Of a stretch of 64,000 nt of DNA, positions 1 to 64,000 are shown piece by piece. A program made the translations under genes and the position numbers. The notes under the pieces are model-generated. The model saw nothing but the letters and a program-made list of their open reading frames with translations. It was not told where the DNA came from and made no database searches. Within the stretch, counting starts at the first letter, position 1; each line of letters opens with the position of its first letter. Where the stretch lies: positions 3,410,001-3,474,000 of the forward strand of contig NZ_CP139779.1 of NCBI RefSeq assembly GCF_034421375.1. The letters run 5' to 3'. Source of the DNA: Microbacterium invictum (GTDB lineage: Bacteria > Actinomycetota > Actinomycetes > Actinomycetales > Microbacteriaceae).

Positions 1-100
1 CGAGCTTGCGGTAGGTCTTCTTCAGGTCGATGTCGGAGACCTCTTTGGAGACCCCCAGGACTTTGTAGAAGTCCTTCTCGAACCAGTCCTGGCTCGCCAT
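1..100 (-). CDS. dnaJ: DnaJ co-chaperone, N-terminus only (cut by left window edge)
   Basis: Only the first 33 codons are present. The translation begins MASQDWFEKDFYKVLGV and continues with the helix that opens a J domain (YKVLGVSKEVSDIDLKKTYRKL); the HPD motif would lie beyond the edge. DnaJ delivers unfolded clients to DnaK and stimulates its ATPase. The ATG at 100 is 12 nt downstream of the grpE stop, so this is the third gene of the dnaK operon. It is partial because of the window, not broken. Confidence 0.93.
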   Translation of the reverse strand, partial: MASQDWFEKDFYKVLGVSKEVSDIDLKKTYRKL

Positions 101-112
101 CGCGTCTCCGGC

Positions 113-724
113 CTACTCTGCCGGCACCGCGACGACGACCTTGGCCGGCCGCAGCTCGATGGAACCGAGCCGGTAACCAGTCTCGACCACCTCGAGGATG
201 GTCGCCTCGGTCGCGCCGGGGGTCGGCTGCTGGAAGATCGCCTCGTGGTGCTGCGGATCGAAGGCCTCGCCGGCGGCTCCGTACGCCTCCACGCCCATGC
301 GCTCCACGACCGCCCGCACCTTGTCGGCGATGGCGGCGAAGGGCGTGCCCTCGACGAGGTCACCGTGCTTGGCGGCACGGTCGAGGTCGTCGAGCACGGG
401 GATGAGGCCCTTGGCGGCCGCCCCCTTGGCCCGCTCGATCTCGATCTCGCGCTGGTCCTCGGTGCGCCGGCGGTAGTTGGCGTACTCGGCCTGCAGACGC
501 TTGAGGTCGGTGAGCAGCTGCGACTCGAGCGCCTCGACGCGATCGGCGACGGCGTCGGTGTCATCCGCTGCCGCCGCATCGGCGGACTGGGCGGCGCCGA
601 GGATGTCGTCGACCGTCAGGTCGTGCGCATCCTCGCCGCCGGCAGCACCGTCAGCCGACTCGGGCGACGAGGCGTCCTCGGGCTGGTCGCCCGGGAACGT
701 GGGGTCGTCCTTGTCCTTCGCCAT
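113..724 (-). CDS. grpE: GrpE nucleotide exchange factor
   Basis: This 203-residue protein is the cytoplasmic exchange factor that releases ADP from DnaK. It has an acidic, disordered N-terminus (about residues 1-60), a long helix (VADRVEALESQL then LKRLQAEYANYRRRTEDQ) that makes the dimer stalk, and the C-terminal beta domain with the family pattern ending in YRLGSIELRPAKVVVA. Length is normal for actinobacteria. It starts 2 nt after the dnaK stop and dnaJ follows after 12 nt, so the three genes form one heat-shock transcript. Confidence 0.97.
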   Translation of the reverse strand: MAKDKDDPTFPGDQPEDASSPESADGAAGGEDAHDLTVDDILGAAQSADAAAADDTDAVADRVEALESQLLTDLKRLQAEYANYRRRTEDQREIEIERAKGAAAKGLIPVLDDLDRAAKHGDLVEGTPFAAIADKVRAVVERMGVEAYGAAGEAFDPQHHEAIFQQPTPGATEATILEVVETGYRLGSIELRPAKVVVAVPAE

Positions 725-726
725 GG

Positions 727-2719
<1,993 letters not shown>

Positions 2720-2724
2720 ATGAA

Positions 2725-2745
2725 CTTGATATGAATCGGCTCAAC
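2725..2745 (-). promoter_or_regulatory. HAIR operator 2 (HspR site) upstream of the dnaK -35 box
   Basis: CTTGATA-N7-GCTCAAC is a second HspR-type inverted repeat with the conserved CTTGA and CTCAA cores and a 7-nt gap. Its start is 53 bp, about five helical turns, from that of the first site, so two HspR dimers could bind the same face and bracket the promoter. Inverted CGCGGCATCCG copies (2705-2715 and 2748-2758) flank it. Confidence 0.68.
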
Positions 2746-2812
2746 TTCGGATGCCGCGCCGCGGGGCTCTTGGCTTCTTCCCCCGTTCACCAAAGAGGCC
2801 TAGCGTGACGAC

Positions 2813-4207
2813 ATGACCGCACCCGCCGAGGGCGTGCCGCCCGCCACCGCCGACAGCGCCGCCATCCCCGTCATGGGTCTGGACCTGCGGGAGGACGCCG
2901 CTGCACCGCGGCGGCAGATCTACGCCTGGGCGCTGTGGGACTGGGCGACGCAGCCGTTCAACACGGTCATCCTCACCTTCATCTTCACCGCCCTGTACCT
3001 CACGACCGACGTCTTCCTCCCGGCCGACATCGCGGCCCTCCCCGACGATGCGCCGGCGAAGGAGGCCGCCCTTGCCGACCTCGCGGTGGGTCTGGGATGG
3101 GGCGGGACCGTCGCCGGGCTGCTGATCCTCGCCATCGCCCCGATCCTCGGCCAGCAGGCCGACGCCCGCGGGCGTCAGAAGCTCTGGCTCGGCATCGGCA
3201 CGGGCGCGCTCATCCTCTGCATGTTCGGCCTCTGGTTCGTCGAGCCCGCGCCGACCTTCTTCTGGCTGGGTGTCGCCCTCATCTCGGCCGGAACGGTCTT
3301 CGGCGAGATCGCGGCGGTGAACTCCAACGCCATGCTCATCGGCATCGCGAACCGCAAGACGATCGGTCGGGTGTCGGGCCTCGGCTGGGGCTTCGGCTAC
3401 CTCGGCGGCATCGTCGCCCTCGTGCTGGTGATCGTCTTCTACAGCGCCGACTGGTTCGGCATCTCCGACGCCGACGGACTGCCGTTCCGGATCATCGCCG
3501 TGGGCTGCGCGATCTGGGCGATCGTCTTCTCGATCCCGATCTTCCTCGCCGTTCCCGAACCCTCCGTCGGGCGACCGGAGCGCAAGGTGGGCTTCTTCGC
3601 CGCCTACGGACTGCTCGCCCGCGACGTCATCGGCCTGTACAAGAATCCCGGAACGCGTCAGACCTTCTGGTTCCTCCTCGCCAGCGCCGTCTTCCGCGAC
3701 GGACTCGGCGGCGTCTTCGCCTTCGGAGCGGTCATCGCCGCGCAGGTGTTCGGATTCGAGTTCCTCGAACTGGTGATCTTCGGCGTCGCGGCGAATCTCA
3801 TCGCCGGAGTCTCGACCATCATCGCGGGGCGCTTCGACGACCGGTTCGGGCCGAAGGTGGTCATCATGGTCTCGCTGATCTCGATGGTCGTCGCGGGGCT
3901 CGCGGTCTTCTTCCTCGTCGACGCCGGCACCACGGTCTTCTGGATCGGCGGCCTTGTGCTCTGCGCCTTCGTGGGGCCGGCACAGGCGGCGGCGCGGTCG
4001 TTCCTGTCCCGCGTCACGCCCGCGGGCCGCGAGGGCGAGATCTTCGGTCTCTACGCCACGACCGGGCGCGCTGCCAGCTGGATGGCCGCGGCGATGTGGT
4101 CGGTGTTCATCGTCGTCGGCGGCACGACGGTGTTCGGCATCCTCGGGATCATCCTGGTGCTGCTCATCGGACTGCTCCTCCTGCTTCCCGTCCGCGCCCC
4201 GCGCTGA
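2813..4207 (+). CDS. MFS transporter, UMF1 (Atg22-like) family
   Basis: This 464-residue polytopic membrane protein has about 12 hydrophobic segments. The N-terminal stretch YAWALWDWATQPFNTVILT is the hallmark of the UMF1 branch, the bacterial relatives of yeast vacuolar effluxer Atg22. Substrate is not predictable from sequence; export of small metabolites or amino acids is the general expectation. The ATG at 2813 has no clear ribosome site but sits 6 nt after TAGCGT (2801-2806), which fits a leaderless transcript. It is divergent from dnaK and convergent with the MarR gene downstream. Confidence 0.85.
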   Translation: MTAPAEGVPPATADSAAIPVMGLDLREDAAAPRRQIYAWALWDWATQPFNTVILTFIFTALYLTTDVFLPADIAALPDDAPAKEAALADLAVGLGWGGTVAGLLILAIAPILGQQADARGRQKLWLGIGTGALILCMFGLWFVEPAPTFFWLGVALISAGTVFGEIAAVNSNAMLIGIANRKTIGRVSGLGWGFGYLGGIVALVLVIVFYSADWFGISDADGLPFRIIAVGCAIWAIVFSIPIFLAVPEPSVGRPERKVGFFAAYGLLARDVIGLYKNPGTRQTFWFLLASAVFRDGLGGVFAFGAVIAAQVFGFEFLELVIFGVAANLIAGVSTIIAGRFDDRFGPKVVIMVSLISMVVAGLAVFFLVDAGTTVFWIGGLVLCAFVGPAQAAARSFLSRVTPAGREGEIFGLYATTGRAASWMAAAMWSVFIVVGGTTVFGILGIILVLLIGLLLLLPVRAPR

Positions 4208-4221
4208 GCGGCGACCCGCTC
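4206..4221. terminator. Small bidirectional hairpin between convergent genes
   Basis: GAGCGG, a 4-nt loop CGAC, then CCGCTC forms a short GC-rich hairpin in the 17-nt gap between two convergent genes. There is no U-run, as is common in high-GC actinobacteria. Confidence 0.35.
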
Positions 4222-4224
4222 GGA

Positions 4225-4791
4225 TCACCCGCCGAGGTTGTCGGCGAGCTTGGACAGCAGGCGCGCCAGCTCGGCTCGTTCCTCCGCGTCGAAGCCCTCC
4301 AGAGCACGGGCGATGGCCTCACGGCGCTCGCCCCGGAACCCGCGCACCATCCGCCGCCCGCCCTCGGTCAGGGCGACGCGCGTACGCCGGGCATCATCGG
4401 GGTCGGCCTCGCGGCGCACGAGATCGAGCTCCACGCACTGCTGCACGAGCCGCGACGCCCGCGGCTGGTCGACGCCGACCGCCTCGCCGATCTCGCCGAC
4501 GCTCAGCGGATGCGACGCCGCGGCGAGGGCCTCGAGGAGGCGCAGCCGGGCCGGCCCGCTGAAGTGCGGGGGGATCATCCCCTCGGGTCCGGTCGCAGGG
4601 GGCCGGCGGCGGCCGTGCGGGCCGGGTCCGGGCCACGGATGCCGCGGACCGGCGCTCTGCGCCTCGCCTCGCCCCGCCCAGGGCGGTCCGCCGCGTCGGG
4701 GCCGTAGGCGCGCGAGAGCCGCGGCGATCTGATCGGCGGCGACGGCGGGGTCCCCCGCGTCGGGGCTCGGGTCGGTCGGCGCATCGCTCAC
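4225..4791 (-). CDS. MarR-family winged-helix regulator with G/P/R/H-rich N-terminal region
   Basis: The C-terminal two thirds is a winged-helix domain: SGPARLRLLEALAAASHPLS, then the recognition-helix region VGVDQPRASRLVQQCVELDL and a wing with DPDDARRTRVALTEGGRRM. The preceding 60 or so residues are rich in Gly, Pro, Arg and His and look disordered. The GTG at 4791 is preferred because TATTCT (4803-4798) lies 6 nt upstream, predicting a leaderless mRNA; an ATG at 4806 is the alternative. It is divergent from another winged-helix gene over a palindrome-rich region, so mutual or autoregulation is likely. Target and ligand are unknown. Confidence 0.75.
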   Translation of the reverse strand: MSDAPTDPSPDAGDPAVAADQIAAALARLRPRRGGPPWAGRGEAQSAGPRHPWPGPGPHGRRRPPATGPEGMIPPHFSGPARLRLLEALAAASHPLSVGEIGEAVGVDQPRASRLVQQCVELDLVRREADPDDARRTRVALTEGGRRMVRGFRGERREAIARALEGFDAEERAELARLLSKLADNLGG

Positions 4792-4812
4792 CGAGCCAGA
4801 ATACATGCCACT

Positions 4813-4866
4813 TGACATACATCCGGGATGCATGTCACACTGCATGTACATGCTTCATGACATACA
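4813..4866. promoter_or_regulatory. Operator region with repeated TGACATACAT-type half sites
   Basis: Between two divergent winged-helix genes lie: an inverted repeat TGACATACAT-N5-ATGCATGTCA (4813-4837, 9 of 10 paired), a perfect 12-bp palindrome GCATGTACATGC (4842-4853), and a second TGACATACA (4858-4866) exactly 45 bp from the first. Spacing and symmetry fit several MarR dimers bound side by side. A further hairpin GCGTCGC-N5-GCGACGC (4872-4890) precedes the ribosome site of the plus-strand gene. Confidence 0.65.
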
Positions 4867-4906
4867 AATCTGCGTCGCATTAGGCGACGCTGTGAAAGGA
4901 CACCCC

Positions 4907-5500
4907 ATGAACACCGAATCACGCGATACCCCGCACCCCGCAGACCGCCCGCTCGGCTTCTGGCTCCGCGCGACCGATGCCCTGATCTCGCGAGAGGTCG
5001 ACGCCGCTCTCGCCGCCCATGACGCCGACCGGCGCGAATGGATGGTGCTGAACGTCCTGGCCGGCGAGGTCGATGCGCGGGGCTTCCGTGAGCGCCTGGC
5101 CCGCAAGCCGAAGATGCTCCGCCACCTCGCTGATCGCGGACTCATCGCCCGTGAGGGCGATGACTGGACCCTCACGGCCGAGGGGCGCGCTCGGCGCGAT
5201 CTCCTCGCCGAGACCGTCACCGGCATCCGGGCGCGCGTCGCCGGTGCCGTCTCACCCGAGGACTACCGGACGACGATCGCCTCCCTCGAGGCCATCGCCC
5301 GAGAACTCGGTTTCTCCGAGGAAGACCCGCGTCCCTGGCGGGAAGGCCCGCGGCACCCGCGTCACCGCTTCGGCCTGCGCCCGTTCGGGCCCGGCGAACC
5401 GCGCCCCGGCGAGGGAGGCGGCCCCGGGCCGCGTTTCGGCGGCAACCCGCACCACGGCTTCCGCGGTGCGGGTCCGCGTCCCGACGCGGACGCGGTCTGA
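4907..5500 (+). CDS. MarR-like winged-helix regulator with disordered C-terminal tail
   Basis: The ATG at 4907 follows GAAAGGA by 6 nt. The 197-residue product has an N-terminal helix (FWLRATDALISREVDAALA), a winged-helix core including MLRHLADRGLIAREGDDWTLTAEGRARRD, a dimerisation helix region, and after about residue 140 a tail rich in Pro, Gly, Arg and His (GPGEPRPGEGGGPGPRFGG). It resembles MarR-type HTH proteins of Microbacteriaceae but with a shortened DNA-binding core. Its divergent neighbour carries a tail of similar composition at its N-terminus, which suggests that the two are functionally linked. Ligand and target are unknown. Confidence 0.65.
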   Translation: MNTESRDTPHPADRPLGFWLRATDALISREVDAALAAHDADRREWMVLNVLAGEVDARGFRERLARKPKMLRHLADRGLIAREGDDWTLTAEGRARRDLLAETVTGIRARVAGAVSPEDYRTTIASLEAIARELGFSEEDPRPWREGPRHPRHRFGLRPFGPGEPRPGEGGGPGPRFGGNPHHGFRGAGPRPDADAV

Positions 5501-5511
5501 TAGCAGCGGGA

Positions 5512-5670
5512 TCAGGTCTGGCGGCGGATGAAGCGCATCAGGTAGGCGATCACGGCCAGGACGAGGAGCACGATGCCGAGCCAGAGAAGGAACTTCACCG
5601 CCTCGACGAACACGCCGAGGAGGAGCAGCACGATGCCGACGACGAGGAGGATGAGTGCGAGTGCAGGCAT
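5512..5670 (-). CDS. Small two-helix membrane protein, 52 aa
   Basis: A 52-codon frame starting at ATG 5670 encodes MPALALILLVVGIVLLLLGV, then FVEAVKFLLWLGIVLLVLAV, and ends in a basic RFIRRQT. Nearly the whole protein is two membrane helices with a positive C-terminus. GAGG lies about 11 nt upstream. Very short hydrophobic proteins of this layout are common as single genes in actinobacteria. I cannot assign a function. It is convergent with the preceding regulator and on the same strand as dcd. Confidence 0.6.
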   Translation of the reverse strand: MPALALILLVVGIVLLLLGVFVEAVKFLLWLGIVLLVLAVIAYLMRFIRRQT

Positions 5671-5731
5671 GGCCCCAGCCTCGCCCGTCCCCTTCCCGAC
5701 GGCAAAGGCTTGACAGCCGAGCCCGTGGCGT

Positions 5732-6337
5732 TCAGGCGCCGCGGGCGCCGGCGTCGGTCGCGCCGACGTCGGTCACGTGGAAGTTCAGGTGGGAGCGCGA
5801 CGCCGTCGGACCCCGCTGCCCCTGGTACCGGTTGCCGTAGGGCCCTGACCCGTAGGGCGTCTCGGTGGGCGAGGACAGGCGGAAGAAGCACAGCTGCCCG
5901 ATCTTCATCCCCGGCCAGAGCTTGATCGGCAGGGTCGCCACATTCGACAGTTCGAGCGTGACGTGCCCGGTGAAACCGGGATCGATGAAGCCCGCCGTGG
6001 AGTGGGTGAGAAGACCGAGCCGTCCCAGGGACGACTTCCCCTCCAGGCGCGCGGCGATGTCGTCGGGCAGGCTCACCTGCTCGAACGTCGCCCCGAGCGC
6101 GAACTCGCCGGGGTGCAGGATGAACGGCTCCGCCGGGTCGACCTCGATGAGGTGGGTCAGGTCGGGCTGGTCCAGCGCCGGGTCGATGAAAGGGTACTTG
6201 TGGTTGTCGAACAGCCGGAAGTACCTGTCCAGGCGCACGTCGACGCTCGAGGGCTGCACCATCTCGGGGTCCCACGGCGCCAGACCGATGCGCTCGGCGT
6301 CGATCTCGGAGCGGATGTCGCGGTCGCTCAGCAGCAC
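5732..6337 (-). CDS. dcd: dCTP deaminase (probably dUMP-forming)
   Basis: This 201-residue enzyme deaminates dCTP in pyrimidine deoxynucleotide synthesis. It carries the family core [34 protein letters not shown] with the catalytic Glu, and a C-terminal [13 protein letters not shown] lid. Actinobacterial homologues such as the Mycobacterium enzyme also hydrolyse dUTP and release dUMP; this is inferred here by relatedness. The GTG at 6337 has TAGTCT (6350-6345) 7 nt upstream and no ribosome site, so the message is probably leaderless. The gene is divergent from tRNA-Gly. Confidence 0.95.
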
Positions 6338-6398
6338 GCGGATCAGACTATCGCTGTCGCTGGTGTTATCCTTGCGAGGCGCTTCGGGCGCACCCTCC

Positions 6399-6472
6399 GG
6401 GGGTGTAGTTCAATGGCAGAACATCAGCTTCCCAAGCTGAGAGCGCGGGTTCGATTCCCGTCACCCCCTCCA
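6399..6472 (+). tRNA. tRNA-Gly, anticodon CCC
   Basis: A 74-nt cloverleaf: acceptor GGGGGTG/CACCCCC, D arm GTTC-AATGGCA-GAAC, anticodon stem TCAGC/GCTGA closing loop TTCCCAA with anticodon CCC (reads GGG), T arm with TTCGATT loop, discriminator T and encoded CCA. No intron or mismatch beyond one G-T pair in the T stem. Confidence 0.96.
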
Positions 6473-6477
6473 TCTCT

Positions 6478-7137
6478 TCAGTCGGCCCGCTTCGTCGCGG
6501 TGACCGGCAGCGTGTGCCACGTCTCGTACGCCATCGCGGCCGCGGCAGCGGCATCCCCCATCTCGCACAGCGCGATGAACCGTTCGTGACGCTCGGCGGC
6601 CGCGGGCGCGTCACTGCCGAAGCGCAGGCGCTCGGCCCGGCGGACGATCGGGCCGAACTGCTCGAGCACCGTCTCGACGGCGGCGTTCCCGAGCGCTGCG
6701 ACGGGAACGGCGTGCAGGTCGTCGTCGGCTTCGAGCGCCGCCGTCACGTCCCCGCGCTCGGCGGCGGCGGTGAAGCGCCGGTTGGCGGCGCGCATGCGCG
6801 CGATGTCGTCCGGCGTGAGCCGTCCCACGGTCTCGCGGACGGCGAGCTCGTGGAGGGCGGCGACGACGTCGCGCGCGTCGCGGAGCGACGTCTCGTCGAT
6901 GAGGCTCACGGTGGTGGAGCGACCTGGCTGGGCCACGACGAGCCCGCTGCTGCTGAGGCGCAACAGGGCCTCGCGCACGGGGGTGCGGCTCACCCCGAGC
7001 CACGCGGCGAGGTCGCCGTCCTTCAGCTGCTCGCCCGGCTCGAAGGTGCCGTCGACGATCGCGTCGCGCAGGCGCCGGTAGACGTCATCGCGCAGGAGGC
7101 TCCGAGGAAGCGAAGGGGAGGCGGGAGGGATCGGCAC
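6478..7137 (-). CDS. GntR-family regulator, FadR/FCD type
   Basis: This 219-residue protein has an N-terminal winged helix (LLRDDVYRRLRDAIVDGTF, then GDLAAWLGVSRTPVREALLR) and a C-terminal all-helical FCD effector domain. FCD proteins bind small acids or sugars, often with a metal; the effector is unknown here. The GTG at 7137 gives VPIPPASPSLPRS. The frame is open to 7173, but that start would place a palindromic operator inside the gene. The operator at 7148-7160 just upstream fits autorepression and possibly control of other nearby genes. Confidence 0.85.
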   Translation of the reverse strand: MPIPPASPSLPRSLLRDDVYRRLRDAIVDGTFEPGEQLKDGDLAAWLGVSRTPVREALLRLSSSGLVVAQPGRSTTVSLIDETSLRDARDVVAALHELAVRETVGRLTPDDIARMRAANRRFTAAAERGDVTAALEADDDLHAVPVAALGNAAVETVLEQFGPIVRRAERLRFGSDAPAAAERHERFIALCEMGDAAAAAAMAYETWHTLPVTATKRAD

Positions 7138-7147
7138 CTGACATATT

Positions 7148-7160
7148 GCACACAGTGTGC
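7148..7160. promoter_or_regulatory. Palindromic operator upstream of the GntR gene
   Basis: GCACAC-A-GTGTGC is a perfect 13-bp palindrome with a central A, 10 bp upstream of the GntR start codon and inside its likely promoter. A GntR dimer site for autoregulation is the simplest reading. The EamA gene on the other side runs in the same direction and ends 32 bp away. Confidence 0.6.
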
Positions 7161-7191
7161 GGCTCGACCGCAAGCGGACCGCGGCCCGGCC

Positions 7192-8064
7192 CTAGGCCAG
7201 CGGCTCGGCGGTCTCGCGGGCGGCGCGCGCCGACGACCGCACGGCGCCGATGCTCGCCGCGATCACGAGGGCGATTCCCACCAGCTCGAGCCAGGCGAGC
7301 TCCTGGCCGAGGAGCACGAACCCGGCGAGGGCGGCGGTGGCGGGGGCGAGGCTCATCAGGATCGCGAACGCCGCGGCGGGGAGCCGGCGGAGGGCGATGA
7401 GCTCGAGCGCGTACGGGATGGTCGACGACAGCACCGCCACCGCGGCGCCGAGGGCGAGGAGGTCGAGGCGAAGCAGCGCCGACCCGGCATCCCAGATCCC
7501 CAGCGGCAGCATCACCACGGCGCCGACCGCCATCGCGATCGCAAGGCCGTCGAGGCCCCGGAACTCCCGACCGACCCGCGCCGAGGCGAGGATGTAGAAC
7601 GCCCAGCTCGCCGCCGCCCCGAGCGCGTAGAGCACCCCGATCGGGTCGAGCCGGTCCCATCCCCCGCCGCCGAGTGCGACCACGCCGGCGAAGGCGAGCA
7701 CGGCCCACAGCCACGCCGATGCCCGCCGTGAGGCGACGATCGACAGGACGAGGGGGCCGAGCACCTCGATCGTGACCGTCACCCCGAGGGCGAGGCGCTC
7801 GAGCGCGAGGTAGAACAGTCCGTTCATCAGCGCCAGCACCAGACCGAACAGGATGACTGCGCGCCAGGCCGCCCGCGAATGCCCGCGCAGTGCGGGCCGG
7901 GCGATCGCCAGCAGCAGCACGGCGGAGAACGCCAGGCGCAGCAGCACCATGCCGAGGGGCCCGACCTGCGGGAACAGCAGCACGGCGATGGAGGCGCCCA
8001 CCTCCTGGCAGGCCAGACCCGCCACCACGAGGAGGACCGCGGGGCTCGGCGCCCGGGCGCTCAC
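7192..8064 (-). CDS. EamA/RhtA-like inner-membrane exporter
   Basis: Ten hydrophobic segments in two repeated halves of five, the EamA layout, in 290 residues. Segments such as LALMNGLFYLALERLALGV and AASWAFYILASARVGREF resemble the RhtA/YbiF group, which exports threonine and homoserine; the exact substrate is not determined. The start is 13 nt after the stop of the upstream secreted hydrolase-like gene, so the two are probably co-transcribed. Confidence 0.82.
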   Translation of the reverse strand: MSARAPSPAVLLVVAGLACQEVGASIAVLLFPQVGPLGMVLLRLAFSAVLLLAIARPALRGHSRAAWRAVILFGLVLALMNGLFYLALERLALGVTVTIEVLGPLVLSIVASRRASAWLWAVLAFAGVVALGGGGWDRLDPIGVLYALGAAASWAFYILASARVGREFRGLDGLAIAMAVGAVVMLPLGIWDAGSALLRLDLLALGAAVAVLSSTIPYALELIALRRLPAAAFAILMSLAPATAALAGFVLLGQELAWLELVGIALVIAASIGAVRSSARAARETAEPLA

Positions 8065-8077
8065 GACACCCGCGCGG

Positions 8078-9361
8078 TCACGGGAGGGGGCAGATCGCGT
8101 TCTGGGCGATCGCGTCGCGCTGCTGCTCGGGCGTCCAGGGCAGACCCGCCTCGGGCGCGGTCTGGCCGGAGGCGGCGGGCGCCTTGGACGCGATCGCCGC
8201 GAGCTGCCACGCCAGGAACGCCCCGATGCCGTCGGAGGCGCGCGAGTTGTTCAGCGACACGGCGACGGTGAGGCCGGTCTGCGGATCGGCGAAGGTGGCG
8301 GTGATGTACCCGGGGGTCGAGCCGTACTGGCCGATCATCGACCCGGCCTGGACGACGCCCCCGGCCGTGGTCTGCCACGAGGGAGCGCCGTCGTAGGGCG
8401 GGAGGGGCGCGTCGTAGCGCTCGTCGGTGTCGACGCCGAGCGCGTTGGCCGCGAGCCCCTGGGCGTAGCGGCCGAGGTCGTCGATCGTCGAGACGACGCC
8501 GGCGTCCGTCCAGCCGAAGCTCGCCGAGGCCTCGGTGATGTTCAGCGGCTCGGCGCAGTTCACACCGCCATCCGCATCGGGCGACCACAGCCCGTCGAGC
8601 ACCGCCCCCTCCGCGGAGGGAGCGGCTCCGGCGGCGCCCGGGAGCCGGGTGGCGTCGAGGGCCAGAGGCTCGAAGACCTCGTCCTGCAGGACCTCCGCCG
8701 CCGAGCGTCCGGTCGCGCGCTCCAGGACGAGACCTGCCAGCAAATACCCCGAGTCGGAGTCGCGGTAGGCGGCGCCGGGCGCCACGTCGGCGGTGGTGCC
8801 GACGCCGTAGCCGGCGAGCTCGCGCGGGTTCCAGACACGATCGGGCGTGGTGAGGAAGCTGCCCTGCAGCCGCGGCGCGTAGTCGCCGAGGCCCGAGGTG
8901 CCGTCGCAGAGCTGCTCGACGGTGATGTCGGCGAGTCCGGCGAACCCCGAGACGTAGTCGGTGATCGGCGCGTCGAGGTCGACCAGCCCTCGTTCGGCGA
9001 CGAGGTACACCGCGTCGCAGGTCATCGCGCGGGTCACCTGACCGACGCGGAAGGTGCTGTCGGCGGATGTCTCCGACCCGCCGGGTGCGGTCGTCCCGAC
9101 CCCCGACACCCACGATCCGCTCCACGGCGCCCACACGCCCACCACGGCCCCGGAGGATCCCGTCGCGGCCATGGCGAAGGTCACCGCGTCCTGCAGCTGG
9201 GTCACCATGTCGTCGGGGAGCGAGCCCTCGACCTGCGCGGGGACGTCGATCGTCACGGTCCGGTCGGGCGAGCAGGCCGCGAGTCCCGCCGCGAGAGCCC
9301 CGGTCACGACCACCGCGAGGGCACCACGAACAGCGCGCGATCGAGTCGAACGCAGCCGCAT
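8078..9361 (-). CDS. Lipoprotein of the beta-lactamase/DD-peptidase fold with degenerate active site
   Basis: The 427-residue product has a lipobox (GALAAGLAAC) and the full serine beta-lactamase-like domain: GLVDLDAPITDYVSG, the long alpha domain, and PGYITATFADPQTGLTVAVSLN. All three catalytic boxes are altered. The SxxK position reads QVTR in STFRVGQVTRAMTCD, the YxN box reads DSD in YRDSDSGYLLAG, and the H/KxG box reads QYG in MIGQYGSTPGY. It should therefore not act as an acyl-serine enzyme; a peptidoglycan-binding or regulatory role is possible. Start ATG 9361 is chosen over 9403 because it opens directly with a basic signal peptide. Confidence 0.82.
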   Translation of the reverse strand: MRLRSTRSRAVRGALAVVVTGALAAGLAACSPDRTVTIDVPAQVEGSLPDDMVTQLQDAVTFAMAATGSSGAVVGVWAPWSGSWVSGVGTTAPGGSETSADSTFRVGQVTRAMTCDAVYLVAERGLVDLDAPITDYVSGFAGLADITVEQLCDGTSGLGDYAPRLQGSFLTTPDRVWNPRELAGYGVGTTADVAPGAAYRDSDSGYLLAGLVLERATGRSAAEVLQDEVFEPLALDATRLPGAAGAAPSAEGAVLDGLWSPDADGGVNCAEPLNITEASASFGWTDAGVVSTIDDLGRYAQGLAANALGVDTDERYDAPLPPYDGAPSWQTTAGGVVQAGSMIGQYGSTPGYITATFADPQTGLTVAVSLNNSRASDGIGAFLAWQLAAIASKAPAASGQTAPEAGLPWTPEQQRDAIAQNAICPLP

Positions 9362-9445
9362 GTCACCCCCAGGAGCATCGTCGTCCTCGGAGAATCTAAG
9401 CACACGGGGGCTGGATGAACGCCCCGCGTCGTAGGGTGGTCAGCT

Positions 9446-9754
9446 GTGACCCACCGGTTCGATGAGAGTGCCGTCGCGGCGATCCTCCGCCACATGAACG
9501 ACGACCACCGCGACGACAATCTGCTCATCGTGCGCGCGTTCGGCCCGGCCGGGACGTATCGATCGGCGCGGATGACCGGGCTCGACGGCGCAGGCGGCGA
9601 CTGGGCCGCGGTCACGGAGCACGGTGACGAGGTGACGGTGCGCGTGGACTGGCCCGGCGGTGCGATCACCGAGCGCCCCGAGGTGCGACGCGAGATCGTG
9701 GCGCTGTACGACGAGGCATGCCGACGCCTGGGCGTCACGCCCCGGCCGCACTGA
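9446..9754 (+). CDS. DUF2470 protein (HugZ C-terminal-like), heme-linked
   Basis: A 102-residue protein with the DUF2470 pattern FDESAVAAILRHMNDDHRDD, then ARMTGLDGAGGDW and VRREIVALYDEA. In HugZ-type heme-degrading proteins this domain follows the split-barrel oxygenase domain. Here it is free-standing and is followed 52 nt later by a heme oxygenase, so a role in heme iron handling is likely. The GTG at 9446 has TAGGGT 8 nt upstream and no ribosome site. Confidence 0.8.
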   Translation: MTHRFDESAVAAILRHMNDDHRDDNLLIVRAFGPAGTYRSARMTGLDGAGGDWAAVTEHGDEVTVRVDWPGGAITERPEVRREIVALYDEACRRLGVTPRPH

Positions 9755-9773
9755 ATCCGCCGATCCGCGCTGG

Positions 9774-9792
9774 TTAGGTGACCCTAAGTCGC
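9774..9792. promoter_or_regulatory. DtxR/IdeR-like iron box at the heme oxygenase promoter
   Basis: TTAGGTGACCCTAAGTCGC matches the 19-bp DtxR/IdeR consensus TTAGGTTAGCCTAACCTAA at 12 positions, with symmetric TTAGGT and CCTAA halves. It ends 1 nt before the -10 box TATGAT (9794-9799). Iron-loaded repressor would cover the promoter, giving heme oxygenase synthesis in low iron. Confidence 0.7.
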
Positions 9793-9806
9793 CTATGATG
9801 AGGCGC

Positions 9807-10460
9807 ATGGCCGACCTCATCCCGTTCTCGGCGGCGCTGCGCGAACGCTCGAGCAGCGCGCACTCCTCGAGCGAGCGCTCCGGCTTCATGGCCGACCTCA
9901 TCGAGGGTGCCGGAACCCGCGAGGACTACATCGCGCTGGCCGCCCAGCACTGGTACATCTACGAGGCGCTGGAATCCGCCGCCGAGCGGATGCGCCGCGA
10001 CCCCGTGGCATCCGTCTTCATCTCCGACAAGCTGACGCGGCTCCCCGCCCTCGAAGCCGACCTCGCCTTCCTCCTCGATGCCGACTGGCGAGAGCGCATC
10101 AGCCCCCTGCCGACCACCCGCGCCTACGTGGAGCGCATCCGGCAGGTCGGGGCGACCTGGCCGGGCGGATTCGTCGCGCACCACTACACCCGCTACCTCG
10201 GCGACCTGTCGGGGGGACTCTTCATCGGGCGCCTGATGGCGCGACGATTCGGGTTCGACACGAACGGCATCGGGTTCTACCTCTTCGACGAGATCGCCGA
10301 CCCGCGGGCGTTCAAGGAGGTCTACCGCGAGCAGCTCGACGCCGCTCCGTGGGACGCCGACGAGCAGGAGCGGGTCATTGACGAGGTGCTGCGCGCGTAC
10401 CGCTTCAACACCGCGCTGTTCGAGGACCTCGCCGCCGCGAAAGCCGACGCCGTCGCCTGA
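9807..10460 (+). CDS. Biliverdin-producing heme oxygenase (HmuO type)
   Basis: This 217-residue enzyme opens heme to biliverdin, CO and free iron. His19 (SSSAHSSSERSGFM) aligns with the proximal heme ligand of Corynebacterium HmuO, and the distal helix GDLSGGLFIGR follows VAHHYTRYL. Length is normal. The ATG at 9807 is 7 nt after TATGAT, a leaderless arrangement; an upstream ATG at 9798 overlaps the -10 box and is rejected. The iron box directly upstream indicates induction under iron starvation. I see no heme-uptake transporter nearby. Confidence 0.94.
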   Translation: MADLIPFSAALRERSSSAHSSSERSGFMADLIEGAGTREDYIALAAQHWYIYEALESAAERMRRDPVASVFISDKLTRLPALEADLAFLLDADWRERISPLPTTRAYVERIRQVGATWPGGFVAHHYTRYLGDLSGGLFIGRLMARRFGFDTNGIGFYLFDEIADPRAFKEVYREQLDAAPWDADEQERVIDEVLRAYRFNTALFEDLAAAKADAVA

Positions 10461-10463
10461 GGA

Positions 10464-11828
10464 TCAGGATGCCGCGGGGCGGCGCACATGCTCGTGCATC
10501 CACCGAGCGACATCCGGATCCACCCGAATGTCGCTCGGGCGCAGCGGCCGGGAGAGATACAGCCCGTCGAGCGAGGTGAGCCTCGACAGCGCCACGTAGG
10601 TCTGACCGGGGGCGAATGCGCCGGAGCCGAGGTCGATGACGGCACGGTCGTAGGTCTTCCCCTGCGACTTGTGGATCGTCACCGCCCACGCCAGCCGCAG
10701 CGGGAACTGGGTGAACTCCGCCACGACCTCGCGCGTCAGCGTCCGCGAGCCGGCGTTGTAGGCGTAGCGGAACCTCTCCCACACGGCGGGTTCGACGTCG
10801 AACTCCTGCCCGTCGACCTCGACGCGCACGGTGCCGCCGGCGATGCGGGTGACGGTGCCGATCGTGCCGTTGACCCACCGCGGCGGGTCGCCGTAGCCCT
10901 GGGTGTCGTTGCGCAGGAACATCACCTGCGCGCCCACCTTGAGCTTCAGCTCGGTGTCGGCGGGGTAGTTGGCCTCGCCGCGGCCGAAGTCGCCGTTGAT
11001 CTCGGCGACGGCGGTCTGCTCGCGGCCGACGAGCTCGGTGAGGTGGCGGCGGTTGATGTTGTTGACGATGTCGTTGCGGGTGGCGAGGGTGATGATCGGG
11101 TGTTCGCCGTCGTCGGGGTGCGGGGGCGTGCGGGCACCGGTGTCGTTGAGCACCTGGGCGATGTCGGCGGTGACCCGCCCGTGACGGACGGCGTTGAGCA
11201 TGGCCTTGAACGCGGGGTCGGCCTGCCGGTGGATCTCGGCGAGCTCGCGCACGTGCAGTGAGGCGCCGTAGGCGCCCAGATCCATCAGTCCGTCGCCGGA
11301 CACCTCGCCGGTCCAGACCTTGGCGTCGAAGAACCAGAACGACCGGTAGTGGTCGCGGATGTAGCGCATCTCGTCGCCCCGCGGCGGCACCGGAGCGAGC
11401 TGATAGGGGTCGCCGAACATGACGATCTGCACACCGCCGAACGGCTCGGCGCGGCGGCCGCGCGCCTGGCGCAGGGCGCGATCGATGCCGTCCATCAGGT
11501 CGGCGTTGACCATCGAGATCTCGTCGATGACCAGGGTGTCGATGGCGTTGAGGATGCGACGGGTCGCGTCGGACTGATCGAGGTCGGTGTCGGCGATGAG
11601 CCCGATCGGCAGCCGGAACAGCGAGTGGATCGTCTGGCCCTCGACGTTGAGCGCGGCGACGCCGGTCGGGGCGCACACTGCGATCTGCTTGGAGGTGTTC
11701 CAGGCCAGGTGCTGCAGCAGCGTCGACTTGCCGGTGCCGGCGCGGCCCGTGACGAAGACGTGGTCACGGGAGTCTTCGATGAGCCGGAACAGCGCCTCCT
11801 GCTCGGGGGAGAGCGCGGGCGTGGTCAC
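10464..11828 (-). CDS. PIF1/RecD-like superfamily 1 DNA helicase
   Basis: The 454-residue protein has the SF1B helicase motifs in order: Walker A GRAGTGKSTLLQ (residues 28-39), Walker B LVIDEISMVNADLMD, motif III FGDPYQLAPVP, and near the C-terminus AWAVTIHKSQGKTYDRAVID with VALSRLTSLDGLYLSRPL. These match short bacterial PIF1 helicases, which unwind 5'-to-3' and resolve structured DNA. Its GTG start overlaps the MerR stop as GTGA, so translation is coupled to the regulator gene. A physiological link between the two is not obvious. Confidence 0.9.
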   Translation of the reverse strand: MTTPALSPEQEALFRLIEDSRDHVFVTGRAGTGKSTLLQHLAWNTSKQIAVCAPTGVAALNVEGQTIHSLFRLPIGLIADTDLDQSDATRRILNAIDTLVIDEISMVNADLMDGIDRALRQARGRRAEPFGGVQIVMFGDPYQLAPVPPRGDEMRYIRDHYRSFWFFDAKVWTGEVSGDGLMDLGAYGASLHVRELAEIHRQADPAFKAMLNAVRHGRVTADIAQVLNDTGARTPPHPDDGEHPIITLATRNDIVNNINRRHLTELVGREQTAVAEINGDFGRGEANYPADTELKLKVGAQVMFLRNDTQGYGDPPRWVNGTIGTVTRIAGGTVRVEVDGQEFDVEPAVWERFRYAYNAGSRTLTREVVAEFTQFPLRLAWAVTIHKSQGKTYDRAVIDLGSGAFAPGQTYVALSRLTSLDGLYLSRPLRPSDIRVDPDVARWMHEHVRRPAAS

Positions 11829-12277
11829 CGGTTCATGGTAGACGGATGCCGCGGCTCGCCGTCATCGGCTGTGGGCCAGCGCCGGGTTCCCGCGACCACG
11901 CCGGTGACGATCTCGCGGAACCGCGGGCAGGTCGCGATGTCGTGCGCCCGGCACCGGAGGGCGTGCTCGGTCATGCGGCGCGACCGCTCCATCTCGGCCA
12001 TCCGCTCGGCGAGGTCGGCCAGGTGCGCCTCGAGCACCCGGTGCCGTTCGGGCGCCTCGTCGTCGAGCAGCACGCGGATCTGCTCGAGCGACATCCCCGC
12101 CGCCTTGCTCCGGACGATCACGGCGATCCTCACGAGGTCGGCCTCGCCGTAGCGGCGTCGTCCGCCGCCGTCGCGTGCGGGGGCGAGGAGTCCGGTGTCC
12201 TCCCAGTGACGCAGGACGTGGGTGGGCAGCGAGAAGCGCGCCGCCGCATCGCCGACGGACAGACAGCTTGACTTCAT
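11825..12277 (-). CDS. MerR-family regulator
   Basis: The 150-residue protein starts with the MerR winged helix (SVGDAAARFSLPTHVLRHWE then GRRRYGEADLVRIAVI), continues with the long dimer helix, and has a short C-terminal effector region containing two cysteines, CRAHDIATC. Cys5 is a third one. The cysteines could sense a thiol-reactive signal, in line with the divergent disulfide reductase, but this is inference. The ATG lies inside a long perfect palindrome. It is co-transcribed with the helicase by a GTGA overlap. Confidence 0.85.
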   Translation of the reverse strand: MKSSCLSVGDAAARFSLPTHVLRHWEDTGLLAPARDGGGRRRYGEADLVRIAVIVRSKAAGMSLEQIRVLLDDEAPERHRVLEAHLADLAERMAEMERSRRMTEHALRCRAHDIATCPRFREIVTGVVAGTRRWPTADDGEPRHPSTMNR

Positions 12278-12292
12278 GTCGACATGAAGTCA
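12269..12292. promoter_or_regulatory. 24-bp perfect palindrome: MerR operator in a divergent promoter
   Basis: The arm TGACTTCATGTC (12269-12280) is followed immediately by its exact reverse complement (12281-12292). On the plus strand TTGACT (12268-12273) and CACGAT (12293-12298) are separated by 19 nt. That is the over-long spacer typical of MerR-activated promoters, and the dyad fills it. Target genes are the oxidoreductase to the right and the MerR gene itself. Confidence 0.78.
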
Positions 12293-12328
12293 CACGATGG
12301 GGTCCGACGCAAGTTCCGAGGAGGACAC

Positions 12329-13195
12329 ATGATCGATGCCATCGTGATCGGCGGCGGGCCCGCCGGGCTCCAGGCCGCCCTGACCCTGGGACGCATGCAC
12401 CGCGAGGTGGTGCTGCTCGACTCGGGCGAGTACCGCAACGCCACCGTCTTGCACGCGCAGAACCTGGTGACGCACGACGGCCGCGCCCCCGAAGAGCTGC
12501 GCCGGCTCGCCCGGGCCGATCTCGCCGAGTACGCCACGGCGCGGATCGTCCCAGCGACGGTGCACGCGGTCGAAGCGAGGGACGGCGGCGGTTTCGCCGC
12601 GATGACCGAGGACGGCGTGTTCGCGGCATCCGTTCTGATCCTCGCGACGGGCCTGCGCGACGCGCTGCCGCCGATCCCCGGACTCGCCGAGGCATGGGGG
12701 CGCGAGGTCGCGCACTGCCCGTTCTGCCACGGGCACGAGCTCAGCGGACGCCGGATCGGGATTCTCGCGACGGGTGCGCACGCGGCGATGCACCGGGCCA
12801 TGCTCGCCCCCATCGGCTCGGAGGTCGTGGTCATCGATCCCGCAGAGGCGACCGGCGTCGAGCGGGTCGCGGGCGGACTGCGGGTTCACCAGCGCGACGG
12901 CCGCGACGTCGCGGTCGACGGCCTCTTCGTGCAGCCCGCCTCCACCCAGCGCGCGCCGTTCGCGGCGCAGCTGGGACTGTCGACGCTGCCCTCGGGGGGC
13001 GTGGAGATCGATCCGATGGGGCGGACGAGCGTACCGGGCGTGTTCGCCGCGGGCGACATGGCGCATACCGCGGCGATGCCGGGACCGATGGCCTCGCTCG
13101 CCGTGGCGATCGCCGCGGGTCAGCTCGCCGCCGCCGCGGCCGTTCACCAGCTCGTCGCCCGCGAGCTCGACGCGGAGCGGGGAACGGTTTCCTAG
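12329..13195 (+). CDS. Thioredoxin-reductase-like FAD/NAD(P) disulfide oxidoreductase
   Basis: This 288-residue flavoprotein begins with the FAD loop AIVIGGGPAGLQAAL, contains the redox pair CPFC (Cys130/Cys133, HCPFCHGHEL), and ends with GVFAAGDMAH. The second nucleotide motif reads GILATGAHAAMH rather than GxGxxA, so NADPH use is uncertain; homologues without good NADPH binding act as thiol oxidases. The ATG at 12329 has GAGGAGG 5 nt upstream. It is divergent from the MerR gene over the palindrome at 12269-12292, so MerR activation under thiol or metal stress is likely. Confidence 0.85.
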   Translation: MIDAIVIGGGPAGLQAALTLGRMHREVVLLDSGEYRNATVLHAQNLVTHDGRAPEELRRLARADLAEYATARIVPATVHAVEARDGGGFAAMTEDGVFAASVLILATGLRDALPPIPGLAEAWGREVAHCPFCHGHELSGRRIGILATGAHAAMHRAMLAPIGSEVVVIDPAEATGVERVAGGLRVHQRDGRDVAVDGLFVQPASTQRAPFAAQLGLSTLPSGGVEIDPMGRTSVPGVFAAGDMAHTAAMPGPMASLAVAIAAGQLAAAAAVHQLVARELDAERGTVS

Positions 13196-13204
13196 ACTGG
13201 GGCC

Positions 13205-14275
13205 ATGCAGCAGGGGGCGGCGGCGGGGGGCAGGCGTCGCTCGCGCTCGCGCCTGGCGACCGACCTCGCGCTCCTCGGTGTCATCGGAGCGCTGCTGATC
13301 GCCGCCTTCCTCGCGGCCGGTGCGACGCTCTACCGCGAGTTCTACAGCCCTGCCGCCTTCGTCGAGCGCTACCTAGGGCTCCTCGCCGACGGCCGCGCGG
13401 CCGAGGCGCTGGCCACCCCCGGAGTCGCCGTCGACATCGAAGCCCTCGAGGCGGCGGGGCTTCCGCCAACCGCCTCTCAGGCCCTGCTGCGGCGCGACGC
13501 GCTGGCCGCTCTCGGCGGGGTCGAGATCGTCGGTGAAGAGACCGACCGCAGCGTCACCCGCGTGACCGCCGCCTACCGGGCAGGTCAGTTCGAGGGGACG
13601 ACGACCTTCGAGGTCGAGCGCGACGGGTCGGTGGGGCCGCTGCCGACCTGGCGGTTCGCGACGAGCCCGCTCGCCGTCGTGCAGGTGGCCGTGCAGGGGT
13701 CGATGACGTTCGACGTCAACGGGTTCTCCCTCGACAAGAGGCAGGTCTCCCCCGACGGCGCCGAGGCCGACCCGTCGGCACCGGTGTCGCTCCTGGTGTT
13801 CTCCCCCGGCATCTACTCGGTGTCGGTCGACACCGCGATCGCGACCACTCCCGGCGTGGCCGTGGTGTCGGACAGCCCCTTCACCTCGGTGCCGGTGTCG
13901 CTGCAGGCGCAGCCGACCGAGGAGTTCGTCGCGGTCGTCCAGGACCGGGTCGAGGAGTTCCTCACCGCGTGCGCCACCCAGGAGGTGCTCCAGCCGACCG
14001 GATGTCCCTTCGGTTTCCAGGTGCAGGATCGGATCGTCTCGCCGCCGGCCTGGTCCATCACCCAGCAGCCGGCCATCCGTCTCGAGCCGGATGGGGCGAA
14101 CTGGATCATCCCGCCGACGCCGGCCGTGGCGCGCATCGCGGTCGACATCCGTTCGCTCTTCGACGGGCGCGTGGAGAGCACCGAGGAGGACGTGCCGTTC
14201 ACCCTGGCGGGGAGCATCACGGTCGACGCCGAGGGCCGCGCATCGATCTCGATCACGAGCTCCGAGGTGCAGTGA
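13205..14275 (+). CDS. Membrane-anchored extracytoplasmic protein, unknown function
   Basis: The 356-residue protein has a basic N-terminus (GRRRSRSRLATD), one membrane helix (about residues 21-42) and a large outside domain rich in beta segments, with one cysteine pair (about residues 255 and 263). Residues 45-150 look like an NTF2-like or DUF4878-type small domain (FVERYLGLLADGRAAEAL), but this is a weak impression. I do not recognise the family. The ATG is 6 nt after TAGACT (13193-13198), a leaderless signature, 9 nt after the oxidoreductase stop. Confidence 0.6.
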   Translation: MQQGAAAGGRRRSRSRLATDLALLGVIGALLIAAFLAAGATLYREFYSPAAFVERYLGLLADGRAAEALATPGVAVDIEALEAAGLPPTASQALLRRDALAALGGVEIVGEETDRSVTRVTAAYRAGQFEGTTTFEVERDGSVGPLPTWRFATSPLAVVQVAVQGSMTFDVNGFSLDKRQVSPDGAEADPSAPVSLLVFSPGIYSVSVDTAIATTPGVAVVSDSPFTSVPVSLQAQPTEEFVAVVQDRVEEFLTACATQEVLQPTGCPFGFQVQDRIVSPPAWSITQQPAIRLEPDGANWIIPPTPAVARIAVDIRSLFDGRVESTEEDVPFTLAGSITVDAEGRASISITSSEVQ

Positions 14276-14293
14276 GCGGGCCGTGCCGGACGG

Positions 14294-16297
14294 TCAGCGA
14301 CTGACGCGGGCCTCGCGCTCGGCGCGAACCGCGTCGCGCTGCGCGAGCGCGGCGAGCTGGGCGTTGTAAGCGTCGAGTTCGGCATCGCCCGTGCGATCGG
14401 CGTGGCGGTCGCTGCGCTTCTGGTCGCGCGCATCACTGCGGCTCCACTGGATCGCGACGGTGATGGCGAGGACGAGAGTGGGGATCTCCCCGATCGACCA
14501 GGCGAGTCCGCCGCCGATGTACTGGTCTTCGAGCGGCGTCGGGCCCCACGTGCGCCCCATCGAGCCGAACCACTCGGCGACCATGAGGCCCGTCTGCATC
14601 ATCATGGCCACGCCGAAGAACGCGTGCATCGCCATGACGCCGATGAGGAGCAGCAGTCGGCCTGCGTACGGAAGGCGCCACGGCACCGGGTCGATGCCGA
14701 TGAGCGTGAGCGCGAAGAGGTAGCCGGTGATGAGGAAGTGGGCGATCATCCACTCGTGACCGAGGTGGTCGTACAGCGACCAGCGGAAGAGGTCGGTGTA
14801 GTAGAACGCCCAGAGCGATCCGATGAAGAGGCCGGCGGCGACGAACGGATTCGTCAGGATGCGGGACACCGGCGTGTGCACCGCCCAGAGGATCCACTCG
14901 CGACCGCCTCGGGTGCCGTCGTCGCGCTTGCGGATGGCTCGGGACGCCAGGGTCACCGGCGCGCCCGCGACAAGAAGTGCGGGGATGGCCATCGACAGCA
15001 GCATGTGGCCGAGCATGTGCACGCTGAAGAGATAGTCCTGGTAGGCATTGATCGGGCCGCTCGTCACCCAGAACAGCAGCACGATGCCGGCGGTCCACAG
15101 CACCGTGCGGTACACCGGCCACCGATCGCCGCGCCGGGTGAGGCGCCAGACGCCGGCGAGGTAGAAGAACAGTCCGAAGCCGGCGGCGGTCGCCCAGAGG
15201 AGGTCGAGGTCCCACGCAGACAGCCACCGGTCGAGGGTGAACTCGGGCGGGAGCGGAGCGCCGGTGAGGACTTCGGCCGGGGTGCGCACCGGCGGGAGGG
15301 CGGTGTCCACGGGCGGGGGCGTGCGGGCGAGCGCGGCGGCGGCGCCGCTGGCGATGCCCATGAAGGCCAGCTCGACGGCGACGATCCCCCAGAAGCGGCG
15401 GGCCGCGGCATCCGGTCTCTGATCCAGCCGCGCGATGGCGCCGCGGCGGTACCAGGCGCCGAAGACGCCAATGGCGATGAGGGCGATCACCTTCACCGAC
15501 AGGATCGCGCCGTACGGGCTGAAGAGGGCCTCGGGGGTGACGACGCCGATCGCGGCGCGGACGGTGCCCGAGAGGGCGACGACGAGGAAGGCGGCCAGGG
15601 CGATGCTCGAGTACCGGCTGAGGACGACGGTGAGCCGGGTGCGCTCGAGGACGGGCCGGAGGATGACGAGGAGGAGGAGCCCGCCGAGCCACGCCGCCGC
15701 GGCGATGATGTGGAGGGCGAGGGCGACGACCGCGGAGTTGTGGTTGGCCTCCTCGCCCGAGTGCCCCTGGGTGGCCATCGGGATGAGCGCCGCGATCGCC
15801 GCGATCGCAACGAGCATGGTGGCGAGCCAGGAGCGCACCGCGAAGGTGAGGACCGTGAGGGCGGCGCCGGCGATGGTGGTGATCAGCCACGCGCGGCCGG
15901 GCTCGGTGTCGACGAGGAAACGGCCGAGCTGCGCACCGAACTCGGCGCCGGCGTTGATGGCCGGGTTGAAGGCGTCGACGAAGGTGAGGAATCCGGTGGC
16001 GGCGGCGGCGACGGTGAAGATCGCCGCGGAGACCGACGCGGTGTCGAGCGCGACGTCGAATTCGCGTTCGCCGGCGCGGAGGGCGAAGAGCGCGAGGACG
16101 AGGGCGCCGATCATGCCGGCGGCGGAGAGGTTGACGAGGAGCTTCGCGACCGGCAGACCCCAGCGGGCGACGGGACCGGGATCGCCGATCAGCAGTGGGG
16201 CGGCTCCCCCGCCGAGGGCGAGTCCCGCGATCAGGGTGACGAGCGCCGCGGCGACCAGGATCACGGGCCCGGTGGCCCGCAGCGCGCGGGAGTTCAC
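14294..16297 (-). CDS. CopD/CtaG fusion: copper transport and cytochrome oxidase assembly membrane protein
   Basis: The 667-residue protein has about 16 membrane helices. The N-terminal half matches CopD (AAAWLGGLLLLVILRPVLERTRL, FSPYGAILSVKVIALIAIGV). The C-terminal half is a caa3-type CtaG domain (LFSVHMLGHMLLSMAIPALLV, GHEWMIAHFLITGYLFALTLIGIDP) with repeated His and Met possible copper ligands. The fusion is typical of actinobacteria and is thought to supply copper to cytochrome oxidase. The GTG at 16297 is almost joined to GGAGG, so an internal start is possible. It lies downstream of the HU gene, separated by a strong terminator. Confidence 0.9.
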   Translation of the reverse strand: MNSRALRATGPVILVAAALVTLIAGLALGGGAAPLLIGDPGPVARWGLPVAKLLVNLSAAGMIGALVLALFALRAGEREFDVALDTASVSAAIFTVAAAATGFLTFVDAFNPAINAGAEFGAQLGRFLVDTEPGRAWLITTIAGAALTVLTFAVRSWLATMLVAIAAIAALIPMATQGHSGEEANHNSAVVALALHIIAAAAWLGGLLLLVILRPVLERTRLTVVLSRYSSIALAAFLVVALSGTVRAAIGVVTPEALFSPYGAILSVKVIALIAIGVFGAWYRRGAIARLDQRPDAAARRFWGIVAVELAFMGIASGAAAALARTPPPVDTALPPVRTPAEVLTGAPLPPEFTLDRWLSAWDLDLLWATAAGFGLFFYLAGVWRLTRRGDRWPVYRTVLWTAGIVLLFWVTSGPINAYQDYLFSVHMLGHMLLSMAIPALLVAGAPVTLASRAIRKRDDGTRGGREWILWAVHTPVSRILTNPFVAAGLFIGSLWAFYYTDLFRWSLYDHLGHEWMIAHFLITGYLFALTLIGIDPVPWRLPYAGRLLLLIGVMAMHAFFGVAMMMQTGLMVAEWFGSMGRTWGPTPLEDQYIGGGLAWSIGEIPTLVLAITVAIQWSRSDARDQKRSDRHADRTGDAELDAYNAQLAALAQRDAVRAEREARVSR

Positions 16298-16345
16298 CCC
16301 TCCAGCCTACGGCGGGGCGGTGGGCGCGGGCTGGGTGCGGGAATG

Positions 16346-16382
16346 CGGAAGGGGGATGCCGCGGTGCGACATCCCCCTTCCG
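16346..16382 (-). terminator. Intrinsic-type terminator after the HU gene
   Basis: A 13-bp perfect stem (CGGAAGGGGGATG and its complement) closes an 11-nt loop, 18 nt downstream of the HU stop. There is no long U-run. The loop and stem contain the common GGATGCCGCGG word. Confidence 0.8.
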
Positions 16383-16400
16383 ATCAACGTGCGACCGTGA

Positions 16401-16688
16401 TTATTTCACCGCAGCCTTGAGCTTGGAGCCGGCGGTCACCTTGACGCGCTTGCCGGCGGGGATCTTGATCTCTTCACCCGTCTGGGGGTTGCGGCCGGTG
16501 CGAGCCGAGGTCTCGACCTGCTCGAAGGAGATCCATCCGGGGATGGAGACCTTGCTGCCCTTGGCCACCGCCTCCGACACCGTGGAGAAGAGCGAGTCGA
16601 GCACGCCGGACACGGCGGACTGGCTCTGACCCGTGGCGCTCGCGATGCTCGCGACGAGTTCGGTCTTGGTGATGGACTTGTCAGCCAT
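16401..16688 (-). CDS. HU-family nucleoid DNA-binding protein
   Basis: The 95-residue protein starts MADKSITKTELVASIASATG and carries the HU arm motif RTGRNPQTGEEIKIPAGKRV. HU bends and compacts DNA. The ATG at 16688 has GGAGGA about 8 nt upstream; an upstream extension lacks similarity. It lacks the long Lys/Ala-rich tail of mycobacterial HupB. The 239 nt between it and the next upstream gene carry its promoter region; I see no further gene there. Confidence 0.95.
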   Translation of the reverse strand: MADKSITKTELVASIASATGQSQSAVSGVLDSLFSTVSEAVAKGSKVSIPGWISFEQVETSARTGRNPQTGEEIKIPAGKRVKVTAGSKLKAAVK

Positions 16689-16927
16689 GTGGATTGTCCT
16701 CCAGGGCGACCGCAGGTCGCCTTCTGCTACGTGGACCGGGGCGGGTTTCGCCACCGGCTGGTCGGACCGACCGGGGACGAATATACCCACGGAACCGCGG
16801 AATTTCGCGGATTTCGGCTCCTGGCGGACGGAATGGGCGGCGTGTCGCCCGATCTGTGGTGCTGTTGTGACGCCTGAGACGGTCTTGCGGGGGGTTTCCG
16901 CGGGCGCGCGGGGCGCCCCGGCCGCGG

Positions 16928-18082
16928 TCAGTCGTCGGGCAGCCTGCCCCCGTGCAGTCGGCCCCCGTGTAGTCCGCAGAGCGCCGCCACCACATCGGCG
17001 TGCCACCGGCGGGCGGCGGGAAGGACGCCGGTGAAGATCGGGGTGTCGTGGGTGACGCCGAGATACTGCACCGCGCTGGCGTCGACCCCGGCGGCGCGGA
17101 GGGCCGCCGCATAGGCGGCACCGTCGCCGCGAAGCGGATCGAATTCGGCGGTGAGGATCACCGCCGAAGGGAGGCCTTCGAGCGAGGCGGCGCGGAGCGG
17201 CGACGCGAGGGGCTCCCGGGCGGCCCGACGGTGGGGCAGGTAGGTGCGCGCGACGGACCGCAGCTCGCGGAGCGCGATGACGGTCGGCACGCCCAGCGCA
17301 CGGGTCGCCCGCAGGTCGAGGTGGCGCCCCGTGAGGTCGAGCACCGGGACCTCGAGCACCTGGAGGCGGAGGGGGAGCGGATCCGGGTCGTCGCGGTTGA
17401 TCAGCGCGACGGCGGCGGCGAGGTTCGCCCCCGCGGAGGTGCCGAGGATGCCGATGCGGTCGGCGTCGACGTTCAGCTCGGCGGCGTGCGCGAACAGCCA
17501 GCGCAGCGCTGCCGCTCCCTGCTCCACGGCGACAGGGAAGCGGTGCTCGGGAGCGAGGGCGTAGTCGACGGCGGCGATGACGACGCCGGCGTCGGCGGCG
17601 CGGCGGCGGAAGCCGGCGTCGGTGGTCGGGTAATCGATGCCGCCGATGCGGAACGCACCGCCGAAGAAGGCCAGGACGGCGGGGAGCGGCAGCCGGTCGG
17701 CGGGATCTGCGGCCGGACGGGGATCGTAGACGCGGATGCGCGCCGAGGGACGGCCCGGCACGTCGACCGTGTGTTCAGTGGTGCGGATGTCGGGTCCCGG
17801 GGTTCCGACGGTCTCGAGCTCGGTGCGGTCCCAGGCGAGGGCGGCACGGCGGTGCTTCGCCCGCGCGCGGGCGCGGGGACCCGCCGGGGCGCGGTCGGGG
17901 GTCGCCGGTCTGCGGGACGGCCGCGCGGCGGCATTCTGCTTCGGGGTCTGCGAGCCGGCGCTCAGCGCGTGGGCGAACGGCCAGAGCGAGGTGAGGCGCT
18001 TCTTGGCGGCGGTGAACGCCCGACCGATGAGGTAGCGCCGGTGGACGCGCAGGCGTTCGGCGAAGATCGGGTCGAGTGGCAT
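16928..18082 (-). CDS. Alpha/beta hydrolase, hormone-sensitive-lipase-like esterase
   Basis: The 384-residue protein has the HSL-family nucleophile elbow GTSAGANLAAA, acid region TAEFDPLRGDG and His region GVTHDTPIFTG. The oxyanion motif HGGG reads FGGAF (LAFFGGAFRIGG), so the conserved His is replaced by Phe, which may alter activity. Residues 40-85 form an Arg/Ala/Pro-rich insertion (RAPAGPRARARAKHRRAAL) not usual in the family. Natural substrate is unknown; short-chain esters are typical. It starts just below the ribosomal-protein terminator and runs in the same direction. Confidence 0.85.
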   Translation of the reverse strand: MPLDPIFAERLRVHRRYLIGRAFTAAKKRLTSLWPFAHALSAGSQTPKQNAAARPSRRPATPDRAPAGPRARARAKHRRAALAWDRTELETVGTPGPDIRTTEHTVDVPGRPSARIRVYDPRPAADPADRLPLPAVLAFFGGAFRIGGIDYPTTDAGFRRRAADAGVVIAAVDYALAPEHRFPVAVEQGAAALRWLFAHAAELNVDADRIGILGTSAGANLAAAVALINRDDPDPLPLRLQVLEVPVLDLTGRHLDLRATRALGVPTVIALRELRSVARTYLPHRRAAREPLASPLRAASLEGLPSAVILTAEFDPLRGDGAAYAAALRAAGVDASAVQYLGVTHDTPIFTGVLPAARRWHADVVAALCGLHGGRLHGGRLPDD

Positions 18083-18101
18083 GGGGATCCTCGGGGATGC
18101 G

Positions 18102-18137
18102 TGAAGGGCGGGAGCTCCGGAGAACTCCCGCCCTTCA
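18102..18137 (-). terminator. Terminator of the rpmB-rpmG-rpsN operon
   Basis: A 13-bp perfect stem (TGAAGGGCGGGAG and its complement) closes a 10-nt loop, about 48 nt after the rpsN stop on the minus strand. Confidence 0.8.
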
Positions 18138-18184
18138 GCGGCTGACGCCTGTTACCAGGACGACGGTGCGTGACGCGGGCTGGC

Positions 18185-18490
18185 TTACCAGCTCGACTTC
18201 GTCACGCCGGGCAGTTCGCCGCGGTGGGCCATGTCGCGGAAGCGCACGCGCGAGATGCCGAACTTGCGGAGGTTTCCGCGAGGACGGCCGTCGATCGCGT
18301 CGCGCTGACGCAGGCGGACCGGCGATGCGTTGCGGGGGAGCTTCTGCAGGCCCACGCGGGCGGCTTCGCGCTCTTCGTCGGTGCTGGTGGGGCTCACGAG
18401 GGCCTTCTTCAGCTCGGCCCGCTTGGCCGCGTAGCGCTCGACGATCTCCTTGCGCTGGTTGTTGCGCGCGATCTTGCTCTTCTTGGCCAT
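18185..18490 (-). CDS. rpsN: 30S ribosomal protein S14, zinc-free (C-minus) form
   Basis: The 101-residue length, the start [20 protein letters not shown] and the end [20 protein letters not shown] identify long-form S14. The CxxC pairs of the 61-residue zinc-binding form are absent. Actinobacteria often also carry the short zinc form in the spc operon, so this may be the zinc-independent paralogue. It is last in rpmB-rpmG-rpsN, 4 nt after rpmG. Confidence 0.97.
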
Positions 18491-18494
18491 GAGA

Positions 18495-18665
18495 TCAGCG
18501 CTCCTCTCGGAATTCGACGTGCTTGCGGATGACCGGGTCGTACTTCTTCAGCACGATGCGGTCGGGGTTGTTGCGGCGGTTCTTGCGCGTCACGTAGGTG
18601 TAACCCGTGCCGGCGGTCGAGCGCAGCTTGATGATCGGACGAACGTCCTGAGCCTTCTTCGCCAT
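18495..18665 (-). CDS. rpmG: 50S ribosomal protein L33, zinc-free (C-minus) form
   Basis: The 56-residue protein reads [20 protein letters not shown], then [21 protein letters not shown] and HVEFREER. It has no cysteine, so it is the zinc-independent form. Its ATG shares one base with the rpmB stop (TGATG), indicating coupled translation. Confidence 0.97.
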
Positions 18666-18901
18666 CAGAGCTTCACACCCTTCGCGATGAGGTCCTTGAC
18701 GACCGACTCGATGCCGCGGACGTCGATGACCTTGATGCCCTTGGCCGACACGTTCAGCGTGATCTTGCGACCGAGCGAGGGAACGTAGTAGGTCTTCTTC
18801 TGCACGTTCGGGTCGAAGCGGCGCTTCGTCCGGCGGTGCGAGTGCGAGATGTTGTGACCGAAGCCGGGAACCGCTCCAGTCACCTGGCACACTGCTGCCA
18901 T
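18665..18901 (-). CDS. rpmB: 50S ribosomal protein L28
   Basis: The 78-residue protein begins [20 protein letters not shown] and continues [20 protein letters not shown], typical of L28. It has a single cysteine and no zinc ribbon. The ATG at 18901 follows AGAAGGAGA by 6-7 nt; the frame is open upstream but only this start gives the conserved N-terminus. It heads the rpmB-rpmG-rpsN operon. Confidence 0.97.
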
Positions 18902-18922
18902 GGTGATGTCTCCTTCTGTACC

Positions 18923-18942
18923 GTGACACCGGACGGTGCCAC
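18923..18942. promoter_or_regulatory. Inverted repeat in the rpmB leader
   Basis: GTGACACCG-GA-CGGTGCCAC is a 9-bp inverted repeat with one mismatch, 22 nt upstream of the rpmB ATG. It could be a leader hairpin or a protein site. No AT-rich Zur box like those in the zinc island is present here. Confidence 0.4.
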
Positions 18943-19181
18943 CCAAGTTCCCTTGTCTGCACCCCGTTTCGGGCGCGACCATGGGCCGGCATCGAAGGAG
19001 GGGTACGAACTACGCGCTGGAGTGCGCGCAGACAAACCTCGATGGTACCGGATGCCGCGGGCCCGACCTAATCGTCACGTCCACCTCGCCGTCCCGACAT
19101 CATCGTCATCCCGGCTTCATCGCCGTCCGACTTCGGGCGCCGCGCCGGCCACGCGATCACGCGTGACGGCGATCCGGCGTT

Positions 19182-19333
19182 ACGAGGTTCCGGAGTCACC
19201 GAGTCCCCGAGTCACCGAGTCCCCGAGTCCCCGAGTCCCCGAGTCACCGAGTCACCGAGTCACCGAATTACCGAGTCACCGAGTCCGCCAGTTCCGGAGT
19301 CCCAGAGTCCCGAAGTCCCGGAGTCACGCGGTC
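19182..19333. repeat. Octamer tandem repeat, 19 in-phase units of NCCGAGTC
   Basis: The 152-bp stretch is 19 consecutive 8-bp units without a single insertion or deletion. The central 12 units are nearly identical (A/C-CCGAGTC); outer units drift (CCGGAGTC, CCAGAGTC, CGCCAGTT). It fills the end of the 420-bp gene-free gap between rpmB and the HNH gene and enters the last codons of the latter, covering its stop at 19324-19326. The rest of that gap (18943-19181) shows no gene. Confidence 0.9.
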
Positions 19334-20655
19334 AGCCGGTAGCGGGCCATCCCTGCCCGTCGAGGTCTTCGCTGTGGATCGATCCAGACCGGCGGCACCA
19401 GGTACACGCGGCCTTCGATTCCCGGGCCGTCGATGGTGATGTCCCACCCGTCGGCGTGAAGTCGATGGTGGCACCCGGTGCACAGGAGCACACCGTTCGC
19501 CAGGTCCGTCTTCCCGCCGTCTCTGTTCCACCAGGCGAGGTGGTGCACATGACACCACGCCGGCGGCGCACCGCAGCCGACGCACCCGCCGTCGCGCTCG
19601 ACGAGGGCGAGCTTCTGCGCGGTGGTGAAGAGCCGACGGCTCCGGCCCCAGTCCAGGACCTCGCTCTTTCCGCCGAGCACGGCCGGGATGATCTGCTGGT
19701 CGGCAGCGAGGCGCCGGATCATCCCCGCCGGCACTGGCTGGGCAATCCCGTCGATCGTCGCCGTGCCCAGGCCGCTTTCGAGGGCCTCGAGGTCCATGCG
19801 GATGACGACGGTGGCGGAGGGCGCTGTCGGAACCTCGTCGCATCCGATCGCGTGCCGACAGATGTCCGCCAGAGCATCGGCGTTCATCTGCTTCACCGAT
19901 CGATGGTCGCGCTCGGCCTCCGCAGAGTGCTCGTTCCTTCGTAGATTCGCCCCTACGAGCGACTCGATCGCCGCCTTCACCGGCGCGCCGGTCTCGACAT
20001 CGAGCTTGGCCGAGATCACCAGCATCCCGTCACGCTCCTGGATCACGAGCGTGCGTGCACCCCGCAGTTCCTCGTGCCGGGGCGCGACCCCATCGGGATC
20101 GAGATGAGCCTCCACGCGGGCGAGGAGTTTGCTGAGCTCATCCGGTCGGAGTCCGGGCGCCAGTTCGCACAGCTGCCTCTCGGCGTCGGAGAGTCGCACC
20201 GCATCCACACGCAGCGACAGCTTGATCAACAGGGTCACGATCGATGAGGCAGCCGTCATCCCCAACCGCCCACCGGCGACCGCGTCCGCGACGTGCGGAT
20301 GCTTGGCCGGAAGCCGCTCCCCACTCAGCGCCGTGCGCGGCGCCGTCGCCTCGCCGACCTGGATCATGCGCGCGGACTCACCGACGCTCGTGCCCGTCGT
20401 CGTCGAGATGAGGACCGCGGGAGACGCGAAACCCTGCTTCTTCGCCAGGGAGTCCTTTCCGAACTCAGCACGCGATTGACGGGCGACTTCGGCCGCGACG
20501 CCGGCGTAGGCCGCGTCGACATGTCTCTTCAGGGCGCCGAAGGCATCGGTCACCGAGATCAGCTCCCCGGCAGTGAGAGCCGAGGGCACACGATCACCGC
20601 CCGCCCGCACCAGCGCGTCGAGCGCTTCGGCGATACCCGCGAGCTGTGATGCCAT
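19324..20655 (-). CDS. DUF222 / HNH endonuclease domain protein (13E12 repeat family)
   Basis: The 443-residue protein has the DUF222 domain over roughly residues 30-300 and a C-terminal HNH nuclease motif: LVERDGGCVGCGAPPAWCHV, HHLAWWNRDGG and LCTGCHHRLHADGW, with zinc cysteines and catalytic His. The family is abundant and multicopy in Microbacteriaceae and mycobacteria (REP13E12-like), sometimes near mobile DNA; its role is unclear. Its 3' end merges into the octamer repeat at 19182-19333. It stands alone between the ribosomal operon and a DUF4287 gene. Confidence 0.92.
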   Translation of the reverse strand: MASQLAGIAEALDALVRAGGDRVPSALTAGELISVTDAFGALKRHVDAAYAGVAAEVARQSRAEFGKDSLAKKQGFASPAVLISTTTGTSVGESARMIQVGEATAPRTALSGERLPAKHPHVADAVAGGRLGMTAASSIVTLLIKLSLRVDAVRLSDAERQLCELAPGLRPDELSKLLARVEAHLDPDGVAPRHEELRGARTLVIQERDGMLVISAKLDVETGAPVKAAIESLVGANLRRNEHSAEAERDHRSVKQMNADALADICRHAIGCDEVPTAPSATVVIRMDLEALESGLGTATIDGIAQPVPAGMIRRLAADQQIIPAVLGGKSEVLDWGRSRRLFTTAQKLALVERDGGCVGCGAPPAWCHVHHLAWWNRDGGKTDLANGVLLCTGCHHRLHADGWDITIDGPGIEGRVYLVPPVWIDPQRRPRRAGMARYRLTA

Positions 20656-20776
20656 ACGTCGACTTTAGTACAGATCTTCGCATCGATCAAGACTTGCATG
20701 CGAATCTTTCTTCGATAAGAATGATGACTGTCGCGGAGCGCGGCGAACCATCGACCAGCCCCGAAGGAGGAACGGG

Positions 20777-21073
20777 ATGTCGTTCCAGGCCTATCTCGAC
20801 ACCGTCGAGCGCAAGACGGGGCTCACTCCCCGGCAACTCATCGAAATCGCGCACGAACGGGGCCTCGATGCGCCAGACGTGAAGGCGACGGCGATCATCG
20901 AATGGCTGAAGGCCGATTACGACCTGGGGCGTGGTCATGCGATGGCCATGGTCCACGTCATCACCAAGGGCGACCGGATCGATCCGAAGCACGTCGATTC
21001 CGGCGGCACGCATGCCGACCCGGGCGATCGACTCTGGCTGGACGGCATCGCGACCAAACCGGAGGGGTACTGA
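20777..21073 (+). CDS. DUF4287 protein
   Basis: The 98-residue cytoplasmic protein reads MSFQAYLDTVERKTGLTPRQ, then LIEIAHERGLDAPDVKATAI and a helix DYDLGRGHAMAMVHVITKGD. This is the DUF4287 family (helix-rich, often paired or fused with a DUF5655 domain, which is absent here). GAAGGAGG lies about 7 nt upstream of the ATG. Function unknown. Confidence 0.82.
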   Translation: MSFQAYLDTVERKTGLTPRQLIEIAHERGLDAPDVKATAIIEWLKADYDLGRGHAMAMVHVITKGDRIDPKHVDSGGTHADPGDRLWLDGIATKPEGY

Positions 21074-21149
21074 CCTCCGCCCCGTCGATCGCGCGCGCCC
21101 GACTGTGGATTCCGGCCGGGAAAGCGGGACGGGTCGGAGCCCGATTGGA

Positions 21150-22073
21150 TCACACCGAGGAGGCGTGAACGTCGCGAGCGCCACGGCCCCACCGGAACGC
21201 CGACACGGTCGGGTCGCCATCGATCCAGAACCGCCACGGAAAGGACGCTGTGCCCGCGAGACCGGCGACTCCCACACGCGGCCCGGAGACCGTCGCCGGG
21301 AGGACGCGATCGAGAAGGAAGAGCCGCGCGCACGCGCCCGCGCGCGGCTCGGCGGTGATCGCGTCGATGCCATCGTGTTGGAGGTGCCGCAGGCCGACCG
21401 CCTGCCCCAGCCGCCCGGGGCCTCGCGCGAGATCGCGGTGTGCGAGCGTGCGGGCGCGCACCGTCGCCTCGCCCGAGGAACTGACCGCCGCGCTCGGGGC
21501 GGCCCGCTCCGGGGTGCGCGGTGGTGCCGCGGCGCCCCGTGCCGCGGCGCCCCGTGCCGCGGCGCCCTGTGTCGCGGCGTCCTGTGCCGCGGCGCCCTGT
21601 GCCGGGGCGGCCCGAACCGCGGTGCGCCGTCGCGTCGCGGCATCCGCCCCGCTCACCACCTCTCCCGCGCGAAGGAGGATCCCGCCCGGGGTGCCTGCGG
21701 GTCCGCAGACCACGTTGACGCACGAGTGGATCCCGTGACTGAGGTACACGTAGAGGTGGCCGGGCTCGCCCCACATGGTGGAGTTGCGCGCGGTCCGCCC
21801 CATACGCGCGTGCGAGCCGGGGTCGGGCACCGGCCCCGTCCCCTGACCGTGGTATGCCTCGACCTCGGTGAGCCTCACCGCGACGGTGTCACCGTCGGCA
21901 GTCACCTCGAGGATGCCGCCGAGCAACCGAGGCGCGACATCGACGGGGAGCCCGGCGAGATCGGCGCGGGTCGCGGGGCGAAGTTCCGAGCCCGGGGCTC
22001 CGCGCGCCACTGACACCGCGTCCGACACGGCAGATTCATCCGATTCCACGCCCACGCCCACGCCCACCATCAT
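21150..22073 (-). CDS. DNA-3-methyladenine glycosylase (AAG/MPG) with repeat-encoded insertion
   Basis: The 307-residue base-excision glycosylase removes alkylated purines. AAG motifs are present: APRLLGGILEV, TEVEAYHGQGT, SHARMGRTARNSTMWG, HLYVYLSHGIHSCVNVVCG and LARGPGRLGQAVGL. About 50 extra residues (QGAAAQDAATQGAAARGAAA region) sit between the core strand GGILLRAGEVV and the catalytic C-terminal part, encoded by a 15-bp tandem repeat. ATG 22073 overlaps the stop of the upstream gene as ATGA, making this the last gene of the long Zur-headed run. A repair gene in a zinc operon is unexpected. Confidence 0.88.
   Translation of the reverse strand: MMVGVGVGVESDESAVSDAVSVARGAPGSELRPATRADLAGLPVDVAPRLLGGILEVTADGDTVAVRLTEVEAYHGQGTGPVPDPGSHARMGRTARNSTMWGEPGHLYVYLSHGIHSCVNVVCGPAGTPGGILLRAGEVVSGADAATRRRTAVRAAPAQGAAAQDAATQGAAARGAAARGAAAPPRTPERAAPSAAVSSSGEATVRARTLAHRDLARGPGRLGQAVGLRHLQHDGIDAITAEPRAGACARLFLLDRVLPATVSGPRVGVAGLAGTASFPWRFWIDGDPTVSAFRWGRGARDVHASSV
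21524..21628. repeat. 15-bp minisatellite, about 7 units, inside the AAG gene
   Basis: Units of GTGCCGCGGCGCCCC repeat in register from 21524; the first three differ by at most one base and later ones drift. Because 15 is a multiple of three, copy-number change keeps the reading frame and alters the number of GAAAR/Q-type pentapeptides in an exposed insertion. Confidence 0.85.
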
Positions 22074-23488
22074 CGCGGCGGGATCTGACACCAGGAGATG
22101 TCGAAGCCCTGCAGCGAGACGACCTCACTGCCGTCGTCGATCTCGACGATGCGGGTCTGCAGTCGCTCGGGAAGCGGCAAGCGATAGTCGTCGTACGCGT
22201 TCTGCGCCGCACCGGGTGCGACGAGCACCGCGAGGTAGCGGGCGCTCGGCGACACGCAGGTCTGCACGACGGCATCCTCGGCCCCGATCTCGGTGAGGGC
22301 GCTCGTCGTTCCGTCGGCTGCGACGCGGACGACAGCGGTCGACCCGGTCGGGCTCCCGTCTTCGGCGAATACCGCCGCGGAACGGATCGTCCCGCCATCG
22401 GGCATCGGCGTGATCGTCGTCACCGTCCCGAGATCGGCGTCGGGCTGAGCGAGCGGCTCCTCCGAAGCATCCGTCAGATCGATCACCGCAGGGCCGTCCG
22501 CCCGCTCCACGACCGCCTCCGAGGATCCGCGCGCGATGCCGCTGATCGACAGGGCCGTGCCCAAAGCCGTCGAGTCCGCACCATCGGCGCCCGTGAGCAG
22601 CAGCTGTCCGTCGAAGGAGAGGAGCAGGATGCTGTCGGTGTCGGGCACGAACCGCCATTCGGCGATGCGGGGGTCGGCGCCGCCGATCGCGATCTCGGTC
22701 GGCGGCGTCTCCGATGCGCCCTGCGCCAGCGACGCCGTGTACAGCCGGCTCTCGCGCGCGCCCTCGGCGCTGACGTCGTCGTCGGTGTAGAGGTAGCCGA
22801 CGACCTCGCCCCTGTCGGCGCTCTGCAGATTCGTGACGAACCCGTCACCGGGGAGCGGCAGACTCCGCTCTTCTTGACCGACGAGATCCGTCACGATCAG
22901 CTCAGCCGAGCCGTCATCGTCGAGCACCGACATGACGAGGTGCCGCGAGGTCGCGCGGAAGTCCTCGATGTGCGGGTGGGTGAACACCGCCTCGGCATCG
23001 TCACCGGTGAGATCGGTGCGGAAGACGGTGTCGCCGCCGTCTCCCCGCTGCAGCAGGAACACCTCCGCGCGCGGCGTGCGGAACGTTTCGGTGACCTCGG
23101 TCGCCGGCCCGCCCCCCGCCGCGGTCATCCCTTCGATGGTGATCGTGTACTCGGTGTCATCGCGCAGCGGCAGGCCGAATCGCACCCCGAGACTGCGGCC
23201 GGAGGTGTCGACCGCGAACGGCACCTCGGGGGTGATGCTCACCTGGTCGGCGGTCACCTCCGCCAACGGCAGAGAGGTCGAGACGATCAGCCGACCCCCG
23301 GATGCCGCGGCGGCAGCCTCGGGGTCGACGTCGACGGCCGTGACGCGCGGGCCCTGGAGAGTGCTCACCGCGGCGCCCACCAGACCCAGCGTGGTCAGGA
23401 GCGCGGCGACGACGAGGAACGGCAGCACGAACGCCCGCCGCCCTGTCGGACGTGAGCGCGCCGCGGAGCGTGCGCGGTCAGTACTCAT
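22070..23488 (-). CDS. Membrane-anchored Ig-like plus beta-propeller-like protein, unknown function
   Basis: The 472-residue protein has one N-terminal membrane helix (RRAFVLPFLVVAALLTTLGL). Residues about 45-140 resemble a bacterial Ig-like Big_5 domain (VDVDPEAAAAASGGRLIVST, then GLPLRDDTEYTITIEGM). The remainder consists of repeated beta blades (TVFRTDLTGDDAEAVFTH, RLYTASLAQG, DSILLLSFDGQLLLTG) suggesting a propeller outside the cell. It overlaps the TIGR03943 gene by 11 nt and the AAG gene by 4 nt, so it belongs to the Zur-headed run. I cannot name a function; a metal-linked envelope role is inferred from context. Confidence 0.6.
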   Translation of the reverse strand: MSTDRARSAARSRPTGRRAFVLPFLVVAALLTTLGLVGAAVSTLQGPRVTAVDVDPEAAAAASGGRLIVSTSLPLAEVTADQVSITPEVPFAVDTSGRSLGVRFGLPLRDDTEYTITIEGMTAAGGGPATEVTETFRTPRAEVFLLQRGDGGDTVFRTDLTGDDAEAVFTHPHIEDFRATSRHLVMSVLDDDGSAELIVTDLVGQEERSLPLPGDGFVTNLQSADRGEVVGYLYTDDDVSAEGARESRLYTASLAQGASETPPTEIAIGGADPRIAEWRFVPDTDSILLLSFDGQLLLTGADGADSTALGTALSISGIARGSSEAVVERADGPAVIDLTDASEEPLAQPDADLGTVTTITPMPDGGTIRSAAVFAEDGSPTGSTAVVRVAADGTTSALTEIGAEDAVVQTCVSPSARYLAVLVAPGAAQNAYDDYRLPLPERLQTRIVEIDDGSEVVSLQGFDISWCQIPPR

Positions 23489-24647
23489 ACGGGTCCTCGG
23501 GCTCGTCGATCAGCTCGACGGAGGCCGCATCGATGAACAGGCGTCCGTCGGAGTTGGCGCGCACCATGCCGTCGACGGTGACCCACTGCCCGGTCTCGGC
23601 ATCGGCGGACGCCTCACTCCCGCCCGCGGCGACGGGGATGCTGGCCGACTGCGCGTCGATCACGCAGTGCGTGATGACCAGGCGCGACAGCGCGAACCCG
23701 CCGTCCTCACCGGGCGTGACGAACCCCGTCAGCGTGACCGGATCGCCGTCGAACGCTTCGGGATTGGTCGCGGTCGCGAAGACCGCCGACCACTCCCCGA
23801 CGCCGAACGAGGCGGTGTCGCCGGTGCGTGCGAGGGTGACGACATCGGTCCCGCCGAACAGAGGCGGGGCGCCGACATCGCGCGAGATCGCGAGCTCGGC
23901 CGACAGGGAGCGCGGGGGGAGGACCAGTGTCAGCAGGACGACCGCCGAAGCGAGGACCGCCCCCGTGCCCGTCACGAGCAACCCGAGCGAGCGCTTCCGC
24001 GAGGCGCGCGACGCACGGGATGGGCGAGATCGTCCGGCGGATGCCGCGGAGGGGCGGGACGTCGCGAAAGGACGCGTTACTGCGACTGATCGCGACGCCG
24101 CGATTGATCGGGATGCCGCGACTGATCGGGATGCTGCAGCGCGAGCCTGCGCCCGGGTGACGGGGGGCGTCGGGTGAGGGGCGCCGTCCGCGTCACCGTG
24201 GACGTGGTCGTGATCGACACCGTCGCGGTGACCGTGGGCGCGGTTGGCACCGTCACCGCGGCCGTGGTCGACACCCCCACCGACACCGACACCGCCACCG
24301 CCACCGCCACCGACACCGTGAGCGCGGTCGGCGCCGTCACCCTCACGGTCAGCGTGATCGTGATTCTGATCGTGACCGTGATCGTGGTGGTCACTGCCAC
24401 CCTCACCGAGGCCGTGGTCTTCACCGTGATCGTGCCCGTGGTCCTCTTCGGCTCCCACCGGGAGCAGGAAGCTCGCCACCGCGCCGATCAGCACGAGCAC
24501 CGACATCGACACCGCGAACCACGACGACTCGGGGTTGATGTAGAGCCCCAGCCGCCCGGTCAGGGCGAGCGAGACGGTGATGACGGCGAGGATCGCGGCG
24601 AGGCCGACCCCGAGCCAGCGGGTGAGCAACGCTGAGCGCTCAGGCAA
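23478..24647 (-). CDS. TIGR03943 family membrane protein with very long His/Gly-rich loop
   Basis: Two N-terminal helices (WLGVGLAAILAVITVSLALTG and AVSMSVLVLIGAVASFLLPV) are followed by about 80 residues dense in His, Asp and Gly (DHGHDHGEDHG, GHDQNHDHADREG, GHRDGVDHDHVHG). Next come an Arg/Ser/Ala repeat, a third helix and a C-terminal domain with SRLVITHCVIDAQ, where the family usually has CC. Such proteins pair with the UPF0718/YraQ-type permease, which is directly upstream (8-nt overlap). The TTG at 24647 is the only reasonable start. The loop should bind zinc or a similar metal. Length 389 is well above the family norm because of the insertion. Confidence 0.8.
   Translation of the reverse strand: MPERSALLTRWLGVGLAAILAVITVSLALTGRLGLYINPESSWFAVSMSVLVLIGAVASFLLPVGAEEDHGHDHGEDHGLGEGGSDHHDHGHDQNHDHADREGDGADRAHGVGGGGGGGVGVGGGVDHGRGDGANRAHGHRDGVDHDHVHGDADGAPHPTPPVTRAQARAAASRSVAASRSIAASRSVAVTRPFATSRPSAASAGRSRPSRASRASRKRSLGLLVTGTGAVLASAVVLLTLVLPPRSLSAELAISRDVGAPPLFGGTDVVTLARTGDTASFGVGEWSAVFATATNPEAFDGDPVTLTGFVTPGEDGGFALSRLVITHCVIDAQSASIPVAAGGSEASADAETGQWVTVDGMVRANSDGRLFIDAASVELIDEPEDPYEY
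24087..24140. repeat. 18-bp tandem repeat, 3 units, in the TIGR03943 gene
   Basis: Three units of TGATCGGGATGCCGCGAC-type sequence, in frame, encode the repeated hexapeptide AASRSV/I. The third unit is diverged at four positions. It lies between the His-rich loop and the third membrane helix. Confidence 0.75.
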
Positions 24648-25743
24648 AGAGATTCACCCCCGTCCCAATCGCGAACGCGGCGAGGATCACGACGACGACC
24701 ACCCCGACGAGCGCGCGGGTGGTGAAGGTGGTGCGCATCAGGGCGAGCATCTTCACGTCGACGAGGGGCCCGACGAGCAGAAAGGCGACGAGCGAACCCG
24801 GCGTGAAGGTCGAGGCGAACGACAGCGCGAAAAACGAGTCGACGTTCGAGCAGATCGACACCACCATCGCCAGGGCGATCATCGCCACGATCGACAGCGC
24901 CGGATTCGACCCGATCGCCAGCAGGACGTCGCGCGGAATCAGCACCTGCACGGCTCCGGCGATCGCCGAACCGATGATGAGCGCCGGCATGACGGCGCGC
25001 AGCTCGATGACGAACTGCGCGAGGCTGCGTCGTCCGCGCTCACCGAGCGCTCCAGCCGAACCCGCCTCGACCGGACCCCGCGCGAGCGCCAGCTCGCACG
25101 TGTCGCGGAACCGATCGGTGAGCAGCGCGTCGGGATGCGGGTGACGGCTGTACAGCCAGCCGATGAGGTTCGCGATGAGATACCCGCCGATGAGGCGGAC
25201 GACAAGGATCCCGTCGTCGAACCCGAACGCGGCGTGCGTGGTGATGATGACGATCGGGTTCACGATCGGCGCGGCGATGAGGAAGGTCAGGGTCTCGGAC
25301 ACGCTGAATCCCCGCATGAGCAGACCCCGTGCGAAGGGCACGTTGCCGCACTCGCACACCGGGATGAGCATGCCGAGGAGCGAGAGCACCGCTCGGCGCG
25401 CCCAGGCTCGCCGTGGCATCCATCTCTCGATCAGACCGGGCGGCACCCACACCTGCACCGCGATCGAGAGCACCACCCCGAGGACGACGAACGGCAGCGA
25501 CTCGATGAGAACGCTGACGGCGAGGGTGAGCCCGTCCTGCGCCCGTGTAGGCAGCGGGTCGGGAAAGATCGCAGGCGCGAGTGCGTCGACGAGGAACAGC
25601 GCGACGATGACGGCGGCGCCGATGCCGAGGGCCATCAGGGCGCGCGCCGCCGACGACGGCCGCGACCCCGGGGGGGTCACGGTGCGATCGCGTTGCTCGA
25701 GCGGAGCGACGCGTGGGGCCGGATCAGTCCGGGTCACGCTCAC
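24640..25743 (-). CDS. UPF0718/YraQ-type permease
   Basis: This polytopic protein has 8-10 helices and family signatures PVCECGNVPFARGLLMRGF and SNVDSFFALSFASTFTPGSL. Homologues include ArsP and YraQ permeases thought to move metals or metalloids. With the TIGR03943 partner directly downstream and zur directly upstream, zinc or another divalent metal is the likely substrate. The frame is open far into zur, but GTG 25743 (VSVTRTDPAP) or GTG 25737 gives only a 14-20 nt overlap with zur and a normal N-terminus. About 367 residues. Confidence 0.82.
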   Translation of the reverse strand: MSVTRTDPAPRVAPLEQRDRTVTPPGSRPSSAARALMALGIGAAVIVALFLVDALAPAIFPDPLPTRAQDGLTLAVSVLIESLPFVVLGVVLSIAVQVWVPPGLIERWMPRRAWARRAVLSLLGMLIPVCECGNVPFARGLLMRGFSVSETLTFLIAAPIVNPIVIITTHAAFGFDDGILVVRLIGGYLIANLIGWLYSRHPHPDALLTDRFRDTCELALARGPVEAGSAGALGERGRRSLAQFVIELRAVMPALIIGSAIAGAVQVLIPRDVLLAIGSNPALSIVAMIALAMVVSICSNVDSFFALSFASTFTPGSLVAFLLVGPLVDVKMLALMRTTFTTRALVGVVVVVILAAFAIGTGVNLFA

Positions 25744-26134
25744 CGGCTCCGGCCGTGCAGGCGGAGCAGTATCCGAAGATGTCGACGATGTGCTCGGCCT
25801 GACTGAATCCGTGGGCGCTGGCGGTGCGCCGGGCCCAGTCCTCGACATCCGTCGCTTCGATCTCGACGGTCTTGCCGCAGGTGCGGCAGATCAGGTGATG
25901 GTGGTGACCGGCCGAGATGCAGGCGCGGTAGAGGCTCTCGCCCTCGGGGCTCTGCAGAGAATCGGCCTCGCCGTTGGCGGCGAGGCCGGCGAGGGCCCGG
26001 TAGACGGTGGCCAGACCGATCCCGGTGTTCTCGTCGCGGAGGGTGGCGTGCAGCGACTGGGCGCTGACGAAGCCGCGCGCGCCGGCGAGCGCTTCGCGCA
26101 CGCGTTCGCGCTGCCACGTGTTCCGCTGGGCCAT
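25724..26134 (-). CDS. zur: Zinc uptake regulator of the Fur family
   Basis: The 136-residue Fur-family repressor has a winged helix (RVREALAGARGFVSAQSLHA, GIGLATVYRALAGLA) and a metal-binding half with GHHHHLICRTCGKTVEIEA and IFGYCSACTAG. The two CxxC pairs (Cys83/86, Cys123/126) form the structural zinc site; the HHHH run and His115 can supply the sensing site. Placement between znuB and metal permease genes, and two TGAKAA-N3-TTMTCA boxes nearby, mark it as Zur rather than Fur. It starts 2 nt after the znuB stop, so it is likely repressed by its own product through the box upstream of znuA. Confidence 0.93.
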   Translation of the reverse strand: MAQRNTWQRERVREALAGARGFVSAQSLHATLRDENTGIGLATVYRALAGLAANGEADSLQSPEGESLYRACISAGHHHHLICRTCGKTVEIEATDVEDWARRTASAHGFSQAEHIVDIFGYCSACTAGAGERDPD

Positions 26135-26136
26135 GA

Positions 26137-27045
26137 TCAGGAGTTTACCGAGGCGCCCTGAACCGCCGCTGGACGCCCCTCACCGCCGCGCACCCGGGTC
26201 ACCCGGCCCTGTCGGGCGCCGACGACGCGGCAGACGAGGTAGATCACGAACGAGATCGTGGTGATGTAGGGGCTGACCGGAAGGGTGCCGGCGATGGCGA
26301 GGAGGATGCCGCCGACGGCGGACACGAAGCCGAACGCGGCGGCCAGGAGCGGCACCGACAGCGGCCCGTGGGCCACGCGCATCGCTGCGGCGGCCGGCGT
26401 CACGAGGAGCGCCATCACGAGGAGCGCGCCGATGATGTGCACGGCGACGGCGACGATGAGGCCGAGCAGGATCATGAACAGCAGCGACACCGTCGTGGTC
26501 GGCACGCCCCGCGCCGCGGCCGACTGCGGGTCGAGCGAGTCGAAGCGCAGCGGACGCCAGATCACCAGCATCCCGAGCAGTACGACGGCGCTGATGCCGA
26601 TGAGCCACCCGAGCTGTCCGGTCTGCACCGACACGATCTGCCCGGTCAGCAGGCTGAAGCGGTTGGCGCTGCGCCCGTCGTAGAGCGACAGGAAGAGGAT
26701 GCCGAGGCCGAGCCCGAACGGCATCAGCACGCCGATGATCGAGTTGCGGTCTCGGGCGCGTGCGCCCAGCCACCCGATGAGGGCGGCGGCGATGAGAGAT
26801 CCGAAGATCGATCCGGTCACGACGTCGACGCCGATGAGGAGGGCGGCCGCGGCCCCCGCGAAGGACAGCTCGCTGATGCCGTGCACCGCGAAGGCCATGT
26901 CGCGCTGCATGACGAAGACACCCACGAGGCCGCCGACGAGGCCGAGCGCGGCGCCGGCCCACACCGCGTTCGAAACGAGCCCGAGCAGCTGGCCGTAGAC
27001 CGGGAGGCCGCCGAACATGGCCTCCCAGATCGCGTCCCAGCTCAC
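26137..27045 (-). CDS. znuB: Zinc ABC transporter permease
   Basis: The 302-residue ABC-3 family permease has about 8-9 helices and family stretches VGVFVMQRDMAFAVHGISE, LLTGQIVSVQTGQLGWL and IIGALLVMALLVTPAAAAMR. It forms the membrane channel for zinc delivered by ZnuA. The GTG start overlaps the znuC stop as GTGA. zur follows after 2 nt. Confidence 0.94.
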   Translation of the reverse strand: MSWDAIWEAMFGGLPVYGQLLGLVSNAVWAGAALGLVGGLVGVFVMQRDMAFAVHGISELSFAGAAAALLIGVDVVTGSIFGSLIAAALIGWLGARARDRNSIIGVLMPFGLGLGILFLSLYDGRSANRFSLLTGQIVSVQTGQLGWLIGISAVVLLGMLVIWRPLRFDSLDPQSAAARGVPTTTVSLLFMILLGLIVAVAVHIIGALLVMALLVTPAAAAMRVAHGPLSVPLLAAAFGFVSAVGGILLAIAGTLPVSPYITTISFVIYLVCRVVGARQGRVTRVRGGEGRPAAVQGASVNS

Positions 27046-27860
27046 GAGTGATCCTCGTCGTGGTGATGATGGTGCGCGTCTTCCGCGTCGGGCGCGCCGA
27101 CCACGACGAGACGGTCGCCGGCGCGGAGGACGAAGACGGGGGTGCCGTACAGCTCGGTCAGGACCTCGGAGCGCAGCACCTCGTCAGGGCGTCCCAGGGT
27201 GAACCGGCCCCCCGCGATGTAGAGGATCCGGTCGACCTTGCCCAGCAAGGGGTTGATGTCATGCGTCACGAGCAGCACCGCGGCCTCGCGCTGACGGCGG
27301 TGGCGGTCGATCAGGTCGACCACGGCGCGCTGGTTCGCCAGGTCGAGGCTCGTCAGCGGCTCATCGCAGAGAAGCAGCCGCGGGTCGTCGGCGAGGGCCT
27401 GCCCGATGCGCAGGCGCTGCTGCTCACCGCCGGAGAGCACCCCCACCGGCCGATCGGCGAACGCGCGCGCGCCGACCTCGTCGATGAGCTTCTCCACCCG
27501 CGCGGCGTCGCGGCGGCGCGGGATGGGCAGTCCGAAGCGGTGGCCGTTGACTCCGAGCGCGACGACGTCGCGGCCCCGCAGGGCGACGTCGCGCGGCAGC
27601 GGCCGCGACTGCGGGATGTATCCGACGCGGCGGTTGCCGCCGGCGCGCACCGGCTGACCCAGCACCGACAGCGACCCCGAGCTCAGCGACTGCAGGCCCA
27701 GGATCGCCTGGAGGAGGGTCGTCTTCCCCGACCCGCTCGGGCCGAGCACAGCGATGAGCTCGCCCGGCGCGACCGTGAGATCGAGCCCCGACCACAGCTC
27801 GCGGCCCGAGCGCCGCAGCGCGGCATCCCGGATCTCGAGTGCGGGCCCCGTGGCGGTCAC
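27042..27860 (-). CDS. znuC: Zinc ABC transporter ATPase
   Basis: After the start at GTG 27860, Walker A is GPSGSGKTT (about residues 40-48), the signature VLSGGEQQR, Walker B LLLCDEPLTSLD and the switch His in VTHDIN. The C-terminus DAHHHHHDEDHS is His-rich and may contact zinc. The start overlaps the znuA stop as GTGA; the longer frame would run into znuA and is rejected. It powers the ZnuB channel. Confidence 0.93.
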   Translation of the reverse strand: MTATGPALEIRDAALRRSGRELWSGLDLTVAPGELIAVLGPSGSGKTTLLQAILGLQSLSSGSLSVLGQPVRAGGNRRVGYIPQSRPLPRDVALRGRDVVALGVNGHRFGLPIPRRRDAARVEKLIDEVGARAFADRPVGVLSGGEQQRLRIGQALADDPRLLLCDEPLTSLDLANQRAVVDLIDRHRRQREAAVLLVTHDINPLLGKVDRILYIAGGRFTLGRPDEVLRSEVLTELYGTPVFVLRAGDRLVVVGAPDAEDAHHHHHDEDHS

Positions 27861-28936
27861 TCCGCCAGCGCGTCGCTCAGCGCGGTGATGTTCGCCTGCA
27901 TCCACGAGATGTAAGTCTGGCCCTCCGGCAGCGTTTCCGAAAACGCGATCACCGGGATGCCGAGGGTCTCGGCCTCGCTGACGACCTGCTCGGTCTCGGC
28001 GCCGCCGGTCTGGGTGTTCGTGATCACGACCCGCACGTCGTCGGCCCGCAGTAGCTCGAGCGACTCCAGCAGCGTCGCGGGCGGAACATCCTGCCCCTCC
28101 TCGACCGCCTCGCTGAAGGCATCGGGGGTGACGTTCTCGAGGCCCGCCGCCGCGGCCAGGTAGACTGGCACCGGCTCGGTGACGAAGACGTGCGCACCCT
28201 GCTGGTCGGCGGCGATCTCGGCGAGCGAGGACTCCACATCCTCGATGTCGGCGGCGAAGGACTCGAGGTTCGCCGCGAACGCGTCGGCGTCATCCGGACG
28301 GAGCTCCGTCAGCTCCTCCGCGATCGACTCGGCGACGTGCACGATGGTGTGCGGGTCGTACCAGACGTGCTCGTTGAAGCCCTCGATGTGAGCGTGGTCG
28401 TGCTCCTCGCCCTCCTCGTGCGCGTGCTCCTCGCCCTCCTCGTGCGCGTGCTCCTCGCCCTCCTCGTGCGCGTGCTCTTCCTCGGCGGCGCCCTCCGCCG
28501 CAGCCGTCTCGCCTGCGGCCTCGTCGGAGTGCTCCTCGGCACCGGGGAAGTCGTGCGAGTACTCCACGGCGGTGATCACGTGCGCCTCGCTGCCGCTGGA
28601 CTCGATGAGAGCGTCGATGAACCCGTCGTATCCGCCGCCGTTCTCGACGATCAGCTCGGCGTTCGAGATCGCGAGGGTGTCCTGCGCGCTCGGCTCGTAG
28701 GAGTGGGGGTCCTGCGCCGCGGAGGTCACGATCGACGTCACCGCGACGGCGTCGCCGCCGATCTCCTCGACGATCTGCCCGTAGACGTTGGTGGAGGCCA
28801 CGACCGGGACGGCGTCACCCGAGGCGGCGCCATCCGACGTGGACGACGCGGATCCGGCGGCGGTGGCACAGCCGGCGAGGGTGAGGACGGATGCCGCGGT
28901 GACGGCGAAGAGGGGAACGATTCGGGTCGCACGCAT
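27857..28936 (-). CDS. znuA: Zinc-binding lipoprotein of the ZnuABC importer, His-rich loop type
   Basis: The 359-residue protein has a lipobox (LTLAGC, Cys23), the cluster A-1 fold, the ligand motif DPHSYEPS (His78), a His/Glu-rich loop at residues 154-183 (EEHAHEEGEEHAHEEG repeats), FNEHVWYDPHT, and a C-terminal half with ITNTQTGG. Loop-bearing ZnuA proteins can acquire zinc without a chaperone. The ATG at 28936 is 6 nt after TAGACT (28948-28943), so the message is probably leaderless, and a Zur box lies directly upstream. Confidence 0.95.
   Translation of the reverse strand: MRATRIVPLFAVTAASVLTLAGCATAAGSASSTSDGAASGDAVPVVASTNVYGQIVEEIGGDAVAVTSIVTSAAQDPHSYEPSAQDTLAISNAELIVENGGGYDGFIDALIESSGSEAHVITAVEYSHDFPGAEEHSDEAAGETAAAEGAAEEEHAHEEGEEHAHEEGEEHAHEEGEEHDHAHIEGFNEHVWYDPHTIVHVAESIAEELTELRPDDADAFAANLESFAADIEDVESSLAEIAADQQGAHVFVTEPVPVYLAAAAGLENVTPDAFSEAVEEGQDVPPATLLESLELLRADDVRVVITNTQTGGAETEQVVSEAETLGIPVIAFSETLPEGQTYISWMQANITALSDALAE
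28400..28471. repeat. 24-bp tandem repeat, 3 identical units, encoding the ZnuA His loop
   Basis: Three identical 24-bp units run from 28400 to 28471, followed by a partial fourth. Each encodes HEEGEEHA-type residues in frame, so unit gain or loss would change the number of zinc-binding histidines without breaking the gene. Confidence 0.9.
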
Positions 28937-28954
28937 ACCGGCAGTCTAACGGAT

Positions 28955-28969
28955 TGATAATCGTTATCA
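28955..28969. promoter_or_regulatory. Zur-type box controlling znuA
   Basis: TGATAA-TCG-TTATCA is a perfect 6-3-6 palindrome in AT-rich sequence, 18 bp upstream of znuA and 6 bp upstream of its -10 box TAGACT (28948-28943). It fits the known actinobacterial Zur consensus. Its last three bases (28967-28969) are also the stop codon of the upstream aztA gene. Confidence 0.88.
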
Positions 28970-29635
28970 GTAATCGACGGAGACCTGCCCGTCGCGGAGC
29001 CCGACGATCCGATCGGCGAGCCCACGCACCGCCGGGTCGTGCGAGACGCAGACCACCGCGGCTCCCCGGAGGGACTCCTCGCGGAGGATCTGTCGGATGC
29101 GCGTCGCGCTGGCGGTATCGAGCCCGGTCGTCGGCTCGTCGAGGAGCATCATCCCCGGTCGCCGCACCAGCGCCTGCGCGAGAAGGGCGCGCTGCCGCTG
29201 TCCACCCGACACCTCGGCGAGCGGAGCACGGGCGAGTGCCTCGATGTCGAGACGCCTCAGAGCGTCGGTCACCGCCCGACGCCGCTGCACCCGAGACGTT
29301 CCCCGGCGGAGGCCGAGTGCGACCGTCTCGGCGACGGTGATCGGAAGCAAGGGTGTCACCGCGACGGATTGCGGCATATAGGCCAGTACCGCGCATCCGG
29401 GCACCTGTCGGACACCGACGGACGGCGACCGCGCCCCACTCAGCACCTCGAGGAGTGTCGACTTCCCGGCCCCGTTCGGTCCCGTGATGACCGTCAGCTC
29501 GCCACCGGAGATCTGGACCGAGACATCCGCGAGCACCGCACGCCGCCCGAAGACGACGCCCACCCGATCCAGTCGGGCGGCCGCATACGGTCGCCCCGCG
29601 GCATCCCCCGGCGCACCGGTCTCGGTCGTTCTCAT
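28967..29635 (-). CDS. aztA: Zinc ABC transporter ATPase, Azt type
   Basis: The 222-residue ATPase has Walker A TGPNGAGKST (residues 51-60), signature VSGGQRQRALLAQAL, Walker B MMLLDEPTTGLD and VSHDPAV. It is shorter than ZnuC and lacks the His tail. It belongs to the Azt importer by position: aztB, an aztD-like gene, aztC and aztD lie divergently on the other strand. The ATG at 29635 is the first start in frame after a stretch without start codons; the strong GGAGG lies 16 nt upstream, longer than usual. Its 3' end touches the znuA Zur box. Confidence 0.88.
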   Translation of the reverse strand: MRTTETGAPGDAAGRPYAAARLDRVGVVFGRRAVLADVSVQISGGELTVITGPNGAGKSTLLEVLSGARSPSVGVRQVPGCAVLAYMPQSVAVTPLLPITVAETVALGLRRGTSRVQRRRAVTDALRRLDIEALARAPLAEVSGGQRQRALLAQALVRRPGMMLLDEPTTGLDTASATRIRQILREESLRGAAVVCVSHDPAVRGLADRIVGLRDGQVSVDY

Positions 29636-29660
29636 CCGTTCACCACCGTGTCCTCCAATT

Positions 29661-29689
29661 TTGAGAATGATTCTCATTAAGCCTACGGT
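29661..29689 (+). promoter_or_regulatory. Predicted aztB promoter, leaderless
   Basis: TTGAGA (29661-29666), 17-nt spacer, TACGGT (29684-29689), then 6 nt to the aztB ATG at 29696. The -35 box shares five bases with the Zur-type palindrome, a direct basis for repression. Confidence 0.68.
29662..29676. promoter_or_regulatory. Zur-type box between aztA and aztB
   Basis: TGAGAA-TGA-TTCTCA is a perfect 6-3-6 palindrome with the same pattern as the znuA box (TGAKAA-N3-TTMTCA). It lies between the divergent aztA and aztB and overlaps the aztB -35 box, so Zur with zinc should shut both directions. Confidence 0.88.
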
Positions 29690-29695
29690 GGCGAC

Positions 29696-30577
29696 ATGAC
29701 CCTCCTCGTCGACGCCCTGTTTGCACCCTTCGCGTTGGAGTTCGTGCAGCGGGCTCTGCTCGGCGGAGTGCTCGTGGCGGTGCTCTGCGGGGTCGTGGGC
29801 ACCTGGGTCGTCATCCGCGGCATGGCCTTCCTCGGCGAAGCGCTGGGGCACGGGATGCTTCCCGGGGTCGCCCTCGCCACCGTGCTCGGCGTCCCCGTGC
29901 TCGTGGGCGGGGCCATCGGCGCGACGGCCATGAGCGTCGGCGTGTCGGCCCTGCAGCGTCGGGGACGTCTGTCGTACGACACCAGCATCGGTCTGCTGTT
30001 CGTCGCGATGCTGTCACTCGGTGTCATCGTCATCTCGTTCTCGGGGAACTTCGCCACCGACGCCACCGCCATCCTCTTCGGAGACATCCTGGCCATCTCC
30101 GCGGCGGACCTCGTCGTGCTCGCCGCCGCGTGCGGGACGGGTGTCCTGGTGGCCGCCCTCGCCCATCGCCGGCTCGTGGCCCTCGCGCTCGACACACGGA
30201 TCGCGGCCGTGCTGGGTTTTCGGCCCCGTCTCGCCCAGGCCGTCCTCGTGGGGCTCGTCACGCTCGCCGTCGTCGCCTCGTACCAGGCTGTCGGATCGCT
30301 GCTGGTCGTCGGTCTCCTGCTCGCGCCTGCGGTGGCCGCCGGCGGGTGGACCGCCCGGATCTCGAGCCGGATGCTGCTGGCCGCCGCCTTCGGAATCGCG
30401 GCCGTGTTCACGGGCCTTCTCGCCTCGTGGCACTTCGCCTCCGCTGCCGGGGCGTCGGTCGCCGCGGCAGCCATCGCCCTGGCCGGGGGGTCGACTCTCC
30501 TCCGCGCCGCTGTCGTCGCTCGCGGACGTCGGCGGCGCGGAGCACCCGAGGGGCTCTCCGCGCCCGCCGTCGCCTGA
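29696..30577 (+). CDS. aztB: Zinc ABC transporter permease, Azt type
   Basis: The 293-residue ABC-3 family permease has about 8 helices: GTWVVIRGMAFLGEALGHGM, SYDTSIGLLFVAMLSLGVI and GSLLVVGLLLAPAVAAGGWT. The pattern MAFLGEALGHG is typical of this family. It should form the channel served by AztC and AztA. The ATG lies 6 nt after the -10 box, so translation is probably leaderless. The aztD-like gene follows after 30 nt with a ribosome site of its own. Confidence 0.92.
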   Translation: MTLLVDALFAPFALEFVQRALLGGVLVAVLCGVVGTWVVIRGMAFLGEALGHGMLPGVALATVLGVPVLVGGAIGATAMSVGVSALQRRGRLSYDTSIGLLFVAMLSLGVIVISFSGNFATDATAILFGDILAISAADLVVLAAACGTGVLVAALAHRRLVALALDTRIAAVLGFRPRLAQAVLVGLVTLAVVASYQAVGSLLVVGLLLAPAVAAGGWTARISSRMLLAAAFGIAAVFTGLLASWHFASAAGASVAAAAIALAGGSTLLRAAVVARGRRRRGAPEGLSAPAVA

Positions 30578-30607
30578 CCCGTCCATCCCCCTCTCGGGAG
30601 AGAACCC

Positions 30608-31852
30608 ATGCGTTCCCGCGTCTTCGCCCTCATCGTCTCCGCCCTCGCCGTCGGACTCACCGCGTGCGCCGGTACCCCGGCGACCGCCCCGTCATCCGAA
30701 GCCTCCGCCGCCGACGACGATCACGGCGAGCGCGCCGGCGCCACCGAGCTCACCGAACCCCCACTGGGGCTGACGATGATCGACGCGGCCGGCACCGTGA
30801 CCCACCTCGACCTGTGGGACGAGAACATCTCGGACCTCGGTGCGATCGCCCCGCCCCGCAGCGTCGCGAGCGACGGCCGCTACCTCTTCGCCGAGACCGA
30901 CACCGGAGTTCAGATCGTCGACTCGGGCGTCTGGACCTGGGACCACGTCGACCACTTCCACTACTACCGCGCGTCCCCCGACATCCTCGGAACCGTCACG
31001 GGGCAGGGCCCGGCGCGCGTGGCGACGACGAACCAGTCGATGTCGGGGAGCACCGGGATCTTCTTCGAGGGCTCGGGGGAAGCGGTGCTCCTGGACACCG
31101 AGGCTCTCTCGCGCGGTGAACTGACGGAGCGTTTCCGGCTCGAGGTCATGCCGCACGAGGGCCTGGTGGTCCCCGTCGGATCGTTCGCCGTGGTCACCGA
31201 GGCGGGGCCGGACGGTCGTGCCGACCGTGTCGCCGCGTACTCGGGCGACGGCGAGCCGGTGGGAACGCAGGCGGCGTGCCCCGACGCCCGCGGCACGATC
31301 ACGACCCGCGTCGGCGCCGTCATCGGATGCCGCGACGCGGCCCTCCTGGCCGAGGTCACCGACGGCGAGCTCACGCTTTCGCGGATCCCGTACCCGCCCG
31401 GCACGACAGCAGCCCCCGCGGAGTCGTTCCACAATCGCGAGGGGCGTCCGACCGTGGCGGGTCTCGCTGGCGAGTCCGGCACCGACGGGATCTGGCTTCT
31501 GAACACCCGCGCGCAGACCTGGACGCTCCTGCCCTCGCCCGAGCCGTTGGTCACCGTCACCGCGGTCGACGACGACGCCGACACCGTGCTCGCCCTGACC
31601 AGGGAAGGGCGTCTGATCGTGCTCGACGGTACCGACGGCGCCGTGCGGGCCCGGACCGAGCCGCTCGTCGCCGCCTCGATCGACGACGAGGGCGCCCGGA
31701 TCCCGGCGATCGTCGCCGACGCGCAACGGGCCTATGTGTCCGGCCCCCGGGAGCAGAAGCTCTTCGAGATCGACTTCGCCGACGATGCCCGCATCGCGCG
31801 CACCTTCGACACGGCTGCGCCGTTCGGGTTCACCGCGGGGACCGGGCGATGA
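30608..31852 (+). CDS. AztD-like lipoprotein paralogue with altered metal ligands
   Basis: The 414-residue lipoprotein (lipobox VGLTAC, Cys20) is a beta-propeller related to AztD. Shared landmarks are DTEALSRGELTERF opposite FDTADLAASEGLPDV, the ACPDARG/IGC pair opposite QCPGVHG/FGC, and MPHEGLVVPVG opposite AHHGVSIVLED. Of the His residues that stand out in the true AztD here (124, 128, 168, 169, 213), only the equivalent of 168 is kept. A new cluster HVDHFHYY occupies residues 113-120, and the N-terminus has DDDHG. It lies between aztB and aztC and overlaps aztC as ATGA. A second periplasmic zinc chaperone or sensor is likely but unproven. Confidence 0.72.
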   Translation: MRSRVFALIVSALAVGLTACAGTPATAPSSEASAADDDHGERAGATELTEPPLGLTMIDAAGTVTHLDLWDENISDLGAIAPPRSVASDGRYLFAETDTGVQIVDSGVWTWDHVDHFHYYRASPDILGTVTGQGPARVATTNQSMSGSTGIFFEGSGEAVLLDTEALSRGELTERFRLEVMPHEGLVVPVGSFAVVTEAGPDGRADRVAAYSGDGEPVGTQAACPDARGTITTRVGAVIGCRDAALLAEVTDGELTLSRIPYPPGTTAAPAESFHNREGRPTVAGLAGESGTDGIWLLNTRAQTWTLLPSPEPLVTVTAVDDDADTVLALTREGRLIVLDGTDGAVRARTEPLVAASIDDEGARIPAIVADAQRAYVSGPREQKLFEIDFADDARIARTFDTAAPFGFTAGTGR

Positions 31853-32781
31853 ACGCGCGTCGGACGCCGCGAGGGCGGCTCGTGGCGGCACTCCTCGCGG
31901 CAGGGTTGACGGCCTCGGCGCTCGCCGGGTGCGCAGCGGTCGGTGACGGGCGTCCGCTCGTCGTGGTGACCACGAACATCCTCGGCGACGTCGTCGAAGA
32001 GCTCGTCGGCGACGAGGCGGAGGTCCTCACGTTGATGAAGCCCAACGCCGATCCGCACTCGTTCGAGATCTCGGCGCAGGAGGCGGCGCGCCTGCGCAGC
32101 GCCGACCTGATCGTCTCGAACGGGCTCGGCCTCGAGGAGGGTCTGCAGCAGCACCTCGATGCGGCAGCGGCCGACGGCGTCGCCGCTTTCGTCGCCGGCG
32201 ACGTGATCGACGTCCTCGCCTACCGCGACGGCGACGCGGCCGGCAACCCGGACTCGCACTTCTGGACCGATCCCGCGCGGATGCGTGGCGTGGTGGATGC
32301 ACTGGAGCCGGTGCTGTCCGACCTCGACGGTGTCGCTTCGTCCGAGGTGACCGCACGCACCACGGAATACCGGTCCGCGATCGACGAGCTCGACGCCGAG
32401 ATGATGCGGGCCTTCGCAGCGATCCCCGCCGACCGGAGGGCTCTGGTGACCAACCACCATGTGTTCGGCTACCTCGCCGACCGCTTCGACTTCGAGGTCG
32501 TGGGTGCGGTCATCCCCGGGGGCACGACCCTCGCCGCCCCCTCCGCGTCCGATCTGGCCGACCTCGTCACGGCGATCGAGCGAACGGGTGTGCCGGCGAT
32601 CTTCGCCGAGTCGTCCTCGCCCGATCGACTCGTCCGCGCGCTCGCCGAGGAAGCCGACGTCCATGTCGATGTCGTGGAGCTGTTCACCGAGTCGCTCACC
32701 GACGCCGAGGGCGGCGCTCCGGACTACCTGACCATGATGCGCGTCAACACCGAGCGCATCTCCACCGGACTCTCCCGCTGA
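31849..32781 (+). CDS. aztC: Zinc-binding lipoprotein AztC (no His-rich loop)
   Basis: The 310-residue cluster A-1 substrate-binding protein has a lipobox ALAGC (Cys28), first ligand NADPHSFE (His70), then DSHFWTDPARM, TNHHVFGYLADRF and a late AIFAESSSP with the Asp/Glu ligand region. The flexible His-rich loop of ZnuA is absent, the feature that defines AztC-type proteins which receive zinc from AztD. The ATG at 31849 overlaps the preceding stop as ATGA; the open frame upstream is a shadow of the aztD-like gene. Confidence 0.93.
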   Translation: MNARRTPRGRLVAALLAAGLTASALAGCAAVGDGRPLVVVTTNILGDVVEELVGDEAEVLTLMKPNADPHSFEISAQEAARLRSADLIVSNGLGLEEGLQQHLDAAAADGVAAFVAGDVIDVLAYRDGDAAGNPDSHFWTDPARMRGVVDALEPVLSDLDGVASSEVTARTTEYRSAIDELDAEMMRAFAAIPADRRALVTNHHVFGYLADRFDFEVVGAVIPGGTTLAAPSASDLADLVTAIERTGVPAIFAESSSPDRLVRALAEEADVHVDVVELFTESLTDAEGGAPDYLTMMRVNTERISTGLSR

Positions 32782-32810
32782 GGGTCCACCCCATCAAGAA
32801 GAGAGGCATC

Positions 32811-34022
32811 ATGCGCACTCCCCCTTTGCGCCGCGCGGGTATCACCGCGCTCACCATCGGAGCGGTCGTGACACTGGCCGCGTGCTCGTCGGACGCCGGA
32901 ACCGGTTCCGCCGCACCGGCGACACCCGACTCCCCGTCCGCCTCCCCCGGTCCTCGTGTCGCGGTCGGTTATGAGGGCGGGGTCGTCGTCCTCGACGGTG
33001 ACACTCTCGAGCCGGTCGCCGAATTCGACTCCGAGGAGTTCATCCGCCTGAACCCGGCCGGCGACGACCGGCACGTGATGGTGACGATGAGCGAGGGCTT
33101 CCAGGTGCTCGACGCCGCCGCGGGGACAGCGGAGGAGCCCGAGCTCACCGATCTCGTGTTCGAGGCCGACAAACCCGGCCACGTCGTCCGGCACGCCGGC
33201 AAGACGATCCTGTACGCCGACGGCACGAGCGACACCACCATCTTCGACACCGCCGACCTCGCGGCATCCGAGGGTCTTCCCGACGTGGAGACGATCGAGG
33301 GTGTGGAAGCGCATCACGGTGTGTCGATCGTCCTCGAGGACGGGACCTTCCTCACCACCGTCGGCAACGCCGACGGCCGCAGCGGCATCACCGCCCAGGA
33401 CGCAGGCGGAGCGGTCATCGCCGAGACCGATCAGTGCCCGGGCGTGCACGGCGAAGGGACCGCGAAAGATGAGGTCGTCGTGTTCGGGTGCGAGAACGGC
33501 GCGCTGATCTACGACGGCGGCGAGATCGTCAAGCTCGATTCGCCGGATCAGCCCTACGGCCGTATCGGGAACGCGTTCACGACCGACACCAGCCCGATCG
33601 TGCTGACGGACTACAACAACGACCCCGACGCAGAGGGGTATCTGCTGGACGCCGTCACCCTCGTCGACACGCACGCGCGGACCCTCGAGGTCGTCGAGAT
33701 GCCGGAGGGCGCGGAGTACACCTTCCGCGACCTCGCTCGCGGCCCTGGCGACCTCGGATACATCCTCGCCTCGGACGGCTCGATCCACGTCCTCGACCCG
33801 ATCTCGGGTGAGTTCGTCGACGAGTTCCCGGTGATCCAGGCATGGGAGGGCCCGGCGGAGTGGCAGGACCCGCACCCCGCCATCCTCGTGTCGGGCGACA
33901 TCGCCTACGTGACCGAGCCCGCCGCGAATGCGGTGCACGCGGTCAACCTCACCACGGGCGAGATCGTCGCGACCGGCAAGCTCGAGGTCACCCCGAACGA
34001 GCTGGCCGTCGCCGCCGGCTGA
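32811..34022 (+). CDS. aztD: Zinc metallochaperone AztD
   Basis: The 403-residue lipoprotein (lipobox TLAAC, Cys25) has the AztD beta-propeller with KPGHVVRHAGKT (His124, His128), VEAHHGVS (His168, His169), QCPGVHGEG (His213) and FGCENGAL; Cys209 and Cys227 can form a disulfide. AztD binds zinc outside the cytoplasmic membrane and hands it to AztC. GAGAGG lies 6 nt upstream of the ATG. It is the last gene of the Azt plus-strand operon, ended by a strong terminator. Confidence 0.93.
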   Translation: MRTPPLRRAGITALTIGAVVTLAACSSDAGTGSAAPATPDSPSASPGPRVAVGYEGGVVVLDGDTLEPVAEFDSEEFIRLNPAGDDRHVMVTMSEGFQVLDAAAGTAEEPELTDLVFEADKPGHVVRHAGKTILYADGTSDTTIFDTADLAASEGLPDVETIEGVEAHHGVSIVLEDGTFLTTVGNADGRSGITAQDAGGAVIAETDQCPGVHGEGTAKDEVVVFGCENGALIYDGGEIVKLDSPDQPYGRIGNAFTTDTSPIVLTDYNNDPDAEGYLLDAVTLVDTHARTLEVVEMPEGAEYTFRDLARGPGDLGYILASDGSIHVLDPISGEFVDEFPVIQAWEGPAEWQDPHPAILVSGDIAYVTEPAANAVHAVNLTTGEIVATGKLEVTPNELAVAAG

Positions 34023-34034
34023 CATCGACGAAGA

Positions 34035-34067
34035 CGCACGCCCCCGTCGCCTCGGCGGGGGCGTGCG
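34035..34067 (+). terminator. Terminator after aztD
   Basis: A 12-bp perfect stem (CGCACGCCCCCG and its complement) closes a 9-nt loop, 12 nt after the aztD stop. It also lies just beyond the 3' end of the convergent multicopper oxidase gene and may serve both. Confidence 0.8.
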
Positions 34068-34083
34068 CGTCGTCGGGCCGCGG

Positions 34084-35652
34084 TCAGTGGCGGTGTCCGG
34101 CGGTCGCGTCGGGCGGAAGGGTCGTGATCTCGGTGTCGGAACCCGGCTCCACGACGAGGAACTGGGCCATCATCCCGGCATCTTCGTGCCGCAGGAGATG
34201 GCAGTGGAGCATGAGCGGATGACTCGCGTCGGCGTGCTCGAAGCGGAGCACCATCTCCACCTCGACCCCGGGTGGGAGGTACAGAGTGTCTTTGGGTCCC
34301 GCAACGGCGGCCGGCGGCGCCTCGCCGCCGTAGCGGGTGACCTCGAAGTGGACACCGTGCACGTGGAAGTTGTGGGGGTAGGGCATGTCGTTGCGCACCC
34401 GCCAGCGTTCGATCGTGCCGCGCTGCACGACCGCATCGACCCGCTCCATCGACATCGCCTGACCGTTGATCTCGGTGCCGTCGAGCACCCACTCCCGCGT
34501 CATGACCGCATCGGCGGCGTCGAGCGGCTCGCGGGGTGCGAGCACCGGCGGAATCGTCCCGCGGCTCGCCAGGTCGTCGGCGGCCCGGAGCTCGAGGACG
34601 TCGAAGCGGTCGGAGCCGCCGTTGCCTCCTCCGAAGACCGGCAGGACTCCGCCGAGGTCGGGATCCTCGCTGCGTAGCACGGTGGTCTCCCCCGCCCTCA
34701 TCCTCACGAGGATCTCCGCCCGCTCCCCGGGCGAGAGCCGCAGGCTCTCGGTCTCCCGGGGCGCGGGCAGCAGTCCACCGTCGGTGGCGATGTGCGAGAA
34801 GGCCCGTCCGTCATCGAATCCGAAGGCGTAGACGCGCGCGGTCGACGCGTTGACGAGCCGCAGCCGCACCACGTCCGTCGCCACCGCCAGGTACGGCGCG
34901 AGCGTCCCGTTCACCAGGATCTCGTCGCCGAGGTGACCGGATGATCCGCCGTCGCGCTGACCCAGCGCGCCGGTCTCGGCGTCGAGCGCGACGTCTTGCA
35001 CGATGACGGGGATGTCGTCGACCCCGTACTCGGACGGGAGGGGCAGACCCGCCGAAAGCGCGTCGTCGATCAGGAACAGCCCGGCGAGCCCCCGTCGCAC
35101 GTGGTCCTCGGTCGCGCCGTGGGGATGCGGGTGGTACCAGAGCGTCGCGGCCTCCTGGTCGATGGTCCACTGCGGAGACCAGGTGCCGCCGGGGTCGACG
35201 GGCTGGTGGACGCCGCCATCCATCTCACCGGACAGCCGCATCCCGTGCCAGTGGACGCTCGTCGTGACATCCAGCCCGTTCGTGACATCGATGCGCACGC
35301 GGTCGTTCTGCGTGGCGCGGAGGGTGGGCCCGAGGTAGGTCCCGTTGAAGCCCCACGTGGGGGTCTCGAGCCCGTCGATGAACGCCGTCGAGCCGGCTCG
35401 GGCATCGAGCGCGAACACCTTGGTGCCGTCGGGAGCGATGACGGGCTCGAGGAGCTCGGGGATCGCCAGGGGCGTGTCGAACTCGACGGCGCCGACCGTG
35501 TCGACGGCCGGGGCGTTGCCGATGCCCACGGCGAAGGCGGTGCCGACGCCGACGGCGGAGACGACCAGGGTGGCGACGATGCCGATGACGACCTTCGGAC
35601 GGCGGAGGCGAAGACGGGCGGGCCGATCGGGGCGAGGAGGGAGGGCGGACAT
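34084..35652 (-). CDS. Multicopper oxidase (CueO/bilirubin-oxidase-like)
   Basis: The 522-residue secreted oxidase has one N-terminal helix (VVIGIVATLVVSAVGVGTAF) and all copper motifs: SVHWHGMRL, LWYHPHPHG, HNFHVHGVHF and HPLMLHCHLLRHEDAGMM. Three cupredoxin domains are covered. Likely roles are copper(I) or phenolic oxidation at the cell surface. ATG 35652 is chosen as the first start giving a basic signal peptide; the very long open frame upstream runs antisense-like through the E2 gene and is a shadow. C-terminal end AGHRH adds two His. Confidence 0.92.
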   Translation of the reverse strand: MSALPPRPDRPARLRLRRPKVVIGIVATLVVSAVGVGTAFAVGIGNAPAVDTVGAVEFDTPLAIPELLEPVIAPDGTKVFALDARAGSTAFIDGLETPTWGFNGTYLGPTLRATQNDRVRIDVTNGLDVTTSVHWHGMRLSGEMDGGVHQPVDPGGTWSPQWTIDQEAATLWYHPHPHGATEDHVRRGLAGLFLIDDALSAGLPLPSEYGVDDIPVIVQDVALDAETGALGQRDGGSSGHLGDEILVNGTLAPYLAVATDVVRLRLVNASTARVYAFGFDDGRAFSHIATDGGLLPAPRETESLRLSPGERAEILVRMRAGETTVLRSEDPDLGGVLPVFGGGNGGSDRFDVLELRAADDLASRGTIPPVLAPREPLDAADAVMTREWVLDGTEINGQAMSMERVDAVVQRGTIERWRVRNDMPYPHNFHVHGVHFEVTRYGGEAPPAAVAGPKDTLYLPPGVEVEMVLRFEHADASHPLMLHCHLLRHEDAGMMAQFLVVEPGSDTEITTLPPDATAGHRH

Positions 35653-35744
35653 GACTCCACGCTCGCGGAGCGCACCCGTCGCCGGCACCGGGCAGACCCG
35701 ACGCTTCGGGAGGGTTTCCCACCGCTCGACGACCCTGCTACCCG

Positions 35745-35813
35745 GCGAGAGAGCATCTGGCCGCCGAGGGTGCGGGGTCCACCCGCATTCTCGGCGCGCC
35801 GATGCACTCTCGC
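35745..35813. terminator. Large imperfect hairpin between the bkd operon and the multicopper oxidase
   Basis: GCGAGAG-GCATC-CGCCGAG-TGCGGG on the left pair in order with CCCGCA-CTCGGCG-GATGC-CTCTCGC on the right, with small bulges and a loop of about 5 nt. The 69-nt element lies 55 nt past the bkdC stop and 93 nt before the oxidase start. Termination of the bkd transcript is the most likely role. Confidence 0.6.
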
Positions 35814-35867
35814 GAAGAGGTGAGGAGAGGAGAGGAGGGGGGGGAGCCCGGGCGGGGGGCGGGCGGC

Positions 35868-37259
35868 TCAGTCGAGCAGCAGCGCGGGCTCTTCGAGGAT
35901 CGAGGCGACGTCGGCGATGAACCGCGACATCCCGTCCCCGTCGATGACGCGGTGGTCGAACGACCCCGCGACGGTGGTCACCCAGCGCGGGCGCACCTCG
36001 CCGTCGACGACCCACGGCTTCTGGCGGATCGTACCGAGCGCCACGATGCCGGCCTCGCCGCCGTTGATGATCGGGGTGCCGGCATCCATCCCGAACACCC
36101 CGATGTTGGTGATCGTGATCGTGCCGCCCTGCTGGTCGGCGGGGGTGGTCTTCCCGTCGCGGGCGGTGAGCGTCAGCCGCTCGAGCGACCGCGCGAGATC
36201 GCGCATCGACAGGCTCTGGGCGTCCTTGATGTTCGGGACGAGAAGCCCGCGCGGCGTCGCCGCAGCGATCCCGAGGTTGACGTAGTGGTGCACGCGGATC
36301 TGCGCCCCGTCCTCGCCGTCGACCCACGAGGCGTTGACCATCGGCGTCCGCCGCACCGCCCAGATCACGGCGCGGGCCATGATGAGCAGCGGCGAGACCT
36401 TGATGTCGGCGAAGTCCGGCGAAGACTTCAACCGCTTGACGAGCTCCATGGTCCGCGTCGCGTCGACATCGGTCCACACCGACACGTGCGGGGCCGAGTA
36501 GGCGGTCCGCACCATGCTGCTCGCCACGGCCTTGCGCACACCCCGGACGGGGATCGACTCCTCGCGTCCGTGGTCCGCGGCGGGCGGGGCCGGGGCGGGG
36601 GCAGGGGAATCGGATGCCGCCGACACGGCCGGCTCGGGAGCGCGCGCACCCGCGCCCCCGACCGGGATGGTCTCTTCGCGGACATCCCCCCACTCCGGGG
36701 TCTGGATGTTGCGGAAGACACTGGCCTGCGAGGCATGACGCATCACGTCGTCGCGGGTGACCTCGCCGGCCGCCCCGCTCGGCGTCACCGCGGCGAGGTC
36801 GACGCCGAGGTCGCGGGCGAGCTTGCGGATCGGAGGCTTCGCGATGACACCCACCGACTGCGTCACCGGGCGCTCGGCGGGCTTGCGCCGCCGTGATTGC
36901 ACGGCACCCGCCGAGCCGTACCCGACGAGCACCGAGCCCGACTCCTCCGGTTCGCTCCGCGGAGCCCCGTGCTCGCTCTGCCCGACGGTGACCGGGGCGG
37001 CGGGGGGAGCTGCGGCATCCGCGGGTTCGATCGTGATGATCGGCGCGCCGACGTTCACCGTCGCCCCCTCGACGACGAGGAGCTCGCCCACGCGTCCCGC
37101 GAACGGGGAGGGCAGCTCGACGAGCGACTTGGCGGTCTCGATCTCGACGATGACGTCGTTCACGGCCACGGCGTCACCGGGCGAGACCCGCCACGTCACG
37201 ATCTCCGCCTCGGTCAGGCCCTCCCCGACGTCGGGGAGGAGGAACGTCTGGGTGCTCAT
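35868..37259 (-). CDS. bkdC: Dihydrolipoamide acyltransferase E2 of a branched-chain 2-oxoacid dehydrogenase
   Basis: The 463-residue E2 has one N-terminal lipoyl domain ([18 protein letters not shown], lipoyl Lys in [10 protein letters not shown]), a linker, the E1/E3-binding domain ([20 protein letters not shown]) and the catalytic domain ending with [15 protein letters not shown]. Reaction: transfer of acyl groups from lipoyl to CoA. It is the third gene after E1 alpha and E1 beta, 8 nt after bkdB. Branched-chain rather than pyruvate specificity is inferred from the split E1. No E3 gene is nearby. Confidence 0.93.
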
Positions 37260-37267
37260 GGGACTCC

Positions 37268-38311
37268 TCAGTAGGCGAGGGCGCGGTCGACGGCCTCGAG
37301 GATGCGATCGGCGTCGGGGAGGTAGGTGCCCTCGAGCTTGGCCGGGGGAAAGGGGGTGTCGAAGCCCGACACCCGGAGGACGGGCGATTCCAGCGCGAAG
37401 AACGCCTTCTCCATGACGGTGGCCGCCACTTCGCTGCCGAGCGAGGTGAATCCGGGGGCCTCCTGGGCGTAGACCATGCGGCCGGTGCGGCGCACCGAGT
37501 CGAGCACTGGTCCGTAGTCGACGGGCGAGAGCGAGCGCAGGTCGATGACCTCGCAGCTCGTGCCCTCGGATTCGGCGAGCGCGGCGGCCTGCAGCAGAGT
37601 GTGGACCATCGCGCCATGCCCGACGAGGGTGATGTCGGTCCCGCGCCGGACGAGGCGGGAGGCGTGGAGCGGCAGCGCCGGTGCGCGGGTGTCGACCTCG
37701 CCCTTCTGCCAGTAGCGGCTCTTCGGCTCGAGGAAGATCACCGGGTCGTCGGAGGCGATCGCCTCCTGCATCATCCAGTAGGCGTCGTTCGGCGTCGACG
37801 GGCTCACGACCCGCAAGCCCGGGGTGTGGGTGAAGTAGGCCTCGGGGCTCTCCTGGTGGTGCTCGACGGCGCCGATGTGCCCGCCGTAGGGGATGCGGAT
37901 GACGATGGGCATCCGCATCGCGCCCTCGTGCCGATTGGTGATCTTGGCCAGCTGCGAGGTGATCTGGTCGAAGGCGGGGAAGACGAACCCGTCGAACTGG
38001 ATCTCGAGCACCGGGCGGAAACCGGCCATCGCGAGCCCGATCGCGGTGCCGACGATGCCCGACTCGGCCAGGGGCGTGTCGATCACCCGGCGGTCTCCGA
38101 ACTCGGCCTGCAGCCCCTCGGTCACCCGGAAGACGCCGCCGAGCCGCCCGATGTCCTCCCCCATGAGGAGCACCCGGTCACTGCCGGCGAGCGCGGCGCG
38201 AAGGCCGAGGTTGAGCGCCTTCGACAGGGGGAGGGATCGGATGACGCCCGCGTAGGCCGGGTCGCCCGCGGGCTCGGGTGCGGGGGTCGAGGTCTGCTGG
38301 GCGGTGGTCAT
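37268..38311 (-). CDS. bkdB: 2-oxoacid dehydrogenase E1 beta subunit
   Basis: The 347-residue subunit starts at ATG 38311, overlapping the bkdA stop as ATGA. It has [60 protein letters not shown] and [20 protein letters not shown], diagnostic for E1 beta. With E1 alpha it binds thiamine diphosphate and decarboxylates branched-chain oxoacids. Confidence 0.94.
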
Positions 38312-39483
38312 GAAGCCCCCTCCTCGAACGACGCCTCGTAGTCGGCGAGCCAGCGCTGCTGCTCGTCGACGAGCGGGTGAGGCTCGGAGTACACGTGGTC
38401 GAACATGAGGTCTGTCGGGATGCCGCCGAGGGCGTTGGTGCGCACGCGCGTGTCGTCGGCGAGGGCGCTGGCCGAGGCCTCGACGTCGGCGAAGAACGCC
38501 TCGGAGGCTCCCCGTGAACGCAGGTAGCTCGCCATCCGGGCGATCGGGTCCCGGCGGGCCCAGGCCTGCTCCTCGTCGGAGGTGCGGTACTTCGTCGGGT
38601 CGTCGCTGGTGGTGTGGGCGCCCATCCGATAGGTGATCGCCTCGATCGCCCGCGGTCCCTGCCCGGTGCGCGCCTCGTCGAGCGCGACACGGGTCACGGC
38701 GTAGCTGGCGAGCACGTCGTTGCCGTCGATCGGGACGGCGGGGATGCCGTACCCGTCGCCGCGGCGGTACAGGGGCGAGCGCGACTGCGTGGCGACCGGC
38801 ACCGAGATCGCCCACTGGTTGTTCTGGAGGAAGAACACCTCGGGAGTCTGGTAGCTCGCGGCGAAGACCATCGCCTCGTGCACGTCGCCCTGACTGGAGG
38901 CGCCGTCGCCGTAGTAGACGATGACCGCCTCGTCGCGCTCGACGTCGCCGGTGCCGCTGCGACCGTCGAACACCAGGCCCATCGCGAGCCCGGTGGCGTG
39001 CAGCGTCTGGGCGCCGAGCACGAGGGTGTAGATGTGGGTGTTGCCGTTTCGGGGATCGGTGGGATCCCAGCCGCCGTGGGTGAGCCCGCGCATGAGGCGG
39101 ATGATGTCGACCGGGTCGACACCGCGGATGCGGGCGACGACGTGCTCGCGGTAGGAGGGGAAGACGTGGTCCTGAGCGCGCGCGGCGCGGGCCGACCCGA
39201 CCTGGGCGGCCTCCTGGCCGAAGCTCGGCGGCCAGAGCGCGAGCTGGCCCTGGCGCTGCAGATTCGTCGCCTGCACGTCGAAGGCGCGGATCTCGGCCAT
39301 GTCGCGGTAGAGGCCCTCGAGCTCGGCGTCGCTCAACGCCTCGATGACGGCGAGGTAGGGCTCGGCCGCGGACGTCGGTGAGAGCGAACCGTCGGCGTCG
39401 AGGAGGCGGACGAAACGGGCGTCGGGGCCGGAGTCTCCCGAAGCGGCGGGTTCAGACGAGGCGGGGCCTGCGTGCAGAGTCAC
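38308..39483 (-). CDS. bkdA: 2-oxoacid dehydrogenase E1 alpha subunit
   Basis: The 391-residue subunit has the thiamine diphosphate motif YYGDGASSQGDVHEAMVFAA followed by LQNNQWAISVP, and TYRMGAHTTSDDPTKYR with the regulatory-loop region. GTG 39483 is 4 nt downstream of the aminotransferase stop. The set pat-bkdA-bkdB-bkdC forms a transamination-plus-oxidative-decarboxylation route. Confidence 0.94.
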   Translation of the reverse strand: MTLHAGPASSEPAASGDSGPDARFVRLLDADGSLSPTSAAEPYLAVIEALSDAELEGLYRDMAEIRAFDVQATNLQRQGQLALWPPSFGQEAAQVGSARAARAQDHVFPSYREHVVARIRGVDPVDIIRLMRGLTHGGWDPTDPRNGNTHIYTLVLGAQTLHATGLAMGLVFDGRSGTGDVERDEAVIVYYGDGASSQGDVHEAMVFAASYQTPEVFFLQNNQWAISVPVATQSRSPLYRRGDGYGIPAVPIDGNDVLASYAVTRVALDEARTGQGPRAIEAITYRMGAHTTSDDPTKYRTSDEEQAWARRDPIARMASYLRSRGASEAFFADVEASASALADDTRVRTNALGGIPTDLMFDHVYSEPHPLVDEQQRWLADYEASFEEGAS

Positions 39484-39487
39484 CGTT

Positions 39488-40615
39488 CTACGCTAGCCGC
39501 CGGCCCGGGTGGGCTTCTGGGAGGTCTTCCACAACGGACGCGGCGATTCGTAGGACTTCGTCGACAGACTCCTCCTCGCCGACCGAGATGCGGATGCCGT
39601 CACCGGCGAACGGGCGCACGATGAGACCGGCGGCAGTGAAGGTCTCGGCGATCGCGAGGGTGTTCTCGTGCGCGGGGAGCCACACGAAGTTCCCCTGCGC
39701 CTGGGGAACGGCCCAGCCGGCATCCCGGAGGGCCTCGGCGAGCCGGTCGCGCCGGGCGCCGATGTGGCGGACGCGTTCGAGAAGCTCCTCCTCGGCGTCG
39801 AGGCTCGCGAGGGCCGCGGCCTCGGCGTGCGCGGTGACCGACAGCGGGATCGCCGTGGTGCGGGCGGCGTCGAGGATGCGCGGGTGCCCGATGGCGTACC
39901 CGACGCGGAGGGCCGCGAGACCGAACGCCTTGGAGAACGTGCGGAGCACCACGACGTTCGGCAGCTCCGCCCCGCCGCGGGTGCGGTTACCGAGCACGGT
40001 GAGCCCGTCGACGGCGCCCGGAGCGGTGACGAACTCGGCGTACGCCTCGTCGAGGATCACGAGGATGTCGGAGGGTACGCGCTGGATGAAGGCGTCGAAC
40101 TCGTCCTGACCGACCACGGGCCCCGTGGGGTTGTTCGGGCTGCAGACGAGGATCGCCCTGGTGCGCCCGGTGACGGCGTCGGCCATCGCATCGAGGTCGT
40201 GACGGGAGTCCGCGGTGAGCGGCACCTGCACCGGGGTGGCCCCCGCGAGCACCGCGAGCCAGGGATAGGCCTCGAACGAGCGCCACGCGTAGACGACCTC
40301 GTCGCCGGGACCCGAGGTGGCAAGGACCAGCTGGGCGAGGATCGACACGCTCCCCGCCCCGATGTGCACCTCGTCGAGGGTCACGCCGAAACGGGCGGCC
40401 AGGCGCTCGCGCAGGCGCGTGGCCGTGGCATCCGGATACCGGTTGAAGGCGCTGGCCGACTGCACCGCCTGGAGCACACCCGGCAGCGGATCGAAGGGGT
40501 TCTCGTTGCTCGAGAGCTTGTAGGCGTCAGGCCCCGCCTGCGTGCCCTGCTTGTACGGCGGCAGGGAGGCGATGCCGGGGCGCACGCGAACCGGGATGTC
40601 TGCAGCGTCGCTCAC
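39488..40615 (-). CDS. pat: Pat-type aminotransferase (HisC family; aromatic amino acids)
   Basis: The 375-residue PLP enzyme has AYKLSSNENPFDPLPGV, GAGSVSILAQLVLATSGPGD, WRSFEAYPW, CSPNNPTGP, ILDEAYAEF and the PLP Lys in RTFSKAFGLAALRVGYAIG. The stretch GSVSxxxQLV with WRSFExYP matches actinobacterial Pat/HisC2 proteins rather than the histidine-operon HisC. GTG 40615 gives VSDAADIPVRVRPG; the longer frame to 40651 has no family match. It is first in the operon with BCKDH genes, which raises the question whether branched-chain substrates are used. Confidence 0.85.
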   Translation of the reverse strand: MSDAADIPVRVRPGIASLPPYKQGTQAGPDAYKLSSNENPFDPLPGVLQAVQSASAFNRYPDATATRLRERLAARFGVTLDEVHIGAGSVSILAQLVLATSGPGDEVVYAWRSFEAYPWLAVLAGATPVQVPLTADSRHDLDAMADAVTGRTRAILVCSPNNPTGPVVGQDEFDAFIQRVPSDILVILDEAYAEFVTAPGAVDGLTVLGNRTRGGAELPNVVVLRTFSKAFGLAALRVGYAIGHPRILDAARTTAIPLSVTAHAEAAALASLDAEEELLERVRHIGARRDRLAEALRDAGWAVPQAQGNFVWLPAHENTLAIAETFTAAGLIVRPFAGDGIRISVGEEESVDEVLRIAASVVEDLPEAHPGRRLA

Positions 40616-40656
40616 ACTCCCGAGTCTACGGCGGGAAGCCTCCGGGGCCACGGGAG

Positions 40657-40669
40657 TACCATTCTGGTA
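40657..40669. promoter_or_regulatory. Operator/-10 region of the RHH-Fic module
   Basis: TACCA-TTC-TGGTA is a perfect 5-3-5 palindrome that contains the -10 box TACCAT (40657-40662) and ends on the antitoxin ATG. Autorepression by the ribbon-helix-helix protein is expected. Confidence 0.6.
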
Positions 40670-40875
40670 TGGCCATGACCGTACGCCTTCCGGAGGCTCT
40701 TGACCGGAGGCTCGAAGAGATCGCGCGGGACGAGCACGTCTCGAAGCACGCTCTCCTCCTGCAAGCAGCCGAAGCCCTCGTCGAACGCAGGGCGCGGTCA
40801 GCGCAGGTTCAGGCGGCCGTCGACTTCGTGCTCACCCATGACGCGCACCTCCTGGACCGTCTCGCAGACGCGTGA
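40669..40875 (+). CDS. Ribbon-helix-helix antitoxin
   Basis: The 68-residue protein has the RHH DNA-binding start MAMTVRLPEALDRRLEEIAR, then DEHVSKHALLLQAAEALV and a C-terminal part that would neutralise the toxin. ATG 40669 is 6 nt after TACCAT, so leaderless; ATG 40675 is an alternative. The stop overlaps the Fic gene start as GTGA, typical of a toxin-antitoxin pair. Confidence 0.85.
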   Translation: MAMTVRLPEALDRRLEEIARDEHVSKHALLLQAAEALVERRARSAQVQAAVDFVLTHDAHLLDRLADA

Positions 40876-41246
40876 CGGTGTATCTGCGCCTGGACGACGC
40901 CCTCCAGGTCGTCGACACCTTCGGCTTCCACGTCCGGGACGCGGGCCTTCTGGCCTCGGCCCTCGCGCGTCCGGCCGCAGCGATGTTCGGCGAGGACGCT
41001 TACGCCGACCTCGATGCCAAGGGTGCCGCCCTCCTGGAGTCGGTGCTGCGAAACCACTCGTTGGCTGACGGCAACAAGCGCACCGGGTGGACCCTTCTCG
41101 TTGTCTTCTGGTGGCTGAACGGCTTCCGCCACTCCTTCTCCGAAGACGAGGCGTTCGATCTCGTCCTCGGAGTGGCGGAGGGGCGGATCGACCTCGCCGA
41201 ATCGACGCGCCGGCTCGCCGCGCATCGGATCGCGCACCAGGCCTGA
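40872..41246 (+). CDS. Fic/Doc-family toxin
   Basis: The 124-residue Doc-sized protein has the Fic core HSLADGNKRTGW (His62 to Trp73). The loop has GNK instead of GNG, as in Doc, which phosphorylates EF-Tu rather than adenylylating targets; the catalytic His, Asp and Arg are kept, so it looks active. VVDTFGFHVRDAGLLASAL is the usual N-terminal helix pair. GTG 40872 overlaps the antitoxin stop. Confidence 0.9.
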   Translation: MTVYLRLDDALQVVDTFGFHVRDAGLLASALARPAAAMFGEDAYADLDAKGAALLESVLRNHSLADGNKRTGWTLLVVFWWLNGFRHSFSEDEAFDLVLGVAEGRIDLAESTRRLAAHRIAHQA

Positions 41247-41318
41247 GCGACGGGCGGATCCGCGCACGGCGCGCGTCAAGGTCTCGCGGACGCTCGGGCG
41301 GCATGGCACACTCACCGC

Positions 41319-41717
41319 ATGGGATTCCTCATCCGCGTGGTCGTGAACGCATTCGCGATCTGGGTCGTCACCCTCATCCCCGCGCTTCAGGTCTTCGTCA
41401 TCCCGTTCGCGCCGGGCGAGACGCTGCAGCTCATCCTCACCCTGCTGCTCGTGGCCGCGATCTTCGCGATCGTCAACACCATCATCGGCACCGTCATCAA
41501 GGTGCTGGCCTTCCCCCTCTACATCCTGACCCTCGGCCTGATCGGACTTCTGATCAACGGCTTCCTGCTGTGGCTGACCGCGTGGTTCACGCAGTGGTGG
41601 AGCTTCGGGCTGCGCGTCGAGGAGTTCTGGTGGGGCGGCATCATCGCAGCGCTGATCATCACGGTGATCAACTGGATCGCCGGCATCATCCTGCGTCCGC
41701 GCCGCCGCGAGGACTGA
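41319..41717 (+). CDS. YvlD/phage-holin-4-like membrane protein
   Basis: The 132-residue protein has four helices (FLIRVVVNAFAIWVVTLIPA, LQLILTLLLVAAIFAIVNTI, VLAFPLYILTLGLIGLLING, WWGGIIAALIITVINWIAGI) and a basic end RPRRRED. The Pfam family is named after phage holins, but chromosomal members such as YvlD are housekeeping or envelope-stress proteins. CACACT lies 6 nt before the ATG. It overlaps the convergent lipase gene by 32 nt at the 3' end. Confidence 0.82.
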   Translation: MGFLIRVVVNAFAIWVVTLIPALQVFVIPFAPGETLQLILTLLLVAAIFAIVNTIIGTVIKVLAFPLYILTLGLIGLLINGFLLWLTAWFTQWWSFGLRVEEFWWGGIIAALIITVINWIAGIILRPRRRED

Positions 41718-43083
41718 CCCGCTCCGCAGGCGCCGCCGGCACGGGCGCCTGCGGGCGCGACGCCGCGTACTCGGTGACCGCGACGGATTCTGCCTGACCG
41801 AGCCCGGCGAACACCTCGTGCACGGCCGCCACCCGCGGGTCGCCCGAGGCGTCGACGAGCGCCGCACTCTCGGCGTAGCTGCGCATCGTGTGCGCGGGCA
41901 CCGCGGCATCCACCAGACCCGACTCGGCGTGCGCCTCGCGCTCGGCGGTGAAGCTGCCGGGCGCGCCCACCGCGGTCTCATGCCCTCCCCCGGCGAGCAT
42001 CGCGACCGGGTCGTCCGAGTGACGGATGGCCACGGCCAGGGTGTCGTCGCCCACGTCCGCCTCGACCGGCGATCCGAACGAGACCACCGTGGCCATGTCG
42101 TACGGACCTTCCAACGCCAGGTGGGCGGCGATCATCGCCCCCTGCGAGTGACCGAAGGCGTGGACGGTGTCGCCGGGCTTCGCTCCGGCGGCCTCGAGGG
42201 CGGCGAGGGTCGCCTCGTACGATGCCGAGCGGTTGCCGGTGTACAGCTCGACGTTGGACTGCGCGTCCCAGGGGTCGCCGCCGCCGACACCGAGCGACTG
42301 CGTGCCGGCGATGTACACCGCGAACTGCTCGGTGCCGTCGGGCATCGTGTACTTCTCCACCCGCACCCTCGCGTCCCCCGCACCCGGCACCCGGGCGGCG
42401 GCCGACGCCAGGTCGGGCGGCGCCGTCGTCCGCGGCGGCGCCGCCATCGACCTCAGCGCGACCGCCGCCGGCTCCCCACTCAGGCGCGCATCATGCGCGA
42501 GCCGCCCCCAGCCGCCGATGCCGAACACCGCGGCGGTGCCGAGCGTCGCCCCGCCGAGCGCGACGCCCCCGATGACGGCGCCGAGCTCGCTGATGATGCC
42601 GCCGAGGTCGGTCCCCGTCTCCGTCGCCTGGCGGACGAGGAAGCTCGGCCACATCACCGCCCGGTCGAAGCGGGCGATGAACGCCTCGCCGTCGGCGCCG
42701 GGGAAGAGCCGCAGCAGCTCGGCCCGCCGCAGCTCGAGCGCGGCGAGACCCGCGTCGTCGCCGCGCGCCGACAGCGCGGAGTGCTCGGCGTCGAGCTCGA
42801 CCAGCTCGTACACGGCGGCCGCGTGGCGCAGGTCGCCGGCGATCTGCACCGCCTGGACGATCGCACCGTCGAGCCCATGCGCGAAGACCGTCGCGGCCCC
42901 GGCCGCCGCCCACCCGTAGCGCCGCTCGTCGGCCAGCTCGGCGCGCGCCGCACCGAAGCGCCGCTGCAGCACGTCGAGATCGTCGACCATGCGATCGAAG
43001 CGCCCCGCCGCCTCACGCAGCGACTCGGTGTCGACCGAGACGGCGCCGCCGCCGCGGATCTCGAGGCCGTCGCTCACCAGCAT
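41686..43083 (-). CDS. Lipase-like alpha/beta hydrolase with WXG-type helical N-terminus
   Basis: The 465-residue protein has a helical N-terminal domain (VDTESLREAAGRFDRMVDDL, then AAAGAATVFAHGLDGAIVQA), a glycine-rich hydrophobic stretch (GAVIGGVALGGATLGTAAVF) and a C-terminal hydrolase with the nucleophile elbow HAFGHSQGAMIAAHLAL, acid AIRHSDDPVAM and a late His. There is no signal peptide. Its start lies inside the end of the small WXG-like gene (10-nt overlap). This layout is like actinobacterial type VII secretion partner-effector pairs, but no ESX machinery is in the window. Substrate unknown. Confidence 0.68.
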   Translation of the reverse strand: MLVSDGLEIRGGGAVSVDTESLREAAGRFDRMVDDLDVLQRRFGAARAELADERRYGWAAAGAATVFAHGLDGAIVQAVQIAGDLRHAAAVYELVELDAEHSALSARGDDAGLAALELRRAELLRLFPGADGEAFIARFDRAVMWPSFLVRQATETGTDLGGIISELGAVIGGVALGGATLGTAAVFGIGGWGRLAHDARLSGEPAAVALRSMAAPPRTTAPPDLASAAARVPGAGDARVRVEKYTMPDGTEQFAVYIAGTQSLGVGGGDPWDAQSNVELYTGNRSASYEATLAALEAAGAKPGDTVHAFGHSQGAMIAAHLALEGPYDMATVVSFGSPVEADVGDDTLAVAIRHSDDPVAMLAGGGHETAVGAPGSFTAEREAHAESGLVDAAVPAHTMRSYAESAALVDASGDPRVAAVHEVFAGLGQAESVAVTEYAASRPQAPVPAAPAERVSPRGGADAG

Positions 43084-43361
43084 CCCTCCGCCATCATCGC
43101 CGCACGGTCACCGGCGCACTGGGCCTCATGGATGACCGTCTCCAACCGGCAGGTCAGCCCCGAGACGTCCCCCGCCCACAGCGCGGCCTTCTCGTGGAAG
43201 GCCTCGGCGGCGCGGGCGCGCCAGCCGGTGGCGTGATCGAGGGAGCGGGCGACGACCGCCGCGTCGGCGAGCGCGACCGAGAGGGAGCGAAGCTCGCGGA
43301 CGACGGCGGCCAGGGCGACGGCACTCGCCTCGGCGCCGGGGGAGCAGGCGGTGGAGAGCAT
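43074..43361 (-). CDS. Small WXG100-like helical protein
   Basis: The 95-residue protein is two long helices with a central WRARAAEAFHEKAALW, reminiscent of the W-x-G hairpin (here W-R-A). It has three cysteines, unusual for the family. ATG 43361 is the first good start. The 3' end overlaps the lipase gene by 10 nt, so the two are made together; the lipase N-terminus has a similar helical character. Assignment to WXG100 is tentative. Confidence 0.55.
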   Translation of the reverse strand: MLSTACSPGAEASAVALAAVVRELRSLSVALADAAVVARSLDHATGWRARAAEAFHEKAALWAGDVSGLTCRLETVIHEAQCAGDRAAMMAEGCW

Positions 43362-43419
43362 GGGACGATGATGGGGGCGCGCCCCGCCACGCCGGGGACG
43401 GGTGCGTCGATCTGTGAAC

Positions 43420-43435
43420 GGATGCCGCGGCATCC
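43420..43435. repeat. Perfect 16-bp palindrome made of two GGATGCC words
   Basis: GGATGCCGCGGCATCC is the window-wide frequent word joined back-to-back with its complement, in the intergenic gap between two divergent genes. Confidence 0.75.
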
Positions 43436-43498
43436 CGGGCTGTGCAGGAAGCGTCGATGCCCCTTGCACGCCGCGCCTCCACCCCCAGAATGGAACCC

Positions 43499-44020
43499 AT
43501 GACCGCGAGCGCCTCGTCTGCTGCGCCGTTCCGCGTGGTGTTCGTGTGCACCGGGAACATCTGCCGCTCCCCCATGGCGGACGTCGTCTTCCGGGCGCTC
43601 GCCGACCGAGCCGGACTGGCCCCGCGCGTCGTGTCTTCGAGCGCCGGCACCGGCGATTGGCACGTGGGCGAGCGCGCCGACGAACGCACGCTCGCGGCGC
43701 TGGAACGCCGCGGCTACGACGGGTCGCGCCATCGCGCGCGGCAGTTCACGCACGCCGACTTCGACCGCACCGACCTCGTCGTGGCACTCGACCGCAGTCA
43801 CGAGCGGATCCTCCGCGGCTGGGCGCCCACCGACACCGACGCCGACAAGATCGCGCTGCTGCGCTCGTTCGACGCGCACGCGGACGGACTGGATGTGCCC
43901 GACCCGTACTACGCCGGCCCCGCGATGTTCGATCAGGTGCTCGCTATGATCGAGAACGCGAGCCGGGCGCTCTTCCGGCAACTGGAACCCGCCATCCGTC
44001 CCGCGACCACGTCTCCGTGA
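43499..44020 (+). CDS. Low-molecular-weight protein-tyrosine phosphatase
   Basis: The 173-residue enzyme has the P-loop VCTGNICRSPMAD (Cys17-X5-Arg23), then SSAGTGDWHVGERADERTLA and the acid loop DVPDPYYAG. It removes phosphate from tyrosine or arginine residues. ATG 43499 follows CAGAAT (43486-43491) by 7 nt and TTGCAC (43464-43469) lies 16 nt before that, so the message appears leaderless; the frame to 43442 is open but unlikely. Confidence 0.92.
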   Translation: MTASASSAAPFRVVFVCTGNICRSPMADVVFRALADRAGLAPRVVSSSAGTGDWHVGERADERTLAALERRGYDGSRHRARQFTHADFDRTDLVVALDRSHERILRGWAPTDTDADKIALLRSFDAHADGLDVPDPYYAGPAMFDQVLAMIENASRALFRQLEPAIRPATTSP

Positions 44021-44056
44021 GGTGCTGACGCGGGGCCGCGTCGTCACGGGAGCATC

Positions 44057-45439
44057 GTGCCCTCTCTTCCCCCTCAGCCGCTCAGCCCACTCGACGGGCG
44101 CTACCGGGCCGCGGTCGCGCCGCTGGCCGACTACCTCTCCGAGGCGGGGCTCAACCGAGCCCGCGTCGAGGTCGAGGTCGAGTGGCTGATCACCCTGACC
44201 GAGTCCTCCCTGTTCGGCACCCGACCGCTCTCCCCCGAGGACAAAGACCGCCTCCGGGTGCTGTACCTGTCCTTCGGGCAGGCTGAGATCGACTGGCTCG
44301 CCGAGAAGGAGGCGGTCACGCGTCACGACGTCAAGGCCGTCGAATACCTCGTGCGCGATCGCCTGACCTCCCTCGGTCAGGACGGCATCGCCGAGCTCAC
44401 GCACTTCGCGTGCACGAGCGAGGACATCAACTCCACCGCGTACGCCCTCACCGTCAAGCGTGCGGTGCACGATGTGTGGCTGCCGAAGCTCCGCGAGGTG
44501 ATCGCCGCCCTCTGGCACCTGGCCGACGAGCACCGGGATGCCGCGATGCTGGCCCGCACGCACGGGCAGCCGGCAACCCCCACGACCATGGGGAAGGAGC
44601 TGGCGGTGTTCGCCGGGCGTCTGGAGCGGGTGGCCCGCGGCATCCAGAACTCCGAGTACCTCGCGAAGTTCTCCGGCGCGACGGGCACGTGGTCGGCGCA
44701 TCTCGCCGCCGACCCGCAGGTGAACTGGCCGACGATCGCGCGCGAGTTCATCGAGGGGCTGGGGCTCACCTTCAACCCCCTCACGACGCAGATCGAATCG
44801 CACGACTGGCAGGTCGAGCTCTACGACCGGGCCCGTCACGCCGGCGGCATCCTGCACAATCTCGCGACGGATGTCTGGACCTACATCTCCCTCGGATACT
44901 TCGCGCAGATCCCCGTCGCCGGCGCGACCGGGTCGTCGACGATGCCGCACAAGATCAACCCGATCCGCTTCGAGAACGCCGAGGCCAACCTCGAGATCGC
45001 GGGAGGCCTGTTCACCACCCTCGCCTCGACGCTGGTGACCTCACGGCTGCAGCGCGACCTCACCGACTCGACCACGCAGCGCAACATCGGCGTGGCGTTC
45101 GGGCACTCGCTCCTCGCGCTCGACAACCTCCTGCGCGGGCTCGGCGAGATCTCGCTGCGCCGCGACGTGCTGCTGGCCGACCTCGACGCGAACTGGGAGG
45201 TGCTCGCCGAGGCCATCCAGACCGTGGTGCGCGCCGAGATCACCGCGGGCCGGTCGCAGATCACCGACCCCTACGCGTTGTTGAAGGACCTCACCCGCGG
45301 GCGCCGCGTCGGCGCGCCGGAGTTGGCGGAGTTCGTGCGCGGCCTCGACATCGGCGATGAGGCGAAGGAGCGGCTGCTCGCCCTCACGCCCGCCGGGTAC
45401 GTCGGCGTCGCCGCCGATCTGGTGCCGCCCGCCCGCTGA
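44057..45439 (+). CDS. purB: Adenylosuccinate lyase
   Basis: The 460-residue enzyme carries out two fumarate-releasing steps of purine synthesis. It has the N-terminal PLSPLDGRYRAAVAPLADYL, the catalytic-His region CTSEDINSTAYAL, ARTHGQPATPTTMGKELAVF and the signature GSSTMPHKINPIRFENAE. Length matches the PurB branch that starts SPLDGRY. It begins at GTG 44057, 36 nt after the phosphatase stop. Confidence 0.97.
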   Translation: MPSLPPQPLSPLDGRYRAAVAPLADYLSEAGLNRARVEVEVEWLITLTESSLFGTRPLSPEDKDRLRVLYLSFGQAEIDWLAEKEAVTRHDVKAVEYLVRDRLTSLGQDGIAELTHFACTSEDINSTAYALTVKRAVHDVWLPKLREVIAALWHLADEHRDAAMLARTHGQPATPTTMGKELAVFAGRLERVARGIQNSEYLAKFSGATGTWSAHLAADPQVNWPTIAREFIEGLGLTFNPLTTQIESHDWQVELYDRARHAGGILHNLATDVWTYISLGYFAQIPVAGATGSSTMPHKINPIRFENAEANLEIAGGLFTTLASTLVTSRLQRDLTDSTTQRNIGVAFGHSLLALDNLLRGLGEISLRRDVLLADLDANWEVLAEAIQTVVRAEITAGRSQITDPYALLKDLTRGRRVGAPELAEFVRGLDIGDEAKERLLALTPAGYVGVAADLVPPAR

Positions 45440-45478
45440 GCGGGAGCCGGGATGCCCCGGGGGCGCGAGAATCGAAGG

Positions 45479-46219
45479 GTGTCGTTCGAGCGCGAGGCCC
45501 CGCCGCTCCCGCGGCGCGCGGTCATCGCACAGCGCTGGAGCGACGCGGTCTTCCTGCACTGGCGAGTCGAACCGGCCGCGGTCGCGCCGATGCTCCCCCG
45601 CGGCGTCGAGCCCGACGTCTTCGACGGGTCGGCGTGGGTCGGGCTCGTGCCGTTCGTGCTGAGCGAGTTCCGGTTCCTGCCGCTTCCCCCGGTGCCGCTG
45701 GTCGGCACGTTCCGCGAGGTCAACGTCCGCACCTACGGGGTCGACGCCGCCGGGCGGCGGGGCGTCGTCTTCCGCACCCTCGAGGCCGAGCACCTCGCCC
45801 CGGTGCTCGCGGCGCGCGCGATCTTCGGGCTCCCCTACCGCTGGGCGAGGATCGGCATGCGCGACGCCGGCCCGCTCATCGAGTACCGCTCCCGGCGCCG
45901 CCGCGCCGACGGCCGGGCCGTCGGACCCGGTACCCGCATCGCCGTCGAACGCGACACCGCCGCGGTCGACACCGCGCTCTCGCGCTTCCTCACCGCACGC
46001 TGGGGCTTCCACGAGACGCACCTCGGGCAGACGATCTGGGCCGCCAACGAGCACGCGCCGTGGCCGCTCGTCGAGGCGCGGGTGCGCGCCCTCGACGACG
46101 CTCTCGTGTCGGATGCCGGGCTCGGAGGGCTCGCCGGTCGAACGCCGGACTCGGTGCTGGCGATGCCGACGCGGCATCCGGGGTTCCACACCCGCTTCAG
46201 CCGCGCCGTCCGCGTCTGA
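45479..46219 (+). CDS. YqjF-type DUF2071 protein
   Basis: The 246-residue protein has the DUF2071 pattern: VIAQRWSDAVFLHWRVEPAA, VAPMLPRGVEPDVFDGSAWV, GLVPFVLSEFRF and VPLVGTFREVNVRTYGV. The fold is acetoacetate-decarboxylase-like; function is unknown. The GTG at 45479 sits 6 nt after GAGAAT and gives the better N-terminus; an ATG at 45452 is possible. It follows purB by 39 nt. Confidence 0.8.
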   Translation: MSFEREAPPLPRRAVIAQRWSDAVFLHWRVEPAAVAPMLPRGVEPDVFDGSAWVGLVPFVLSEFRFLPLPPVPLVGTFREVNVRTYGVDAAGRRGVVFRTLEAEHLAPVLAARAIFGLPYRWARIGMRDAGPLIEYRSRRRRADGRAVGPGTRIAVERDTAAVDTALSRFLTARWGFHETHLGQTIWAANEHAPWPLVEARVRALDDALVSDAGLGGLAGRTPDSVLAMPTRHPGFHTRFSRAVRV

Positions 46220-46223
46220 ACGC

Positions 46224-46547
46224 CTACGGGGTGGTCGACCCGCCGCCGGGGGCGTCGGGCGCGTCGGCGGGGTCGTCGTAGAGCACCGGGCGATCCACCG
46301 GCTTCTGCACCGTAGCCGGATCGACCGCGAGCAGCAGCAGCGACAGGATCAGCAGCGTGACGATGAAGGTCACCCCCGCGACGATGGCGCCGACCACGAG
46401 CGCCCGCGACGCCTGTTCGCCACCGCCCTGCTGGAAGAACCCCATCGACATGAGCGTGACGAAGCCGGCGAAGATCGCCGCAGCGAAGGCGAGCCCCAGC
46501 AGCTGCACGGGCTTGAGCAGATCGCGGCGGGTGAGCTTGTCGGTCAT
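46224..46547 (-). CDS. Small two-helix membrane protein
   Basis: The 107-residue protein has two helices (LLGLAFAAAIFAGFVTLMSM and ALVVGAIVAGVTFIVTLLIL) and a proline/aspartate-rich C-terminus. The basic start MTDKLTRRDLLKP is cytoplasmic. It overlaps the upstream membrane-protein gene as ATGA, so they form an operon. Function not recognised. Confidence 0.65.
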   Translation of the reverse strand: MTDKLTRRDLLKPVQLLGLAFAAAIFAGFVTLMSMGFFQQGGGEQASRALVVGAIVAGVTFIVTLLILSLLLLAVDPATVQKPVDRPVLYDDPADAPDAPGGGSTTP

Positions 46548-47227
46548 CGGGAGTCCTCCGGGGATGACACCGCAGCGGCGCCACCGATGGGTTCGGCGGT
46601 CCGGGGGGCCGCCTCCGTGCGCGGCGAGAAGCCGGCGATCGCCAGCCACACCGCGATGATGGCGGCATAGCCGCCCAGGATGCCGACCCCGATCGTGGTG
46701 CCGGTGAGGGTGAAGGTCCCCGCCTCGTCGATGGTGTACTCCAGCGCGTACGACACCGGCACGGCGAGGAGGGCGATCCCGAAGACGAGCGTGATGAGAC
46801 CGACCGCGAGACCGTCCCGCGCTTCGCGCGCGGCGACGGCCAGCTCGGGCGCCCCGCGCGAAAGGCGCACCTCGCGCCACGACGCCAGGGCCTCGGTGAG
46901 CCCGGTCGCGAGCGCCCACGCGGCCACGATCACGACGAAGGTGACCTCCGAGCGCCAGGCCGGGATGCCGCCGGCCATGCCGGCGACGATATTCAGGACG
47001 CCCAGGAGGATCGCCTGCCACCGCACCCCGGCCGGGTACACGAGCCATGCGGCGAGGAGGAACACCAGGCCGGTGGCGATCGCGAAGCCGCTGAAGACCG
47101 ACAGGCCGATGGCGGCCGAGTGATCGGGCGAGAACGTGATCATCACCGCCACGATCGCCGCGAACAGGGCACGCGCGAGCTGCAGGTCTCGCACACGGAA
47201 CGTGCGGGGGGTGGCGGCAGCAGGCAT
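46544..47227 (-). CDS. Six-helix membrane protein, DUF308/HdeD-like
   Basis: The 227-residue protein has about six helices in three pairs (LARALFAAIVAVMITFSP, IGLSVFSGFAIATGLVFLL, WQAILLGVLNIVAGMAGGIP, VTFVVIVAAWALATGLTEAL and two more). This paired layout is like HdeD/DUF308 proteins, but I see no diagnostic motif. ATG 47227 follows a region without better starts. The small two-helix protein is encoded next with an ATGA overlap. Confidence 0.62.
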   Translation of the reverse strand: MPAAATPRTFRVRDLQLARALFAAIVAVMITFSPDHSAAIGLSVFSGFAIATGLVFLLAAWLVYPAGVRWQAILLGVLNIVAGMAGGIPAWRSEVTFVVIVAAWALATGLTEALASWREVRLSRGAPELAVAAREARDGLAVGLITLVFGIALLAVPVSYALEYTIDEAGTFTLTGTTIGVGILGGYAAIIAVWLAIAGFSPRTEAAPRTAEPIGGAAAVSSPEDSR

Positions 47228-47327
47228 GACGGCGTTTCGAACGGGGATCGGGGCGTTTCCAGTGTAGGCCGTGGGCGCCGGGCCGATTCGGGGATGCTTC
47301 ACCGGCGAGAGAAGCGGATGCCGCCGC

Positions 47328-48203
47328 TCACGCCTCGGCGAAGAGCCGCGCGAGCACGCGGCGGGCCTCGACCACCTGCGCGGAGTGCGCGCTGCCGAGC
47401 ATGAGGAGCGCCTTCCACAGAGCCCAGCCGCGCCCTCGCACACAGGTCGCGTCGTCGACCGCCAGTTCCCGCTGGAAGATCCCCGCCGCGGCGCCCTCGA
47501 AGAAGGTCCACGCGATGACGGTGTCGCAGGCGGGATCGCCGACGGCGGAGCATCCGAAATCCACGACCGCACCCAGTCGTTTGTCACGGGAGAGCAGGTT
47601 GTTCGCCGAGACGTCGCCGTGCACCCAGACCGGCGGTCCGTCGAACGACGCATCGAGCGCGTCGCGCCAGAGTCCCCGGGCGACATCGCGCTCGCGCCCC
47701 GACACGCGGGGCACGATGCGCGCGGTCTCGTCGTCGTAGTGCGCGAGCGGGCCCCCGCGGTATCCGCTGTGGAGGCCCGGTTCCGGGCCTCCCCGGGCAT
47801 CGATTCCGCGGAGAGCGACGAGGAAGTCGGCGAGGTCCGCCGCCCAGTGCTCGTCGCTGCCGGTCCGGCCGTCGACGACCGGATCCCCCTCGATCCATCC
47901 GTAGATCGACCAGGGCGCGGGGAAGGCCGGGCTCGGCCTGCCCTCGGCCCGCACCGTCGGGATCGGCAGAGGAAGTGCGGGGGCGAGGTGAGGCAGCCAC
48001 CGCTGCTCTTTGGCCACCTGCGGCACGTAGCCCGGCGCGGAGGGCAGCCGGACGGACAGCGCATCGCCGAGGCGGAACATGCGGTGGTCGTTGCCGCCCC
48101 GCGGCACCGGAGAAACGGGAAGGTGCGCCCACGCGGGGAACTGCTCGGCGATCAGCCCGCGGACGAGCTCGCCATCGATCCGTGCTGCATCGATCTCGAT
48201 CAT
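47328..48203 (-). CDS. Aminoglycoside-phosphotransferase-fold kinase
   Basis: The 291-residue APH-type kinase has the catalytic loop PVWVHGDVSANNLLS (Asp base and Asn) and the metal motif AVVDFGCSAVGDPACD, with an N-terminal lobe RGGNDHRMFRLGDALSVRLP. Family members phosphorylate antibiotics or small metabolites. No resistance spectrum can be assigned, and the sequence is not one of the named aph genes. Its start overlaps the stop of the zinc-ribbon gene as ATGA. Confidence 0.82.
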   Translation of the reverse strand: MIEIDAARIDGELVRGLIAEQFPAWAHLPVSPVPRGGNDHRMFRLGDALSVRLPSAPGYVPQVAKEQRWLPHLAPALPLPIPTVRAEGRPSPAFPAPWSIYGWIEGDPVVDGRTGSDEHWAADLADFLVALRGIDARGGPEPGLHSGYRGGPLAHYDDETARIVPRVSGRERDVARGLWRDALDASFDGPPVWVHGDVSANNLLSRDKRLGAVVDFGCSAVGDPACDTVIAWTFFEGAAAGIFQRELAVDDATCVRGRGWALWKALLMLGSAHSAQVVEARRVLARLFAEA

Positions 48204-48448
48204 CCCTGCGGGCAGAACATGCGGGGGCGCGGGCCGCTGCGGTCGAAGGTGTGCTGCGACATCGCGGCTCCGCACAGGGGGCAGGGCCGTTCGGTGCGCT
48301 CGGGCTCGGGCTCGGTGTCGTAGGGCCCGACCGCGGCGGGCCCGGCCTTGCGGATGAGCGCGGCGTTCATCCAATTGAACCAGCCACCCTCCTCGCGCAT
48401 CCGCTCACGGAGGGACTTGCGCGGCGGGCGTGGCTCGGGGTGAGACAT
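48200..48448 (-). CDS. Small protein with C-terminal CxxC zinc-ribbon-like motif
   Basis: The 82-residue protein begins with a basic helix (PPRKSLRERMREEGGWFNWM) and ends with PCPLCGAAMSQHTFDR, then MFCPQG. The CxxC and the final Cys with His could bind zinc. It precedes the APH-like kinase with a 4-nt overlap. Family not recognised; function unknown. Confidence 0.6.
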   Translation of the reverse strand: MSHPEPRPPRKSLRERMREEGGWFNWMNAALIRKAGPAAVGPYDTEPEPERTERPCPLCGAAMSQHTFDRSGPRPRMFCPQG

Positions 48449-48657
48449 GCCCTCACCCTATGCCGGTGCGCCGCAGCATCCCCGGTCGCGGGGATCGAGC
48501 GATGCGCCACCCTCGGACATTCACCCATCCTCGGTCGCATCCGCGCCATCGGACCGTGACAAGAGAGATCGCCGAGGGGGGAGCACGACCACGCCGACGA
48601 CCGAGGCCACGACGACGGCCACCCCCGCGACGACCGGCGCCGCCGCGGCATCCCCGG

Positions 48658-49278
48658 TCAGCCGAGCTTCGGAAGCACCTGGTGCAGCAGGCGCTCGATC
48701 GCGGCCGGGTCGACGTCGGGGATGCGGCCCGCGGCCGCCTCGGTCGCCCAGCTGCGTCCGATGAAGCGCATGAGGCCGGCGACGAGAGAGACGATGAGCC
48801 CCGCCTGGCGCTCGCGCTCGGCGGGGTCTTCGTCGGGGTACTGGTTCTTCAGCCGCAGCACGAGGATCTCGCGCACCTCCGACTCGACGGCCTCGATCCG
48901 CTCGAGCTGCCGAGTGATGAGCATCGGGTTGCTCCCGATCGCGCGGATGCGCCGGGCCAGCTGCTGCGGGTCGGCGTCGAGCCCCCCGGGGTCGACCCGG
49001 ATGAGCTGCGCCGCACCCGCCAGGAGCGGACCGGTCGAGACGATGAACGCGCGCGCTGCGCGCTCGTCGACCGTGGGCGGGTCCACGCCGAGCAGAGCGG
49101 CATCCTTCGTCTTGAAGTGGTTGAAGAACGTGCGCTGACTCACTCCGGCGAGCTCGCAGATCATGTCGACCGTGACCGCCTCGTAGCCGTGCTCGAGGAC
49201 GAGGTCGGTCGCCGCGCGCTCGATGGCGCGGGTCTTCTCGACCGCGTCGCGGCGGCGATTCGGAGGGGGGGTCGACAT
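48658..49278 (-). CDS. TetR-family repressor
   Basis: The 206-residue protein has the TetR helix-turn-helix AIERAATDLVLEHGYEAVTV then MICELAGVSQRTFFNHFKTK (residues about 18-65) and a helical ligand domain. It is third in ABC ATPase-permease-tetR, 18 nt after the permease stop, and probably represses that operon through the inverted repeat at 51347-51388. The 209 nt downstream (48449-48657) hold no gene I can support. Confidence 0.88.
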   Translation of the reverse strand: MSTPPPNRRRDAVEKTRAIERAATDLVLEHGYEAVTVDMICELAGVSQRTFFNHFKTKDAALLGVDPPTVDERAARAFIVSTGPLLAGAAQLIRVDPGGLDADPQQLARRIRAIGSNPMLITRQLERIEAVESEVREILVLRLKNQYPDEDPAERERQAGLIVSLVAGLMRFIGRSWATEAAAGRIPDVDPAAIERLLHQVLPKLG

Positions 49279-49296
49279 GATCTGCGGCTCTTTTCG

Positions 49297-50610
49297 TCAC
49301 TCGTACCGTAGCGACTCGATGGGGTCCTGCCGGGCGGCTCGACGTGCGGGGAGCACGCCGGAGACGAACGCGATGAGCATGATGATGACGATGACGCCGA
49401 TCACGTTCCCGGGCGTGAACAGCAGGATCTGCAGTCCCGGCAAGCCCGACAGCACCGTGTCGGCGAGCGCGACGGACAGCATCGAGCCGAGACCGATGGC
49501 GACGAGGGCGCCGATCACCGATCCGAGGACGCCGATGAAGACCGCCTCGAGGCTGAACAGGGTGAACACCCTGCCGTTGGACATTCCCATCGCCTTCATC
49601 AGGCCGATCTCGCGCGTGCGCTCCTGCACGCTCATCAGCAGGGTGTTGACGATACCGAAGGATGCCGCGACGAGAGCCACCACCGCGAAGGCGTTCAGGA
49701 CGCCGATGATGCCGTTGATGATGGTCTGGACGATGCCCAGCTGATCCTCGATGGTCTGGCCGGCGAGGTCGGCGTCGGCGAGGTCATCCTGAACGCTCTG
49801 GATCTCCTCCGCCGTCGGCGTCTCACCCTCGTCGTGCTCGAGCTGCGCGACGGCGAGCGGCCACGCCTCGGGCTGCCCCTCGACCGCCTGCGCGTCGGCG
49901 ACCTCGGTGGTCAGAGCGGCGTTCGCGCCGGCCCCGGCGGCGAAGAGGCTCTCGCGGGCGACCCCGACGACGGTGGCGTCGACCTGCTGGTCCTGCTGGG
50001 CGGCGTCGGTGTAGCCGAGGGTCACCCTTTCGCCGATCGCGGCGTCGGCATCGTCGAACCCGAGCGCGTCGACGAACTCCTCGGGGAGGACGATCTCGTT
50101 CTCCGAGGTGTCCTGATCGAGCTGGGCGCCGGCGACGAGGTCGCTGCGGCCGATGGAGGACGTCGGGTTGATGTCGAGGTCGTAACGGGTGTCGGCGGAG
50201 GAGTCGGAGGCGGCGATCCAGTCCACTGAGATCTGGTTGATCGGCTCGACGCTGCGGACGCCCTCGATCTGCTCGATGGTGTCGATGTCGTCGGCGTTCA
50301 GCAGGGTGCCCGAGGTGAGAGGGTTGCCCGCGGCGCCCTGCTGACGGCCCTCCGGGTCGTACTCGGTGGGGCCGTCGTCGGTCTCCACACCCGCGGCGGG
50401 GCTGACCAGCAGGATGTCGCCGGCACTCAGGGTCGCGACCTGCCGCTCGACGTAGTCGTTGATCCCGGCACCCAGAGCCGTCGTGAGCGTCAGGGTGAAG
50501 GCGCCGACGAAGAGGCTCAGGACGGTGAGGGTGGTGCGCAGCTTGCTGCGGAAGGCGTTCTTCGACGCCATCCGCACGATATCGGTGGTCTTCATGCGCG
50601 TGGTCTTCAT
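49297..50610 (-). CDS. MacB/FtsX-type ABC permease
   Basis: The 437-residue permease has one N-terminal helix (LRTTLTVLSLFVGAFTLTLT), a large outside domain of about 250 residues (MacB_PCD), three C-terminal helices (GIIGVLNAFAVVALVAASFG, FSLEAVFIGVLGSVIGALVA, FTPGNVIGVIVIIMLIAFVS) and the end PARRAARQDPIESLRYE, typical of the family. It exports or extracts a substrate from the membrane. Start ATG 50610 overlaps the ATPase stop as ATGA; ATG 50595 is an in-frame alternative with the same downstream codons. Confidence 0.9.
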   Translation of the reverse strand: MKTTRMKTTDIVRMASKNAFRSKLRTTLTVLSLFVGAFTLTLTTALGAGINDYVERQVATLSAGDILLVSPAAGVETDDGPTEYDPEGRQQGAAGNPLTSGTLLNADDIDTIEQIEGVRSVEPINQISVDWIAASDSSADTRYDLDINPTSSIGRSDLVAGAQLDQDTSENEIVLPEEFVDALGFDDADAAIGERVTLGYTDAAQQDQQVDATVVGVARESLFAAGAGANAALTTEVADAQAVEGQPEAWPLAVAQLEHDEGETPTAEEIQSVQDDLADADLAGQTIEDQLGIVQTIINGIIGVLNAFAVVALVAASFGIVNTLLMSVQERTREIGLMKAMGMSNGRVFTLFSLEAVFIGVLGSVIGALVAIGLGSMLSVALADTVLSGLPGLQILLFTPGNVIGVIVIIMLIAFVSGVLPARRAARQDPIESLRYE

Positions 50611-51329
50611 GCCGCCACCCCCGTCCGCGAGACGATCTGCCCGTCGGCGATCGTGACCGCGCTGTCGCAGCGCGCGGCGAGGTCGGGGTCGTGGGTGACG
50701 ACGACGAGGGTGATGCCGCGGTCGCGCTGAAGGCCGAACAGGATGTCTTCGACCTGAGCACCGGTCGTGGTGTCGAGGTTGCCGGTGGGCTCGTCGGCGA
50801 AGATCACCGACGGGTCGTTCACCAGCGCGCGGGCGATCACCACACGCTGCTTCTGTCCGCCCGAGAGGTCGTTCGCGCGATTCCTCGCCTTGTCGGCGAG
50901 GCCGAGGGCCTCGAGCGAGGCCATCGTGCGCTCGCGCCGCTCGGCGGCGGGCATCCCGGCGATCACGAGCGGCAGGCTGACGTTCTCGAACACCGTCTGC
51001 CCGGCGGTGAGGAAGAACTGCTGGAAGACGAACCCGAAGGTCTTGTTCCGCAGCGGATTCAGCTCGCCCGCGCGCAGCCGCGACGCGGGCCGGCCCTCCA
51101 CCTCGACGTCACCGCTGGTCGGCTTGTCGAGGAGTGCCAGCAGGTGCATCAGGGTCGACTTGCCCGATCCGGATTTGCCGACGATTGCAACCGACTGGCC
51201 GCGTTCGACACTCAGGTCGACGCCGCGGAGCGCGGTGAACGCGGACTCGCCCTTCCCGTAGGTCCGGGTGAGCCCCCGGGCCCGGAGCACAGGCGCGGCA
51301 GCCGCGCCTGTGCCATCCGTTGACATCAT
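50607..51329 (-). CDS. MacB-type ABC ATPase
   Basis: The ATPase of about 240 residues has Walker [10 protein letters not shown], signature [15 protein letters not shown], Walker [13 protein letters not shown] and VTHDPDLA, the LolD/MacB pattern. Three ATG codons lie close together; the one at 51329 is 7 nt from GAAGG and is preferred. It is the first gene of the ABC-TetR operon, behind an inverted-repeat operator. Confidence 0.92.
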
Positions 51330-51346
51330 GATCATCCCTTCGACGT

Positions 51347-51388
51347 AACTTGCAGTAACTGCAGATTAGCGCGCAGTAGCTGTAAGTT
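51347..51388. promoter_or_regulatory. Inverted-repeat operator of the ABC-TetR operon
   Basis: AACTTGCAGTAACTGC (51347-51362) faces GCAGTAGCTGTAAGTT (51373-51388) across 10 nt, 13 of 16 positions paired. The left arm contains the perfect palindrome TGCAGT-A-ACTGCA (51351-51363). It sits directly upstream of the ATPase start, as expected for TetR autoregulation. Confidence 0.68.
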
Positions 51389-51415
51389 CGTTGAGAGGAT
51401 GTAATGGAGTGGATG

Positions 51416-51982
51416 TCAGCGGGGAAGGACCGTGAGCACCCGTTCGACGTGGTCGCGGAACTCGCGCATGAAGTCGCGCAGGAAGGTCTCGGTGTCTTCC
51501 CGGTGGACCTCGCCGTCCGGCCCGAAGACCTCCTCGGAGAACTGGATGTACGCCTCGGGCGCGGTCATCTGCCGGGCATTGCAGTAGCTGAGCACGCCCC
51601 GCAGGCTCTGCTGCGCCACGGCGGTGCCGATCTGCCCGATCGACGCTCCGACGACCGCCGCCGGGATGTGCTCGAACGAGTTCTCGCCCCAGGGCCGCGA
51701 TGCCCAGTCGATCGCGTTCTTCAGCGCGCCGGGGATGCTGCGGTTGTACTCGGGGGTGACGAACATCAGCGCCTCGGAAGCACCGATCGCCTCCTTCAGA
51801 GCGCGCGCCTCCGGCGGATAGTCGCTGTCGAAGTCGGGGCTGTAGAGGGGGAGGTCGCCGATGGGGATCTCGGTGAATTCGAGATCGTCCGGCGCGAGCC
51901 GGATGAGCGCCTTCGAGAGCACCCGATTGATGGATGTCGACGAAAGGCTGCCGATGAAATACCCGACCTGATACGTGGACAT
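51416..51982 (-). CDS. NADPH-dependent FMN reductase
   Basis: The 188-residue flavodoxin-like protein has IGSLSSTSINRVLSKAL, the hinge IPIGDLPLYSPDFDSDYPPE and FVTPEYNRSIPGALKNAIDW, which match the NADPH:FMN reductase family (ArsH/ChrR/SsuE-like). It reduces flavin or quinone-like substrates. ATG 51982 has CAGGAGA 5-6 nt upstream. It runs in the same direction as the ABC operon, whose operator lies beyond its 3' end. Confidence 0.9.
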   Translation of the reverse strand: MSTYQVGYFIGSLSSTSINRVLSKALIRLAPDDLEFTEIPIGDLPLYSPDFDSDYPPEARALKEAIGASEALMFVTPEYNRSIPGALKNAIDWASRPWGENSFEHIPAAVVGASIGQIGTAVAQQSLRGVLSYCNARQMTAPEAYIQFSEEVFGPDGEVHREDTETFLRDFMREFRDHVERVLTVLPR

Positions 51983-52094
51983 GATGTCTCCTGACCGTTG
52001 GCGTTGCGCGATGATGGCACGCAGGCCGGGTGCGGCCACAGACCTGGACGGCGGCGGGGAAGTGTGCGTGGTCACGCTGCCGAGGAGAGGACGC

Positions 52095-52944
52095 GATGAC
52101 GCGGACCAGCCAGAAGAATCCGGTGCGCGGCGCCGTCGTGCTCATCACCGGCGGCGCGCGAGGGATGGGTGAGCTGTACGCCCGGCGCGCGGTCGCGGCC
52201 GGCGCCCGCGCCGTCGCGCTGTGGGACATCGACGAGCAACGCGCCTCGGCGCTCGCGGCCGACCTCGGTCGGTCGGGAGTAGACGTGCGCGCCTACGCCG
52301 TGGACGTCTCGCAGCCGGGGTCGATACGCGACGGGGTGGCGCGGGTCCGCGAGGAGGTCGGGGCACCCGACATCCTGATCAACAACGCCGGCATCGTCCG
52401 TGGCGCGCCCTTCTGGGAGCACGACCTGATGAACGACATCGAGGCGACCATCCGGGTCAACACCCTTGCTGCCATGTGGTTGACCCGCGAGGTGCTCCCC
52501 CAGATGATCGCCGACCCGTCGCGCCCGAAGCGCATCCTCAATATCGCCTCGGCCGCCGGCACCCTCGCCAATCCGCGCATGAGCGTGTACGCCGCGTCGA
52601 AGTGGGCGATGATCGGCTGGAGCGAGTCGGTGCGGTTGGAGCTCGCCGCCGCCGGCCACCGACACATCGCGGTGACGACGTTCTGCCCGAGCTATGTGTC
52701 GACGGGCATGTTCGCCGGCGCCCGCGGGCCGCTGCTGACCCCCATCATGACTCCGGTCCAGGCCACGGCGGCCGCGTGGCGCGGAATGCTCCGGGGCACG
52801 CCGATGGTGCTGCGCCCGTGGACGGTGAAGCTCGCGATGGCCCTCCGCGGCGTGCTGCCGACGAGGACCTGGGATGCCATCGCGGGTCGGGTGTTCCGCG
52901 TCTACTCGTCGATGGACGCCTTCACCGGCCGGGTCGGCGACTGA
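52095..52944 (+). CDS. Short-chain dehydrogenase/reductase
   Basis: The 282-residue SDR has the nucleotide loop VLITGGARGMGELYARRAV, the motif ILINNAGI, the catalytic Ser in NIASAAG and YAASK. C-terminal residues about 210-280 are longer than minimal SDRs. Substrate unknown. ATG 52095 follows GGAGAGGA by 4-5 nt. It converges with the DUF1016 gene (3 nt apart). Confidence 0.88.
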
Positions 52945-52947
52945 CGC

Positions 52948-53568
52948 TCAGGCCCGTGCCGGACCTCGTGCCGTGCGACCCAGGTCGATCCCCACGGCGA
53001 GGAAGCCGACGGTGTCGGGGTCGGCGTTGAGCTGGGCAGCGAGCGCGGAGTCGGCGCGGCGGAGGGCGGCGGCGAAGTTCTGCGGCATGTCGGAGTCGGT
53101 GTCGTGCCGGGCCGCATCGATGTGGCCGATCAGCTCCGCGCGACTCCAGGTGTGCTGCACGGCTTTGCCGGCATACCACTCGCGGAGGCGCTGGTCGTCG
53201 AGGCGTACGAGCAGCACCACGACGTGTCCCCACGGCAGCTGGCCGACCGGCTGCTGGACGATGCCGCTCCGCGCCGGCCACGACGCGGCGAAGGCGCGCA
53301 TCTCACGCAGGTTTTCGACCGAGAGGCTCGCCATCGTCGGGTAGGCCTGACGAAGCGCGTGTGCGAGGGCCTCCAGCGCAGCATCCTGGTCTTCGCCGGC
53401 ATCTTCCTCCGCGAGGATCGTGGCGCCGATCTGCCAGTACAGGCCGATCACTTCGGCGTTCGCGCGGCGCTGAAGGGTGTGACGCGCGAACCTCACCTGG
53501 CCGATCAGGGTGTCGACGGTGTTCTCGACCGCACCGCCACGGGTGTCGGCCGGGGCATCCTCGCTCAT
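52948..53568 (-). CDS. DUF1016 (YhcG) N-terminal domain only: probable remnant
   Basis: The 206-residue product matches the DUF1016/YhcG N-terminal domain: RRANAEVIGLYWQIGATILA, LSVENLREMRAFAASWP, LPWGHVVVLLVRLDDQRLRE and WYAGKAVQHTWSRAELIGHI. The PDDEXK nuclease domain that normally follows (full proteins are about 340-370 residues) is absent; the sequence changes after about residue 185 to an unrelated tail and stops 3 nt before the convergent SDR stop. It may be a decayed nuclease or an accessory protein. GTG 53571 is an alternative start. Confidence 0.72.
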   Translation of the reverse strand: MSEDAPADTRGGAVENTVDTLIGQVRFARHTLQRRANAEVIGLYWQIGATILAEEDAGEDQDAALEALAHALRQAYPTMASLSVENLREMRAFAASWPARSGIVQQPVGQLPWGHVVVLLVRLDDQRLREWYAGKAVQHTWSRAELIGHIDAARHDTDSDMPQNFAAALRRADSALAAQLNADPDTVGFLAVGIDLGRTARGPARA

Positions 53569-53634
53569 CACGTCAGCATGTCGCAGAACGAACCGATCGC
53601 GACAGAGCGGCGCCCGAGCAAAATGCCGCCGGCG

Positions 53635-54432
53635 TCAGCCGGCGCGGTCGAAGAGCCACTCCTGCACCTCTTCGAAGTACTCGGTGTCGACAGCGACCGG
53701 GCCCATGTACGGGTGATCGAAACTCGCGATCGTGAAGATGACGATGGCCACGTACGAGGCCAGCACCGCGGCCATGACGAGGTGGGTGCGCAACCGCCCC
53801 ATCTGGATCATGCCGATCAGCACCGCCGTGATCGCCGCGCCCGAGTACAGCACGAACCACAGGATGCCGGGGAGCTCCAGCCCGATCACGCCGATGCGCT
53901 GACTCCGCGCTGACATGAACTCGTTGAACGACCGGATGGTCGCCGCGTGCACGTTGGACTCCCCGTCGCCCTCGGGCTCGAAGGAGAAGAGGATCTCTTC
54001 GATCTGCGTGACCTCCGCGACCGTCTGGGAGGGGATCTCCCCCGCGCGCTGCGCCGCCCAATCCACCTCGATCACGTGATCGACGTAGTCGACGATGAGC
54101 GACTGGAGCTCGTCGCGCTCGGGCTCGGGGAGTCCCGCGGTGTCGCGGTAGAGCACGGCGACGGCGGCGGCTTCGTCTCTGACGATCTCTTCCACACCGC
54201 GGTAGTTCTCGTACGACGCCGCCGCGATGAGGGCGAGGGTCACGCCGTAGAGCACACCGAAGGTGGCCATGACGTACGCCAGGATGCGGTCCCACTCGCG
54301 CATCTGCTTCTTCTCGCCCGGCACCCAGCGTCGGAGCGCGACGACGATCAGCAGCGACACGGCGACGAACACAACGACGAAACCGGGCAGGGACACCCCG
54401 ACCGGCAGCTGATACAGCCACATGAATGGCAT
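53635..54432 (-). CDS. DUF4239 (bestrophin-like) membrane protein
   Basis: The 265-residue protein has two N-terminal helices (GFVVVFVAVSLLIVVALRRW and RILAYVMATFGVLYGVTLAL), the conserved block ASYENYRGVEEIVRDEAAAV, a cytoplasmic helical region, and two C-terminal helices followed by DHPYMGPVAVD. This is the DUF4239 layout. Function unknown. ATG 54432 (MPFMWLYQ) is preferred over 54423. A GGATGCCGCG hairpin lies 32 nt upstream. Confidence 0.82.
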   Translation of the reverse strand: MPFMWLYQLPVGVSLPGFVVVFVAVSLLIVVALRRWVPGEKKQMREWDRILAYVMATFGVLYGVTLALIAAASYENYRGVEEIVRDEAAAVAVLYRDTAGLPEPERDELQSLIVDYVDHVIEVDWAAQRAGEIPSQTVAEVTQIEEILFSFEPEGDGESNVHAATIRSFNEFMSARSQRIGVIGLELPGILWFVLYSGAAITAVLIGMIQMGRLRTHLVMAAVLASYVAIVIFTIASFDHPYMGPVAVDTEYFEEVQEWLFDRAG

Positions 54433-54463
54433 TGTGCCCGCCGGTCGCTGCGAAGGGGGGAAG

Positions 54464-54496
54464 CGGATGCCGCGGCTCGCCGCGTCGCGGCATCCG
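54464..54496. repeat. Hairpin of inverted CGGATGCCGCG words
   Basis: CGGATGCCGCG, 11-nt loop, CGCGGCATCCG: an 11-bp perfect stem built from the frequent word of this chromosome, in the gap between two divergent genes. Confidence 0.8.
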
Positions 54497-54587
54497 GAAT
54501 CTTTTCTCACGGCGATGTCGATTTCGTGTTCGCCGGTTCGACGCGATAGTGGGAGGGCCCTTCCTCCCCGAACGAAACGGAGAACTC

Positions 54588-55010
54588 ATGCCCAAGTACA
54601 TGCTCATCATGCGCAACAGCGGCTCGGTCGAGAACTACGAAGACATGGACTTCGAGGCGATCATCAACGCGATGGGCGCCTACAACGAGTCGATGATGAA
54701 GGCGGGGGTGCTCCTCGGCGGCGATGGACTGACCGACGCCGCGCAGGGGTCGGTCGTGAAGTTCACCGGCGAAGCGCCGATCGTGACCGACGGTCCCTAC
54801 GGCGAGGTGCACGAGCTGTTCAACGGCTTCTGGACGCTGCAGGTCGGCTCGCAGGAAGAGGCCGTCGAGTGGGCGAAGAAGGCCCCCCTGGGCCCCGGCA
54901 ACAAGATCGAGGTGCGCCGGATGACCGACGAGTCCGACTTCGAGGACTACGCGGACAACGAGTACATCCAGAAGGAGAAGGGCTGGCGCGAGGAGCTCGG
55001 CACCGAATGA
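54588..55010 (+). CDS. YCII/DGPF-domain protein
   Basis: The 140-residue protein begins MPKYMLIMRNSGS and has IVTDGPYGEVHELFNGFWTL, the DGPF motif with Tyr for Phe, and LGPGNKIEVRRM. DGPF proteins accompany ECF42 sigma factors, and one follows here with an ATGA overlap. AACGGAGAA lies just upstream of the ATG. They may be the main product switched on by the sigma factor. Confidence 0.9.
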   Translation: MPKYMLIMRNSGSVENYEDMDFEAIINAMGAYNESMMKAGVLLGGDGLTDAAQGSVVKFTGEAPIVTDGPYGEVHELFNGFWTLQVGSQEEAVEWAKKAPLGPGNKIEVRRMTDESDFEDYADNEYIQKEKGWREELGTE

Positions 55011-56242
55011 GCGCCGACCCGACCCGTGTGCTGGATGCCGTCTGGCGCATGGAGGGCGCGCGCATCGTCGCGTCGGTGGCGAGGGCGACCGGGGACGTCG
55101 CCCTCGCCGAGGACGTCTCCCAGGAGGCGATCGTCGAAGCCCTCGGATCGTGGCGCGAGAACGGGGTGCCCGACAACCCCGGCGCGTGGCTGACGGCCGT
55201 GGCCAAACGTCGCGCGGTGGACGCGTGGCGCCGCCGCTCGGCGCTCGACGAGCGGCACCGCGCGATCGCGAACGACCTGGCCGAGCTGACCGATGACGCG
55301 TGGGAGCCGATCGACGACGACGTGCTGCGGCTCGTCTTCACCGCGTGCCACCCCGCGCTGTCGCGCGAATCGCAGGTCGCTCTGACCCTGCGCGTCGTCG
55401 GCGGTCTGACGACACCCGAGATCGCGCGGATGCTGCTGGTGCCCGTCCCGACCGTGCAGGCGCGCATCACCCGGGCGAAGAAGACCCTGCACGCCGCGAA
55501 GGTGCCCTTCGAGACGCCGGACCCGGGTGAATGGCCGGGAAGGCTGCAGACCGTCCTGAGCGTGGTCTACCTCATCTTCACCGAGGGGTATGCCGCGACG
55601 AGCGGTGACCGATGGGTGCGGGCGGACCTCGCCGTGGAGGCTCTCCGGCTCGGCCGGATGCTCACCGCCCTGATGCCCCGCGAGCCGGATGCCTGGGGGC
55701 TCGTGGCCCTCATGGAGCTGCAGGCCTCGCGCTTCGGCGCCCGCACCGACGCCACGGGCCGACCGGTTCTGCTGAACGACCAGGACCGGAACCGATGGGA
55801 CAGGGCCCACATCCTGCGCGGCCGCGCGGCGCTCGCGCGGGCGGACGCGCTCGGGCGCGGCCGCGGGTCGTATGCGCTGCAGGCCGCGATCGCCGAGCAG
55901 CACGCGATCGCGGGATCCTTCGCCGACACGGACTGGGACGCGATCGTCGTGCTCTACGAGGCGCTGGGCCGGATCGCCCCGAGTCCGGTCGTGGATCTCA
56001 ACCACGCCGTCGCCGTGTCGATGGCCACCGGACCCGGGACGGCGTTGACGATGGTCGACCGGATCGCGGCAGGCGGGGCGCTGCGCGGGTCGCACCTCAT
56101 CCCGAGCGTGCGGGGCGAGCTGCTCGCACGCCTGGGGCGCGCGGAAGAGGCGCGGGCCGAGCTCTTGGCCGCCGCGGCCCTGACCGGGAACGAGCGTGAG
56201 GCCGAGGTGCTGCGGGCGAAGGCCGCCGCCGTCGGTGGGTGA
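55007..56242 (+). CDS. ECF sigma factor, ECF42 type, with TPR-like C-terminal domain
   Basis: The 411-residue protein has sigma region 2 (VARATGDVALAEDVSQEAIV, AVAKRRAVDAWRRR), region 4 (LTLRVVGGLTTPEIARMLLV, TVQARITRAKKTL) and a long C-terminal domain beginning FLSV-like LSVVYLIFTEGYAATSGDRW, as in ECF42. The C-terminal helical repeats are required for activity in known members, and no anti-sigma gene is expected or seen. Its ATG overlaps the DGPF gene stop. Confidence 0.93.
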   Translation: MSADPTRVLDAVWRMEGARIVASVARATGDVALAEDVSQEAIVEALGSWRENGVPDNPGAWLTAVAKRRAVDAWRRRSALDERHRAIANDLAELTDDAWEPIDDDVLRLVFTACHPALSRESQVALTLRVVGGLTTPEIARMLLVPVPTVQARITRAKKTLHAAKVPFETPDPGEWPGRLQTVLSVVYLIFTEGYAATSGDRWVRADLAVEALRLGRMLTALMPREPDAWGLVALMELQASRFGARTDATGRPVLLNDQDRNRWDRAHILRGRAALARADALGRGRGSYALQAAIAEQHAIAGSFADTDWDAIVVLYEALGRIAPSPVVDLNHAVAVSMATGPGTALTMVDRIAAGGALRGSHLIPSVRGELLARLGRAEEARAELLAAAALTGNEREAEVLRAKAAAVGG

Positions 56243-56249
56243 CCCGTGG

Positions 56250-56337
56250 CGTCCCCAACTCCTGCACCATCGAGGCGAAAGGGTGTGGAAAGGGTTCGCT
56301 ACGCGCTCCGCGATGAATTCTGCAGGAGTTGAGGACG
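56250..56337. repeat. 88-bp element with 17-bp terminal inverted repeats
   Basis: CGTCCCCAACTCCTGCA (56250-56266) and its reverse complement with one mismatch (56321-56337) bracket 54 nt of non-coding sequence between the sigma gene and the molybdo-oxidase gene. The interior has no ORF. The size and structure are like a small non-autonomous mobile repeat or a structured RNA. Confidence 0.7.
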
Positions 56338-56448
56338 CTCCCCGCGCCGGCGACGCGCCGCAGTGGGTTGAGCGGCGCGCGCACGCGCCCTAGGCTCGCG
56401 GCAGAGCGTCACCCCGGTTCGGCACCACCCCCGCGAAAGCAGGTTCCG

Positions 56449-57042
56449 ATGGCCCAATTCACCCGCGGATTCGGCTCGCGTCGGCGCGACGCCGACCCGG
56501 ATCTACCGCCCGGCCAGTACCTCACCACCGACTTCCCGGTTCTGTCGGCCGGTCCGACGCCGCGCATCCCGCTCACGGAGTGGTCGTTCTCGATCCGCAC
56601 CGAGACCGGCGAGACGGCGAGGTGGAGCTGGGACGAGTTCACGGCCCTGCCGTCGGAGGAGGTCTCCACCGACATCCACTGCGTCACACGCTGGTCGAAG
56701 CTCGGCACCTCGTGGCGCGGCGTCGCGCTCGACACGCTCTTCGAAGACGTCGAGACGAGCTTCGACTTCGTCATGGCGCACTCCTACGGCGGGTACACCA
56801 CGAACGTGCCGCTCGAAGACCTGCTCGACGGCAAGGCCTGGGTCGCCTACGAGTTCGACGGCGAGCCCCTCGACCCCGAGCACGGCGGCCCGGCCCGGCT
56901 GCTCGTGCCGCACCTGTACTTCTGGAAAAGCGCCAAATGGGTACGAGGGCTCGTCATGCAGCAGCACGACGACCCGGGTTTCTGGGAGCAGAACGGCTAC
57001 CACCTGCGCGGCGACCCTTGGCTGGAGGAGCGGTACTGGTGA
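56449..57042 (+). CDS. Sulfite-oxidase-fold molybdopterin oxidoreductase (small form)
   Basis: The 197-residue protein matches the catalytic domain of the sulfite oxidase/MsrP family: molybdenum-ligand Cys in DIHCVTRWSKLGTSWRGVAL, MAHSYGGYTTNVPLEDLLDG, and PARLLVPHLYFWKSAKWVRG. There is no signal peptide and no dimerisation domain. The FAD reductase gene overlaps its stop (GTGA), suggesting it is the redox partner. Natural substrate unknown. Confidence 0.88.
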   Translation: MAQFTRGFGSRRRDADPDLPPGQYLTTDFPVLSAGPTPRIPLTEWSFSIRTETGETARWSWDEFTALPSEEVSTDIHCVTRWSKLGTSWRGVALDTLFEDVETSFDFVMAHSYGGYTTNVPLEDLLDGKAWVAYEFDGEPLDPEHGGPARLLVPHLYFWKSAKWVRGLVMQQHDDPGFWEQNGYHLRGDPWLEERYW

Positions 57043-57758
57043 GGACGACCGGGTGGCTGCCGGCGCGGATCGCGGCGGTGCGGCCGACCACGAGCCACGC
57101 TCGCGTCCTCACCCTCGATGTGGCCGGCTGGCCCGGGAACGACCCCGGACAGCACCTCGACATCCGCCTCACCGCGGAGGACGGCTACCAGGCGGAACGG
57201 TCGTACTCGATCGCGTCGTCTGGTCCGGGTGAGCGCGTCGAACTCGCCGTCGACACCGTGCCCGACGGCGAGGTGTCTCCCTACCTCGTCCAGGCCGCCG
57301 AGGTCGGCGACATGCTCGAGGTGAAGGGTCCGCTCGGCGCATACTTCGTCTGGCATGAGACCGACACCGACCCGGTGCAGCTCATCGCCGGAGGGTCGGG
57401 AATCGTGCCGCTGCTCGCGATGGCGCGCGCGCACGACAGGTCGGCGAGCACCGCGCCGTTCCGTCTGCTCTACTCGGTGCGCACACCCGGCGACGCGCTC
57501 TACCGCGACGAGATCCTGGGCCTGTCTCAGCGCTCGCTCGACCTCACCTGGGCCTACACCCGCGAAGCGCCGGAGGGATGGGCCGAGCCCGTCGGGCGCC
57601 TCACCGCCGACCGGGTCGCGGCGGCGACCTGGCCGCCCTCGCAGCGTCCCCTCACCTTCATCTGCGGGCCGACGCGGTTCGTCGAAGCCGCCGCAGACGC
57701 CATGGTCGCCGCCGGCCACGACCCGGCCCGCGTCCGCACCGAACGATTCGGAGGATGA
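57039..57758 (+). CDS. FAD/NAD(P) ferredoxin-reductase-type oxidoreductase
   Basis: The 239-residue protein has the FAD motif RSYSIASS, an NAD-binding start LIAGGSGIVPLLAMAR and the C-terminal TFICGPTRFVEAAADAMVAA. It has no iron-sulfur domain. GTG 57039 overlaps the molybdo-oxidase stop and its own stop overlaps the DUF6510 start (ATGA). A short electron chain NAD(P)H-FAD-molybdoenzyme is inferred. Confidence 0.9.
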   Translation: MRTTGWLPARIAAVRPTTSHARVLTLDVAGWPGNDPGQHLDIRLTAEDGYQAERSYSIASSGPGERVELAVDTVPDGEVSPYLVQAAEVGDMLEVKGPLGAYFVWHETDTDPVQLIAGGSGIVPLLAMARAHDRSASTAPFRLLYSVRTPGDALYRDEILGLSQRSLDLTWAYTREAPEGWAEPVGRLTADRVAAATWPPSQRPLTFICGPTRFVEAAADAMVAAGHDPARVRTERFGG

Positions 57759-58096
57759 CGATGTCCGACGACCAGACCGGGTCCACCGACCAGGCGAACG
57801 ACCGCGCCACGCACCCGGGCCGAGACGATCCTCACACCGCGCATATCGTCGACGGCAACGCGGTGGTCGGCGCCCTCCAGGATCTCCTTGCCGGAGACCT
57901 CAGCATGCTGATGCTGGAATGCGGGGGATGCCGCGCCACGGCGCCGCTCGCCGAATGGCGCGTCGAGGCCGACCGCGATGCCTTCATCGTGCGGTGCCGA
58001 TCGTGCACGCATACCCTCTGGACGCTGCTGCGGGATGACCGCGGCGCGGTGCTGCGGGTGGCTGGAGCCTGCGACATCCGGCCGGCGGCGGTGTAG
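57755..58096 (+). CDS. DUF6510-type zinc-ribbon protein
   Basis: The 113-residue protein has a helix region GNAVVGALQDLLAGDLSMLM, then two pairs of cysteines (LECGGCRATAPL and VRCRSCTHTLW) forming a zinc ribbon, and a last Cys near the end. The DUF6510 family is commonly encoded next to the molybdo-oxidase and FAD-reductase genes, as here with an ATGA overlap. Its role may be electron transfer or assembly; unproven. Confidence 0.75.
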   Translation: MTMSDDQTGSTDQANDRATHPGRDDPHTAHIVDGNAVVGALQDLLAGDLSMLMLECGGCRATAPLAEWRVEADRDAFIVRCRSCTHTLWTLLRDDRGAVLRVAGACDIRPAAV

Positions 58097-58114
58097 CAGC
58101 CTCCGCGCGAGCCG

Positions 58115-58315
58115 TCACGATCCGGAGATCCGCGTCCACGATGCCTTGCCCTCGGCGCGCCGCGCCGCCTCGTACGACGAGGGGACGCCGGGCTTTCCTG
58201 CGCGGAGGGTGTCGTCATGCGGCGCCGGGCCGGAGCGACCCCGTGGCCTGGTGATCCACAGCACCACGGCCGTGACACCGGCGGCGACGCCTCCGAGTGC
58301 CAGCAGCTCGATCAT
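58115..58315 (-). CDS. Small single-helix membrane protein
   Basis: The 66-residue protein starts MIELLALGGVAAGVTAVVLW, one membrane helix, followed by a basic, soluble tail (ITRPRGRSGPAPHDDTLRAG). Convergent with the DUF6510 gene (18 nt apart). No family recognised. Confidence 0.5.
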   Translation of the reverse strand: MIELLALGGVAAGVTAVVLWITRPRGRSGPAPHDDTLRAGKPGVPSSYEAARRAEGKASWTRISGS

Positions 58316-58354
58316 GCTGAGAGCGTACGCCTGCAGAGGCGCCCGGAGGCCGGA

Positions 58355-58963
58355 TCAGTGGATCGACGCGTCGGCCGCCGTCATCCGCCAGGCGTGGAAC
58401 ACCACCGTCAGACCCGCTCGGGAAGGCGCTGCCACGAGCGGCCCCGCCGCGGCGTCGGCGGCGCCGTCGAACGGGGCGAGCCGAAGCAGCCGCATAGCCT
58501 CGCCGGCGGCACCGCCGGCAACGCCGCCGCGCACGGTGATCGCATCCTCACCCCGGCTGACCCGGATGACCAGTCGACGGCCGCTCCATTCCGGCACCGC
58601 GCCGACCGACCAGTCCGAGCGGCGGTCGGTGACCACCGCTCCCGCGCCGAGCTCGCCGTCGCAGAACTCGACACCGCTCTTGATCCACCGTTCCGCGTCG
58701 ATCCGCACGAAGATGCCGGCCTGGTCGAACTGCTCGGTGAAGTCGGCGGTGAACTCCACCTCCATCGCCCTGCCGACGGGGAGCGGGGCGATGAGGCCGT
58801 GCTCGGACGCGTGCTCGAACCCGTACGCCGTGCGCAGCCACGCGTCGCTTCCCTCGACGGCCGTGACGACCAGTTCGTCGCCGCGCCGCTCGACGGCCGC
58901 GGGCTCATGGGTCCAGCGGCCTTCGGCCCAGTCGATCGGGCGGGGGAAGATCGAAGTGCTCAT
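58355..58963 (-). CDS. DUF1349 protein (concanavalin-like fold)
   Basis: The 202-residue protein has GSDAWLRTAYGFEHASEHGL, FDQAGIFVRIDAERWIKSGV and EFCDGELGAGAVVTDRRSDW, the DUF1349 pattern of a lectin-like beta sandwich. Cytoplasmic, no signal peptide. Its ATG overlaps the stop of the upstream DUF2256/DUF3253 gene (ATGA). Ligand unknown. Confidence 0.88.
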   Translation of the reverse strand: MSTSIFPRPIDWAEGRWTHEPAAVERRGDELVVTAVEGSDAWLRTAYGFEHASEHGLIAPLPVGRAMEVEFTADFTEQFDQAGIFVRIDAERWIKSGVEFCDGELGAGAVVTDRRSDWSVGAVPEWSGRRLVIRVSRGEDAITVRGGVAGGAAGEAMRLLRLAPFDGAADAAAGPLVAAPSRAGLTVVFHAWRMTAADASIH

Positions 58964-59385
58964 GCTTCCATCGTCGCACCGGAGGCGGGGCGACGCCGGA
59001 TGCGGATCGGCCCCTTCGCCGTGGACGGATCGACGACGCGCCCGCCCTGAGTGATCTCCACCTCGCCTTCCGCCACGAGGCGTCGCGCTGCCCGCCGCGC
59101 GGGCTCCATGAGCTCGCGCCACTCCTCGCCGCCGACGTCCTTGGCGGCCTCGGAGGGACACATCGACGACGTCGCCGCGCGCGCGGCGAGCGTCTGCCGA
59201 ATGCACGCCTCGAGGGCGCGGTCGACCGGTGTCACGCCCCGCCGACGGCACGCGTCCGAGCAGTACTTGACCGCGTCCCAGTTCGCCGCCCACTTCGCGC
59301 GGTACTCCATGGTGCGGCCGCAGGACGCACAGGTCTTCGGATGCCGCGGCGGGGCGGCATCCGTCTGTTCGCGTCGACGACCCAT
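58960..59385 (-). CDS. DUF2256 plus DUF3253 protein
   Basis: The 141-residue protein has the DUF2256 zinc finger KTCASCGRTMEYRAKWAANW, then VKYCSDACRRRG, followed by a DUF3253 winged-helix-like domain (VDRALEACIRQTLAARA then MEPARRAARRLVAEGEVEIT). Fusion of these two domains is known in actinobacteria. Possible nucleic-acid binding; function unknown. It is translationally coupled to the DUF1349 gene. Confidence 0.88.
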   Translation of the reverse strand: MGRRREQTDAAPPRHPKTCASCGRTMEYRAKWAANWDAVKYCSDACRRRGVTPVDRALEACIRQTLAARAATSSMCPSEAAKDVGGEEWRELMEPARRAARRLVAEGEVEITQGGRVVDPSTAKGPIRIRRRPASGATMEA

Positions 59386-59424
59386 ACCTCCATGGTGCCG
59401 CGGGCGCAGGGGTCAGCGGGCCGG

Positions 59425-60336
59425 TCACCGCGTGATCGTGGTCGTGCCCGTTGTCGTCATCGTGACCTCGCGGGCGCCCTCGACGTCTCGGGCCTCCAGG
59501 ATCATCGACACCGATGAGAAGGCGCCGAGCCGCGACGCGTGGGTGCCGCCGCACGGAATCCGCACGGTCGTTCCGGGCAGCTCGCACACCCAGGCGCGAC
59601 GCGACGACAGCCCGTCGCCGTCCCGATCGATCCGGACCGGCGCGTCGGACGCGACCCATTCCGCGAGAAGCATGTTCGCGCGCGAGGCGACGGCGTCGAG
59701 ACCATCGACGGCGGTCGCGACGAAGCCCTTGCGCCGCAGCGACTTCCCGATCCGATAGACGTCGACCGAACCGCCCGGGTGGATGCGGCTCGTCTCGATC
59801 GCGAGCGCATCGAAGTTCGGGTGGCCGAGGGCATCCGTCGGGACGTCTTTCGACCACGCGTCCGCGAGCGCGGCGTTAAGGGCGAGGGAGGCCAGGTGGC
59901 AGACGGTGTGCCCGGCGGACAGCGCGGTGCGATGATCGGCGTCGACGACCGCGCGCACCTCGGTCGACACCTCCGGGCCCGAGCCCTCGACGATGTGCGC
60001 GACGACGAAGACCCAGCCCTCGGTGCCGATCCGGACAGGCAGGTCGGAGCCGAGCAGCAGCTGTCCGTCCCGGATGCCGCCGACCACCGCGTCCACCACG
60101 GGGAACGTCGTTCCCGCTGCCTCGAGGACCGCGCGATCGGCCGGCTGATCGGGCCAGGCGGCGGTCACGGGGTGCACGCAGGTGACATCGAGGAGGACGG
60201 CCGAGCGCCCGTCGCCGAGGTCCTCGACGTGCACCACCCGTCCGGTGCTCGAGGTGGCCCCCTGCGGGTAGGTGACGATCGTGTCGGTGTCGGGCAGGCC
60301 GTTCGGGGCGGAGAGGGTGACGTGAGGCTCGGGCAC
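59425..60336 (-). CDS. AlaX-like alanyl-tRNA editing domain protein
   Basis: The 303-residue protein has the zinc-dependent editing-domain ligands: DADHRTALSAGHTVCHLASL (HxxxxxxxH type; usually HxxxH) and, near the C-terminus, IPCGGTHASRLGAFSSVSM (CxxxH). The N-terminal barrel part includes TDTIVTYPQGATSSTGRVVH. It may clear mischarged tRNA, but actinobacterial homologues are annotated only as metal-dependent hydrolases. GGGGGCGTG lies upstream of the ATG. Divergent from an alcohol dehydrogenase. Confidence 0.75.
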   Translation of the reverse strand: MPEPHVTLSAPNGLPDTDTIVTYPQGATSSTGRVVHVEDLGDGRSAVLLDVTCVHPVTAAWPDQPADRAVLEAAGTTFPVVDAVVGGIRDGQLLLGSDLPVRIGTEGWVFVVAHIVEGSGPEVSTEVRAVVDADHRTALSAGHTVCHLASLALNAALADAWSKDVPTDALGHPNFDALAIETSRIHPGGSVDVYRIGKSLRRKGFVATAVDGLDAVASRANMLLAEWVASDAPVRIDRDGDGLSSRRAWVCELPGTTVRIPCGGTHASRLGAFSSVSMILEARDVEGAREVTMTTTGTTTITR

Positions 60337-60378
60337 GCCCCCACCCTAGACGGCGGCGCGGACGGGTAGATTCGCCCT

Positions 60379-61431
60379 GTGCGCGCCGTCCTCATCCATG
60401 CCGTCCGCGGCATGCCGACCGTCACCGACGTCGCCGAGCCCGCGGCCCCGGAGGGCGGCGTCGTCGTCGACGTCCGCGCGACGGGCCTGTGCCGAAGCGA
60501 CTGGCACGCCTGGGCCGGCCACGACGAGATCGTCTTCCCGCACGTGCCCGGTCACGAACTGGCGGGCGTCGTCTCCGAGGTCGGCACGGGCGTCACCCGC
60601 TTCGGCGTCGGCGACCGCGTCACAGTGCCCTTCGTGTGCGGGTGCGGGGTGTGCGAATGGTGCCGGGCGGGGAACGCCCAGGTGTGCCCCGCCCAGCAGC
60701 AGCCGGGGTTCACGCACTGGGGGTCCTTTGCCGAGAAGGTCGCCCTCCACGCCGCGGACACCAACCTCGTCGCGCTCCCCGAAGGCGTGTCGTTCGAGGC
60801 CGCGGCGGCCCTCGGCTGCCGGTTCGCGACGGCCTTCCGGGCGTTGACCGCCCGGGCCCGCGTCGCCCCGGGCGAATGGGTCACCGTCGTGGGCGCCGGC
60901 GGTGTGGGCCTCAGCGTCGTCATGATCGCGATCGCGCTCGGCGCACGCGTGATCGCGGTCGACACCAATCCGCGCGCCCTCGCCGTCGCGAGCCGCCTCG
61001 GCGCGACCGATGTCGTCGTCGGGGGCGCGGACGCGCCACCCGTGCCCGACGTCGTCCACGAGCTGACCGGCGGGGGCTCGCACGTCTCGGTCGACGCCGT
61101 CGGCAGCGCCCAGACCGCCGCCGACGCCGTGCTGAGCCTCCGCCGCGGCGGCCGGCACGTGCAGATCGGACTGCTGCCGACGGATGACGGACGCTCCGCC
61201 GTTCCCATGGCGCGTGCGATCGCGTGGGAGCTCGACATCCTCGGCAGCCACGGGATGGCGGCGGCGGACTACCCCGGGATGATGCAGCTCGTCGCGTCGG
61301 GCACGCTCCGCCCGCACGACCTCATCGAGCGCGTGATCGGGCTCGATGAGGCATCCGCTCTCCTCCCCCGATTCGACACCGCCGCGCCCGCGGGGATGAC
61401 GATGATCGACCCGCACCTCGGGCTCCCCTAG
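60379..61431 (+). CDS. Zinc-dependent alcohol dehydrogenase (MDR family)
   Basis: The 350-residue enzyme has the catalytic zinc region TGLCRSDWHAWAGHDE then FPHVPGHELAGVV, the structural-zinc lobe VCGCGVCEWCRAGNAQVC with four Cys, and the NAD loop VVGAGGVGLSVVMIAIALGA. Asp in AVDTNPRA favours NAD. GTG 60379 is 6 nt after TAGATT (60367-60372), so leaderless. Substrate unknown. Confidence 0.92.
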   Translation: MRAVLIHAVRGMPTVTDVAEPAAPEGGVVVDVRATGLCRSDWHAWAGHDEIVFPHVPGHELAGVVSEVGTGVTRFGVGDRVTVPFVCGCGVCEWCRAGNAQVCPAQQQPGFTHWGSFAEKVALHAADTNLVALPEGVSFEAAAALGCRFATAFRALTARARVAPGEWVTVVGAGGVGLSVVMIAIALGARVIAVDTNPRALAVASRLGATDVVVGGADAPPVPDVVHELTGGGSHVSVDAVGSAQTAADAVLSLRRGGRHVQIGLLPTDDGRSAVPMARAIAWELDILGSHGMAAADYPGMMQLVASGTLRPHDLIERVIGLDEASALLPRFDTAAPAGMTMIDPHLGLP

Positions 61432-61457
61432 GATCGCTCCGACGGAGGGGGACGCCG

Positions 61458-61838
61458 ATGACGGCTGGATTCGAACCGGGGTACAGCCAGGGCTACGGGC
61501 CCGGCTACGCCGCGATGCCGGCGCCGCAGGGGGCACCGAAGAAGGGCTTCGACATCCTCGGGCTCATCGCCGTCATCATCGCGATGGTCTGCCTGCTGCC
61601 GACCCTGTTCGTGTTCCTCGTCGGGCTCATCCCGGAGATGAACGCGATCTGGTGGCTGCTGATCGTGATGATCCCGGCGCTCGGCATCGGCGGAGCGCTC
61701 GTGCTGATCCTGGCGATCGCCGGTCTCATCGTCGGCGTCATGCGCCAGCGTCGCTTCGGCCTGTCGATCACCGGCATCGTGCTCGGCATGCTGATGGTGG
61801 TGCCGATCGGGCTGCTGTACTTCAGCTCGATGATGTGA
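61458..61838 (+). CDS. Small membrane protein, DUF4190-like
   Basis: The 126-residue protein has a Gly/Tyr/Pro-rich head (GYSQGYGPGYAAMPAPQGAP type) and three helices (ILGLIAVIIAMVCLLPTLFV, IWWLLIVMIPALGIGGALVL, LSITGIVLGMLMVVPIGLLY). The layout is like DUF4190 proteins. GGAGGGGGA precedes the ATG. Its 3' end overlaps the convergent MFS gene by 17 nt. Confidence 0.68.
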   Translation: MTAGFEPGYSQGYGPGYAAMPAPQGAPKKGFDILGLIAVIIAMVCLLPTLFVFLVGLIPEMNAIWWLLIVMIPALGIGGALVLILAIAGLIVGVMRQRRFGLSITGIVLGMLMVVPIGLLYFSSMM

Positions 61839-63129
61839 CGGCGGTGTCCGCCACCCGCCGCTCGATGACCGCCATCACGAGGATCGAGATCATCGCGACC
61901 GCGGCGAGCCCGATCGTGAGGATCGCCAGGCCGTCGAAGAGCAGCCACTCGGCGAAGACGCCGCCCAGGACGTTGCCGAGCAGGTAGCCCGCCCCCACGA
62001 CCACCGAGTACACCCCCATGATGAGGCCCCGGTCCTCGCGGAACTCCGACGAGATGTCGCTGAGGTGGGTGAGGGCGGCGGGAGTGAACCCCGCCTCGAG
62101 GAACATCCCCGCGATCACGATCGGGATCGCGACCGCCAGCGGCGCGCCGCGGTTGAGCAGCAGCAGTCCGATCGAGGCGACGACGGCGCCCGCGACGGTG
62201 ACGAAGAGGGTGGGGATCGTCGGCAGGCGGCCGATGAAGAACGCCCACGCCACGATGCACAGGCTGAAGACGAGCACGTAGACGCCGAGGACGGCGGAGA
62301 GGCCCGCCTCGTTGTCGGCGAAGGCGCCGGGGAGGAGCTGGCCCTCGGCGGTGCGATCGCCGGCCAGCACGAAGGTGATCTGCGAGGTGACCCACGTGCC
62401 GAGGATGGCGTTGACCGCGATCCATGCCGGCAGGAAGGCGAGCAGGCGCGGTTGGCCGATGATCCGGATGCGCTCACGGACGCCACGGGCCTGCCGAGGG
62501 GCCGCGCCCGCGGCATCCGGTCGCACGAACACGAACACCAGGAGGGATGCCGCGAGGTAGACGGCGGCGAGCACGACGAACGACCACAGTCCCCACGCTC
62601 CGTACAGGAGCGGACCGGTCACCGCCCCGAGCGCAATGCCGCCGGAGGACGACAGCTCGTAGATGCTCGTCACGCGTCCCCGCCGCATCCGGTCGTCGTC
62701 GCTGGCGTCGGCGAGGAGGCCGAGGGTCGCGGGGGCGGCGATCGCGGCTCCCGCCCCGTCGAGGAGGCGGGAGGTCGCGACGACGGCGATCACGAGGGCG
62801 GCGGAGGGCGCGACGGCGATCAGCGAGGCACCGGGCGTGATGAGGATGCCGGCGGCGGCGAGCAGCGGCGCCGCGATGAGGAAGACGCGACGCCCCCGCC
62901 GGTCGCTCGCCGACCCCGCGATGGGGGCGAGGACGAGCTCGGCGAGGAAGCTCAGCCCCGAGAGCACACCGAGGATGAGGGCGCCGACGGGCGCTCCGGC
63001 ACGAGCGAGGTCGACGAAGTAGGCCCCGAGCGCCAGAGCACCGGCGGCCGACGCGGTGCGCAGGAGGAACTGGGCGACCAGCACCGCCGGCGTGCCCACC
63101 GGGCGCGCCGCCGTGCGGGGAGCTGCCAC
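61822..63129 (-). CDS. MFS transporter
   Basis: The 435-residue protein has 12 helices, the loop 2-3 motif GSASDRRGRRVFLIA (MFS motif A) and a second-half equivalent FIGRLPTIPTLFVTV. Substrate cannot be predicted; drug efflux is a common role of this subclass. GTG 63129 lies 2 nt after the stop of the alcohol dehydrogenase gene, so the two are co-transcribed. Confidence 0.87.
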   Translation of the reverse strand: MAAPRTAARPVGTPAVLVAQFLLRTASAAGALALGAYFVDLARAGAPVGALILGVLSGLSFLAELVLAPIAGSASDRRGRRVFLIAAPLLAAAGILITPGASLIAVAPSAALVIAVVATSRLLDGAGAAIAAPATLGLLADASDDDRMRRGRVTSIYELSSSGGIALGAVTGPLLYGAWGLWSFVVLAAVYLAASLLVFVFVRPDAAGAAPRQARGVRERIRIIGQPRLLAFLPAWIAVNAILGTWVTSQITFVLAGDRTAEGQLLPGAFADNEAGLSAVLGVYVLVFSLCIVAWAFFIGRLPTIPTLFVTVAGAVVASIGLLLLNRGAPLAVAIPIVIAGMFLEAGFTPAALTHLSDISSEFREDRGLIMGVYSVVVGAGYLLGNVLGGVFAEWLLFDGLAILTIGLAAVAMISILVMAVIERRVADTAVTSSS

Positions 63130-63131
63130 CC

Positions 63132-64000
63132 TCAGACCGTCACGAGCACTTTGAGCGCGTCGCGCGCGTCCATCGCGGCGTACCCGGCGGGCACGTCGTC
63201 GATCGGCATCGTGACGTCGAAAACGCGACCGGGCTCGATCGTGCCCTCGAGCACCTGCGGGATGGCGTCCTCGATGTAGGCGCGCACCGGCGCGGGGCCG
63301 CCCGTGAGGGTGAGGTTCCGCCCGAAGAGCGACCGGAACCCGACCCCGGCCTCTTCGTACTGGGGCACGCCGACGCGCGAGATCACCCCGCCGGTCCGCG
63401 CGACGCGATACGACTGCTCGTAGGCCGGCATGTGCCCGACCGCCTCGAGCACGGCGTGGCTGCCGAGGCCGTCGGTGATGGCCAGCACCCGCTGGACTCC
63501 CTCATCACCGCGCTCGGGCACCACGTGGGTCGCGCCCCATTCGACGCCGAGGTCGGTGCGCGCGCGGTGACGGCCCATCAGGATGATCGTCTCGGCGCCC
63601 AGCTGCTTCGCCGCAAGCACCGCTGACAGCCCGACCGCGCCGTCGCCGACGACGGTGACGGTCTGGCCGGGGCGCACCCGGGCCATGAACGCGGCGTGAT
63701 AGCCGGTGAGGTACACGTCCGACAGGGTGAGGAGTGACGGGAGCACCGGGGTGTCATCCTCGGTCACCCCCGGCACGGGGACGAGGCTGCCGTCGGCGAG
63801 GGGGATGCGGGAGAGCTCGGCCTGCAGGCCGGCGGTCTGGCGCGTGGCGTAGAAGCCGCCGTGCGGGCAGGCCGTCTGGAAACCGTCGCGGCAGGTGGGG
63901 CAGGTGTTGTCCGACCAGGCGAAGGGGGCGATGACGAGGTCGCCCTTCTTCACTGTGGTCACCTCTGGTCCGGTCTCCTCGACGACGCCCAGCAGCTCGT
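63132..64000 (-). CDS. Zinc-dependent alcohol dehydrogenase (partial, cut by right edge)
   Basis: The frame continues through the right edge, with ELLGVVEETGPEVTTVKKGD as the first readable part, so the start and catalytic-zinc Cys are outside. The structural-zinc lobe NTCPTCRDGFQTACPHGG, the nucleotide loop VVGDGAVGLSAVLAAKQLGA and RHRARTDLGVEWGATHVVPE identify a medium-chain dehydrogenase with a Gly-Asp-Gly variation in the loop. Arg in GRHRART suggests NADP. It overlaps nothing and is followed by the MFS gene after 2 nt. Confidence 0.92.
   Translation of the reverse strand, partial: ELLGVVEETGPEVTTVKKGDLVIAPFAWSDNTCPTCRDGFQTACPHGGFYATRQTAGLQAELSRIPLADGSLVPVPGVTEDDTPVLPSLLTLSDVYLTGYHAAFMARVRPGQTVTVVGDGAVGLSAVLAAKQLGAETIILMGRHRARTDLGVEWGATHVVPERGDEGVQRVLAITDGLGSHAVLEAVGHMPAYEQSYRVARTGGVISRVGVPQYEEAGVGFRSLFGRNLTLTGGPAPVRAYIEDAIPQVLEGTIEPGRVFDVTMPIDDVPAGYAAMDARDALKVLVTV

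Follow-up and report, generated by a model that had tools for sequence, protein, structure and literature searches.

A Microbacterium azt locus in which the two zinc sites of AztD appear to sit on two co-encoded proteins

Why should a single azt locus encode two proteins of the AztD family? The question is raised by the window considered here (the whole stretch of 64,000 nucleotides analysed from Microbacterium invictum), whose azt locus, with gene order aztA< >aztB-X-aztC-aztD, holds two AztD-family lipoproteins: AztD itself and a second protein that I will call X. Their features are collected in Table 1, and the open reading frames lie where the original prediction had put them. The AztABCD gene set is present, with aztB, aztC, and aztD above the curated NCBIfam cut-offs and aztA under its own. 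The start of aztA, the ATG at 29635, was picked from the sequence, the listed open reading frame extending to 29851. The stop codon of X overlaps the ATG of aztC. Within the window's own genome, the AztD model finds matches in just two places, X and aztD.

Table 1 Features of the azt locus and of the metal sites encoded within it. Positions are those of the window.
Feature	Position	Strand	Evidence
aztA, ATPase	28967..29635	-	NCBIfam NF040873 193 bits, below cut-off 220
Zur-like palindrome TGAGAATGATTCTCA	29662..29676	.	pattern search, 0 expected in shuffles
aztB, permease	29696..30577	+	NF040871 331 bits, above cut-off 280
X, lipoprotein of the AztD family carrying site 2 alone	30608..31852	+	
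Glu47 codon of X	30746..30748	+	retained by X and by two-site proteins, lost from AztDs with site 1 alone
X residues 113-118, HVDHFH, site-2 hairpin	30944..30961	+	lines up with site 2 in the AztDs of Paracoccus and Citrobacter
aztC, solute-binding lipoprotein without His loop	31849..32781	+	NF040870 380 bits, above cut-off 350
aztD, lipoprotein of the AztD family carrying site 1 alone	32811..34022	+	NF038015 455 bits, above cut-off 400
AztD residues 102-109, site-2 hairpin absent here	33114..33137	+	alignment and model
AztD His124 codon, site 1 (= Paracoccus His124)	33180..33182	+	alignment
AztD His169 codon, site 1 (= Paracoccus His167)	33315..33317	+	alignment
AztD His213 codon, site 1 (= Paracoccus His218)	33447..33449	+	alignment

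The gap of 60 bases that separates the divergent aztA and aztB contains the palindrome of Table 1, which resembles the Zur motif described for C. glutamicum; there, the putative secreted protein cg0040, whose gene adjoins those of a permease and a binding protein, is given as a Zur target (PMC2823685). By inference from sequence, the azt locus would be controlled by Zur. The window holds a second zinc-type operon, at 25724-28969 on the minus strand, with a Zur-like box at 28955-28969. It encodes a ZnuA-like protein in which His-rich EEGEEHAH units recur; its other three products, an ABC ATPase whose tail is His-rich, a permease, and a regulator of the Fur/Zur type, are named from sequence. On the other side, a gene at 34084-35650 (minus strand) adjoins aztD and, from its HWHG and HCH motifs, presumably encodes a protein like the multicopper oxidases.

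The presence of two AztD-family paralogues in one azt locus, as originally proposed, is upheld by the scores against the AztD model NF038015: 455 bits for AztD, and 79 bits (E 2e-22) for X. Since the latter is under the curated cut-off of 400 bits, X is filed as an AztD-family paralogue and not as an AztD. The alignment of X with the window AztD is weak (24% over 239 columns). By sequence, the solved proteins nearest to X are the AztDs 6cmk and 6ck1, matched by a 27-row profile with E values of 1e-20 and 4e-21, and the alignment of X with AztD spans the whole propeller and sets the His cluster of X on site 2. Structure prediction had been suggested as a check, with an unrelated propeller family as the possible outcome for X; that family is not borne out and is rejected, because in the structure comparison the AztD chains come out far ahead of every other row. 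The predicted models of X and AztD both match the AztD fold, far above other propellers, and both proteins can be assigned that fold on the strength of prediction. Each has a lipobox-type Cys (C20 in X, C25 in AztD) that is invariant in the relatives compared.

AztDs have been solved from Paracoccus denitrificans and Citrobacter koseri (PDB 6ck1, 6cmk, 6n01; PMC6689063), and the window pair is like them in its propeller fold, disulphide Cys pair, extracellular location, and azt gene neighbourhood. The solved AztDs carry both zinc sites on one protein; the window has site 2 on X and site 1 on AztD. Site 2 of the solved proteins is placed on the N- and C-terminal strands and on a hairpin of blade 2, and in Paracoccus it consists of His99, His102, and Asp104 (PMC6689063). 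The segment HVDHFH of X aligns with HDHGDH of both solved AztDs, that is, with site 2, so that by alignment the site-2 ligands are present in X as His113, His116, and His118. The third hairpin ligand is Asp in the solved AztDs, whereas it is His in X and in two-site actinobacterial proteins. The original prediction was that the cluster HVDHFHYY had no counterpart in AztD and amounted to a rebuilt metal site. The first claim is correct for the window's AztD and incorrect for the solved ones, and the second, a new site in X, is rejected, the cluster aligning with the canonical site 2.

It was rightly predicted that His124, His169, and His213 of AztD are replaced in X. The corresponding residues of X are R137, E184, and R228, and in the column of AztD His128, also named in the prediction, the common residues of X include no His. 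At its end (AAPFGFTAGTGR), X has no equivalent of the C-terminal His408 of Paracoccus AztD. A C-terminal His as a general fourth ligand of X is rejected, as the last 12 residues hold a His in just 21 of 110 rows.

The three site-1 ligands are all present by alignment in the window AztD, which had been taken for a normal member of its family. It is not, for the site-2 hairpin is missing from the alignment, and the model passes from strand 96-101 directly to strand 111-118. By its sequence, the window AztD, rather than X, is the protein with the unusual loss. With site 2 only in X and site 1 only in AztD, the two sites of one canonical AztD are, by sequence, divided over two co-encoded proteins. 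Both belong to the AztD family, yet each alone lacks one of the sites. The interpretation first placed on the locus is therefore sustained as to two paralogues and not as to a rebuilt site.

To judge how common this division is, matches to the AztD model were sought and found in genomes of the genus (73 of 149), family (64 of 249), class (92 of 394), and phylum (20 of 396), sets that overlap. X matches were found in 75 of the 149 genomes of the genus. From these, 180 loci were taken and the family proteins within them typed by site residues; ten X-positive genomes of the genus, the single-match genome G828, and some two-match genomes lie outside the typed sample. The 295 sequences typed (counting the two solved fragments and the pair from the window) comprise 114 site-2-only, 112 site-1-only, and 63 two-site proteins, and six typed as N (fragments or odd). 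Rows shorter than 300 residues entered neither the tree nor the conservation counts. One of 286 full-length rows (from L256) fits none of the three types, and invariance within a type is partly circular, since types are defined by site residues.

Judged in this way, the split is widespread in actinobacteria. Among 175 typed genomes (the window's included), 106 have a site-1-only together with a site-2-only protein, 57 have a two-site protein and no site-1-only AztD, and three (G556, G624, G766) combine a two-site with a site-1-only protein. A site-2-only protein occurs alone in five: in G645, G103, and G023 the gene lies at a contig end, in G871 aztC is shortened and aztD absent from the locus, and in G683 the protein falls outside the X clade described below. 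Of the remainder, two have fragments, one (G156) has the gene in two pieces, and one (G1045) has a lone site-1-only AztD. Viewed from the side of AztD, 110 genomes have a site-1-only protein, accompanied by a site-2-only protein in 106, by a two-site protein in three, and by neither in one. A search of 69 genomes with an X profile found an X-clade protein in none of the 57 two-site genomes lacking a site-1-only AztD, and gave no match in G1045. Proteins such as those of L096, L102, and L108, single two-site AztDs of actinobacteria, are of the same family with both sites conserved, and their genomes, unlike that of the window, are without X; they likely represent the ancestral state.

In the best 80 of 583 named loci, the partner of X is site-1-only in all 80; as these loci were found through the X motif itself, they are informative only for the state of the partner and for site 1 of X. 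They come from genera that include Microbacterium, Planctomonas, Agromyces, Clavibacter, Rathayibacter, Cryobacterium, Nocardioides, Rhodococcoides, Dietzia, Sinomonas, Arthrobacter, and Leucobacter. One locus (L338) resembles that of Arthrobacter in a record titled Vibrio cholerae strain 35D; the azt locus is actinobacterial, and the assembly is probably mislabelled or mixed.

The plain order aztA< >aztB >X >aztC >aztD was found in 68 of 177 loci with a typed protein. In 12 of the 177 (L106, L107, L109-L118; 12 kb taken), X and AztD occur but azt transporter genes do not; the genomes concerned all lack an AztC above the cut-off, so that AztC cannot be the recipient there. Beside the X-AztD pair of two of these loci lies a protein with an HELAH motif, which I take to be thermolysin-like (L106 3805-4869, L111 7004-8065). 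The two-site protein stands alone, outside an azt operon, in 52 of the 61 loci having one, and the split and the azt operon are therefore partly confounded. In L250, from G556, the site-1-only AztD has a GHDAGHDAGHDAGHD tract near its N-terminus, and the two-site protein is elsewhere in the same genome.

Only five columns are conserved in at least 75% of X and of two-site proteins and in less than 25% of site-1-only proteins: Glu47, His113, Asp115, His116, and His118. Glu47 is present in 97%, 90%, and 5% of the three types, respectively, and lies within the predicted N-terminal strand 46-48 of X. In the solved AztDs, site 2 involves the N- and C-terminal strands in addition to the blade-2 hairpin, which makes Glu47 a candidate ligand or support of site 2. 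His39 of X is present in 102 of 110 rows.

In a FastTree from which the site columns had been removed, X forms a single clade of 108 rows with support 1.0. Every one of the 108 has HHH at site 2, and at site 1 no His is found in 103 and one His in five. The sister of the clade is the first protein of L264 (G766), in which both sites are present. The order at this locus is aztB, the two-site protein, aztC, and a site-1-only AztD. It is an intermediate, the sister of X keeping both sites and the neighbouring AztD already without site 2. Next nearest to X are the two-site AztDs that stand as the single AztD in azt loci from other phylum groups (L102-L105). Site-2-only proteins with Asp as third ligand occur outside the X clade in L212 (G683) and L262 (G707), possibly through a separate loss of site 1.

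The site-1-only AztDs arise within a two-site lineage other than that of X. Parsimony needs four changes for the history of site 2, and the starred branches force at least two. An AU test (p 0.0126), whose hypotheses were framed after a FastTree had been viewed, rejects a history in which all site-1-only proteins trace back to a single loss of site 2; for the two large site-1-only clades alone, a common origin is not rejected (p 0.0975). From the rejection and the forced branches, site 2 was apparently lost repeatedly, at least twice.

The window AztC had been said to be without a His loop, and comparison with other AztCs indeed shows no His-rich loop in it. In L102-L105, where AztC has a single two-site AztD as its neighbour, it is without one as well, and loss of the loop is consequently rejected as a mark of the split; L102 does hold one further AztC-like protein with a His-rich loop. 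The AztC of Paracoccus is reported to need its three-His loop to take zinc from AztD.

What might each protein do? According to the Paracoccus study, site 2 is the only source of the zinc that AztC receives: a mutant lacking site 1 (ΔS1) transfers like the wild type and one lacking site 2 (ΔS2) does not, and storage is proposed as one role of site 1 (PMC6689063). In ligands kept, X resembles ΔS1 and the window AztD ΔS2, although the mutants were made in the laboratory and the window pair is natural, diverged, and co-encoded. The same source gives the site ligands, except for His408, as conserved in at least 95% of 577 AztDs, a set that therefore describes two-site proteins (PMC6689063). Accessory extracellular zinc proteins likewise serve a cluster A-I solute-binding protein in the cases of ZinT with ZnuA and PhtD with AdcAII; they are said to be unrelated to AztD by homology (PMC6689063), and they are not a split pair of one family.

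I consider it rather probable that a two-site chaperone has here been divided into a delivery protein, X, comparable to ΔS1, and a store at the pore site, AztD, comparable to ΔS2. When zinc is scarce, Zur would free both transcription units; X would take up zinc at the cell surface on its exposed hairpin (site 2) and hand it to AztC where AztC is present; and AztD would keep or buffer zinc in its pore (site 1). The split, its conservation, the co-occurrence of the two proteins, and the intermediate form are read directly from sequence; what I infer is zinc binding by each protein, X as donor, AztD as store, and control by Zur. The role of donor would fall to X because published transfer is from site 2 only (PMC6689063), and the HHH conserved in all 108 X-clade rows while site 1 decayed indicates selection for metal binding in X. 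Against the division into delivery and store stand the window AztC, without the loop that Paracoccus AztC needs, the 12 X-AztD pairs in genomes without AztC above the cut-off, the lone site-1-only AztD of G1045 with no X match, and the two-site AztDs found mostly outside azt operons, with the confounding this brings. The two large site-1-only clades, moreover, may share one origin.

The persistence of paired X and AztD at the 12 loci without azt transporter genes would suit a relay, in which X would insert its hairpin into the AztD pore, take over the zinc held at site 1, and pass this on to AztC or another recipient, the two proteins forming an obligate two-step chain. I regard this as unlikely. 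It can call upon the Citrobacter crystal, in which a molecule inserts its site-2 extension into the pore of its neighbour and a shared site results, and upon a window AztC with no loop to fill the pore of AztD; but the crystal contact was judged an artefact by its authors, no transfer from site-1-only to site-2-only AztD was seen with the Paracoccus mutants (PMC6689063), and the loopless AztCs beside single two-site AztDs make the loss of the loop not specific to the pair. If X and AztD did not cooperate at all, one feeding AztC and the other buffering zinc or supplying it to other extracellular zinc proteins, each would be useful alone. The lone AztD of G1045, the stand-alone pairs in genomes without AztC above the cut-off, and the storage proposed for site 1 (PMC6689063) agree with that idea. 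It is nonetheless quite improbable, with a site-2-only protein in 106 of the 110 site-1-only genomes, the two genes adjacent or nearly so in the tallied loci, and site 2 apparently lost repeatedly beside a second protein that keeps it. Finally, X is the more divergent protein, with conserved residues of its own (e.g., Arg277 and Glu387) that are absent from AztD, as might be expected if it were no longer a donor and retained the old fold and motif as a sensor, an inhibitor, or a binding partner of the transporter. The invariance of HHH across the X clade despite the decay of site 1 makes this highly implausible.

Whichever account holds, the split makes testable the role of site 1, which is unexplained in ordinary AztD, and it lets each site be deleted, purified, and assayed alone in organisms where the split is the wild type. 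Were the relay true, site 1 would be the donor site in a chain between proteins, with another recipient where AztC is absent. No description of a two-AztD system was found in the literature searched (full text of open-licence papers). Proteins named AztD by NCBIfam in split genomes are those without the transfer site, and among 120 of 866 relatives the source names that appear give X, the likely donor, as 'ABC transporter' or 'hypothetical protein'. One protein of 676 residues (P0080) joins an ABC-3 permease domain to an X-like part, possibly as an AztB-X fusion or an artefact of gene calling.
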